A DNA stretch of 36,812 nt from Acidimicrobiales bacterium (GTDB taxonomy: Bacteria > Actinomycetota > Acidimicrobiia > Acidimicrobiales > CADCSY01). A program made the position numbers and the translations under genes. Numbering within the stretch: the first letter of the stretch is position 1; every line of letters starts with the position of its first letter. Below the pieces are notes generated by a model. The model was not told the origin of the DNA, did no database searches, and saw only the letters and a list, made by a program, of their open reading frames with translations. Positions 1 through 36,812 of this stretch are shown in pieces. The stretch is taken from NCBI GenBank assembly GCA_035512495.1, contig DATKDW010000094.1:1-36812 (forward strand). Direction: 5' to 3'.

Positions 1-288
1 GGCGAGCTGGTGGCCTTCGCCAAGACGGTGGAGGCCACCGTCGAGGCGACGCTGGCCGAGCTGAAGCCCGGCCGCGAGCTCCACACCAACGTCGAGTGGT
101 ACGCGGCGGTCGTCATGGAGCAGTGCGGCCTCCCCCGCGACCTCTTCACCCCGACCTTCGCCGCCAGCCGTGTCATCGGCTGGTGCGCGCAAGCGCTCGA
201 GCAGGCTGCCGACAACCGGATCATCCGCCCCAGCTCGCGCTACGTGGGGCCGCCACCGCCTCAGCCGGTGCCGTTGCCGGAGGCCTAG
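1..288 (+). CDS. Citrate synthase, C-terminal part (5' end outside window)
   Basis: The frame is open from the first base of the window, so the gene starts upstream and only about 95 C-terminal residues are seen. The segment reading NVEWYAAVVMEQCGLPRDLFTP, followed by a stretch ending RIIRPSSRYVGP, is the typical end of bacterial citrate synthase, where the large domain closes over the oxaloacetate/CoA site. Citrate synthase condenses acetyl-CoA and oxaloacetate in the TCA cycle; a 2-methylcitrate synthase would look similar over this short part, so the subtype is left open. The tail after YVGP is proline-rich (PPPPQPVPLPEA). The stop TAG is at 286-288, about 120 bases before dxs. Confidence 0.85.
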   Translation, partial: GELVAFAKTVEATVEATLAELKPGRELHTNVEWYAAVVMEQCGLPRDLFTPTFAASRVIGWCAQALEQAADNRIIRPSSRYVGPPPPQPVPLPEA

Positions 289-407
289 CGACCCGAGCCG
301 GAAGTCCTCCGGCTCCCCCAACCAGCGCTGCGGGCCCTCGACCTCCTGGAACGCGTCTCTCGGCGCTACCGTCGGGGCCGACACCTGGCCAAGGACGACT
401 CCCCGGC

Positions 408-2303
408 ATGCTCCTCGACACCATCTCCAGCCCGGCTGACCTGCGTCGGCTCGACCACGAAGCGCTCGACCGCCTCGCTGGTGAGATCCGCGAGTTCATC
501 ATCAACGCGGTGTCGCTCACCGGTGGCCACCTGGGGTCCAACCTGGGCGCCGTCGAGCTCACCCTGGCGCTGCACCGCGTGTTCGACTCGCCACGCGACA
601 TCCTCCTGTGGGACACCGGCCACCAGGCCTACGTGCACAAGATCGTCACCGGCCGGCGCGAGGGCTTCGCCACCCTGCGCCAGGGTGGCGGGCTCTCCGG
701 CTACCCGAGCCGCGACGAGTCCGAGCACGACTGGGTCGAGAACAGCCATGCCTCCACCATCTTGAGCTACGCCCACGGCATGGCCACCGCCATCGAGCAC
801 GAGGGCCTCGACCGCAGGGTCGTCGCCGTCATCGGCGACGGGTCGATGACCGGGGGGATGGCCTTCGAGGGTCTCAACAACCTGGGCATGACCGGCCGCC
901 GGGCGGTCATCGTCCTCAACGACAACGGCCGCTCCTACGCCCCGACCCACTCGAAGCTCGGCGAGAGCCTGGCTCGGCTCCGACTCGACCCCCGGTACAC
1001 GCGCCAGCGGGCTCGCCTCGAGCGCTTCCTCGGCGCCATCCCCGTCATCGGCGAGCGCCTCCAGCGCAGCCTGGAGTCCGCCACCGCCGCCGTGCGCGAG
1101 ATGTGGGAACCGCCGGCGTTCTTCGAGCAGCTCGGCGTGCGCTACACCGGACCGTTCGACGGCCACGACATCGCCGGCCTCGAGTCGGCGCTGCGCAACG
1201 CGGCGGAGTGGGACGGGCCCATCGTCGTCCACGTCCTCACCGAGAAGGGCAAGGGGTACCCCTTCGCCGAGGACGACGACGAGCAGCGGGGTCACGACGC
1301 GCCCCGGTTCGACCCGCTCACCGGCCCCAGCCCCAAGGACCGGCCGTCGGGCTACACCGGTGCGTTCTCCGACGCCCTGGTGGCCGCGGGCGCGTCCGAC
1401 CCCAAGGTGATGGCCATCACCGCCGCCATGCCGGGCAGCACCGGTCTGCTGCCGTTCCAGGCGCGCTTCCCGGACCGCTTCCTCGACGTCGGCATCGCCG
1501 AGCAACACGCGGTCACCGCGGCGGCGGGCATGGCCATGCTGGGGCTGCGCCCGGTGGTGGCCATCTACTCCACGTTCCTGACCCGGGCCATCGACCAGGT
1601 GATCTATGACGTCGGGCTGCACCACCAGCCCGTGGTGTTCGCCATCGACCGGGCCGGCATCACCGGCGACAACGGCGCCAGCCACCACGGGGTGCTCGAC
1701 CTGGCACTGGCCACCAAGGTGCCCGGCATGACCGTCTTCGCACCCTCGTCCGCCCAGGAGATCCCGGTGATGTTGGCGGAGGCGCTCTCCATCACCTCGG
1801 GCCCGTCACTGCTTCGCTGGCCCAACGGCGCCGCCCGCGAGGTCCCACCCGACCAGGTGGGCGCTGGGCTGCGGGCCCGCAAGGCCGTCGACGGTGGGGA
1901 CGCGGCCGAGGTCGCCATCCTGGCCGTCGGCAAGATGGTGGCAGCCGCCGAGGAAGCCGCCGGCCTACTGGCCGACAACGGCACCGTCGCCACGGTCTGG
2001 GACGTGCGCGTGGCCAAGCCCCTCGACGCGGAGATGATCGACGACGCTGCCGGCCATCGCCTGGTGGTCACCGTGGAGGACGGCATCCGCGTGGGCGGCG
2101 TCGGGAGCCAGGTCGCCGATGCCCTCGCCGACCTCAACGAGAGCCGGACTGCCCCACCAGTGTTGGTGCTCGGCACCCCGGCAGAGTTCATCGACCACGG
2201 CAGCGTGGCCCGCATACACGCCGACCTGGGCCTCGACGCCGCCGGCATCGCGGCGGCCACCACCAAGGCGCTCACCGCCGCCCGCGACCCCCTCGCCGAC
2301 TGA
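408..2303 (+). CDS. dxs: 1-deoxy-D-xylulose-5-phosphate synthase
   Basis: This thiamine-diphosphate enzyme joins pyruvate and glyceraldehyde 3-phosphate to make DXP, the first step of the MEP isoprenoid pathway. The 631-residue length is normal. Visible landmarks are GHLGSNLG (His41), DTGHQAYVHK (residues 69-78), the ThDP/metal motif GDGSMTGG with Asp144 followed by LNN, the catalytic Glu365 in DVGIAEQHA, and DRAGITG from Asp414, so transketolase-like N, central and C-terminal domains are all present. The frame is open much further upstream, but ATG at 408 is chosen because the protein then begins like other DXS proteins and has an AAGGA ribosome site at 391-395. A TACCGT hexamer at 367-372 could be its -10 element. 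Confidence 0.97.
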   Translation: MLLDTISSPADLRRLDHEALDRLAGEIREFIINAVSLTGGHLGSNLGAVELTLALHRVFDSPRDILLWDTGHQAYVHKIVTGRREGFATLRQGGGLSGYPSRDESEHDWVENSHASTILSYAHGMATAIEHEGLDRRVVAVIGDGSMTGGMAFEGLNNLGMTGRRAVIVLNDNGRSYAPTHSKLGESLARLRLDPRYTRQRARLERFLGAIPVIGERLQRSLESATAAVREMWEPPAFFEQLGVRYTGPFDGHDIAGLESALRNAAEWDGPIVVHVLTEKGKGYPFAEDDDEQRGHDAPRFDPLTGPSPKDRPSGYTGAFSDALVAAGASDPKVMAITAAMPGSTGLLPFQARFPDRFLDVGIAEQHAVTAAAGMAMLGLRPVVAIYSTFLTRAIDQVIYDVGLHHQPVVFAIDRAGITGDNGASHHGVLDLALATKVPGMTVFAPSSAQEIPVMLAEALSITSGPSLLRWPNGAAREVPPDQVGAGLRARKAVDGGDAAEVAILAVGKMVAAAEEAAGLLADNGTVATVWDVRVAKPLDAEMIDDAAGHRLVVTVEDGIRVGGVGSQVADALADLNESRTAPPVLVLGTPAEFIDHGSVARIHADLGLDAAGIAAATTKALTAARDPLAD

Positions 2304-2335
2304 CGTCCATTCGGCGCGCGGAAACCGCCGGGTGC

Positions 2336-2971
2336 CTACTTGGCGCCGGGCTCGTAGAAGGGGTTGTCGCCGGCCGAGTGGTCGGTGATGTCGATGACCT
2401 CTCGGATCTCGGGGATCTCCTTCTCGATGGTGGCCTTGATCCCCTCGGTGAGGGTCAGCTGGGCCAGGCCACAGCCCTGGCAGCCGCCGCCCATGGTGAG
2501 GTAGGCGAGGTCGTCCTCCACGCGGTCGAGGGCGGCGAAGCCGCCGTGCATGGCGAGCTGTGGGTTGATCTCGGCATCGAGCAGCTGCTGGATCTTCTCC
2601 GCCACGCTGCCCTCGAGGTGCACCGGGCCGGTGGCCATCACCTCAGGACGAGGGCGGTTGGGGTTCTTGAGGACCAGACCGGTCCCCTCGACCTCATCGA
2701 GCGAGGACCCCCGCAGCTTGTCGACCGACTCGGCGCCGACGATGACGGGCAGCGCCTCGCTCTTGGCGAGCACGTCGCCTTCGCCGAGCTCGTCGAGCGA
2801 CTCGAACGTCAGCTCGTAGGCGTACTCGGTACCGCTCTCCCCCACGCCGACCACGTCGATGCGCAGCGCCAGCTTCTCGGGCTCGGGCTCGGCGGCCCGC
2901 AGCCCGAGGATCGTGGCGCGCGCCGCGTCGGAGAGCGTCACGACGGGAAGCTGGGTCTCGACCGCGGTCAT
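2336..2971 (-). CDS. Nfu-type iron-sulfur cluster carrier (NfuA-like)
   Basis: The protein has two parts. Residues 1 to about 110 resemble a degenerate IscA/HesB-like domain. The C-terminal part is a NifU C-terminal (Nfu) domain with the cluster-binding CxxC in GGGCQGCG, preceded by LDAEINPQLAMHGG. Proteins of this build carry 4Fe-4S clusters to apo-enzymes. The N-terminal domain shows none of the A-type carrier cysteines, as in E. coli NfuA. ATG at 2971 is preferred over an upstream in-frame codon at 2995 because a TAGCCT hexamer lies 7 nt before it. It is convergent with dxs, whose product family does not need a cluster, although later MEP enzymes (IspG, IspH) do. Confidence 0.88.
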   Translation of the reverse strand: MTAVETQLPVVTLSDAARATILGLRAAEPEPEKLALRIDVVGVGESGTEYAYELTFESLDELGEGDVLAKSEALPVIVGAESVDKLRGSSLDEVEGTGLVLKNPNRPRPEVMATGPVHLEGSVAEKIQQLLDAEINPQLAMHGGFAALDRVEDDLAYLTMGGGCQGCGLAQLTLTEGIKATIEKEIPEIREVIDITDHSAGDNPFYEPGAK

Positions 2972-2978
2972 GGCGCCC

Positions 2979-2984
2979 AGGCTA
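2979..2984 (-). promoter_or_regulatory. -10 element of a leaderless promoter for the nfu gene
   Basis: On the minus strand TAGCCT lies 7 nt before the ATG at 2971, so transcription would begin at or next to the start codon. The same arrangement recurs before several other genes in this window. No clear -35 box is seen. Confidence 0.45.
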
Positions 2985-3030
2985 TCGGCGCCCACGGCCC
3001 GCTCCCCAGAAGAGGATGGATCGTCGGTGC

Positions 3031-4791
3031 TCAGCCCTCGGCCTCGGCGGCGAGGTCGAGCCAGCGCCCTTCGGCGGCGGCCAGCTCGGCCTCGACAGCC
3101 GCGATGTCGGCCCCGAGCGATGCCAGCCGCTCATGGTCGGTGCCGGCGTCGGCCAGCGCCTTGGTGAGGGCGTCGCGGCGACGTTCGAGGGTGGCGACCT
3201 CCTTCTCGGCGTCCTTCAAGAGGCGCCGGAGCGTGCTCGGTGAGCGCCCGGAGGAGGCGGCCGGGGCGGTCGCAGGACCAGGGAGCGGGCCGCTGGCCGC
3301 GCGTCGCGCCTGCTTGCCCGAGGACGCCCGTCGCCCACCCGACCCCGCCGCTCGACGAGCCATCTCCCATGCCGCGTAGCCGCCGGGGACCTCGGCGGCC
3401 GCGCCCTCGCCGTCGAGGGCGAGCACGTCCTCGACGGTGCGCTCCAGGAACGCCCGGTCGTGGCTGACCACGACGAGGGCGCCGGCCCAGTCGTCGAGGA
3501 AGTCCTCCAGGACGCGGAGCGTGTCGAGGTCGAGGTCGTTGGTCGGCTCGTCGAGGAGCAGGACGTTGGGGGCCGTCGCCAGCACGAGGAGGAGCTGCAG
3601 CCGCCGACGCTCGCCACCGGAGAGGGTCTCGATCTGGGCGAACTGGGCGTCGGTGTCGAACCAGAAGCGCTCCATGAGCCGAGCGTGCTCCCAGGTGGGC
3701 GGCTGGCCCCCGGCCACGGCGTCGCGCACCCGCTGGGCGGGGTCGAGCGCCACACCGTTCTGGTCGTGGTAGCCGAGGCGCACGGTGGATCCGTGCACCA
3801 CCCGCCCCGCCTGCGGCTCGATGCGCCCGGCGATCAGCTCCAGCAGGGTCGTCTTCCCGGAGCCGTTGGGCCCGACGATGCCGAGGCGCTCGCGTGGGTC
3901 GAGAGCGAGGTCGAGGTCGGCGACGAGCGGCGCCTGGACCGGCCAGGCGTAGGTGACGCCGTGCAGCTCGACCACCTGATCGCCCAGGCGGCGGGTGCCG
4001 AGGTCGAGGTCGAGGTCGCCGGACCGGGCGGCCGCCTGAGCCCGACCCTCGACGATGGCCGTGGCCGAGGCGATGCGCGCCTTTGGCTTGCTGGTGCGCG
4101 CCGGCGCCCCCCGCCGCAGCCATGCCAGCTCGGTGCGGGCCAGGTTGCGGCGGGTGGCCTCCGCCGATGCCGCCTGCTCCTCTCGCAGCGCTCGGGCCTC
4201 GAGGTAGCCGGCGTAGCCCCCGTCATGGGTGTAGCCGGTGCCGCGATCCAGCTCGAGGATGCGGGTGGTGACGCGGTCGAGCACGTGGCGGTCGTGGGTC
4301 ACGAGGACGAGGCCGCCCCGGTAGGCGGCGAGGTGTTCCTCGAGCCAGGTGATGGCCCCGATGTCGAGGTGGTTCGTCGGCTCGTCGAGCACCAGCAGGT
4401 CGGTGTCGTCGACCAGCACCTGGGCCAGGGCCACCCGCTTGGCCTGGCCGCCGGAGAGGGTGGCCACGTCAGCGTCGAGGAGGTCGCCCATGCCGAGGCG
4501 GTCGAGGGCCGACTCACCCGCCCAGCCGGCACCAACGGCCTCGCGGACGGTCCCCGGTGGGAGCGTGGGGTCCTGGTGGAGCACCCCAACCCGCGAGCCA
4601 CGGCCCCGACGGACGGTCCCCACCTCGGGCTCGTCCACGCCGGCAATCACCCGCAGCAGCGTCGACTTCCCGGTGCCGTTGAGGCCGACCACCCCAATGC
4701 GGTCACCCGTGGCGACGGTGACGGAGAGGTCGGCGAAGAGGGGGCGTCCGGGTCGGCTGGCGCCGACACGGTCGAGGTCGACCAGGATCAC
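3031..4791 (-). CDS. uup: ABC-F family ATPase, Uup-like
   Basis: Two ABC ATPase domains lie in one soluble chain with no membrane segments, the mark of ABC-F proteins that act on ribosomes or nucleic acids rather than transport. Domain 1 has Walker A GLNGTGKST, signature LSGGQAKR and Walker B LDEPTNHLD. Domain 2 has GPNGSGKTT, LSGGERRR and LDEPTNDLD. The linker contains ELAWLRRGAPARTSKPKARI, typical of the Uup branch, and the last ~70 residues are a charged coiled coil (LRRLLKDAEKEVATLERRRDAL onward) like the DNA-binding C-terminal domain of Uup. A low-complexity Ala/Ser/Gly stretch joins them. Uup is linked to transposon excision and branched DNA intermediates; other ABC-F roles cannot be excluded. 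The GTG start at 4791 has a TAGCCT -10 just upstream. Confidence 0.9.
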   Translation of the reverse strand: MILVDLDRVGASRPGRPLFADLSVTVATGDRIGVVGLNGTGKSTLLRVIAGVDEPEVGTVRRGRGSRVGVLHQDPTLPPGTVREAVGAGWAGESALDRLGMGDLLDADVATLSGGQAKRVALAQVLVDDTDLLVLDEPTNHLDIGAITWLEEHLAAYRGGLVLVTHDRHVLDRVTTRILELDRGTGYTHDGGYAGYLEARALREEQAASAEATRRNLARTELAWLRRGAPARTSKPKARIASATAIVEGRAQAAARSGDLDLDLGTRRLGDQVVELHGVTYAWPVQAPLVADLDLALDPRERLGIVGPNGSGKTTLLELIAGRIEPQAGRVVHGSTVRLGYHDQNGVALDPAQRVRDAVAGGQPPTWEHARLMERFWFDTDAQFAQIETLSGGERRRLQLLLVLATAPNVLLLDEPTNDLDLDTLRVLEDFLDDWAGALVVVSHDRAFLERTVEDVLALDGEGAAAEVPGGYAAWEMARRAAGSGGRRASSGKQARRAASGPLPGPATAPAASSGRSPSTLRRLLKDAEKEVATLERRRDALTKALADAGTDHERLASLGADIAAVEAELAAAEGRWLDLAAEAEG

Positions 4792-4800
4792 GGGGTCGCC

Positions 4801-4806
4801 AGGCTA
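4801..4806 (-). promoter_or_regulatory. -10 element of a near-leaderless promoter for the uup-like gene
   Basis: On the minus strand TAGCCT lies 9 nt before the GTG start at 4791. The sequence is identical to the hexamer before the nfu gene. Confidence 0.42.
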
Positions 4807-4881
4807 CCGGCGCCCCTGCGGGCCGGGGCCACGCCGCGCTCGGATCTGGCACCGGCGCAGGCCACCAGGTAGACCGGACGC

Positions 4882-6300
4882 ATGGCCCGGGTGGAGCACG
4901 ACGCGATCATCGTCGGCGCCGGTCCCAACGGCCTGGCTGCCGCCACCACCCTGGCCGAGGGCGGCGCGTCGGTCCTGGTGCTGGAAGCGGGCGAGACCAT
5001 CGGAGGTGGCGCCCGGACGGCCGAGCTGACGTTGCCCGGCTTCCGCCACGACGTGTGCTCCGCCATCCACCCCACGGGCGTCCTGTCCCCGTACCTCTCG
5101 TCGCTCCCCCTGGCCGACCACGGCCTCGAGTGGCTGCACCCGGAGGTCCAGGCCGCCCACCCGCTCGGTGGCGACCGGGCGGCGGTGCTCCTGCGCTCGG
5201 TCGAGGCAACCGCCGCCGCGCTGGGGGACGATCGCGGCTACGCCAGGGTCATCGGTCCGCTGGTCGACGGTTGGGACGACCTCGCCCCCCACCTCCTCGG
5301 CCCGCCCCGACGACTGGCCGCCCGGCCCGTGCACGCCACCCGGTTCGGGGCACGCGCCCTCCTGCCCGCAACCGTGACCGGCCGCCTCTTCGACGGCGAG
5401 CCCGCACGGGCGCTCTTCGCCGGGGTCGCCGCCCACATCGCCAGCCGGCTCGACCGCCCCCTCACCTCCGCGGCCGGCCTGGTCCTCACCGCTGCCGGCC
5501 ACGTCGGCGGGTGGCCGGTCGCCCGCGGCGGCTCCCAGTCGATCGTCGATGCCCTCGCCTCCCACCTGGCCACGTTCCCCTCCCACATCGAGACGGGCCA
5601 CCGGGTCACCGACATCGACGACCTGCCGCCGTCGAAGGTGGTGCTGCTCGACGTCACCCCTCGCCAGCTCCTGGCCATCGCCGGGCACCGGCTGCCAGAC
5701 CGATACCGGCGGCGCCTGGCCTCGTTCCGCTATGGCGCCGGCTCGTTCAAGCTCGACTACGCCCTCGACGGTCCGGTGCCGTGGACGGCCGAGGCCTGCC
5801 GCCGGGCCGGCACGGTGCACCTCGGCGGGACCATGGCGGAGATCGCCGCCGCCGAGCGCGAGGTCCACCTCGGCCGCATCTCCGACCATCCGTACGTCCT
5901 GGTGGCCCAGCAGTCGGTCGTCGACCCCAGCGTGGCGCCCGCGGGGCGGCACACGCTGTGGGCCTACACCCACGTGCCCAACGGCTCCACGGTCGACATG
6001 ACCTCGCGGATCGAAGACCAGATCGAGCGTGCGGCTCCCGGCTTCCGCGACCTGGTGCTCGCCCGCGCCGCCCGCGGCCCGGCGGAGATGGAGGAGCACA
6101 ACGCCAACCTGGTGGGGGGCGACATCGCCGGCGGTGCCGTCGACGGCCTCCAGGCCGTGTTCCGACCGCTCATCGCCTTCCGTCCCTACCGCACCCCCGA
6201 CGCCGCGGTGTTCCTCTGCTCGTCGTCGACACCACCGGGTGCCGGGGTCCACGGCATGTGTGGCCACTGGGCGGCACGCGCCGCCCTGCGTGCCTTGTGA
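4882..6300 (+). CDS. FAD-dependent oxidoreductase, phytoene desaturase/PYROXD2-like
   Basis: The 472-residue protein opens with a dinucleotide-binding fold, DAIIVGAGPNGLAAATTLAEGG, followed by LEAGETIGGGARTAEL, the Rossmann GxGxxG and second FAD contact of the phytoene-dehydrogenase/amine-oxidase superfamily. The segment FRHDVCSAIHP and the C-terminal HNANLVGGDIAGGA and GVHGMCGHWAA are typical of the NAD(P)/FAD-dependent oxidoreductase branch related to PYROXD2, whose bacterial members mostly lack an assigned substrate. No other carotenoid gene is next to it, so a carotenoid role is not supported. ATG at 4882 starts directly at the FAD motif. It is divergent from the uup-like gene across 90 bp and is followed 34 bp later by an MFS gene, possibly co-transcribed. 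Confidence 0.88.
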   Translation: MARVEHDAIIVGAGPNGLAAATTLAEGGASVLVLEAGETIGGGARTAELTLPGFRHDVCSAIHPTGVLSPYLSSLPLADHGLEWLHPEVQAAHPLGGDRAAVLLRSVEATAAALGDDRGYARVIGPLVDGWDDLAPHLLGPPRRLAARPVHATRFGARALLPATVTGRLFDGEPARALFAGVAAHIASRLDRPLTSAAGLVLTAAGHVGGWPVARGGSQSIVDALASHLATFPSHIETGHRVTDIDDLPPSKVVLLDVTPRQLLAIAGHRLPDRYRRRLASFRYGAGSFKLDYALDGPVPWTAEACRRAGTVHLGGTMAEIAAAEREVHLGRISDHPYVLVAQQSVVDPSVAPAGRHTLWAYTHVPNGSTVDMTSRIEDQIERAAPGFRDLVLARAARGPAEMEEHNANLVGGDIAGGAVDGLQAVFRPLIAFRPYRTPDAAVFLCSSSTPPGAGVHGMCGHWAARAALRAL

Positions 6301-6319
6301 GGTTGCTGCCAACAGTAGT

Positions 6320-6325
6320 TAGGCT
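6320..6325 (+). promoter_or_regulatory. Possible -10 element before the MFS gene
   Basis: TAGGCT lies 9 nt before the ATG at 6335. A TTGTGA at 6295-6300, overlapping the end of the oxidoreductase gene, could serve as the -35 box with a 19-nt spacer. The MFS gene could therefore be transcribed on its own with almost no leader. Confidence 0.4.
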
Positions 6326-6334
6326 GTCGAAGCA

Positions 6335-7717
6335 ATGGTCCAGCTGAGGCGCACCCGTGGCGAGCAGGTGGAGGGCGACCCCTCGGCCCGCCGGGGCGCC
6401 ACCTTCGCCGCCCTTCGCGACCCCACGTACCGGCTCCTGTGGGCCGGTGGCCTGGTGTCGTTCCTCGCGGTGCAGATGGAGTTCATCGCCCGCGGGTGGC
6501 TCGCCTACGAGCTCACGGGCTCGAACAAGGGCCTCGGCGCCGTCTACCTCGGCTTCGGCCTGCCGATGCTCCTGCTCACCCCGTGGGGTGGCGTGGCGGC
6601 CGACCGCCTGTCGAAGCGCAACGTCATCATGGGCTGCCAGCTGGCGCTGGCGGTGAGCTCGGGCAGCATCGCCCTGGCCGTGACCTTCGACGTCATCTCC
6701 TACTGGATGCTCATCGCCTCCGCCGTGGTCCAGGGAGCGGGGTTCTCGTTCCTCGGGCCGGCACGGATGGCCTTCACCGGAGAGCTCGTCGGTCCGACCC
6801 GCCTGTCGAACGCCATCGTGCTCCAACAGATGAGCATGAACGGAACCCGCATCTTCGGCCCGTCGGTGGCCGGCGCGCTGATCGGCATCGCCTTCTTCGG
6901 CGTGGGTGGCGTCTACTTCCTCACCACCGGACTGACCCTCGTCGCCATGGCCGTGACGTTCCGGCTGCCCGTGGGACGCCCGGCCGCCGGCCGTCCCGTG
7001 CGCTCACCGGTGGGCGAGCTGGCCGACGGGCTCCGCTACGTCGGCAGCCGCCCACTCCTCCTGCTGCTCGTGCTGACCTCGTTCGTGGTGGTCATGGCCG
7101 CCTTCCCCTACATCGCCTTCCTCCCAGCCCTCGCCCAGAACGTGTACGGCGTGGGCGCCAGCGGCTACGGCCTCATGTCGGGCGCGAGCGCCATCGGCGC
7201 CCTGACGGCCTCGATCTTCATCGCCAGCCGAGCCGACGGTCCGTCGGTGTGGCGCATCCAGGCGGTGGCGGGGTGCCTCTTCGCCGTGGCCGTGGCCACC
7301 TTGGGCTTCGCCCCGTCGTTCGCCGTGGCCCTCCTCGTCATCATGGCCACAGGTGGAGCGTCGTCGGCCTTCCAGTCGCTCAACAACGCCCTGGTGCTGT
7401 CCAACAGCGATCCCGGCTACCACGGCAGGGTGCAGTCGCTCATGATGCTGAGCTTCAGCGGCTTCGGCCTCGCCGCACTGCCGATCGGCATCGTGGCCGA
7501 CGCCATCGGGATCCGCACCACGCTCATCGGGATGGGTGGTGTCGCGCTCACCGCGATGGCTGCCTACGTCCTCCTTCGCCGGCGCATCCGGCGCCTCGAC
7601 GCCGAGGCCCGGCCGTCAGCCGAGGTCGAGGTCTCCGACGAGGTGGCCTTCGCCCGCGCCGGCGCGGTCGTGGTCCCGGCGCCGGGGCCGGCGCCCAGCG
7701 TGGTTGACCAGCGCTGA
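6335..7717 (+). CDS. MFS transporter, EntS-like (MFS_3)
   Basis: A 460-residue integral membrane protein with about ten to twelve hydrophobic helices. FAALRDPTYRLLWAGGLVSFLAVQME at the start and GGVAADRLSKRNVIM in the loop after helix 2 (the GxxxDRxxRR-like MFS signature) fit the EntS/MFS_3 group of exporters, which include enterobactin and macrolide exporters. Substrate is unknown. The last ~45 residues after LLRRRIRRLDAE are hydrophilic and Pro/Val/Ala-rich, probably a cytoplasmic tail. It ends 13 bp from the convergent LLM gene. Confidence 0.88.
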   Translation: MVQLRRTRGEQVEGDPSARRGATFAALRDPTYRLLWAGGLVSFLAVQMEFIARGWLAYELTGSNKGLGAVYLGFGLPMLLLTPWGGVAADRLSKRNVIMGCQLALAVSSGSIALAVTFDVISYWMLIASAVVQGAGFSFLGPARMAFTGELVGPTRLSNAIVLQQMSMNGTRIFGPSVAGALIGIAFFGVGGVYFLTTGLTLVAMAVTFRLPVGRPAAGRPVRSPVGELADGLRYVGSRPLLLLLVLTSFVVVMAAFPYIAFLPALAQNVYGVGASGYGLMSGASAIGALTASIFIASRADGPSVWRIQAVAGCLFAVAVATLGFAPSFAVALLVIMATGGASSAFQSLNNALVLSNSDPGYHGRVQSLMMLSFSGFGLAALPIGIVADAIGIRTTLIGMGGVALTAMAAYVLLRRRIRRLDAEARPSAEVEVSDEVAFARAGAVVVPAPGPAPSVVDQR

Positions 7718-7730
7718 GCAGTCCCCGTCC

Positions 7731-8633
7731 TCAGCGGAAGTCGGGGGCGACGCCCTCGATGAAGGCATCGAGGACCTCGCGCCGCTTCGCCGGCTCGCCC
7801 AGGGTGAAGTCGGGGACGATGAGCTCGTCGACGCCCGCCTCGGCGTAGGCCGCCACCGTCTCGCCCACCTCCGCGACGGTGCCGATGATCGTCGCCATGC
7901 CGATGGGGGACTGGCGCATGCGCTCGAGCCACGCCGGGTCGTCGCCCATGAAGAGCAGCGCCTGCGCCGAGCGGGCGATGGTGCTGGGGTCGCGGTCGAG
8001 GTCGTCGCAGTGACGCTCGAGCACCGAGATCTTGTGGCGCAGCGTCTCCGGGGTCCCCCAGACGTTCCACTCGTCGGCGTAGGTCGCGGCGATCCGCATG
8101 GTGACCCGCTCGCCACCACCACCGACGAGGAGGGGCATGGGGTCCTGCGCGGGCTTGGGCTCGAGGGGAGCATCGGTGAGGGTGTAGTGGGTGCCTTCGA
8201 AGGTCGTGCGCTCCTGGGTGGTGAGGCCCTTCACCACGGCACAAGCCTCCTCGAGACGGGCGAGACGCTCGCCGGTGGTGGCGAAGTCGATCCCGTAGGC
8301 CTCGTGCTCGTTCTGCTGCCACCCGGCGCCGAGGCCGAGGACGAGCCGCCCGCCGGCAATGCGATCGGTGGTCGCCGCGACCTTGGCGAGCACCGCCGGG
8401 TGCCGGTAGGTGTTCCCGCACACGAGGGTGCCGAGACGCACCCGCGGGACGGTGGCTGCCAGCGCCGCCATGACGCTCCAGCACTCGAGCACCCCATCGC
8501 TCACGTCCTCGCCGTTGGGCATGAAGTGATCGGCGAACCAGATGCCGTCCCACCCCGTGGCTTCGGCATGGGCGGCGACCTCGGCCACCTGCTCCCAGGG
8601 TTGCTGCGGACCGGGCCAGACGCTGAACCTCAT
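7731..8633 (-). CDS. LLM-class oxidoreductase, probably F420-dependent
   Basis: A 300-residue bacterial luciferase-like TIM-barrel protein: MRFSVWPG at the start, GWDGIWFADHFMP, VRLGTLVCGNTYRHPAVLAK and GRLVLGLGAGWQQNEHEAYGI are standard for the LLM family, and HFMPNG plus GAGWQ fit the F420-dependent subgroup common in actinobacteria. These enzymes use F420H2 or FMNH2 on varied substrates; the substrate here cannot be read from sequence. The reading frame extends 28 codons upstream, but ATG at 8633 is chosen because the barrel starts there and a TAGGGT hexamer lies 7 nt upstream. Confidence 0.88.
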   Translation of the reverse strand: MRFSVWPGPQQPWEQVAEVAAHAEATGWDGIWFADHFMPNGEDVSDGVLECWSVMAALAATVPRVRLGTLVCGNTYRHPAVLAKVAATTDRIAGGRLVLGLGAGWQQNEHEAYGIDFATTGERLARLEEACAVVKGLTTQERTTFEGTHYTLTDAPLEPKPAQDPMPLLVGGGGERVTMRIAATYADEWNVWGTPETLRHKISVLERHCDDLDRDPSTIARSAQALLFMGDDPAWLERMRQSPIGMATIIGTVAEVGETVAAYAEAGVDELIVPDFTLGEPAKRREVLDAFIEGVAPDFR

Positions 8634-8943
8634 GGCCGGCACCCTACGCAACCACCGGGTGTGGTCCCACGGGGACTCCGACGACACCACCACGACCACG
8701 GCAGGCTGAACCCGCACGACGCAGACGCCCGACGCCCTCCCCGGACGGTGATCGGGGAGTCATGGGTGTACGCTGGTAGCCGACGTCGCGTCAGAGCGTG
8801 GCCCCTGGTGCAGCGGTGACGCTGCCCGGTCGATCGGCCGCAGGCCAGCCGCCTCTCGCTGACGTCGTCACCAGAGGCTCCTGCACCACGGCCCACCAGG
8901 CCGCTTGAGGTCGGGGGCACGGCGCGAGCAGTGCGGGAGACGC
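8634..8943. other. 310-bp divergent intergenic region upstream of the helicase gene
   Basis: No gene is recognised here. Besides the minus-strand -10 at its left edge, a TGTACGCT (extended -10, TACGCT at 8769-8774) on the plus strand could start a helicase transcript with a leader of about 160 nt. Within that leader GCAGCG/CGCTGC (8810-8825) can form a 6-bp stem closed by a GTGA tetraloop. Whether the leader has a regulatory role is not known. Confidence 0.35.
8641..8646 (-). promoter_or_regulatory. -10 element of a leaderless promoter for the LLM oxidoreductase gene
   Basis: On the minus strand TAGGGT is 7 nt before the ATG at 8633, predicting transcription from the start codon itself. Confidence 0.42.
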
Positions 8944-11900
8944 ATGCAGGGAGCACCAGGGGCAGCCGGCACCATCCCGTCGACGGGGTCCACCGGCGAC
9001 GTGGAGGCAGCGGTACAGGCCGAGGCCGACGGCGTTGCCACCCCCGACGAGCTGGCCCTGCTGGAGGCGAACCAGGACCGGTGGCGGGTCGCGCTCGAGC
9101 GCCTGCTCGACGACGCCGAGGACGACCTCGACCGCGTGCGGGACCTCCGCACCCCCGAGCGCGACCAGGTGATCGCCGACTTCGAGCAGGAGCGCGACCG
9201 GCTGACCGCTGCCCTGAGCCGGCTCACCGGCGAGGTCCACGTCGACGGCGAGACCATCGTCCTCGAAGCGCCGGGCGAGGTCCGCCTGCAGGCGTCGTGG
9301 TCGTCGGGCAGGCTGGTGGTGTGGGCCGCCGGCGCCCAGGCCGCCCCGGCCGGCCGCGACGAGCTGGCGGCGCTGATCCGGGCGGTCGGCGCACCGACGT
9401 CCGGCTGGTCGGCGCACCAGTCGGCCCCGCTCCCGTCCGCCGAGCGGGCGGCGACCCAGGCCATCGCCGTCAGCGCCATCCTCGGGTGGCTCGTCACCGC
9501 CGGCAACGACCACGGCGACGAGCGGCTCGGCGCCAGCGTCCGCTGGCTCGGGCGGGTGGCGGCGTGGGCGGTCCACCTCGTCTCCCAGGGCGCCCTCGTC
9601 CCGACCCTGCGCACACCGAGCCGGGCTCGGGCCAAGCGGGCCGGGGAGTCGGGGGTGGCGGAGCACAACGTCCGGTGGGTCCCCGCCACCGTCGACCAGT
9701 CACGCCTCGAGGAGCTCGCTGCCACCATGCCGGGCCCCGTTGCCGTCTTCGACGGCACCGACGCCCGGACCCTCACCTTGGCGGTGCTCGGCGGGATCGT
9801 CGACGCCATCGCCACCGATGCCGCGCAGCGCCTCGAGCTCCCGGCGCCACCGCCATCTCCCCGGACCCCAACCGCCATCGCCGAGGCCTTCCTCACCCGC
9901 CTCGACGGCTCGGCCTTCGAGGCTCCCACCCGTCCGGGAGCCGAGCTGGCCCGCCGCATGGAACGCTGGGCGAACCCCGTGACGAGTCCAGGCGACTCCC
10001 GGCTCGTGGTGCAGCTCGATCCACCCGACAAGGACGGCGCGTGGTACCTCTCGGTGCTCGGGCCCGACCCCGACGGGGCCCTGATCCCGGTCGAGGTCGC
10101 CCTCGTCGACAGCAAGTCCAAGCGTCACCTCTCCGACGAGCTGGCCCGCCTCGAGCGCCTCCTGCCGGTGCTCCAGCGCCCGGGTGGGATCCGCCGGGGC
10201 CAGGTGTACCTCAGCCAGGACGAGGCCTGGGAGCTGATGACCGAGACCGGGCCAACCCTCTCGGCGGCCGGCTTCGACGTCAGGGTCCCGGCGCTCTCCC
10301 GGCGCCGGCCCAGCCCCGCCCTGCGCCTCGAGACCGAGTCGTCCGACGAGACGATGGTGGGGGCACACCAGCTCGCCGACGTGCGCTGGTCGGCCGTGTT
10401 CGACGACGTCGAGCTGAGCGCCGCCGAGATCGCCGCCCTCGCCAGCCAGGCCCGGCCCCTGGTCCGCTCGAGGGGCCGCTGGGTCGAGCTCGACCAAGCC
10501 GACCTCAAGGAGGCGGCGGCCGCTCTCGCCGAGCGCTCGGGGAAGACCCAGCTCACCGGGGCCGAGATCCTGCGTCACGCCATCGGCCTCGAAGGTGCCG
10601 GCCTGAGCGGTGGCATCTCGGTGCAAGGCAGCGGCTGGGCGGCCGACCTGCTCCGCAAGGCGGGCGAGGTGCAGGCAGAGCCGGTCACCTCGCCACCCGG
10701 ATTCGTCGGCGAGCTCCGCAGCTACCAGGCCGAAGCGCTGGCGTGGCTGGCGTTCCTCGACTCGGTGGAGCTCGGCGGGTGCCTCGCGCTCGACATGGGC
10801 CTTGGCAAGACGCCAACCGTCCTGGCCCACCTCGGGCGCACGGCCGGCAACGGAGACGGCACCGCCCTCGTCATCGCCCCACCCGCGGTCGTGGGCAACT
10901 GGGCGGCCGAGGCCGCCCGCTTCACCCCCGACCTCAAGGTGGTCGTGCACCACGGCGCCTCGCGGTCGACCGCCGAGGAGCTCGAGGCCGAGGTCGCCGG
11001 CGCCGACATCGTCATCACCACCTACGGCACCGCCGTGCGCGACGTCGAGGCCCTGGCCCAGCACCACTGGGACCGGGTCATCCTCGACGAGGCCCAGGCC
11101 ATCAAGAACCCGGCCAACGAGACCGCGCAGCAGCTGCGCCGGATCCCAGCCGACGTGCGCCTGGCCCTCACCGGCACGCCGATCGAGAACGGCCTCGGCG
11201 ACCTGTGGTCCATCCTCGACTTCACCAACCCGGGCCTCGTCGGCACCCGCCCGGCGTTCATCGCCCAGCTCTCCGCCGACAAGGACGGTGCCCGCAAGGC
11301 GGGCGAGTCCGCCCTCAGGGCGCTCAACGGCATCCTCGTGTTCCGCCGCACCAAGGCCGAGCCGGTGGTGGCCCGAGAGCTGCCCGAGCGGATCGACGTG
11401 CTCGACCACTGCACGATGACCCCGGAGCAGATCGGGCTCTACCAGGCGGTGCTCGACCGTCTCACCGCGCCGGCCGAGCCAGGGGTGGAGCCCCGCCAGG
11501 GCGAGATCCTCGCCGCCATCACCGCCCTCAAGCAGATCTGCAACCACCCGGTCGCCTACCAGGACGACGGCGAGCCGCTCGCCGACCGCTCCGGCAAGCT
11601 GGCCCGGCTCGAGGAGATCGTCGACAACGTCTTCGAGGCCGGTGAGCGGGTGCTCGTCTTCACCCACTTCGCCGAGTGGGGCAAGCGCCTTGCCGGTCAC
11701 CTCACCGACCGCACCGGCACGCCGATCGCCTGCTACCACGGCGGTCTGGCCCGCGGGGCCCGCGACAGCCTCGTCGCCGAGTTCCAGCAGGGCGAGGGCT
11801 CCGGCGCCCTGGTGCTGTCGCTCAAGGCCGGCGGCACGGGGCTCAACCTCACCGCCGCCAGCCACGTGGTGCTCTATGACCGGTGGTGGAACCCGGCGGT

Positions 11901-12159
11901 GGAAGACCAGGCGCGCGACCGCGCCTGGCGCATCGGCCAGACCCGCACCGTGGTGTCGCACCGGTTGGTCTGCCCGGGCACGGTCGACGAACGGGTCGAG
12001 GAGGTCGTGTCCGGCAAGCGCCACATCGCCGACCTCGTGCTGCCGAAGTCCAGCTCGCTCGCCGACCTCGACACCAGCCAGCTCCGCACGGCCCTCGGGC
12101 TCCGCCCCGACACCGTCCTGACCGACGACGGCTCGCCCGCCGGGGAGGTGGCGGCGTGA
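8944..12159 (+). CDS. SNF2-family DEAD/DEAH-box helicase
   Basis: A protein of about 1071 residues with a complete SNF2-type ATPase. Walker A is in LDMGLGKTPTVL (Asp617 onward), motif II is DEAQ at 715-718, motif III LTGTPIENGLGDLWS, then VLVFTHFAEWGKRL, LKAGGTGLNLTAASHVVLYDRWWNP and motif VI QARDRAWRIGQTR (from Gln989). The ~600-residue N-terminal half includes an SNF2-associated region around YLSQDEAWELMTETGPTLSAAGF, seen in bacterial HepA/Snf2-like proteins. Such proteins are dsDNA translocases that act on nucleoprotein; a DNA repair or stress role is usual but unproven. ATG at 8944, with GGGAG at 8935-8939, is preferred over TTG at 8905 in the same frame. It overlaps the next gene by GTGA. 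Confidence 0.92.
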   Translation: MQGAPGAAGTIPSTGSTGDVEAAVQAEADGVATPDELALLEANQDRWRVALERLLDDAEDDLDRVRDLRTPERDQVIADFEQERDRLTAALSRLTGEVHVDGETIVLEAPGEVRLQASWSSGRLVVWAAGAQAAPAGRDELAALIRAVGAPTSGWSAHQSAPLPSAERAATQAIAVSAILGWLVTAGNDHGDERLGASVRWLGRVAAWAVHLVSQGALVPTLRTPSRARAKRAGESGVAEHNVRWVPATVDQSRLEELAATMPGPVAVFDGTDARTLTLAVLGGIVDAIATDAAQRLELPAPPPSPRTPTAIAEAFLTRLDGSAFEAPTRPGAELARRMERWANPVTSPGDSRLVVQLDPPDKDGAWYLSVLGPDPDGALIPVEVALVDSKSKRHLSDELARLERLLPVLQRPGGIRRGQVYLSQDEAWELMTETGPTLSAAGFDVRVPALSRRRPSPALRLETESSDETMVGAHQLADVRWSAVFDDVELSAAEIAALASQARPLVRSRGRWVELDQADLKEAAAALAERSGKTQLTGAEILRHAIGLEGAGLSGGISVQGSGWAADLLRKAGEVQAEPVTSPPGFVGELRSYQAEALAWLAFLDSVELGGCLALDMGLGKTPTVLAHLGRTAGNGDGTALVIAPPAVVGNWAAEAARFTPDLKVVVHHGASRSTAEELEAEVAGADIVITTYGTAVRDVEALAQHHWDRVILDEAQAIKNPANETAQQLRRIPADVRLALTGTPIENGLGDLWSILDFTNPGLVGTRPAFIAQLSADKDGARKAGESALRALNGILVFRRTKAEPVVARELPERIDVLDHCTMTPEQIGLYQAVLDRLTAPAEPGVEPRQGEILAAITALKQICNHPVAYQDDGEPLADRSGKLARLEEIVDNVFEAGERVLVFTHFAEWGKRLAGHLTDRTGTPIACYHGGLARGARDSLVAEFQQGEGSGALVLSLKAGGTGLNLTAASHVVLYDRWWNPAVEDQARDRAWRIGQTRTVVSHRLVCPGTVDERVEEVVSGKRHIADLVLPKSSSLADLDTSQLRTALGLRPDTVLTDDGSPAGEVAA

Positions 12160-12458
12160 ACCCGCCTCGTCGCAAGGGCAACCGCCGGCAACGGGGGCCG
12201 AAGCCGCAGCCGGTCGAGATGTGGCGAGCCGTGCCCGAACCGCCGCCACCGGAGCCCGTCCGCCCCGCAAGCGACCCCACCGCCCTTGTCCGGTCGCTGG
12301 GGACGCCCCCACTCACCGGCCAGGGCGCCGTGGCGGAGCACTACCTGGCTGCCGTGGTCGAGCGGGCGGCGGGCCTCGCCACCGCGCTGGCGGCGGCGGC
12401 GGACCTGCTCGCCCCTGACGACGACCTCGACGAGGCCGAGGACAGGACGGGGACGTAG
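12156..12458 (+). CDS. Small basic/Pro-rich protein translationally coupled to the helicase
   Basis: A 100-residue protein I do not recognise. Its GTG start overlaps the helicase stop (GTGA), so the two are almost certainly translated together. Residues 1-20 are strongly basic (NPPRRKGNRRQRGPKP), followed by a proline-rich linker, an amphipathic/alanine-rich helical part (AEHYLAAVVERAAGLATALAAAADLLAP) and an acidic tail. In other actinobacteria this position after an SNF2 gene is often taken by a SWIM zinc-finger protein, but no Cys/His pattern is present here. A helicase accessory or nucleic-acid-binding role is inferred only from position and charge. Confidence 0.7.
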   Translation: MNPPRRKGNRRQRGPKPQPVEMWRAVPEPPPPEPVRPASDPTALVRSLGTPPLTGQGAVAEHYLAAVVERAAGLATALAAAADLLAPDDDLDEAEDRTGT

Positions 12459-12572
12459 AGCGAACGCCCTCGACCCACGAGAGGTCAGGCCGTCCGGCGA
12501 GTCGGGGAGGCGGCGCAGCAGGAGACGGTCCGACAGACGGCGAAGTGGGGAGACACACCCAAACTGCCGCCC

Positions 12573-13898
12573 GTGGACCGACGCACCGTGGACCGACCAA
12601 TCGCCAGGTGGGGTCGAGTGCTCGCCGAGCGGACGACCAGCCACCCACAGCTCATCATCGCTCCCTTCGCGCTCGCGCTGCTGGCGGCCGGGCTGCTGGT
12701 CGCGGTCGACCAGCCGAACCCGACCGCCCCACCCGGACCGGTGATCCCCGTCCGCGTCACCGACCACCCGGTGTGGCCCGCGCCACCGGGCACCGGGCCC
12801 GGTGAGCTCCACGCCGCACCGCCGCCGCTCGCCACCCCCCCACCACCTCCGGACACGCTGGCACCGGCCGAGGCACCCGGACCCGAGCCCGAACCGGCAG
12901 GGGCCCCGCCGCCGGTGGTCAACAAGCCGCCCGACCGGCCGAACCGTGCGGCACCCGAACCCGCGCCCGACGCCGGGTCGGCAGCCGGTGGGCAGGCCAG
13001 CGCCGCCGTGCACCCGGTGGACTTCCCCGACCCGTTCGTCATCCGGGCCCAGGGGGCCTACTGGGCCTTCTCCACCCAGCGCGGCCTGCGCCAGGTGCCG
13101 ACGATGCGGTCGGCCGACCTCATGACGTGGGAGGAGGAGGGCGACGCCCTCCCGCGCCTTCCCGAGTGGGCGAGCTTCGGGCACGTGTGGGCGCCGTCGT
13201 TGCTGGCCCGCGGCACCGGGTTCGTCATGTACTACACCACCAAGGACACCGCGACGGGCCTGCAGTGCATCAGCCAGGCGTTCAGCGTGATCGTCCAGGG
13301 TCCGTACCTCGACACCTCCGACGGGCCGATGATCTGCCAGACCGAGCGCGGCGGCTCGATCGACCCCGACCCCTTCGTCGACGCCGACGGCCAGCCCTGG
13401 TTGCTCTGGAAGAGCGAGGGGACCCTCCTCGGTGAACCCACCCGCATCTGGACGCAGCGGCTGGCCCCCGATGGCCGTTCCCTGCTGGGTGAGCCGACCC
13501 AGCTCCTCAGCCGCTCGCTCCCCTGGGAGGAGCCGATCATCGAGGGACCCGCCATGGTCCTCGTCGACGGCCGTCACCACCTCTTCTACGCCGGGAACCG
13601 GTGGGAGACGGGCGACTACGCCATCGGCCACGCCGTCTGCGAGACGGCGGCGGGCCCCTGCCGCCGCACCGGTCCGGCGCCGGTGCTCGCCAGCCGTCGC
13701 AACGAGGCTGGTCCGGGCAGCCCGGCGCTGATCGCGGCGCCCGACGGCGAGCTGGTGCTGGCCCACCACGCCTGGGACCCCGCCGCCATCGGCTACCCCC
13801 ACGGCGCCCGACGCCTCCACGTCAGCGCGATCGCGTTCGAGGGTGACCGGGTCACGGTGGGTGGACCGTGGCGACCGGAGCCCTTCCGCCTGCTGTGA
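12573..13898 (+). CDS. Membrane-anchored glycoside hydrolase family 43-like protein
   Basis: The 441-residue protein has one transmembrane anchor (LIIAPFALALLAAGLLVAV, about residues 28-46), a long Pro/Ala-rich linker to about residue 140, and then a five-bladed propeller of the GH43/GH62 type facing outside. The three acidic positions of the family can be matched: VDFPDPFVI with Asp153 (general base), SIDPDPFVD around Asp264/Asp266, and IIEGPAMV with Glu324 (general acid). Family members release arabinose or xylose from plant-type polysaccharides; the exact sugar is unknown. GTG at 12573 is used; a second GTG at 12588 would also keep the anchor. Confidence 0.82.
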   Translation: MDRRTVDRPIARWGRVLAERTTSHPQLIIAPFALALLAAGLLVAVDQPNPTAPPGPVIPVRVTDHPVWPAPPGTGPGELHAAPPPLATPPPPPDTLAPAEAPGPEPEPAGAPPPVVNKPPDRPNRAAPEPAPDAGSAAGGQASAAVHPVDFPDPFVIRAQGAYWAFSTQRGLRQVPTMRSADLMTWEEEGDALPRLPEWASFGHVWAPSLLARGTGFVMYYTTKDTATGLQCISQAFSVIVQGPYLDTSDGPMICQTERGGSIDPDPFVDADGQPWLLWKSEGTLLGEPTRIWTQRLAPDGRSLLGEPTQLLSRSLPWEEPIIEGPAMVLVDGRHHLFYAGNRWETGDYAIGHAVCETAAGPCRRTGPAPVLASRRNEAGPGSPALIAAPDGELVLAHHAWDPAAIGYPHGARRLHVSAIAFEGDRVTVGGPWRPEPFRLL

Positions 13899-13975
13899 GC
13901 GGCGCCGGCGCGTGGCAGGCCGACGTCGAGGTCCTGCGACGCGAGACGCTCACCTGAGCGCAGCGCGGGTGGCCG

Positions 13976-14968
13976 TCAGCCGTGAGCCGCCCGGCGGAGA
14001 CGGTCGGCGACGGCGACACCGAGGCCCTCTCCCTCCGGCGGCACCACCACGAGCAGGTCGAGGTGCTCGCCGTCGGCGGCGCGGAGCCAGCGGTAGAGCC
14101 ATCGGGCGTAGGTGGCGACGTCCCCACCGGCGTCCCACGCCGCCACCGCGCCTGGCGCCTCCAGCCCGTTCGGCGACACGACACCGACCCGGCGGCCCCT
14201 CGCCGCCTCCGCCGCCACGCGGGCGAGCGCGGCCTCGCCGTCGAGCACCGCCAACGGTGTGGCCGGCGCGTAGTGCGAGGCGAGCATCCCCGGCGCCCGG
14301 GCCGGCCCCGACGGGGTGTGGCCGACCGGGCGGCCGAGCACCTCGGCCAGCTCCTCGGCGCTGACACCGCCGGGGCGCAGGACGGTGGCCGCACCGCCGA
14401 CCAGCTCGACGATGGTCGACTCGACCCCCACCGTGCACGGCCCGCCGTCGACGACGAGGTCGATGACAGCGCCGAGGTCGGCGACCACGTCGGCGGCGGT
14501 GGTGGGGCTGACCCGGCCGAAGCGGTTGGCCGACGGGGCCGCCAGCCCGCCACCGAAGGCCGAGAGGAGCCTGGCGGCCACGGGGTGGTCGGGCACCCGC
14601 AGCGCCACGGTGTCGCGGCCCCCGGTCACCTCGGTCGGCACCGACGGGTGTCGCTCGAGCACCACCGTGAGCGGCCCCGGCCAGAAGGCCGCCGCCAGCA
14701 GATGGGCGTCGTCGGGGACCGGTCGAGCCCACCGCTCGAGGGCCTCCGCCCCGGGGAGGTGGACGATCACGGGGTGATCGGCGGGGCGGCCCTTGGCCTC
14801 GAAGATGCGCCGCACCGCGGCCGGGTCCGACGCGTCAGCGGCCAGGCCGTAGACGGTCTCGGTCGGGATGGCGACGAGTCCACCGCCGCGCAGGACGGCG
14901 ACGGCCCGCTCGATCGATGCATCGGAGTCGTCGACCACCTCGGTGGGGGCAGGTCCGGACGGGGTCAC
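13976..14968 (-). CDS. tsaC: L-threonylcarbamoyladenylate synthase, Sua5 type
   Basis: The 330-residue length marks the two-domain Sua5 form. The YrdC domain shows LVAIPTETVYGLAADASD near residue 33, IFEAKGRPADHPVIVHL (KGRPxxHP, substrate and ATP contact), FWPGPLTVVL and APSANRFGRVSPT. The linker SHYAPATPL leads to a C-terminal Sua5 domain. The enzyme uses threonine, bicarbonate and ATP to make threonylcarbamoyl-AMP for t6A37 modification of ANN-decoding tRNAs, with TsaD and TsaB as partners elsewhere. The GTG at 14968 begins a short hydrophilic lead-in before the YrdC fold. It is divergent from the ferredoxin gene over 204 bp. Confidence 0.93.
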   Translation of the reverse strand: MTPSGPAPTEVVDDSDASIERAVAVLRGGGLVAIPTETVYGLAADASDPAAVRRIFEAKGRPADHPVIVHLPGAEALERWARPVPDDAHLLAAAFWPGPLTVVLERHPSVPTEVTGGRDTVALRVPDHPVAARLLSAFGGGLAAPSANRFGRVSPTTAADVVADLGAVIDLVVDGGPCTVGVESTIVELVGGAATVLRPGGVSAEELAEVLGRPVGHTPSGPARAPGMLASHYAPATPLAVLDGEAALARVAAEAARGRRVGVVSPNGLEAPGAVAAWDAGGDVATYARWLYRWLRAADGEHLDLLVVVPPEGEGLGVAVADRLRRAAHG

Positions 14969-15076
14969 CGTGCCATCCTGCCCGCCCGGAGGGCGCAGCG
15001 GTCAGCCGGCGAACGTGCGGCGACGGCGCACAGACACCACGCCGAGGTCGAGCGACCGGGTACGGCCCGTCGCCGT

Positions 15077-15082
15077 TAAGGT
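15077..15082 (+). promoter_or_regulatory. Possible -10 element for the ferredoxin gene
   Basis: TAAGGT fits the TAnnnT pattern and lies about 90 nt before the TTG start at 15173. It is also 7 nt before an ATG at 15090 in another frame, which would open a reading frame overlapping the ferredoxin; that frame looks non-coding. Confidence 0.3.
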
Positions 15083-15172
15083 CGACGGCATGGATCGCAG
15101 CGTCGCGGCACGAGCACGCGTGCCGGGCGCGACCCCCAGACCCGGCCGAGTCGGCACGGATAGGAGACCACG

Positions 15173-15439
15173 TTGCGCGTTTGGATCGACCAGGACCTCT
15201 GCACCGGCGACGGCATCTGCGCCGAGATCTGCCCCTCCATCTTCGAGATGGACGACGACGGCCTCGCCTACGTCAAGGAGAAGGAGTGGCCCAACCGCTT
15301 CGGCCCCGACGGCAGCGGCGACTCCCCGAAGCTGAAGATGGGCGAGGGCACCGCCGCCATGCCCGAGGACCTCGTCGGCGACATCGTCGAATCCGCCGAG
15401 GAATGCCCCGGCGAGTGCATCTTCATCGACGTCGACTAG
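15173..15439 (+). CDS. Ferredoxin with a Cys-Asp-Cys-Cys cluster ligand set
   Basis: An 88-residue single-cluster ferredoxin. The first motif is CTGDGICAEICP: Cys10, then Asp13 where most [4Fe-4S] ferredoxins have the second Cys, then Cys16, with Cys20 before the Pro. The distal ligand is Cys78 in EECPGEC, with an extra Cys82. The CxxDxxCxxxCP pattern is that of Pyrococcus furiosus ferredoxin, where Asp ligates one iron and the Cys in CxxxCP makes a disulfide. An insertion at about residues 38-62 (WPNRFGPDGSGDSPKLKM) lengthens the protein. The TTG start is fixed by AGGAGA at 15162-15167. It is convergent, 11 bp away, with an acyl-CoA dehydrogenase gene. Confidence 0.9.
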   Translation: MRVWIDQDLCTGDGICAEICPSIFEMDDDGLAYVKEKEWPNRFGPDGSGDSPKLKMGEGTAAMPEDLVGDIVESAEECPGECIFIDVD

Positions 15440-15450
15440 CTCGACCGGCC

Positions 15451-16722
15451 TCAGGTCTGGCGCTGGTAGCGGGCTATCTCGGCCCGGCCCACCACCATGT
15501 GGTGCACCTCGTCGGGGCCGTCGGCCAGGCGGAGCGTGCGCTGCGAGGTGTACATGTCGGCCAGCGGCGTCCACTTGGACACACCGGTGGCACCGTGCAT
15601 CTGGATGGCCTGGTCGATGATCTGGCACACCCGCTCGGGCACCATGGCCTTCACCGCGCTGACCCACACCCGGGCTTCAGCGTTGCCCATGAGGTCCATG
15701 GCCTTGGCCGCCTTGAGCACCATGAGGCGCATGGCCTCGATCTCGATGCGAGCCCGGGCGATGATCTCGGTGTTGCCGCCCAGGGCCACCAGGGGCTTGC
15801 CGAACGCCTCCCGACTGAGGCCGCGCTCGACCATGAGGGCCAGCGCCCTCTCGGCCGCACCGATGGAGCGCATGCAGTGGTGGATGCGGCCCGGGCCGAG
15901 TCGCAGCTGGGAGATCTCGAAGCCGCGCCCCTCGCCGAGGAGCATGTTCTCCTTGGGGACGCGCACGTCGGTGAAGCGGATGTGCATGTGGCCGTGGGGC
16001 GCGTCGTCCTTGCCGAAGACGTGCATGGGCCCGAGGATCTCGACGCCGGGGTGGGGCAGCGGCACCAGGATCTGCGACTGCTGCAGGTGGGCGGCGGCGT
16101 CGGGGTTGGTCTTGACCATGACGATCATGATCTTGCAGCGGGGGTCGCCGGCACCGGAGATGTAGTACTTCTCGCCGTTGATGACCCACTCGTCGCCGTC
16201 GAGCTCCGCTGAGCACGAGATGTTGCGGGCGTCGGACGACGCCAGGTCGGGCTCGGTCATGGCGAAGGCGGATCGGATCTCGCCGTTGAGCAGCGGCTCG
16301 AGCCACTGCTTCTTCTGCTCGGGGGTGCCGACCCGCTCGAGCACCTCCATGTTGCCCGTGTCGGGCGCCGCGCAGTTGAGGCACTCCGAGGCCAGAGGGT
16401 TCTTGCCGAGCTCGACGGCGATGTAGGCGTAGTCGAGGTTCGACAGGCCCTGGCCGGTCTCTGCGTCGGGGAGGAAGAAGTTCCAGAGCCCGTTGGCCTT
16501 GGCCTTGTCCTTCACCCCTTCGAGCAGCTCGAGCTGGCCAGGGGCGTAGCCCCAGCGGTCTTCGCGGTCCTCGCCGAGCTTGAAGAACTCGACGCTCATG
16601 GGCTCGACCTCGGTGGCGATGAAGGTCTTCACCGCGTCGAGCAGCGGGCGAGCGCCCTCGGACATCCCGAGGTTGAACAGCTCGCCTCCGAAGTCGTCGG
16701 TGTTGAGTGGGTTGGCAGGCAT
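15451..16722 (-). CDS. Acyl-CoA dehydrogenase, ACAD10/11-like
   Basis: A 423-residue flavoprotein that would oxidise an acyl-CoA to the enoyl-CoA. The order is the normal ACAD one: helical N-domain (EDRWGYAPGQLELLEGVKDKAKANGLWNFFLP), FAMTEPDLASSDARNI and EWVINGEKYYISGAGDP in the middle beta domain, FTDVRVPKENMLLGEGRGF, and a helical C-domain ending MHGATGVSKWTPLADMYTSQRTLRLADGPDEVH. The DGPDEVH ending and NFFLPD are typical of the ACAD10/11-like group, which handles long-chain or 4-hydroxy acyl-CoAs in known cases. The ATG start follows a GGAGGGG ribosome site. Substrate is not determined. Confidence 0.92.
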   Translation of the reverse strand: MPANPLNTDDFGGELFNLGMSEGARPLLDAVKTFIATEVEPMSVEFFKLGEDREDRWGYAPGQLELLEGVKDKAKANGLWNFFLPDAETGQGLSNLDYAYIAVELGKNPLASECLNCAAPDTGNMEVLERVGTPEQKKQWLEPLLNGEIRSAFAMTEPDLASSDARNISCSAELDGDEWVINGEKYYISGAGDPRCKIMIVMVKTNPDAAAHLQQSQILVPLPHPGVEILGPMHVFGKDDAPHGHMHIRFTDVRVPKENMLLGEGRGFEISQLRLGPGRIHHCMRSIGAAERALALMVERGLSREAFGKPLVALGGNTEIIARARIEIEAMRLMVLKAAKAMDLMGNAEARVWVSAVKAMVPERVCQIIDQAIQMHGATGVSKWTPLADMYTSQRTLRLADGPDEVHHMVVGRAEIARYQRQT

Positions 16723-16788
16723 TGGTCCCCTCCGAGGTCGCGTGCTGACGATGATGTCACTCCGGCGGGGCCCCCGGCCCCGCGGCCG

Positions 16789-17356
16789 TCAGTCGATGAT
16801 CGCGGGGTAGACGAGCGTGCGGAGCTGGCCGCCGAAGTCGAACGTGCCCGACATCATGAAGTTGACCATGAAGACCACCGTGAGGTCCTCGGAGGGGTCG
16901 TTCCAGAAGGTGGTCGAGGCTGCGCCACCCCACATGTACTCGCCGGCCGAGCCCACCCGGGCGGTCTGCACCGGCCCCTCGGTGACCGCCATGGTGAGAC
17001 CGAAGCCCATGCCATCGAAGCCGACCTCGCCGTAGCCGGTCGCCATGTCGGACAGCTGGGCCCCACGGGGCAGGTGGTTGCTGGTCATCAGCTCGATGGT
17101 CTTGCGGCCGAGGATGCGCACACCGTCGAGCTCGCCGCCGTTGAGCATCATGCGGGTGAAGCGCAGGTAGTCGGCCAGCGTCGAGACGAGGCCACCTCCG
17201 CCCGAACGACCGCAGGTAGCCGAGGTGGCCGTGGCGGGCGATGCCCACCTGGCAACCAGCGATCTTGCCCGGCTCGAGGTAGCGACGGGTCAGGTGGTCC
17301 CCGATGCGCTCGAGGCGGCGCTCGTCGAGGCCGGCGGCGTCCGGGTTGATCTTCAC
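16789..17356 (-). pseudogene. Serine hydrolase of the beta-lactamase (EstB) family with internal deletion
   Basis: Two parts of one protein are joined in different frames. From the GTG at 17356 the first ~50 codons read as the N-terminus of a beta-lactamase-related hydrolase (INPDAAGLDERRLERIGDHL, then GCQVGIARHGHLGYLRSFG). At about 17195-17205 the frame changes and continues as the C-terminal third (GGGLVSTLADYLRFTRMMLNGG to the stop at 16789, with EYMWGGAASTTFWNDP). Roughly 200 residues are missing, including the SxxK nucleophile and the YxN motif, so no activity can remain. The bases at the joint can be read either as the end of the N part or as a TCG-GGC-GGA-GGT Gly-rich start of the C part, suggesting deletion between short TCGGGCGG-like repeats. 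An assembly error is the alternative. Confidence 0.82.
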
Positions 17357-17419
17357 GGTGGTCCCCCTACAGCTGCGTCGCCGGCTCCACGGCACGGCGA
17401 AGATGAGATCGTCGAAGTG

Positions 17420-17434
17420 TTGCAGACTGCAACG
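17420..17434. promoter_or_regulatory. 15-bp palindrome, possible operator
   Basis: GTTGCAG-A-CTGCAAC is a perfect 7-1-7 inverted repeat in the 100-bp gap between the PhyH-like gene and the damaged serine hydrolase, about 65 bp before the hydrolase start. It has the size of a TetR/GntR-type binding site. No regulator gene lies next to it. Confidence 0.35.
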
Positions 17435-17456
17435 CCTCGTGCGCCCGGTGCCGCCC

Positions 17457-18230
17457 CTACCGCTCGGGCCGCAGGACCCGCCGGGGGTGGCGCCCGTCCA
17501 CGTAGCCGACGAACGGAGGGTAGATGTTGTACCCGAGCAGCTCCTGCAGCTGGGGGCTGAGGGTGGCCACCACCTCCTGGGGCACCGCGAGCACGTGGTT
17601 CTCCTGCGGCCGGAGCCACGAGGAGACGTACTCGAGGATCACCCCGAGCCGGGGCCGGTCGGTGTGGTTGGCGCCGCCGCCATGCCAGAGGCTGCCGAGG
17701 TAGAACATCACCGAGCCGGCGGGCATCTCGGCCACCACAGTCTCGGCCTCGTCGGGCTGGTCCTCGCGCCGGTGGCTGGCCGGCACCAACCGGGTTGCCC
17801 CGTTGGCCTCAGTGAAGTCGTCGAAGGGCCACATGGTGTTCACCACCACGTCGCCGTGCGGGCGGGCGAGGGGGTAGATGCTGTCGTCGCGGTGGAGGAC
17901 CTGCGCCTTCTCGCCGGGCCCGATCTGGATCCCCACCGGCGCCGAGAGCTGGTGGTGCTCGAGGACCTTGTCGACCACGCCGAGGACGAGGGGGTGGGTC
18001 GCCGGGTCGTCGAAGGCGCGGGTCTTGGCGAAGAGGGCGTAGACCCGCTGGGTGGCGAAGCCCTCGAAGTCGTTGCGACCCGTTGGGGTGCGGTCGAGCA
18101 CGCCCTGCAGGTCGGCTCGGATGGCAGCGACCTCGTCGGCGTCGAGGATGCCCTCGACGACGGCATAGCCGTCCGCCTCGAGGCCGTCCACGACGGTGTC
18201 GACGGTCGCGTCGGCGAAGGTGGTGCGCAC
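17457..18230 (-). CDS. Phytanoyl-CoA dioxygenase (PhyH) family protein
   Basis: A 257-residue Fe(II)/2-oxoglutarate dioxygenase. The double-stranded beta-helix metal triad is visible: His113 and Asp115 in VLHRDDSIYP, and distal His183 in GSLWHGGGANHTDRPRLG, with an Arg (192 or 194) placed to hold 2-oxoglutarate. The family hydroxylates CoA esters or small metabolites; members in environmental actinobacteria are mostly uncharacterised. GTG at 18230 is supported by a TAGCGT hexamer 6 nt upstream. It is divergent from the phosphoesterase-propeller gene with only 34 bp between starts, and lies upstream of the damaged serine hydrolase on the same strand. Confidence 0.88.
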   Translation of the reverse strand: MRTTFADATVDTVVDGLEADGYAVVEGILDADEVAAIRADLQGVLDRTPTGRNDFEGFATQRVYALFAKTRAFDDPATHPLVLGVVDKVLEHHQLSAPVGIQIGPGEKAQVLHRDDSIYPLARPHGDVVVNTMWPFDDFTEANGATRLVPASHRREDQPDEAETVVAEMPAGSVMFYLGSLWHGGGANHTDRPRLGVILEYVSSWLRPQENHVLAVPQEVVATLSPQLQELLGYNIYPPFVGYVDGRHPRRVLRPER

Positions 18231-18236
18231 GCCCAG

Positions 18237-18242
18237 ACGCTA
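18237..18242 (-). promoter_or_regulatory. -10 element of a leaderless promoter for the PhyH-like gene
   Basis: On the minus strand TAGCGT is 6 nt before the GTG at 18230. The opposite-strand gene starts at 18265, so the two transcription units share a very small control region. Confidence 0.45.
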
Positions 18243-18264
18243 CGTTGCCGGCCGGAGGGTCGCG

Positions 18265-20427
18265 ATGCCGGAGTGCCGAGTCATCGAACTGGGAGGCCAA
18301 CCCGTCGCCGGGGTGGCCGTGAGCGACGGGGTGTCGGTGGCCGTCACCGGACCCGACGGTCGGGCCATCCTGCCCGACGACGGGCGGCCCTTCGCCTGGG
18401 TCAGCCGGCCCTCGGGCCACGACGCCCGGACGTGGTTCCACCGCCTCGACGACCACGACGGCCCCGTGACCTTCGAGCTGCACGCGGTGGACCAGCCATC
18501 GCCGCTGAGCTTCGCCCAGATCACCGACCTCCACGTGAGCGACCTGCCCGAGCCCGAGAGCCTCCCCCTCGCCGACAGCCTCTACGGCTACGACGGCGAC
18601 GGGACGCTCGTCGGACGCCCCCTGACCGGCGTCGCCGACCTCGAGCGGGTGCTCCGTGAGGTCGCCGGGATGGAGGGCCCCGCAGGACGGCCTGCCTTCG
18701 TGGTCGCCACCGGCGACCTGACCGACCACGGCACGGTCGGCGAGTTCGCGCTGCTGCGCCAGGCCCTCGCGACCTCCGCGCTGCCCGTGCACGTGCTGCC
18801 CGGCAACCACGACCACTACGGCCACAACCACGACCCCCGTCCCGACGACGACCCCGTCGACTCGCACGGCATGGGCACGGGCACCACCACCCGCTATGAG
18901 GACGAGGTCGGGCCGCGCTGGTGGTCGCTCACCTGCGCCGGGCTGCGCCTCGTGGCGCTCGACTGGTTCAGCCACCGCCTCGGTCGCGACCGCGACGACC
19001 AGGAGCGGTGGCTGGCCGCCGATCTGGCCACCGCGCCGGCGGGGGCGCCGGTGCTCTTCTTGACCCACGACCAGATGGCGGCCGACTTCTTCGCCCGGGT
19101 GGCCGAGGTCGCCCCCCACGTGCGCGTCGTCGGCTCACTCTCGGGCCATTGGCACACGTCGAGGGTCGTGCGGTCCGACGGTCAGGTCCATGCCAACACC
19201 GGCAACGCCACCTTCGGGAGCTTCGACTGGGCACCCGCCCACGCACGCCTCTACGGATGGGACGCCGACGAGCTGACCGTCCGCACGGTCGCGCTCGGTG
19301 GGGGCGCAGCCCTGGGCTCGTCGACCTTCGCCGCAGCGCCTGGCCCGCCGGTCTCCGCCGGCGGGGCCGGCTGGGCGGTCCGCCTCCCGGGGGCGGTCCA
19401 CCTGGCCCGACCCCTGGGGCTCGACGACGCCGTGGTGGTCGCCTGGTCCGACGACGACCGGGCAGCCGGCGGGCTGTCGTGCCACGACACCGGCACCGGC
19501 GAGGAGCGATGGCGGGTGGCGCTCGACGCCCCCGTCCGGGCCGGGGCCACGCTGGTCGAAGGTGCCGGCGTGGTCGTAGGCGTCTCGATCAGCGGCGGTG
19601 TCGTGGCCGTGGACGCTGCCACCGGCCAGGAGCGCTGGCGGGCCCAGGTCGGTGACCGCCTCATCGCCTGGGTGCATGCCGCCCCGGTGGTCCTCGACGG
19701 CGCCGTCGCCGTCGGTGAGGTCCGCTGCCTCGCCGCGCTCGACGTGGCCGACGGGCGGGTCCGCTGGCAGCGCGACGACCTCGGCCGGCCCGAGAACACC
19801 GCCACGCCCATGCAGGGGGTCGTGCAGGACGCCACGCTCGTGGTGCCGTTCTCGCTGATGCCGCAGCACACCTTCGGCCTCGACCCCGACACCGGGGCCA
19901 CGCGGTGGTCACGAGACGGCCAGGCCATGCACGCCGCCACCAGCGACGTGGTCCCCGACCCCGAGGGCAGCGACGTCTACCTCACCCGCCTCGGGGGCCG
20001 CGTGGAGCGCTCGTCGGCCGCCACCGGCGAGGTGCGCTGGGCCGCCAAGGTGCGAGCCGCCTTCGCCACCGGGCGGCCGCTCGTCACCGACGGGTCCGTG
20101 GTGGTCACCAGCGCACTCGGTGCCGTCCATCGCTTCGACGCCGAGACCGGCACCGAGGTCTGGCGAACCCAGCTCCCGGGCGACTCCCTCCTCGCCATGG
20201 GCCCCTACCGTCGGTCCGGCCTGGCCGTCCCTGCCGGCCCCGCGCTCGGTGCGGGCACGATCATCCAGACCACCGGTGACGGTGGCGTCCACCGGATCGA
20301 CCTGGCCACGGGTCACCAGGCGTGCCTCGCCGCGCTCGGCTGTCCCCTCACGGTGCCGGCGGTGGTGGTGGGCGACGACGTGATCGTGGCCACGGCCGAG
20401 GGCAGCCTCCTCCGCCTGGTGGGCTGA
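18265..20427 (+). CDS. Calcineurin-like metallophosphoesterase fused to a PQQ-type beta-propeller
   Basis: A 720-residue fusion protein. After an ~80-residue beta-rich N-terminal domain (CalciN-like position), a full metallophosphoesterase follows: ITDLHV (Asp88, His90), ATGDLTDHG (Asp151), LPGNHDH (Asn181, His182), THDQ (His268) and GHWH (His295, His297). From about residue 380 repeated blades appear, such as GLSCHDTGTGEERWRVAL, GVVAVDAATGQERWRAQV, GLDPDTGATRWSRDG and AVHRFDAETGTEVWRTQL, the PQQ-like/quinoprotein repeat; real PQQ binding is not implied. No signal peptide or membrane helix is seen. ATG at 18265 is fixed by GGAGGG at 18254-18259 even though the frame is open further upstream. 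A nucleotide or phosphodiester substrate is likely; its identity is unknown. Confidence 0.9.
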   Translation: MPECRVIELGGQPVAGVAVSDGVSVAVTGPDGRAILPDDGRPFAWVSRPSGHDARTWFHRLDDHDGPVTFELHAVDQPSPLSFAQITDLHVSDLPEPESLPLADSLYGYDGDGTLVGRPLTGVADLERVLREVAGMEGPAGRPAFVVATGDLTDHGTVGEFALLRQALATSALPVHVLPGNHDHYGHNHDPRPDDDPVDSHGMGTGTTTRYEDEVGPRWWSLTCAGLRLVALDWFSHRLGRDRDDQERWLAADLATAPAGAPVLFLTHDQMAADFFARVAEVAPHVRVVGSLSGHWHTSRVVRSDGQVHANTGNATFGSFDWAPAHARLYGWDADELTVRTVALGGGAALGSSTFAAAPGPPVSAGGAGWAVRLPGAVHLARPLGLDDAVVVAWSDDDRAAGGLSCHDTGTGEERWRVALDAPVRAGATLVEGAGVVVGVSISGGVVAVDAATGQERWRAQVGDRLIAWVHAAPVVLDGAVAVGEVRCLAALDVADGRVRWQRDDLGRPENTATPMQGVVQDATLVVPFSLMPQHTFGLDPDTGATRWSRDGQAMHAATSDVVPDPEGSDVYLTRLGGRVERSSAATGEVRWAAKVRAAFATGRPLVTDGSVVVTSALGAVHRFDAETGTEVWRTQLPGDSLLAMGPYRRSGLAVPAGPALGAGTIIQTTGDGGVHRIDLATGHQACLAALGCPLTVPAVVVGDDVIVATAEGSLLRLVG

Positions 20428-20463
20428 CGGCCAGCCGCGACGTTCGCCGCTTCGACTGGCGGT

Positions 20464-21126
20464 TCAGTGCCCGTCGGCGTCGGCGACGGCGCGGGTGAGG
20501 TGGCGGGTGACGCAGGCCACCGCCCGGTCCTCGTCACCATCGGTCAGCGCGTCGACGAGGCCACGGTGCTCGTCGACCACCTCGGCCGAGTCCGGGTGGA
20601 CGCGTCGCAGGCCGCGGAGGCACAGCCGGGTCTCGGCCAGCAACGTCCGGTACATGCGGGCCAGACGGGGGCTGCCGGAGACCTCCACGAGCGCCTCGTG
20701 GAAGGCGAGGTCGACCTCGGACACGGCCGCCCAGTCGTCCGCAGCCGACGACGCCGCCATGTCGGCGACCAGGCCCGCCAGCGTCGCGAGGGCCTGCGGG
20801 TCCCGGCGACGGGCGACCAGCCGGGCCGCTTCGCGCTCCACCACCGACCGAGCGAGGTACACGTCGGCCACCTCGTCGGCCTCGATCGTGGCCACGAAGA
20901 CGCCACGGTGGGGGACGGCGGCGAGCAGGCCCTCCTGGACCAGGCGCTGGAACGCCTCGCGCACCGGACCCCTCGACACCTCCAGCTGACCGGCGAGCTC
21001 CACCTCGGTGAGCTGGCGACCGGGCTCGAAGCTCCCGTCCATGATGTGACCCCGGATCGTCTCGGCGATCACGTCGGCCGTGGAGCGGCGGTCGAGGGGC
21101 TCGAGGCTCGGTGTGGGAGCAGACAT
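20464..21126 (-). CDS. GntR-family regulator, FadR subfamily (FCD domain)
   Basis: A 220-residue regulator with an N-terminal winged helix (ADVIAETIRGHIMDGSFEPGRQLTEVELAGQLEVSRGPVREAFQRLVQEGLL), followed by an all-helical FCD effector domain with VDLAFHEALVEVSGSPRLARMY and HRGLVDALTDGDEDRAVACVTRHL, whose His/Asp residues bind a metal and carboxylate ligand in relatives. FadR-type regulators usually repress a neighbouring catabolic operon until an organic-acid intermediate binds. Its own promoter overlaps the palindrome at 21145-21156, and a matching site lies 3.8 kb away before the aminotransferase and DUF3830 genes. It is therefore the likely local repressor of the 21205-26419 gene set. Confidence 0.93.
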   Translation of the reverse strand: MSAPTPSLEPLDRRSTADVIAETIRGHIMDGSFEPGRQLTEVELAGQLEVSRGPVREAFQRLVQEGLLAAVPHRGVFVATIEADEVADVYLARSVVEREAARLVARRRDPQALATLAGLVADMAASSAADDWAAVSEVDLAFHEALVEVSGSPRLARMYRTLLAETRLCLRGLRRVHPDSAEVVDEHRGLVDALTDGDEDRAVACVTRHLTRAVADADGH

Positions 21127-21141
21127 GTCCAGCTCGTTCGG

Positions 21142-21160
21142 TAGATTGTCGACAATGCTA
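21142..21160. promoter_or_regulatory. Divergent -10 elements overlaid by the FadR-type operator (site 1)
   Basis: The centre is the perfect 12-bp palindrome ATTGTCGACAAT (21145-21156). It overlaps TAGATT (21142-21147), a plus-strand -10 for the dehydrogenase-amidase genes, and TAGCAT (minus strand, 21160-21155), a -10 for the regulator gene. A bound regulator would block both promoters at once. Confidence 0.65.
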
Positions 21161-21204
21161 CGCGAGCATCCACGCTGGGACAGCCCGGCGATGACGACCT
21201 TCCT

Positions 21205-22206
21205 GTGACGCGCCACCAGCCAGTCGTCGTCGTGGTCGAGGCCCCGGACGAGGCCGACCCTCCCGGGCTCGACCGCCTCGTCACACTCGGCGCGTCGGTG
21301 CGCGTGGTGCGCACCGAGGCCGAGCTCGCCGAAGCGGTGGCGGGCGCCGACGTCGTCGCCGTGTTCGACATCCACAGCCGACTCCTCCACGGCCTGGGCG
21401 ACGGGATCACCGGCGTCGGGTGGGTCCACGCCGCCAGCGCCGGACTCGACGCCGTGCTCACCCCCGCCGTCCTCGCCGGTGACGCCGCCGGCCGACTGGT
21501 GGTCACCAACGCCCGGGGCACCTTCGACCGGCCCATGGCCGAGTTCACCCTTGCCATGCTGCTGCTCTTCGCCAAGGACGTGCGGGCGACCCTCGAGCAC
21601 CAGCGGGCGCACCGGTGGGTGCACCGCGACACCGAGCTGCTCGCCGGACGGCAGGTCCTCGTGGTGGGGGCCGGCTCCATCGGGCGCACCACCGCCCGGC
21701 TCCTCACCGCGGTGGGCATGGAGGTGGCGGGCGTCGCGCGCCGGGCCCGCCCCGACGACCCCGACTTCACCCGCGTGGTCGGCCCCGACGCCCTGCACGA
21801 GGAGCTGGGACGGGCCGACGACGTGGTGGTCTGCGCCCCCCTGACCGCGGCGACCCGAGGGATGTTCGACCACGCCGCCTTCGCCGCGCTCCGCCCCGGC
21901 GCCCGCTTCGTCAACGTCGGTCGGGGGGCGATCGTCGACGAGGACGCCCTGCTCACCGCGCTGCACGAGGGGCGGGTGGGGGCCGCCGCCCTCGACGTCT
22001 TCGTCGACGAGCCGCTTCCCGCCGACCACCCGTTCTGGGACATGGAGCAGGTCGTCGTATCGCCCCACCAGTCCGGCGATGTCGTCGGGTGGCGCGACGC
22101 CCTCACCGCCCAGCTGGCGCAGAACCTGTCGCGCTGGCAGCGCGACGAGCCGCTCGACGCGCTGGTGGAGGGGGCGGTCGACCTCGCCGCCGGGGCGACC
22201 ACGTGA
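21205..22206 (+). CDS. D-2-hydroxyacid dehydrogenase
   Basis: A 333-residue NAD(P)-dependent dehydrogenase that interconverts a 2-oxoacid and the D-2-hydroxyacid. The Rossmann motif is VLVVGAGSIGRTTARLL. The catalytic set is complete: Arg240 in VNVGRGAIVDEDAL, Glu269 in LDVFVDEPLP and His288 in VVVSPHQSG. The substrate-domain N-terminus is short but normal for the family. It starts with GTG at 21205 after the regulated promoter region. A 5-codon ATG frame (21191-21208) ends across that start and might couple translation. The amidase gene follows with a GTGA overlap, so both act in one pathway, probably on the product of the other. Confidence 0.9.
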   Translation: MTRHQPVVVVVEAPDEADPPGLDRLVTLGASVRVVRTEAELAEAVAGADVVAVFDIHSRLLHGLGDGITGVGWVHAASAGLDAVLTPAVLAGDAAGRLVVTNARGTFDRPMAEFTLAMLLLFAKDVRATLEHQRAHRWVHRDTELLAGRQVLVVGAGSIGRTTARLLTAVGMEVAGVARRARPDDPDFTRVVGPDALHEELGRADDVVVCAPLTAATRGMFDHAAFAALRPGARFVNVGRGAIVDEDALLTALHEGRVGAAALDVFVDEPLPADHPFWDMEQVVVSPHQSGDVVGWRDALTAQLAQNLSRWQRDEPLDALVEGAVDLAAGATT

Positions 22207-23606
22207 GCGAGCTGGTCGACCTCGACGCGCACACCCTGCTGGCGGCCTACCGCTCGGGCGCCGCCTCCCCCGTGGAGGTCACCGACGCCCTCCTGGCGCG
22301 CATCGACCGGCTCGACCCCGACCTCAACGCCTGGTGCCACCTCGACCCCGAGCGGTCACGGGCCGAGGCGCTGGCGTCGGAGGCGCGCTGGAGCGCGGGC
22401 ACACCCCAGGGTCGCCTTGACGGCGTCCCGGTGGCCGTCAAGGACGTCTTCCTCACCGACGGCTGGCCGACCCGCAAGGGGTCCGTCCTCGTCGACCCCG
22501 CCCAGCGATGGGACACCGATGCCCCCGCGGTGGCGGCCCTCCGCCGCAACGGCGCCGTGCTCCTGGGCAAGACGACCACGCCCGAGCTGGGCTGGAAGGC
22601 AGTCACCGACTCCCTCGCCGACGGCGTCACCCGCAACCCGTGGGACCCGGCGCTGACCCCCGGAGGCTCGAGCGGGGGCAGCGGCGCCGCCCTGGCCGCC
22701 AGGATGGCGCCGCTTGCGCTGGGGACCGACGGCGGCGGCTCCATCCGGATCCCGGCCGCGTTCACCGCCACCGTCGGACTGAAGCCGACGTGGGGACGGG
22801 TGCCGCTGTGGCCACCCAGCCCCTTCGGAGCCCTCGCCCACGCCGGGCCCATGGCCAGGACCGTCGCCGACACCGCCCTGCTGCTCCAGGTGCTGGCCGA
22901 GCCCGACGCCCGCGACGCTGGCGCGCTGCTCCCCGACGACGTCGACCACCTGGCGGGCCTCGACGCCGGCGTGGCCGGGTTGCGGGTGGCCTACAGCCCG
23001 ACGCTCGGCTTCGCGCGGGTCGATCCCGAGGTCGCCGACGCCGTGGCTGCCGCCGTCGCCACCCTGGCCGACCTCGGCGCCCACGTGGAGGAGGTCGATC
23101 CCGGCTTCGACGACCCGCTCGAGACGTTCATGACCCTGTGGAGCTGCGGGGCGGCCCAGGCCACCGCCCACCACGACGACGAGGCTCGCGCCCAGATGGA
23201 CCCCGGCCTGCAACGGGTCATCGCCGACGGCCGCAGCCGCGGCGCGGTCGAGTACCTCGACGCGGTGGCGGCCCGCTCGGCCCTGGCCGTCCACATGAGC
23301 CTGTTCCACCAGCGCCACGACCTGCTCGTCACCCCCACGCTGCCGATCCCCGCCTTCGGCGCCGGGCGTGACGTGCCCGAGGGGTGGCCCGACGAGCGCT
23401 GGCCCACGTGGGCACCGTTCAGCTACCCCTTCAACATCACCCAGCAGCCCGCGGCGTCGGTGCCGTGCGGGTTCACCGCCGCCGAGCTGCCCGTCGGCCT
23501 GCAGCTCGTCGGGGCGCGTGGCGCCGACGCCCTCGTGCTCCGGGCCGCACGAGCCTTCGAGGCGGCCCGACCCTTCGGCGAGCAGCGCCCGCCCGAGCCG
23601 CGCTGA
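22203..23606 (+). CDS. Amidase of the amidase-signature family
   Basis: A 467-residue hydrolase with the full Ser-cisSer-Lys triad: Lys80 in GVPVAVKDVFLTDG, Ser156/Ser157 in GGSSGGSG and nucleophile Ser180 in LGTDGGGSIRIPA. It cleaves a carboxamide to acid and ammonia; length and the isolated setting (no gatB/gatC) argue against a role as tRNA amidotransferase subunit A. The GTG start overlaps the dehydrogenase stop, giving translational coupling under operator site 1. With the aminotransferase and isomerase-like genes, a substrate bearing an amide and a carboxylate is plausible, but this is inference from neighbours. Confidence 0.9.
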   Translation: MSELVDLDAHTLLAAYRSGAASPVEVTDALLARIDRLDPDLNAWCHLDPERSRAEALASEARWSAGTPQGRLDGVPVAVKDVFLTDGWPTRKGSVLVDPAQRWDTDAPAVAALRRNGAVLLGKTTTPELGWKAVTDSLADGVTRNPWDPALTPGGSSGGSGAALAARMAPLALGTDGGGSIRIPAAFTATVGLKPTWGRVPLWPPSPFGALAHAGPMARTVADTALLLQVLAEPDARDAGALLPDDVDHLAGLDAGVAGLRVAYSPTLGFARVDPEVADAVAAAVATLADLGAHVEEVDPGFDDPLETFMTLWSCGAAQATAHHDDEARAQMDPGLQRVIADGRSRGAVEYLDAVAARSALAVHMSLFHQRHDLLVTPTLPIPAFGAGRDVPEGWPDERWPTWAPFSYPFNITQQPAASVPCGFTAAELPVGLQLVGARGADALVLRAARAFEAARPFGEQRPPEPR

Positions 23607-23610
23607 GGGA

Positions 23611-23629
23611 GGGGGCGACAGCGCCACCC
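23611..23629. terminator. Possible bidirectional terminator hairpin
   Basis: Between the convergent amidase and aminotransferase genes, GGGGGCG-ACAG-CGCC-A-CCC can fold as a GC-rich stem with a 4-nt loop and one bulged A. There is no T-tract on either side, so intrinsic termination is uncertain. Confidence 0.3.
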
Positions 23630-23639
23630 CCCGGGACCA

Positions 23640-24905
23640 TCAGCTGACGCCGAGGTCGGCCTCCACCTTGGCGAGGGCCCCGTCGAGGATGTCGATGGCC
23701 TGATCGGCCTCGGCAGTGGTGACGACGAGGGCGGGGATGAGGCGGACGACCTGGCCTTGGGGGCCGCACGTGAGGAGGAGCAGGCCAGCCTCGTCAGCGG
23801 CGGCCAGCACCCTCGCCGCCGCCTCGCCACCGGTCGCCTGCTCGGTGTCGCCCAGCTCGAGGCCGATCATGAGCCCGAGTCCGCGCACGTCGTCGATCAC
23901 CGGGTGAGCGGCGGCGAGGGCCCGGCACCGCTCGAGCAGGTGGGTGCCCACGGCGGCGGCGTTGTCGACCAGGCGCTCGTCGTCGATGACCTGGAGCGTG
24001 GCGAGGGCGGCCGCGCAGGCCACGGCGTTGCCGCCGTAGGTGCCCCCCTGCGAGCCTGGGAAGCCCCGGCCCATCAGCGCGGGTGCCGCCATGATCGCCG
24101 ACAGCGGCATCCCACTGGCGAGGCCCTTGGCCGTGATCACCACGTCGGGCACCACCCCGCTGTGCTCGTGGCCCCAGAACCGGCCGGTGCGGCCCACCCC
24201 GGTCTGGATCTCGTCGGCGACGAGGAGCATGCCGTGGCGATCGCAGCGCTCGCGCAGGCCAGCCAGGAAGGCGTGGGGCACGGGGACGTAGCCGCCTTCG
24301 CCCAGGACCGGCTCGATGAAGACGGCTGCGGTCTCGGCCGGGGCGGTGGTGGTCGCGAGGAGCAGATCGAGCTCACGCAGGCAGAACGACACCGCGTCGG
24401 CCTCGCTCCAGCCGTAGCGGTGGGCGTTGGGGAACGGAGCGATGACGACGCCGCCGAGGAGGGGCTGGAGCCCGGCGCGCACGGCGAGCTTCGAGGTGGT
24501 CATGGAGGCCGCCCCCATGGTCCGGCCGTGGAAGGCGCCCTGGAAGACCACGACGTTGGGCCGGCCGGTGGCGTGACGAGCCAGCCGCAGAGCCGACTCG
24601 ACCGCCTCGCTGCCCGAGTTGGAGAAGAAGACCGAGCCGTGGCCTGGGAGGCGCTCGACCATCGCGTCGGCCAGGGCGTCAAGGGTGGGGTGCCACACGG
24701 TCGTGCACTGGCCGTGGATCAGCTCGCCGGCCTGGCGGCGGATGGCCTCGACCACCCGGGGGTGGCAGTGCCCGGTGCTGGTGACCCCGATGCCGGCGGT
24801 GAAGTCGAGGTGCCGACGGCCGGCGGCGTCGAAGAGCCAGACCCCCTCGCCGCGCACCGCGGTCAACGACGTGGCCTGCTTGAGGAGGGGGGAGCGGGTG
24901 GTCAT
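23640..24905 (-). CDS. Class III aminotransferase (4-aminobutyrate/acetylornithine-like)
   Basis: A 421-residue PLP enzyme moving an omega- or alpha-amino group to a 2-oxoacid. It has FTAGIGVTSTGHCHPRVVEAI, the phosphate-binding FSNSGSEAVESALRLARHATGR, FQGAFHGRTMGA, MLLVADEIQTGVGRTG with the PLP-contacting Asp, and the Schiff-base Lys260 in ITAKGLASGMPLSA. Overall it is nearest the GABA/ornithine-type group; substrate is not fixed by sequence. ATG at 24905 has AAGGA a few bases upstream, and its TAGATT -10 lies inside operator site 2, so it should be controlled by the same FadR-type regulator as the divergent DUF3830 operon. Confidence 0.92.
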   Translation of the reverse strand: MTTRSPLLKQATSLTAVRGEGVWLFDAAGRRHLDFTAGIGVTSTGHCHPRVVEAIRRQAGELIHGQCTTVWHPTLDALADAMVERLPGHGSVFFSNSGSEAVESALRLARHATGRPNVVVFQGAFHGRTMGAASMTTSKLAVRAGLQPLLGGVVIAPFPNAHRYGWSEADAVSFCLRELDLLLATTTAPAETAAVFIEPVLGEGGYVPVPHAFLAGLRERCDRHGMLLVADEIQTGVGRTGRFWGHEHSGVVPDVVITAKGLASGMPLSAIMAAPALMGRGFPGSQGGTYGGNAVACAAALATLQVIDDERLVDNAAAVGTHLLERCRALAAAHPVIDDVRGLGLMIGLELGDTEQATGGEAAARVLAAADEAGLLLLTCGPQGQVVRLIPALVVTTAEADQAIDILDGALAKVEADLGVS

Positions 24906-24931
24906 CGCCGTGATCCTTGCCGGACGAGGAG

Positions 24932-24950
24932 TAGGATTGTCAACAATCTA
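24932..24950. promoter_or_regulatory. Divergent -10 elements overlaid by the FadR-type operator (site 2)
   Basis: GATTGT-CA-ACAATC (24935-24948) repeats the ATTGT-N2-ACAAT core of site 1. It overlaps TAGGAT (24932-24937) on the plus strand and TAGATT on the minus strand (24950-24945), the -10 elements of the DUF3830 operon and the aminotransferase gene. The match in both sequence and placement to site 1 is strong evidence for a shared regulator. Confidence 0.65.
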
Positions 24951-25010
24951 ACGAAGCACCCCGATCCCGTCGAGGTCCCAACCCGGGACCGAACCTGAAA
25001 GTGGCCCACC

Positions 25011-25517
25011 ATGGCCCGACACCTGTCGATCGAGCTCCCCAAGCACGATCTGCGCTGCGTGGCACGCCTGCTGGAGGCGGAGGCCCCCCGCACCTGTGCC
25101 GCGGTGTGGGCTGCCCTCCCGCTGGCGGGCGACGTGTACCACGCCAAGTACGCGCGCAACGAGCTCTACACCTTCGTCCCGCCCGTCGCCGAGCTCCCGA
25201 TCGGGGCCGAGAACCCCACGGTCACACCCATCCCCGGCGACGTCGTCTACTTCGAGTTCTCCTCCGGCGCCCTGCCGGCCGCCACCTACGGCTACGGCGA
25301 CGGCGAGGGTGCCGCCGGGCGGGACATGGTCGTCGACCTCGCTCTCTTCTACGGCCGCAACAACCTGCTCCTCAACGGCGACGTGGGGTGGGTGCCAGGC
25401 AACGTCTTCGCCACCATCGTCAAGGGCCTCGACCAGCTCGCCGCGGTCGGCAACGACCTCTGGCGGGCCGGCGCCATCGGCGAGGAGCTGCGCTTCAGCC
25501 GCCTGGAAGCGACATGA
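25011..25517 (+). CDS. DUF3830 family protein (cyclophilin-like fold)
   Basis: A 168-residue protein of the DUF3830 family: short N-terminal helix (DLRCVARLLEAEAPRTCAAVWAALP), then GDVYHAKYARNELYTFVPP, GDVVYFEFSSG, DLALFYGRNNLLLNGDVGWVPGNVFATIV and a C-terminal helix. The fold is cyclophilin-like, but no prolyl isomerase role is established. Members often sit beside Asp/Glu-racemase-like enzymes, amidases and transporters in catabolic clusters, as here. The ATG at 25011 follows operator site 2, and the stop overlaps the next start (ATGA), so it is made together with the isomerase-like protein and may act with it. Confidence 0.85.
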   Translation: MARHLSIELPKHDLRCVARLLEAEAPRTCAAVWAALPLAGDVYHAKYARNELYTFVPPVAELPIGAENPTVTPIPGDVVYFEFSSGALPAATYGYGDGEGAAGRDMVVDLALFYGRNNLLLNGDVGWVPGNVFATIVKGLDQLAAVGNDLWRAGAIGEELRFSRLEAT

Positions 25518-26419
25518 GCCTGCTTGACGACTGCCCCCAAGCCGGTTCGGAGGAGCCGCCGCCGACGCCGCCGACGCCGCGGACCCCGTCGACGCCGAGC
25601 CGGTACCGCGCGCGCATCGAGTACGAGCAGACCCTGGCGGAGGTGCCCATCGGCGTGGTCGTGCCCTTCGACTTCGCCCTCGACTGGGAGTACTGGCGCT
25701 ACCTCCCCGCGGGCGTGGGGCTCCACTTCACCCGCACCCCCCACCTCCGGCGGGACTCCGGGATGTCGCTGGCCCGGGCGGTGGGCCGGCCCAACGTGGC
25801 CGGGCGAGCTGCCCGCAGCCTCCTCGCCGTCAAACCAGCCGCGGTGCTGTACGCCTGCACATCGGGGAGCTTCGTCGGTGGTGTCGCCGGCGAGGCCGCC
25901 CTGCGGGCCGCCATGCGCGCCGCGGGGTGCCACGAGGCGGTGACCAGCTCGGGCGCGGCAGTGGCGGCGATGCAGGCGGTGGGCGCCCACCGGGTGGCGG
26001 TGGCCACCCCGTACTCGAGCACCCTCACCCGCCACCTCGTCACCTACCTCGACGAGTCGGGGTTCGAGGTCGTCTCGGCCGACTACCTCGGTCTCCACCG
26101 GGGCATCGCCAACGTGAGCCAACAGACCATCATCGACCTCGTCCGCAAGGCCGGCAGCAGCGGGGCCGACGCCGTCTTCGTCAGCTGCACCTCGATGCGC
26201 ACCTACGGGACCGTCGCCCGCCTCGAGGGCGAGCTCGGCATCCCGGTGTTCACCTCGAACCAGGTGTCGCTGTGGGCCGTACTGGTGGCGGCCGGCGTGC
26301 TGCCGCGCCCCGCTGACGCCCCCGATCCGGCGTGGGTGCTCGGTGGCGGCGACCCCATGGCCAGGTCCACCCGGTTGCTGATGGAGGCCACTGCGGCCGG
26401 CGCCGCGGCCGCAGGCTGA
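25514..26419 (+). CDS. Maleate cis-trans isomerase / Asp-Glu racemase superfamily protein, two-cysteine type
   Basis: A 301-residue protein with a proline/threonine-rich N-terminal lead of about 30 residues before YRARIEYEQTLAEVPIGVVVPFDFALDWEYWRYLP. Both superfamily cysteines are present: Cys115 in VLYACTSGSFVGG and Cys225 in VFVSCTSMRTYG, as in maleate isomerase, where one Cys attacks and the other acts on the opposite face. Such enzymes isomerise or racemise small dicarboxylates, or decarboxylate malonates. The ATG overlaps the DUF3830 stop. Ends 3 bp before the convergent one-cysteine paralogue. Confidence 0.85.
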   Translation: MSLLDDCPQAGSEEPPPTPPTPRTPSTPSRYRARIEYEQTLAEVPIGVVVPFDFALDWEYWRYLPAGVGLHFTRTPHLRRDSGMSLARAVGRPNVAGRAARSLLAVKPAAVLYACTSGSFVGGVAGEAALRAAMRAAGCHEAVTSSGAAVAAMQAVGAHRVAVATPYSSTLTRHLVTYLDESGFEVVSADYLGLHRGIANVSQQTIIDLVRKAGSSGADAVFVSCTSMRTYGTVARLEGELGIPVFTSNQVSLWAVLVAAGVLPRPADAPDPAWVLGGGDPMARSTRLLMEATAAGAAAAG

Positions 26420-26422
26420 GGC

Positions 26423-27160
26423 TCAGCGGGCGAAGAGGGCGCCGAGGCCGGACTGGCCGCCCCGGGCCGCGCCGGCGAGACCCAACGCCTCCCACATGGT
26501 GACCTGGTTGGCGGTGAGCACGGGCTTGGCCACGGCCGACTCGAGCTCGCTGATCCAGGCCACGGTGTGCAGGGCGGTGTCGGGCACGAGGACCACGTCG
26601 GCGTCCGGGTGGTCGTGGGCGACGACGAACGACCGGATGCGATCGAGCCCGAAGGTGCCCACCTCGGTCGCCGTGAGGATGTCCTCGGCGCCGGAGGCGA
26701 GCACCTCGACGCCAGCCTCGGCGAGGAACGACACGAACGCGTCGACCACGTCGACCGGGTAGGTGGCCGCGATGGCCGGCCGGCGCAGGCCCAGGTGGGC
26801 CATGGCCTCGACGAAGGCGAGCGAGGTGCTCGACGCAGGGACACCGAGGGTGTCGGCCACGGCGGCGACCTGGCGGCGTGCGCCGTCGAGGCCGAAGACG
26901 AAGCTGCCGCTGGTGCAGGCCCACATCACCGCGTCGGCTCGCCCGGCGAGACGGCGGGCGCCCGCCGCCAGGCGCTCGGGGCCGCCGAGGTCGAGTAGGG
27001 CGTCGATGCGGTGGGCGTCCTCTCCCACCGACGTGTGCACCACCTCCACCAGCGGGCGGGCGGCGGCGAGCGAGGCGAGCAGGGGGTAGTCGTCCTCGGC
27101 TGCGTGGCCGGGGTAGAGGAAGCCGAGCCGCGGGCCCGCTGCGGTGGTGTTCTCGGGCAC
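26423..27160 (-). CDS. Asp-Glu racemase superfamily protein, one-cysteine paralogue
   Basis: A 245-residue protein related to its convergent neighbour: RLGFLYPGHAAEDDYPLL, VMWACTSGSFVFGLDGARRQ with Cys82, and VLTANQVTMWEALGLAG. The second active-site Cys is missing; the matching segment reads VVLVPDTALHT, with Asp194 at the Cys position. A one-base proton mechanism of racemases is then impossible in its usual form; a decarboxylase, lyase or isomerase with different chemistry is possible. It has its own promoter (TAGGTT, 6 nt before the GTG) without the operator, so it is not clearly part of the regulon. Confidence 0.83.
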   Translation of the reverse strand: MPENTTAAGPRLGFLYPGHAAEDDYPLLASLAAARPLVEVVHTSVGEDAHRIDALLDLGGPERLAAGARRLAGRADAVMWACTSGSFVFGLDGARRQVAAVADTLGVPASSTSLAFVEAMAHLGLRRPAIAATYPVDVVDAFVSFLAEAGVEVLASGAEDILTATEVGTFGLDRIRSFVVAHDHPDADVVLVPDTALHTVAWISELESAVAKPVLTANQVTMWEALGLAGAARGGQSGLGALFAR

Positions 27161-27166
27161 CCCCGC

Positions 27167-27172
27167 AACCTA
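27167..27172 (-). promoter_or_regulatory. -10 element of a leaderless promoter for the one-cysteine paralogue
   Basis: On the minus strand TAGGTT is 6 nt before the GTG at 27160. No ATTGT-N2-ACAAT operator lies near it. Confidence 0.42.
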
Positions 27173-27336
27173 CCGGCGCGAACTGGGTGGGGCTCGTGGC
27201 CCACGAGGTCGTCGTCCCGCTGGCGTGGCGGCTTGGTGGCCGAGCGAGGGCGGGTCGGGCCCATCGAGGTGGCGGAAGTAGCCTCGACCCCGGAAGGATG
27301 CGCGGCGTTCCACGCGGAGCTCGGCGCGGAAGTTCC

Positions 27337-27409
27337 GCTCCCGTAGCTCAGGGGATAGAGCGTCGGTTTCCTAAACCGTGCGTCGCAGGTTCGAGTCCTG
27401 CCGGGAGCG
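27337..27409 (+). tRNA. tRNA-Arg (anticodon CCT)
   Basis: Acceptor GCTCCCG (27337-27343) pairs with CGGGAGC (27402-27408). The D arm is GCTC...GAGC, the anticodon stem surrounds the loop TTCCTAA (27368-27374) with anticodon CCT at 27370-27372, and the T arm is GCAGG-TTCGAGT-CCTGC. The discriminator base is G and CCA is not encoded. It reads AGG codons. It stands at the switch from core genes to the accessory region and is the kind of gene used as an integration site. Confidence 0.96.
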
Positions 27410-27635
27410 CCTTATTTCATAGGGTTTTTGACTCAGCAAGACCCCGCCAACACGCTTTCTCCGCGATCTTGTTCGCCTCGACCGCCCAATGGATCCAGGC
27501 TGGTCTTGCGACGCTGGTTTCCATGATTGTGGCACTGGCCTGGAATACCCGACGTCGGGGCCGCTAGCACCGATTGCTGCCGGATCGAAGGGCGGGCGCG
27601 CCCACTCGTATCTGGGATTCGCGAGCGGCCGGTGG

Positions 27636-28046
27636 TCAGCCGCCGACGGAGGGTGGGACGAGATGCTGCCGCAGCCAGGCCGCGGTTGCTGCCTCGTCGA
27701 GATCTCCGGATGCGATCGCCATCACTGCGCGTTCGGCATCGTCAACGTCGGGGTGTGGATGCCAAGACCAGTCGTTGATGGCCACGAACATGCGCATCGA
27801 CACCCAGGCCGCCCGCTTGTTGCCATCAGGGAGCGGATGGTTCATCGTAAGACGAACCAGCAGGACCGCTGCCTTGTCGACGAAGTCCGGGTACAGGTCG
27901 ACATCTCCGTATCCGGCCTGGGGAGCATGCAGCGCGGAGTCGGCCTACGAAAGGCGCGACATCTTCATCAGGACGGGCACTTCGATACCGGTGATCTCCT
28001 CCGCGATGACGAGGAAGTCGGCCAGATCGAGGTACTCGACGGTCAC
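27636..28046 (-). pseudogene. doc: Doc/Fic-type toxin broken by an amber codon
   Basis: From GTG at 28046, overlapping the antitoxin stop as GTGA, the frame reads VTVEYLDLADFLVIAEEITG and continues through YGDVDLYPDFVDKAAVLLVRLTM into the Fic-fold motif NHPLPDGNKRAAW, giving 136 residues, the size of a death-on-curing toxin. Codon 34 is TAG (27945-27947) in an otherwise intact frame, just where homologues have a leucine-rich SRLxLADSALHAP stretch. Doc toxins phosphorylate EF-Tu. With the stop, only a 33-residue peptide or a re-initiated fragment from the ATG at 27845 can be made, so the toxin is probably dead unless the amber is suppressed. Confidence 0.8.
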
Positions 28047-28252
28047 TTCGCCAGTCGTTCGAGAAGCTCTCGGTCCTGCTTCACAATGTCCCGCAAACGC
28101 TTCTTGAACTCAGGGTCCTTGCGTCGCCGCTCGACCGCCTCGGCGAGGGCGTCCTTAATCGTCTCGTTGAGGCTGGTGCCCTCGGCACGAGCGACCGCCT
28201 CGGCGTCCGCGGCGAGGTCGTCAGGCAGGCGAACGGTCAGGTTCTTCGTCAT
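28043..28252 (-). CDS. Ribbon-helix-helix antitoxin of the Doc module
   Basis: A 69-residue protein. MTKNLTVRLPDDLAADAEAVARAEGTSLNETIKDALAEAVERRR is an RHH/CopG-like DNA-binding domain (beta strand KNLTVRLP, two helices), and the charged tail DPEFKKRLRDIVKQDRELLERL would neutralise the toxin. It precedes the toxin by GTGA overlap, the classic antitoxin-toxin order. The repeated GTGATAC-like half-sites immediately upstream are its likely autoregulatory operator. It remains intact although the toxin is broken. Confidence 0.85.
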   Translation of the reverse strand: MTKNLTVRLPDDLAADAEAVARAEGTSLNETIKDALAEAVERRRKDPEFKKRLRDIVKQDRELLERLAK

Positions 28253-28255
28253 GAC

Positions 28256-28275
28256 ATCACGGTATCACGGTATCA
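28256..28275 (-). promoter_or_regulatory. Direct-repeat operator/promoter of the RHH-Doc module
   Basis: ATCACGGT-ATCACGGT-ATCA forms tandem 8-bp repeats 4 nt before the antitoxin start. Read on the minus strand these are GTGATAC half-sites, and one TGATAC can act as the -10. RHH antitoxins bind such spaced repeats cooperatively. Confidence 0.6.
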
Positions 28276-28462
28276 TCCGCGCTATTGCCGCTTCTTCTTG
28301 CATCAAGTCGAGGCCCGCCAAGGACGCGAAGCGCACCGAGTTGGGGTTACGGAGCTCCCAGGCTGGCGCACTCCATCCCCCTGACTTTCAACGTTATCGG
28401 GCCGGCGGTGTCGCCACGGCTGACGCCGGCGACGAAGGTGCTGTTGAACCACACGACAGACC

Positions 28463-28783
28463 TCAAACGATGACCGGACGCCGGCCAATGTCGTCGAGCT
28501 CAGCAGCGGCTGGTCCTGGGTCGAGGACCTCGATGATCTCCAACTTGACCCCCTCGACGATCCGCCGGTGGTCGCTGTCGCCTGGCGCGCCGAGTGCGAC
28601 GAGCGTCTCATGCGCATCGGCGGCCGCAGCGGTGTCGATGTCGAGCGTCGGACGATGGGTCTCGCCGAGGTGACACCAGACGGCGAAGCCACCGATCACC
28701 GACCAGGTCCCTCCGGTTCCCGCGACCTGGCGAAGGGCCTCGACGAACGGCCGGTTCACCGATGGGAGCACCAGCTCCTTCAT
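28463..28783 (-). CDS. AbiEii/AbiGii-like nucleotidyltransferase toxin, short form
   Basis: A 106-residue protein with the nucleotidyltransferase signature of type IV toxins: WSVIGGFAVWCHLGETHRPTLDIDTAA gives the GGxAxxxHG-like motif and DxD metal-binding pair, and VEGVKLEIIEVLD may be the third acidic strand. AbiEii-type proteins are usually about twice this length; the stop at 28463 removes the helical C-terminal half, and no continuation is recognised downstream. It overlaps the upstream wHTH gene by ATGA. Toxins of this family add nucleotides to RNA; activity of this short form is uncertain. Confidence 0.65.
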   Translation of the reverse strand: MKELVLPSVNRPFVEALRQVAGTGGTWSVIGGFAVWCHLGETHRPTLDIDTAAAADAHETLVALGAPGDSDHRRIVEGVKLEIIEVLDPGPAAAELDDIGRRPVIV

Positions 28784-29700
28784 CGCCACACCACCTTGGC
28801 CCCGGGCAACGTCGGCTCGATGGAGATCCAGTCGCCGAGGATCTCTCGTCCTCGGGCCGACGTCGACAGGTCGAGGGCAGCCACCACGGGGTGCACCACA
28901 GCGTCCACCGCCGATGCGACCACCAGCGGTGTGGGCGCCATGGCCACCTGGATGGCTGAGCCCTCGGTCCCATGCCGAAGCCGGTGGCGATCGAACAACG
29001 CTCGGTCTGCGCAGTAGTAGCGCCGGTTGCCGGCCAGCGCAGACGCGCCCCAGGAGGCGGACGCGGCGTCCCCGGCGAGCACCCACCCGTCGCCGTCGGG
29101 CTCCGTGTCAACGGTGACCGGCTCGACGATCCACGCGTCGCTCGTTGCCCAGAACAGCTCTGGGACGACCGGCGCGCCGTCCGAGTCGACCAGGGCGACC
29201 TGCATGAGATGGTGGCGCGCTCGGGAGATGGTGGAGGGGGCCATCTCCGACATCCTGGCGATCTCCCGAACGCCGCGAGGGTCGCTCGGTCGCTCGAGCA
29301 ACCCAAGCGCCAGCGAGACTCCCCCGACGCCGACGACCGGCCGTCGCGGATCCGGCCCGTCCACGCCGGTCACGTACGAACGGGTCGGCACGTCGATGCG
29401 GACGCCGATCTCCGGCAGCCACAGGCGAAGCCGGCCACGCCGGTCCCAATACGACCAGCCGGCGCGCCGCAGCAAGTCTTCGGCCGCTGAGTGGATCATG
29501 TCCGCCACGATCAGACCGGGCTCCGGTGAGGCCTCGAGCAGTCGCTCGGCCACCGTCGGAGTGACCGAAGCTCGTTGCTCCACGATCCTCGTCGTCACAC
29601 CAGCCTCGGAGGACTCGATGGTGAGCACATCGTCGTGCGTCGCCACCTTGATGTCTGGGGCGACCTCGCTGACCACGTCGGTGAGCAGTCCTGCACGCAC
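28780..29700 (-). CDS. Winged-helix protein, AbiEi-like antitoxin candidate
   Basis: A 306-residue protein with a central helix-turn-helix (DPRGVREIARMSEMAPSTISRARHHLMQVALV) and a C-terminal domain ending ALDLSTSARGREILGDWISIEPTLPGAKVVWR. Its placement just upstream of and overlapping an AbiEii-like nucleotidyltransferase fits the AbiE type IV antitoxin, which represses its operon by binding an inverted repeat. GTG at 29700 is chosen over a codon at 29763 because the longer version would translate through the large palindrome at 29711-29750. The family assignment rests on context and the wHTH; I do not recognise the flanking domains with certainty. Confidence 0.6.
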   Translation of the reverse strand: MRAGLLTDVVSEVAPDIKVATHDDVLTIESSEAGVTTRIVEQRASVTPTVAERLLEASPEPGLIVADMIHSAAEDLLRRAGWSYWDRRGRLRLWLPEIGVRIDVPTRSYVTGVDGPDPRRPVVGVGGVSLALGLLERPSDPRGVREIARMSEMAPSTISRARHHLMQVALVDSDGAPVVPELFWATSDAWIVEPVTVDTEPDGDGWVLAGDAASASWGASALAGNRRYYCADRALFDRHRLRHGTEGSAIQVAMAPTPLVVASAVDAVVHPVVAALDLSTSARGREILGDWISIEPTLPGAKVVWR

Positions 29701-29710
29701 GACACCAGTA

Positions 29711-29750
29711 GAGCGTTGTGTGTTCGATCTACGTCGAACACGCAACGCTC
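29711..29750. promoter_or_regulatory. 40-bp inverted repeat upstream of the AbiE-like operon
   Basis: Arms GAGCGTTGTGTGTTCGA (29711-29727) and its complement at 29734-29750 match at 16 of 17 positions, with a 6-nt centre TCTACG. It ends 10 bp before the GTG of the AbiEi-like gene. Known AbiEi antitoxins bind inverted repeats in this position, so an operator is likely; an RNA hairpin is the alternative. Confidence 0.65.
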
Positions 29751-29824
29751 GGAGTGGATCCACCCCGGGGTCGACGCCACATGCCGTGACGATCGAAACC
29801 GGTCATGCCGCGACGTCCAGCTGT

Positions 29825-30367
29825 CTAGCGTCTGCTCGATGGGTCGTTCGGACCGATTGCAACCACGACGGACCGTGCTACTTCGAGAGCGTCCACCTCT
29901 GCCGAGGTGTCGACGCGGATGAGCGGCACGGCAAGGCGGAGCGGCTCGATCAGCGGCCAGAAGCGCTCGAAGTCCTCTGGAGTCATCCCCTCCTCGGCGA
30001 AGCCTAGATGGCGTTCGCCCGACTGGACCCGGTCAAGGAAGCGTTGACGAGCGAGCTCAAACGGGCAATCGCAGTAGACCTGGACCATGGGAAGACCGAG
30101 CGCCTCGAGTTCGGGCTCGGAGAGGTCGGTCCACAAGGCAGAGTCAACGACGGCGGTCTTCACGGTTCGCATCGCGTCGAACTGAAGCGCGACGGCAGCC
30201 GCACCAAGTTGTCGTGACCAACCCATGTCGCCAGTCCCAAGGGTGTCGAACAGGATCTCCTTGAACCGATCCTTGGCGATGAGCGGGAGCCCCAAGTGCG
30301 ACGCGAGAGAAGAGGCGAGCGTCGACTTCCCACTTCCCGGCAGACCGGTGACAAGGACGATTGACAC
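29825..30367 (-). CDS. P-loop kinase-like NTPase (AAA_33 type)
   Basis: A 180-residue single-domain protein: SIVLVTGLPGSGKSTLASSLASHL is Walker A of the zeta-toxin/chloramphenicol-phosphotransferase-like AAA_33 group, followed by LPLIAKDRFKEILFDTLG (base or acceptor site), VVDSALWTD and YCDCPFELARQRFLDRV (lid arginines). These kinases phosphorylate small molecules, sugars or RNA ends; the target is unknown. GTG at 30367 begins at the first strand. No antitoxin-like partner is adjacent, which argues against a zeta-toxin pair. It is a lone gene between the HEPN and AbiE-like genes. Confidence 0.82.
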   Translation of the reverse strand: MSIVLVTGLPGSGKSTLASSLASHLGLPLIAKDRFKEILFDTLGTGDMGWSRQLGAAAVALQFDAMRTVKTAVVDSALWTDLSEPELEALGLPMVQVYCDCPFELARQRFLDRVQSGERHLGFAEEGMTPEDFERFWPLIEPLRLAVPLIRVDTSAEVDALEVARSVVVAIGPNDPSSRR

Positions 30368-30569
30368 CGGCGCGAGCGTAGCGAGCGACGAATCCAGCCC
30401 TGGCTCAGTGCGAGCGCTTTGCCAAGGCGCGAAGCCCAAGAAGCGCCGATAGGTGTCGCTTCGGGCGCATCGGCCTGACGCGTTATCGAGCGGGCGATCG
30501 GTGCGTCCGCTCCATGTCGGGCAGCTGCTCCTCGAGGTCACGACCGTCCTCGATCCCCAAATCGCAGGC

Positions 30570-30601
30570 CTGCGGGTCTGCGGGTCTGCGGGTCTGCGGG
30601 T
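30570..30601. repeat. Four tandem copies of an 8-bp unit
   Basis: CTGCGGGT is repeated four times without interruption in the 245-bp non-coding gap between the HEPN gene and the kinase gene. Such short arrays vary in copy number by slippage. Confidence 0.9.
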
Positions 30602-30612
30602 GACTGTCTTGA

Positions 30613-31719
30613 CTACGGGTCCAGGGGTGGCCGTACCGGAGGAGGATCCTCGTCGAGCGCGGCGCGCATGCTCTCGACCGCGGTGGGGTCGGCCGCGGCT
30701 CGGATCGCAGCTTCGAGGTCGGCGACCGGCTGCTCGCGATGATCGGCGAGCCACTCGAGGATGGGCGGCGCGAGGTAGTGGGACACCCAGTACTCCGCCG
30801 ACTCCGCGTCCTTGAGATCAACAGCCGCCCACTCGCCGTGGGCGGCGCCGGATCGAGCGCCGTACCAGTCGACGATCCGGTGCCACTCGGCGCACCGCCA
30901 GAACGAACCCGGAATGCCGATGGATCGCAGCACCGCGAGCCGCTGGCGGTCACGCCGGCTGACGGGATCGAGGTTCAGGTACGGGCAGGCGGCCGCGGTA
31001 GCCGGGTTCCCGCACCTGTGCTCGCTGCCGACACCGCAGCTGAACCAGGAAGCGAGACGGGCCAACCGGTACGTCTGGCTGCCGGAGTCGCGTTCGAGAA
31101 GCCACGACTCGAGCGCGCTCGCGATGCCGATCATCTTTAGGTCGGCTTGATGGTCGAGGGCGGCACGCGACAGAAGCCGAGTCCCTGCGATCGCTCGACG
31201 CTGCGCCTCTGACGGTGCGTCCGCCGCAAGTGCCTCGCTCAAGAAGGTGAACGCCTTGGACGCTGACCATGCAGCGAAGCTCTCGGCGTCGAACGTCCAG
31301 CCAGCGTGATCGCCACGGAACCGCCACCCGAAGGCGGCGCGGTCCCAGACAGCGACGTACTCGATCGGCGAGCTGTACAGGTCACCAGGCAGGCCGAACG
31401 TCGTCTCGTGAGTGACTCTCCGACTCAGCTGGAACAAGCGAAGTGCGTCGAGCGCGGCTGCGAGTTCGTCGAGCGCAGCGTCGAGTTCCCCGCCCGGAAC
31501 GACTGCTACGGACCCCTTGTCGGCAGACGCGAGGACCTCCTGGACTCGCCGAGCGACATGGCCGTCTGGATCGCCGGCCGGTGGCGTGTTCGCCAGCAAC
31601 GGTGCGGCGTCGTTTCCGGGATGGATGACGACGCGACCTATAGGCCATGGGCCCGGGACGCCCAGGGATGGCACGGGCACGAGGTACCTCGCTGGCTCAC
31701 TCTTAGTGTCGTCTGACAT
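30613..31719 (-). CDS. Apea-like HEPN domain protein
   Basis: A 368-residue protein. The C-terminal half has the Apea-like HEPN pattern: IGIASALESWLLERDSGSQTYRLARLASWF, then a helix and WHRIVDWYGARSGAAHGEW, in which RSGAAH is the RxxxxH signature of HEPN RNases. Between these is an unusual Cys/His insert (SCGVGSEHRCGNPATAAACPYL) that could bind a metal. The N-terminal part (GRVVIHPGNDAAPLL and TTFGLPGDLYSSPIEYVAVWDR) is not recognised. HEPN proteins of this group occur in defence regions and abortive infection systems. ATG at 31719 is chosen; an in-frame GTG at 31737 is possible. Confidence 0.72.
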   Translation of the reverse strand: MSDDTKSEPARYLVPVPSLGVPGPWPIGRVVIHPGNDAAPLLANTPPAGDPDGHVARRVQEVLASADKGSVAVVPGGELDAALDELAAALDALRLFQLSRRVTHETTFGLPGDLYSSPIEYVAVWDRAAFGWRFRGDHAGWTFDAESFAAWSASKAFTFLSEALAADAPSEAQRRAIAGTRLLSRAALDHQADLKMIGIASALESWLLERDSGSQTYRLARLASWFSCGVGSEHRCGNPATAAACPYLNLDPVSRRDRQRLAVLRSIGIPGSFWRCAEWHRIVDWYGARSGAAHGEWAAVDLKDAESAEYWVSHYLAPPILEWLADHREQPVADLEAAIRAAADPTAVESMRAALDEDPPPVRPPLDP

Positions 31720-32122
31720 CCTCACGGCCTCAATCACGACTTCTGCAGCTCAGCGTCTCCGCGTAGGACAGCTCCCGATCTTGGTCTAGCGCGCGTCGTG
31801 TCGTGCCGATTGCGCTCCCAATCAGATGGCAGGCAGCGGTCATCGACGGCTACTCCTCGCCTCTGCCACTGTCTCAACGTGCCGCTTCGAACGGCCGCTG
31901 GCGCGGGTGGTCGATGCTGGCTGCTCGATGCCGAGACGACCGTTGATCGCGGAGGCAATCTCCTCAATCGGTCCTGCTTGGGGCAGTTGCGCGGACGCAT
32001 CCTGATGCCCACCGTCGACGCGGTAGCCACTGAGTGCCGGCGGACGTGAGCGGATGTCGCGCTTCCCGATCACGAGCAGGTCCGTCGTCGCGTCACAGGC
32101 CGGTCGTACCGTCGGGTGCGTC
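31720..32122. other. 403-bp gap with no recognised gene
   Basis: It separates the divergent HEPN and DUF4238 genes. A minus-strand frame through 31840-32080 is open and has some protein-like stretches (GPIEEIASAINGRLGIE), but no family is recognised and there is no convincing start. The right end holds the DUF4238 promoter. Confidence 0.4.
32107..32112 (+). promoter_or_regulatory. Possible -10 element for the DUF4238 gene
   Basis: TACCGT lies 10 nt before the ATG at 32123, predicting a nearly leaderless transcript like several core genes in this window. Confidence 0.35.
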
Positions 32123-33229
32123 ATGCCCGAGCGAAGCAAGCGCCATCACTTCCTGCCGCAGCTGATCCAGCGCAGCTTCGCCAAGGACAGCCAGGTGATG
32201 ACGTTCGATCGCGAGAAGCGGGCGTCGTACCCGCAGTCGATCACGACCGCTGCTGCCGAGAACGACTACAACAGCCTGCTCCTCGAGGACGGCACCCTCT
32301 CGGACGCTGCCGAGAAGGCCATCTCCTCCATCATCGAGGGTCCCGTCGGGAAGGTGCTCCAGCGGATCGACACCGGCGGCTGGGTCGAATCGAAAACGGA
32401 GCTGTTCGCGCTCGCTCGGTTCATCGTCTTCCAGTTCCTCCGGGTGCCGAGCAACCGCGAGCAGATGGACGCGCTCGCTGACCAGACGATGAAGCTCGAC
32501 ATGGCGGCGGGTGGGCCCGCCAAGCTCCGCGAGGTCCTCGACCAGGCGTTCGGTCGACCCGCGACCGACGAGGAGGTGTGGGAGCACTGGGAGGCGATCC
32601 GAGACTTCGACGACTGGTCATTGGTGCTGCCTCGCGAGCATCACGTCCAAGAGTCGCTCCAGATGCTGGACGAGTTCACACCGGCTCTCGCCACCGGCTA
32701 CCGGTGGTCGGTGATGCGCTGGAAGCGGCGGCATCTCCTGACGTCCGACAACCCTGTCGTCCTCGTACCACCCGATGGGTCAACTGAGCCCGCAGGGCTC
32801 TACACGGCAGGGATGATCTTCATGTCGATCTCCCGCTCGACGGCGATCGTGCTGACCAATGGTGCGGTCTCTGATGAACTTCCAGAGGGCCCGGCTGTCG
32901 CAGGGACCTTCGCCATGGCACGGCGCTTCAACGGGATGACCGCGGCGATGGGCCGCCGGTGGATCTACCACCACCCCGACGACTCACTCGACGACCTGCT
33001 CGGTGAGGGTTGGGAGCTGCCGGTGATCCCTCCTATCTCGATGGACGACGACCACAGTCGTGAGCTCCGGCGTCGACTCGCGCTCATGGCCGAGTGGGCG
33101 TTCCACCACCCCGACCAACCCCATCCGATGTTCGGTGACGTCGAGTGGGACTGGGATCGCGATGTGCCCGGCCCGCGAACCGACACAACGGAACCCGCGC
33201 AAGAGCCGCCCGAAGGGCCACGGGCCTGA
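32123..33229 (+). CDS. DUF4238 family protein
   Basis: A 368-residue soluble protein. The N-terminus KRHHFLPQLIQRSFAKDSQVMTFDREKR is the HHxxPxxxLxxF signature of DUF4238, and HLLTSDNPVVL followed by MSISRSTAIVLTNG match the later conserved blocks, where the family usually has a SDxPV strand. Function is unknown; the family is scattered by horizontal transfer and is common in accessory regions. The tail after about residue 340 is acidic and Pro-rich (TDTTEPAQEPPEGPRA). ATG at 32123 is preferred to an upstream in-frame codon at 32054 because the family motif begins a few residues in. Confidence 0.82.
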   Translation: MPERSKRHHFLPQLIQRSFAKDSQVMTFDREKRASYPQSITTAAAENDYNSLLLEDGTLSDAAEKAISSIIEGPVGKVLQRIDTGGWVESKTELFALARFIVFQFLRVPSNREQMDALADQTMKLDMAAGGPAKLREVLDQAFGRPATDEEVWEHWEAIRDFDDWSLVLPREHHVQESLQMLDEFTPALATGYRWSVMRWKRRHLLTSDNPVVLVPPDGSTEPAGLYTAGMIFMSISRSTAIVLTNGAVSDELPEGPAVAGTFAMARRFNGMTAAMGRRWIYHHPDDSLDDLLGEGWELPVIPPISMDDDHSRELRRRLALMAEWAFHHPDQPHPMFGDVEWDWDRDVPGPRTDTTEPAQEPPEGPRA

Positions 33230-33418
33230 GTCACAGCTGATCGTGGCGGACTTCCACCGATGGCGGACCCCTTCCCCAAAGACCGGCAGGCTCACCACGC
33301 ACGACGCCGGACCCATCCACGCTGCAACGAGGGAGCGATCTGCTCGCGACGCGCCGATCTGTTCGCTCTTGAGGCGCCGGCCGCCTGAGATCGCGAGCGC
33401 GCGTTCGGGGCGGCGACG

Positions 33419-34006
33419 ATGATGTCCGATATGACAGAAAGACAGGCTGAGCAGCCGCCACTGGAGTTCCGACCCCTCGTCGAGACGGACCTCGTGATTG
33501 TGAGCGACTGGCTTTCAGCCGAACACGTTCGCCGGTGGTGGCGAGACCCGGCCGACATCGGCGCCGTTCGAGCGAAGTACGTTCCGAGGATCGCGGGCGA
33601 GGAGCCGACGGAGGTGTTCATGGTCGCGCTAGGGGATGAGCCCATCGGGCTCATCCAGCGCTATCGCTTCAGCGACTACGGGAAGTGGGCAGCGACCGTC
33701 GCCGGCACCGACTTGGTGTTCCCGTCGGCAGCGGGGATCGACTACCTGATCGGCGTCGACGAGCACACCGGTCGAGGTCTTGGTACCGAGATGATCAGGT
33801 CGTTCACCGACCGGCTTTTCGAGGAGTACGCGGACGTCCGTACGATCCTGGTGACACCTCAGCATGGGAACCGCGCGTCGTGTAGGGCGCTCGAGCGCGC
33901 TGGCTACTCCCTGGCATGGGTCGGCGATCTCGACTCCGACGACCCCGCGGACGCTGGCGAGTCTGCGATCTACGTCAAACACCGCTCGGACGGGGTGCCT
34001 GCCTGA
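33419..34006 (+). CDS. GNAT acetyltransferase similar to aminoglycoside 6'-N-acetyltransferases
   Basis: A 195-residue GNAT protein. The order FRPLVETDLVIVSDWLSAEHVRRWW, VFMVALGDEPIGLIQRYRF, GIDYLIGVDEHTGRGLGTEMIRSF (acetyl-CoA motif A, RGLGT), VTPQHGNRASCRALERAGYSL and AIYVKH parallels AAC(6')-Ib, including the tryptophans after the first helix and the GID before motif A. This group includes siderophore acetylases (IucB-like), so drug acetylation is only a possibility. Three ATGs (33419, 33422, 33434) lie near the start and no ribosome site decides among them. Confidence 0.8.
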   Translation: MMSDMTERQAEQPPLEFRPLVETDLVIVSDWLSAEHVRRWWRDPADIGAVRAKYVPRIAGEEPTEVFMVALGDEPIGLIQRYRFSDYGKWAATVAGTDLVFPSAAGIDYLIGVDEHTGRGLGTEMIRSFTDRLFEEYADVRTILVTPQHGNRASCRALERAGYSLAWVGDLDSDDPADAGESAIYVKHRSDGVPA

Positions 34007-34094
34007 CTACGCCCACGACGCGCCGTTATGGACGGCTCGGGGACGACCAACGTCAGGATTATGGGGCGGGTGATCGGGGTGGCGGGTTGGCGGG

Positions 34095-34412
34095 TCAGCC
34101 GAGCCCGAGGACGGTCGCCAGTGCCTCGTCCACACCCCACAGTTCCTCAGGGCTGAGGTGACCGCAGAGATCGCCGAGCCGTGACGCGTCGACGGCTCCG
34201 AGCTGTTCCACCAGTACCCGGGTGGCTTGGCCCTCGAGGTCGATCTCTGGTCGGAACGATGCGGGTCGAGCACTCGTAGAAGTTGGGGCAACGAGCACGA
34301 CCGACCGAGGAAGGAACTCATTTGCCTGCACGACGACGCCGAAGCGCTGACCATGTTGTTCATGCCCGGTTCCCTTGGGCAGCTTGAAGTGGTAGACGTC
34401 ACCTCGGAGCAC
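34095..34412 (-). CDS. mazF: MazF/PemK-family mRNA interferase toxin
   Basis: A 105-residue toxin: MLRGDVYHFKLPKGTGHEQHGQRFGVVVQANEFLPRSVVLVAPTSTSARPASFRPEIDLEGQATRVLVEQL contains the GDVY start, the RFGVVVQ strand and the conserved VAPTSTS...VLVEQLGAVD core of MazF. MazF cuts single-stranded RNA at short motifs; the motif cannot be told. The GTG at 34412 lies inside the antitoxin gene (14-nt overlap). No disruption is seen, so this appears the one intact toxin-antitoxin pair with a full-length toxin in the window. Confidence 0.9.
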   Translation of the reverse strand: MLRGDVYHFKLPKGTGHEQHGQRFGVVVQANEFLPRSVVLVAPTSTSARPASFRPEIDLEGQATRVLVEQLGAVDASRLGDLCGHLSPEELWGVDEALATVLGLG

Positions 34413-34638
34413 GAACAGACTCCATCAGCTCAGCTACGGCGAGCATCTCGTCTCGATCGGTCTCGTCGGCCTCGAGAGCGGCAACCTCGGCAGCCAGAGC
34501 TGATCGCTCGCGCATGCGCCGCGCCGACGCGATCAACGAACTGCGGATCGCCTCTGACCGCGACATTCCAGCCGCCTCCAGCGACCGAAGTGCCTGTTCG
34601 GCTTCGTCATCGAGTCGGACGGAGATCGCCTGCGCCAT
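34399..34638 (-). CDS. RHH antitoxin of the MazF module (MazE role)
   Basis: A 79-residue protein: AQAISVRLDDEAEQALRSLEAAGMSRSEAIRSSLIASARRMRER is a ribbon-helix-helix DNA-binding domain, and the acidic tail EADETDRDEMLAVAELMESVRAPR is the toxin-binding part. The gene comes first and overlaps mazF by 14 nt. A GTATCAC/GTGATAC inverted repeat 9 bp upstream of the ATG is the expected operator. Confidence 0.9.
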   Translation of the reverse strand: MAQAISVRLDDEAEQALRSLEAAGMSRSEAIRSSLIASARRMRERSALAAEVAALEADETDRDEMLAVAELMESVRAPR

Positions 34639-34647
34639 AGCGGGAGT

Positions 34648-34666
34648 GTATCACAACACGTGATAC
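34648..34666 (-). promoter_or_regulatory. Inverted-repeat operator/promoter of the MazEF module
   Basis: GTATCAC-AACAC-GTGATAC is a perfect 7-5-7 inverted repeat just upstream of the antitoxin ATG. On the minus strand TGTGATAC offers an extended -10. The half-site GTGATAC is the same as in the repeats before the RHH-Doc module 6.4 kb away. Confidence 0.65.
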
Positions 34667-34927
34667 GGCACAGGGAGTGGCGGAGCGCCAAGGCCGCGTC
34701 CGATGCCGGCATGGCCGCGCGTAAGCGCCGATCGGAACGGGTTGGGCTTGTCCGCCTCTCGTCGTTCGGTGCGGTTGATCGGTACCTCGGCCGTCGGCGG
34801 CCGTCGGCAGAGGGCGCGCACAGTCACGCGCTCTCGGCGAGGAGGGCTGCTGCAGCTCGGACGACCGTGCTGGGTCGATGCCATGGCACGCATGGGACCG
34901 CGTTCCAGCATCCCAGGGGACCACGCG

Positions 34928-35599
34928 TCACCCGAGGCGCCAGAAGGCACCGGTGAGTCCCAACGCGTCCAGAATTGACTGGTTCGCCTCCCGCGTTCGC
35001 GGGACCCACGCTGGCGACAGCCGATCACCCCACCACCAGTGAGCGAGTTCGCTCAGCTTCGACACCGAGATCGTCGCACCCGGCTCTCTGGGGCCGAGCC
35101 ACCGGAGGATGTGCTCTTCCGACCGGAAGAGGTTCATCGTGCTTCAGGTGAAGCCGATGTCGTTCCACCAGTCGACCGCAGGGACGAGGCAGTGGAACAG
35201 CAGGGACGGATCCGACGGCTGCTGATCTCGCACCTCGACTCGGATCGCTTCCCCGCAGTCGGGGCAGGAGCTCTCGATGTCGCCGTCGGATTGGAGCGCA
35301 GCGCACACGCCGAACGCGTCCCATGCACAGTTCGCGAACCACCAGCGCTCACCGGCGAGGACGCGGTACGCCGTTGGCACCGCCGAGAACGGGTTCGCCA
35401 TGCGGATGTCGCCACCCGCGTGCAGGACCAAAGCGTGAGCCTCGTGGAGCCGGCGCCATCCTGATTCCACCTCGGCACGGGTGGACTGCTCGATGTCGGC
35501 CACCTCGTCGGAGCGAGGCGCCCGGCCGAGCTCTACGAACAGAGCGTACGTAGTGTTGCGCAGGCGGATGTCGGCATCGTCGATGCCGCAGCATGCCAC
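34928..35599 (-). CDS. merB: MerB-like organomercurial lyase with in-frame TGA at the catalytic cysteine (candidate selenoprotein)
   Basis: Read through one TGA, the frame encodes 223 residues, close to classical MerB (212). The N-terminal winged helix (IRLRNTTYALFVELGRAPRS) is followed by RMANPFSAVPTAYRV and the core WFANCAWDAFG, where Cys91 and Asp94 match MerB Cys96 and Asp99. Cys112/Cys115 follow in SSCPDCGE. TGA is codon 152, in GFT-TGA-STMNLFRSEEH; aligned without gaps on the FxS that follows, it matches MerB Cys159. The sequence after the TGA is clearly still the same protein (LSELAHWWWGDRLSPAW, LGLTGAFWRLG). MerB breaks the C-Hg bond of organomercurials. A GTG at 35599 is the only start in frame. 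Alternatives are a nonsense mutation or a sequencing error. No merA or merR is visible. Confidence 0.8.
35114..35131 (-). promoter_or_regulatory. SECIS-like hairpin downstream of the TGA
   Basis: On the coding (minus) strand, CTCTTCC-GGTC-GGAAGAG forms a perfect 7-bp stem with a four-base loop. It begins 12 nt after the TGA, and the loop begins 19 nt after it. Bacterial SECIS elements place a short stem with a G-containing loop (GGU in E. coli fdhF) about 16-37 nt after the UGA for SelB binding. The stem also encodes the conserved LFRSEE residues, so part of the pairing could be fortuitous. Confidence 0.6.
35144..35146 (-). other. In-frame TGA, possible selenocysteine codon 152
   Basis: The codon context is ACC-TGA-AGC. 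A single third-base difference from TGC (Cys). It sits at the position of catalytic Cys159 of MerB, the classical setting of Sec/Cys pairs. Confidence 0.65.
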
Positions 35600-35994
35600 G
35601 GACGATGCTCATCCGACGCGCGATCTCCGGGTCACCGCCGTGCACCTGCCACACCTCCTCGATGCGGTGCTCCGACCCGCCGAACGCTTCTGTCGGCTTC
35701 GTCGACGGGCGAGTCGTGAGGGGGAGAAGCGCTGCTGTAGATCCGCAGGGCGCAGACGAGGACAGGACCATGATGTGACGCTCCTATCAGCGCACGAATC
35801 GCCCGACTTCGCCAGGGCGCACGAGTACCTAACCGGCGTTATACGGGTGATCGCGGCCTGGACTGGGAGTCCTAGTCGCACCCACCTTGACGGGTCCGGA
35901 CGGGCCAGCTCGACCGGGGTTGTAGCGGATGGAGGTGGCATCGGGGCATCTGCCGTGTACCAGGTCTCGACCGCCGAGCTCATCTACGCACGGT
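35600..35994. other. 395-bp gap with no recognised gene
   Basis: It lies between the merB start and the end of the damaged PIN-domain gene. A minus-strand frame just upstream of merB reads EVWQVHGGDPEIARRMSIVRGML, protein-like but without a known family, and runs out of frame into merB; it may be a remnant. Confidence 0.35.
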
Positions 35995-36392
35995 TCAGGC
36001 CAGGGGGATGTCGCGGAGACCGCCCTCGGTCACCGCCTGCATCCACGGACCGTCTGGCGCGGCGTCGACGAGCTCCTCGATGCGGTGCCAATGCCGGCGG
36101 AGGATGGCGCGACTGTCGGCGGTGCTCTGGCTCTTCCTGCCGGTAAGGACGAAACCACGGACGCCGTGTCGACCCAGGCGTTCTTCTCGACAGGGCGGTA
36201 CCGGATGCGCTGATCCCGGGTGATCACCACAAGCCGGCGGTGCCCGATGATCGGCAGCCAGTGGTCGTCGAACGACCCGCGCGGCACCTCGGGGAGGTCC
36301 GGATGTCCCGGATGGACGACGTCGCCGCGCTCCTGCGCGAGGAGCTTGCCGAGGGCCAGGTCGTTCTCGTCAACGAAGAACCTGGGCGCCAA
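35995..36392 (-). pseudogene. PIN-like (VapC45-type) toxin with a one-base frameshift
   Basis: From the TTG at 36392 the frame reads RFFVDENDLALGKLLAQERGDVVHPGH, SFDDHWLPIIGHRRLVVITRDQRIRYRPVEKNAWVD. This is a PIN-like nuclease fold with acidic residues in FVDEN and ITRDQ. At about 36163-36168 the frame breaks, and the remaining protein continues in another frame as GVRGFVLTGRKSQSTADSRAILRRHW through DAAPDGPWMQAVTEGGLRDIPLA to a TGA at 35995-35997. One missing base explains it. The whole would be about 132 residues. The start lies 7 nt after the stop of a DUF433-type antitoxin remnant, the VapBC45-like order. Confidence 0.78.
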
Positions 36393-36398
36393 CGTCGA

Positions 36399-36653
36399 CT
36401 ACGCCGCCAACGACCGGAGCTGCTCCTCGTATGCCACGGCTGCGCTCACGACGTCGTTGGGCAGGTCATAGGCGTCCGAGATCTCATCGAGCGTCTCGCT
36501 CGCATCGAACAGCTCCCACAGGCGTTCCGTTGCCACACCTTCGACCGATGGGCGCCCGAAGCGCACGAGCGGGTCGATCACGACAGGCGAGGCGACCCCG
36601 GCTGGACGGATCCGACGTACTCGCCTGGGGACCGCCGCCGCCCTCGCCGCCAC
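36399..36653 (-). pseudogene. 5'-truncated DUF433-type antitoxin (VapB45-like)
   Basis: The C-terminal part VRRIRPAGVASPVVIDPLVRFGRPSVEGVATERLWELFDASETLDEISDAYDLPNDVVSAAVAYEEQLRSL is a DUF433 helix-turn-helix-like domain with the typical VVIDPxxxFGxP start. Full antitoxins of this kind carry a further ~150 N-terminal residues; here the recognisable protein begins at about 36620, and the sequence beyond belongs to an unrelated plus-strand frame. The start at 36653 is only the first available codon. With the toxin frameshifted, the module looks dead. Confidence 0.65.
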
Positions 36654-36812
36654 CTTCGCGGGGGCACTGTCAAGCTGGATCTACCACGTCGGACGCTACG
36701 ACCACCTCGGCGACACCACCGTGCTCGCCCACAACCTCATCGGCATGCTCTCCCTCGTGGGCGCAATCGGCTTCGGGCTGGCCGGCGTATTGACCAAGCG
36801 ATCCCCCGCTGC
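36604..36812 (+). CDS. Fragment of a small membrane protein (runs off window)
   Basis: A plus-strand frame from about 36625 reads as a membrane protein: TAAALAATFAGALSSWIY, a hydrophilic loop HVGRYDHLGDTTVLAHN, then LIGMLSLVGAIGFGLAGVLTKR, and is open at the window end. No ATG/GTG/TTG start is found in frame upstream before it enters the antitoxin remnant, so its 5' end is probably also lost at the same junction. Family not recognised. Confidence 0.4.

Follow-up and report, generated by a model that had tools for sequence, protein, structure and literature searches.

Reviews of selenoproteins record one MerB-like member, SaoL, with the motif CU, where U is selenocysteine (Sec) (PMC13188914; PMC9312934). 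SaoL is listed in PMC13188914 as the MerB-like organometallic lyase of model NF040728, after Haft and Gwadz 2023. An "Alkylmercury lyase MerB-like protein" also takes up one line in the selenoprotein lists, with a single example accession (PMC9312934, PMC13188914), and this entry was merged with SaoL in 2026 (PMC13188914). Sec encoded by UAG, rather than UGA, is already known in Geodermatophilaceae from formate dehydrogenase, a UGSC protein and AhpC (PMC5330540, citing an earlier report). MerB-family selenoproteins are therefore on record, and the branch of the family described below is itself unnamed, large and widely spread.

The window analysed here is a stretch of 36,812 nucleotides from an Acidimicrobiales bacterium (assembly GCA_035512495.1, contig DATKDW010000094.1). 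It contains a MerB-like gene whose frame of 224 codons, stop included, lies on the minus strand, a strand that the sequence-only reading of this DNA had not given. The single in-frame TGA that this reading had placed at codon 152 was located, as was the terminal TGA, and the 7-bp stem with a GGTC loop that it had described 12 nt past the first TGA was read in the sequence. It had also equated Cys91, Asp94 and codon 152 with MerB Cys96, Asp99 and Cys159, and the three fell in the same columns when aligned to solved MerB structures. The features of the gene are as follows.

34928..35599, minus strand: Sec-MerB coding sequence, with GTG start at 35599, putative Sec-UGA at codon 152 and terminal UGA at 34930-34928; match to PF03243 at 1.7e-24.
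35327..35329, minus strand: Cys91 codon (TGT), counterpart of MerB Cys96; UGA stands here in the putative double-Sec relatives.
35318..35320, minus strand: Asp94 codon, counterpart by alignment of MerB Asp99, the proposed proton donor.
35144..35146, minus strand: UGA codon 152, putatively read as Sec, counterpart of the catalytic Cys159 of MerB by homologue columns and solved-structure alignment.
35114..35131, minus strand: SECIS-like hairpin, with one arm at 35131-35125 (CTCTTCC), the loop at 35124-35121 (GGTC) and the other arm at 35120-35114 (GGAAGAG).

GTG 35599 is the best guess for the start codon; no strong ribosome-binding site was seen before it, and the start and end of the gene are comparable with those of its homologues.

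The window protein shares a near full-length fold and the catalytic positions with MerB (PF03243; PDB 3f0o, 3f2f and 5c17, the last being MerB2). It scored 86.6 bits against the Pfam MerB model (cut-off 27), and its predicted structure (pLDDT 95.8) was closest to mercury-bound MerB2, with Z 17.7 over 191 residues, and matched MerB with Z 14.7, at about 16-25% identity to the solved MerBs. It differs from MerB in the predicted Sec in place of Cys159, in the absence of a mer operon, and in scores below the cut-offs of the canonical equivalogs (33.1 vs 193 and 28.8 vs 200 bits; NF009710, NF033555). No NCBIfam MerB or SaoL cut-off was reached by the window protein, by the seven Sec relatives that were scanned or by the one Cys homologue nearest to canonical MerB, and Sec-MerB genes are therefore at risk of being annotated as split or "truncated". 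The listed "Alkylmercury lyase MerB-like protein" belongs to the same Pfam family and is likewise predicted to contain Sec. SaoL is also both MerB-like and a predicted selenoprotein (PMC13188914), and its model was the best NCBIfam match of the window protein. That the window protein is SaoL itself is nevertheless very unlikely, as the match reached 57.4 bits against a cut-off of 140, a cut-off passed by none of the 386 sampled genomes of the phylum, and as recurring operon-like neighbours were lacking. Compared by model score and listed motif, SaoL has CU, whereas the window protein has FTU, with Thr preceding U.

The components of Sec insertion that the sequence-only reading had proposed to look for were all present in the source genome (2.8 Mb, 96% complete), namely a tRNA-Sec with anticodon TCA, adjacent selA and selB, and selD (L047), which has an in-frame UGA of its own (motif GAGUAGK). 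The UGA of selD stands at its catalytic site, and the strong hairpin after it has a loop unlike that of the MerB gene. A UGA form of formate dehydrogenase, sought as a second classical selenoprotein, was not found in the source genome. Among genomes at least 90% complete, in lists compiled by hand, selA was detected in 31 of 32 genomes with Sec-MerB vs 15 of 27 with Cys-only MerB (Fisher p 1.4e-4). The sole Sec-MerB genome without a selA match (G196) has a tRNA-Sec above the cut-off with anticodon TCA.

Taken alone, the hairpin of the window gene carries only modest weight, since it encodes the peptide LFRSEE, which back-translates to a near palindrome. When synonymous codons were resampled with weights from gene and family usage, a 7-bp Watson-Crick stem had p 0.026 and the stem with the GGTC loop p 0.008; the single-sequence fold z-score was only -0.86, and an Rfam scan gave no SECIS family match at this hairpin. 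Across 129 distinct Sec sites, the conservation of the hairpin appeared far beyond chance. The mean stem was 6.44 bp vs 1.87 +/- 0.24 under the null, and the GGTC loop stood at the fixed distance in 126 of the 129 sites vs 34.5 expected and a maximum of 50 in 500 draws; this codon null ignores shared ancestry, so its exact significance is not to be leaned on, and the sites span several phyla. A palindrome arising by chance from the coding of LFRSEE, plausible for the window gene, was rejected for the family by the same null. Changes in the stem were compensated even when the amino acids change, as in LFRSEE, AFRSEG and FLRSEE, the compensated codon pairs being CTC..GAG, GCC..GGC and TTC CTC..GAG GAG, and TGG TCA for CGG TCG.

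A MerB-family match was found in 95 of 395 genomes of the class, 46 of which have UGA at exactly the codon of the window gene together with the hairpin. In the class sequences that were fetched and aligned, the Cys159 column held UGA in 54 (window gene included), Cys in 36 and Tyr in one. A collection of homologues with hairpin covariation had been proposed from the sequence alone, and it revealed both the wide occurrence of UGA in this column and the compensated stems. An automatic best-stem count placed the GGTC loop and stem in one register in 49 of the 54 Sec forms vs none of the 36 Cys forms; close Cys relatives with the same hairpin but no selenoprotein genes had been named beforehand as evidence that would speak against Sec. 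The Cys forms L036, L041 and L107 contain UGAs elsewhere in their read-through translations, which are probably ordinary stops. L073 has UGA in the Cys159 column without the hairpin; it was placed among Cys forms on the tree, lies beside a MerR-like gene, and comes from a genome with tRNA-Sec. At L049, two Sec-MerB genes that differ in subtype lie on opposite strands, separated by about 1 kb.

A quick tree, made with a quick method after removal of the motif columns, required six changes between Sec and Cys. Two small groups of Cys forms (L126/L134 and L020/L021/L023) fall inside the Sec forms with moderate support (82 to 91), and both are without the hairpin. Such a loss would be expected if reversion from Sec to Cys frees the RNA from constraint.

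Named genomes were searched with peptide patterns that do not cover the Sec site. All 80 named loci so obtained, the nearest relatives in public genomes, carried a stop codon at this site, UGA in 75 and UAG in five, and their hosts belong to Actinomycetota, Chloroflexota, Acidobacteriota, Gemmatimonadota, Marinimicrobia and Eremiobacterota and include a deltaproteobacterium. In Nocardioides sp. zg-1230, what seems to be the same 12-kb region with Sec-MerB occurs on two scaffolds (L176, L190). These relatives bear on the possibility that UGA 152 is a true stop, marking a pseudogene, a sequencing error or a truncated protein of 151 residues. The window gene comes from a single draft contig, and a mechanical list of open reading frames ends the gene at this UGA, as a true stop would have it. 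This explanation is nonetheless exceedingly improbable, given that UGA occupies the identical codon in the 75 named loci and in 53 other homologues of the class, with coding conserved on both sides, and that truncation would strip the protein of one catalytic residue and one third of its fold. Sequencing error in particular is in effect excluded, because isolates are among the 75 named relatives that share this UGA.

The five loci with UAG (L146, L147, L153, L155 and L160), all from Geodermatophilaceae isolates of the genera Blastococcus, Geodermatophilus and Modestobacter, have the same hairpin after the codon. All five genomes possess a tRNA-Sec with anticodon CUA, which ARAGORN labelled tRNA-Pyl. 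Seven genomes with the UGA form were sampled, and a UCA tRNA-Sec was detected in six; in the draft assembly of the seventh (L144), none reached the cut-off. As the codon thus tracks the anticodon of tRNA-Sec, with UAG only where that anticodon is CUA, these loci are strong evidence for Sec over a stop or any other residue. The bacterial family and the CUA tRNA-Sec are the same as in the UAG-Sec system of PMC5330540; MerB is not among the UAG-Sec genes named there.

Recoding of the UGA to another residue without selenium, for example Trp, or Cys via a near-cognate tRNA, would be chemically compatible with the sequence alone. It is highly improbable all the same, since the gene also uses UGA as its terminal stop, and since the switch to UAG with the tRNA-Sec anticodon, the hairpin in the position of a SECIS element and the co-occurrence with selA all point to Sec, as does the Cys that ordinary MerB has at this position. 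Taken together, the Sec machinery, the UGAs of the homologues, the hairpin beyond chance and the match of UAG with CUA back the original proposal that the UGA is read as Sec, and we put the probability that UGA 152 is decoded as Sec at the position of MerB Cys159 at roughly 0.93 to 0.95.

Some relatives appear, from their codons, to have Sec at both active-site positions. UGA was present in both the Cys96 and the Cys159 columns of ten homologues (L074, L078-L082, L085-L087 and L089), all of them from draft or public assemblies, and their Asp99 column held Glu in seven and Asp in three. The seven Glu forms all have a 6-bp hairpin at a fixed distance past the first UGA vs a null mean of 1.9, a level that no draw among 5,000 reached under a null that is somewhat generous, the register having been picked after viewing the folds. 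The six Cys96 sisters of these forms have 0 to 4 bp, and in the three forms that retain Asp the hairpin lies in a different register. When one family was searched for further double-Sec members, only those already seen came up. The listed MerB-like entry differs from this branch in having one Sec per protein, with no UAG form mentioned (PMC9312934, PMC13188914). Neither the UAG nor the double-Sec version of this branch was found in the papers that were read; Haft and Gwadz 2023 or Haft and Tolstoy 2025, which lie outside that set, may mention the branch.

The surroundings of the window gene are unrelated to mercury, and no conserved neighbourhood recurs around Sec-MerB loci. The window also holds the following genes, among others.

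36030-36653, minus strand: PIN_10/DUF433 pair, flanking the MerB gene.
34095-34412, minus strand: PemK-like toxin gene, flanking the MerB gene.
33419-34006: GNAT acetyltransferase resembling the AAC(6') aminoglycoside type, well below AAC(6') cut-offs.
26423-27160, minus strand: arylmalonate decarboxylase / EutA-like protein.

The PIN_10/DUF433 pair and the PemK-like gene suggest toxin-antitoxin modules. A mobile or viral origin of the MerB gene was considered and set aside, as no relatives were confirmed in viral contigs or phages. The same applies to a plasmid origin: plasmid matches were all below 60% identity, and the one that was read through (H1, Paraburkholderia) has Cys.

Many Cys homologues adjoin merA or merR. 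When MerA, MerR, MerT and MerP were searched by tblastn, the 80 named Sec loci gave no match. Three Sec loci of the class set that have the hairpin did match, L072 and L075 to MerA at 34% and L081 to MerR. Because mer genes are lacking near the named loci, the substrate of the Sec forms may not be an organomercurial. A selenoprotein acting on another organometal or organometalloid, or with a redox or metal-binding role, is a serious contender, if somewhat short of even odds. The missing operon linkage, the scores under the MerB equivalog cut-offs, the low identity to solved MerBs and the naming of the known selenoprotein SaoL for organometals in general (PMC13188914) are in its favour, whereas the counterparts of Cys96, Asp99 and Cys159 are all kept, the last as predicted Sec, and the fold matches mercury-bound MerB2 over its full length. 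From homology and fold, MerB-type organometal chemistry is somewhat favoured for the window protein, and the chances that an organomercurial is its natural substrate are about even.

The window gene very probably encodes a selenoprotein that stands alone and belongs to the MerB (alkylmercury lyase) superfamily, with the active site Cys91/Asp94/Sec152. SelB and tRNA-Sec would decode UGA 152 as Sec under the direction of the hairpin that closely follows it. With MerB-type chemistry, the thiolate and selenolate would bind the metal of their substrate, an organometal and most plausibly an organomercurial, Asp94 would protonate the leaving carbon, and the metal would be held on sulfur and selenium until passed on. 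Sec may be a better ligand for mercury in this site, as the sequence-only reading proposed.

The loci described here likely make up an unnamed, widespread branch of MerB that is essentially Sec-dependent and mer-independent, with Sec encoded mostly by UGA and in Geodermatophilaceae by UAG, and sometimes with an organometal-cleaving site of two selenium atoms, a hairpin for each, and often Glu for Asp99. The affinity between mercury and selenium is mostly treated as a source of toxicity. In this branch, which spans several phyla, selenium apparently serves a lyase-type enzyme as a ligand for the metal in its active site. One fold occurs naturally in Cys, Sec and double-Sec versions, with one codon as both UGA and UAG, and the benefit of selenium over sulfur in organometal chemistry is therefore directly testable.
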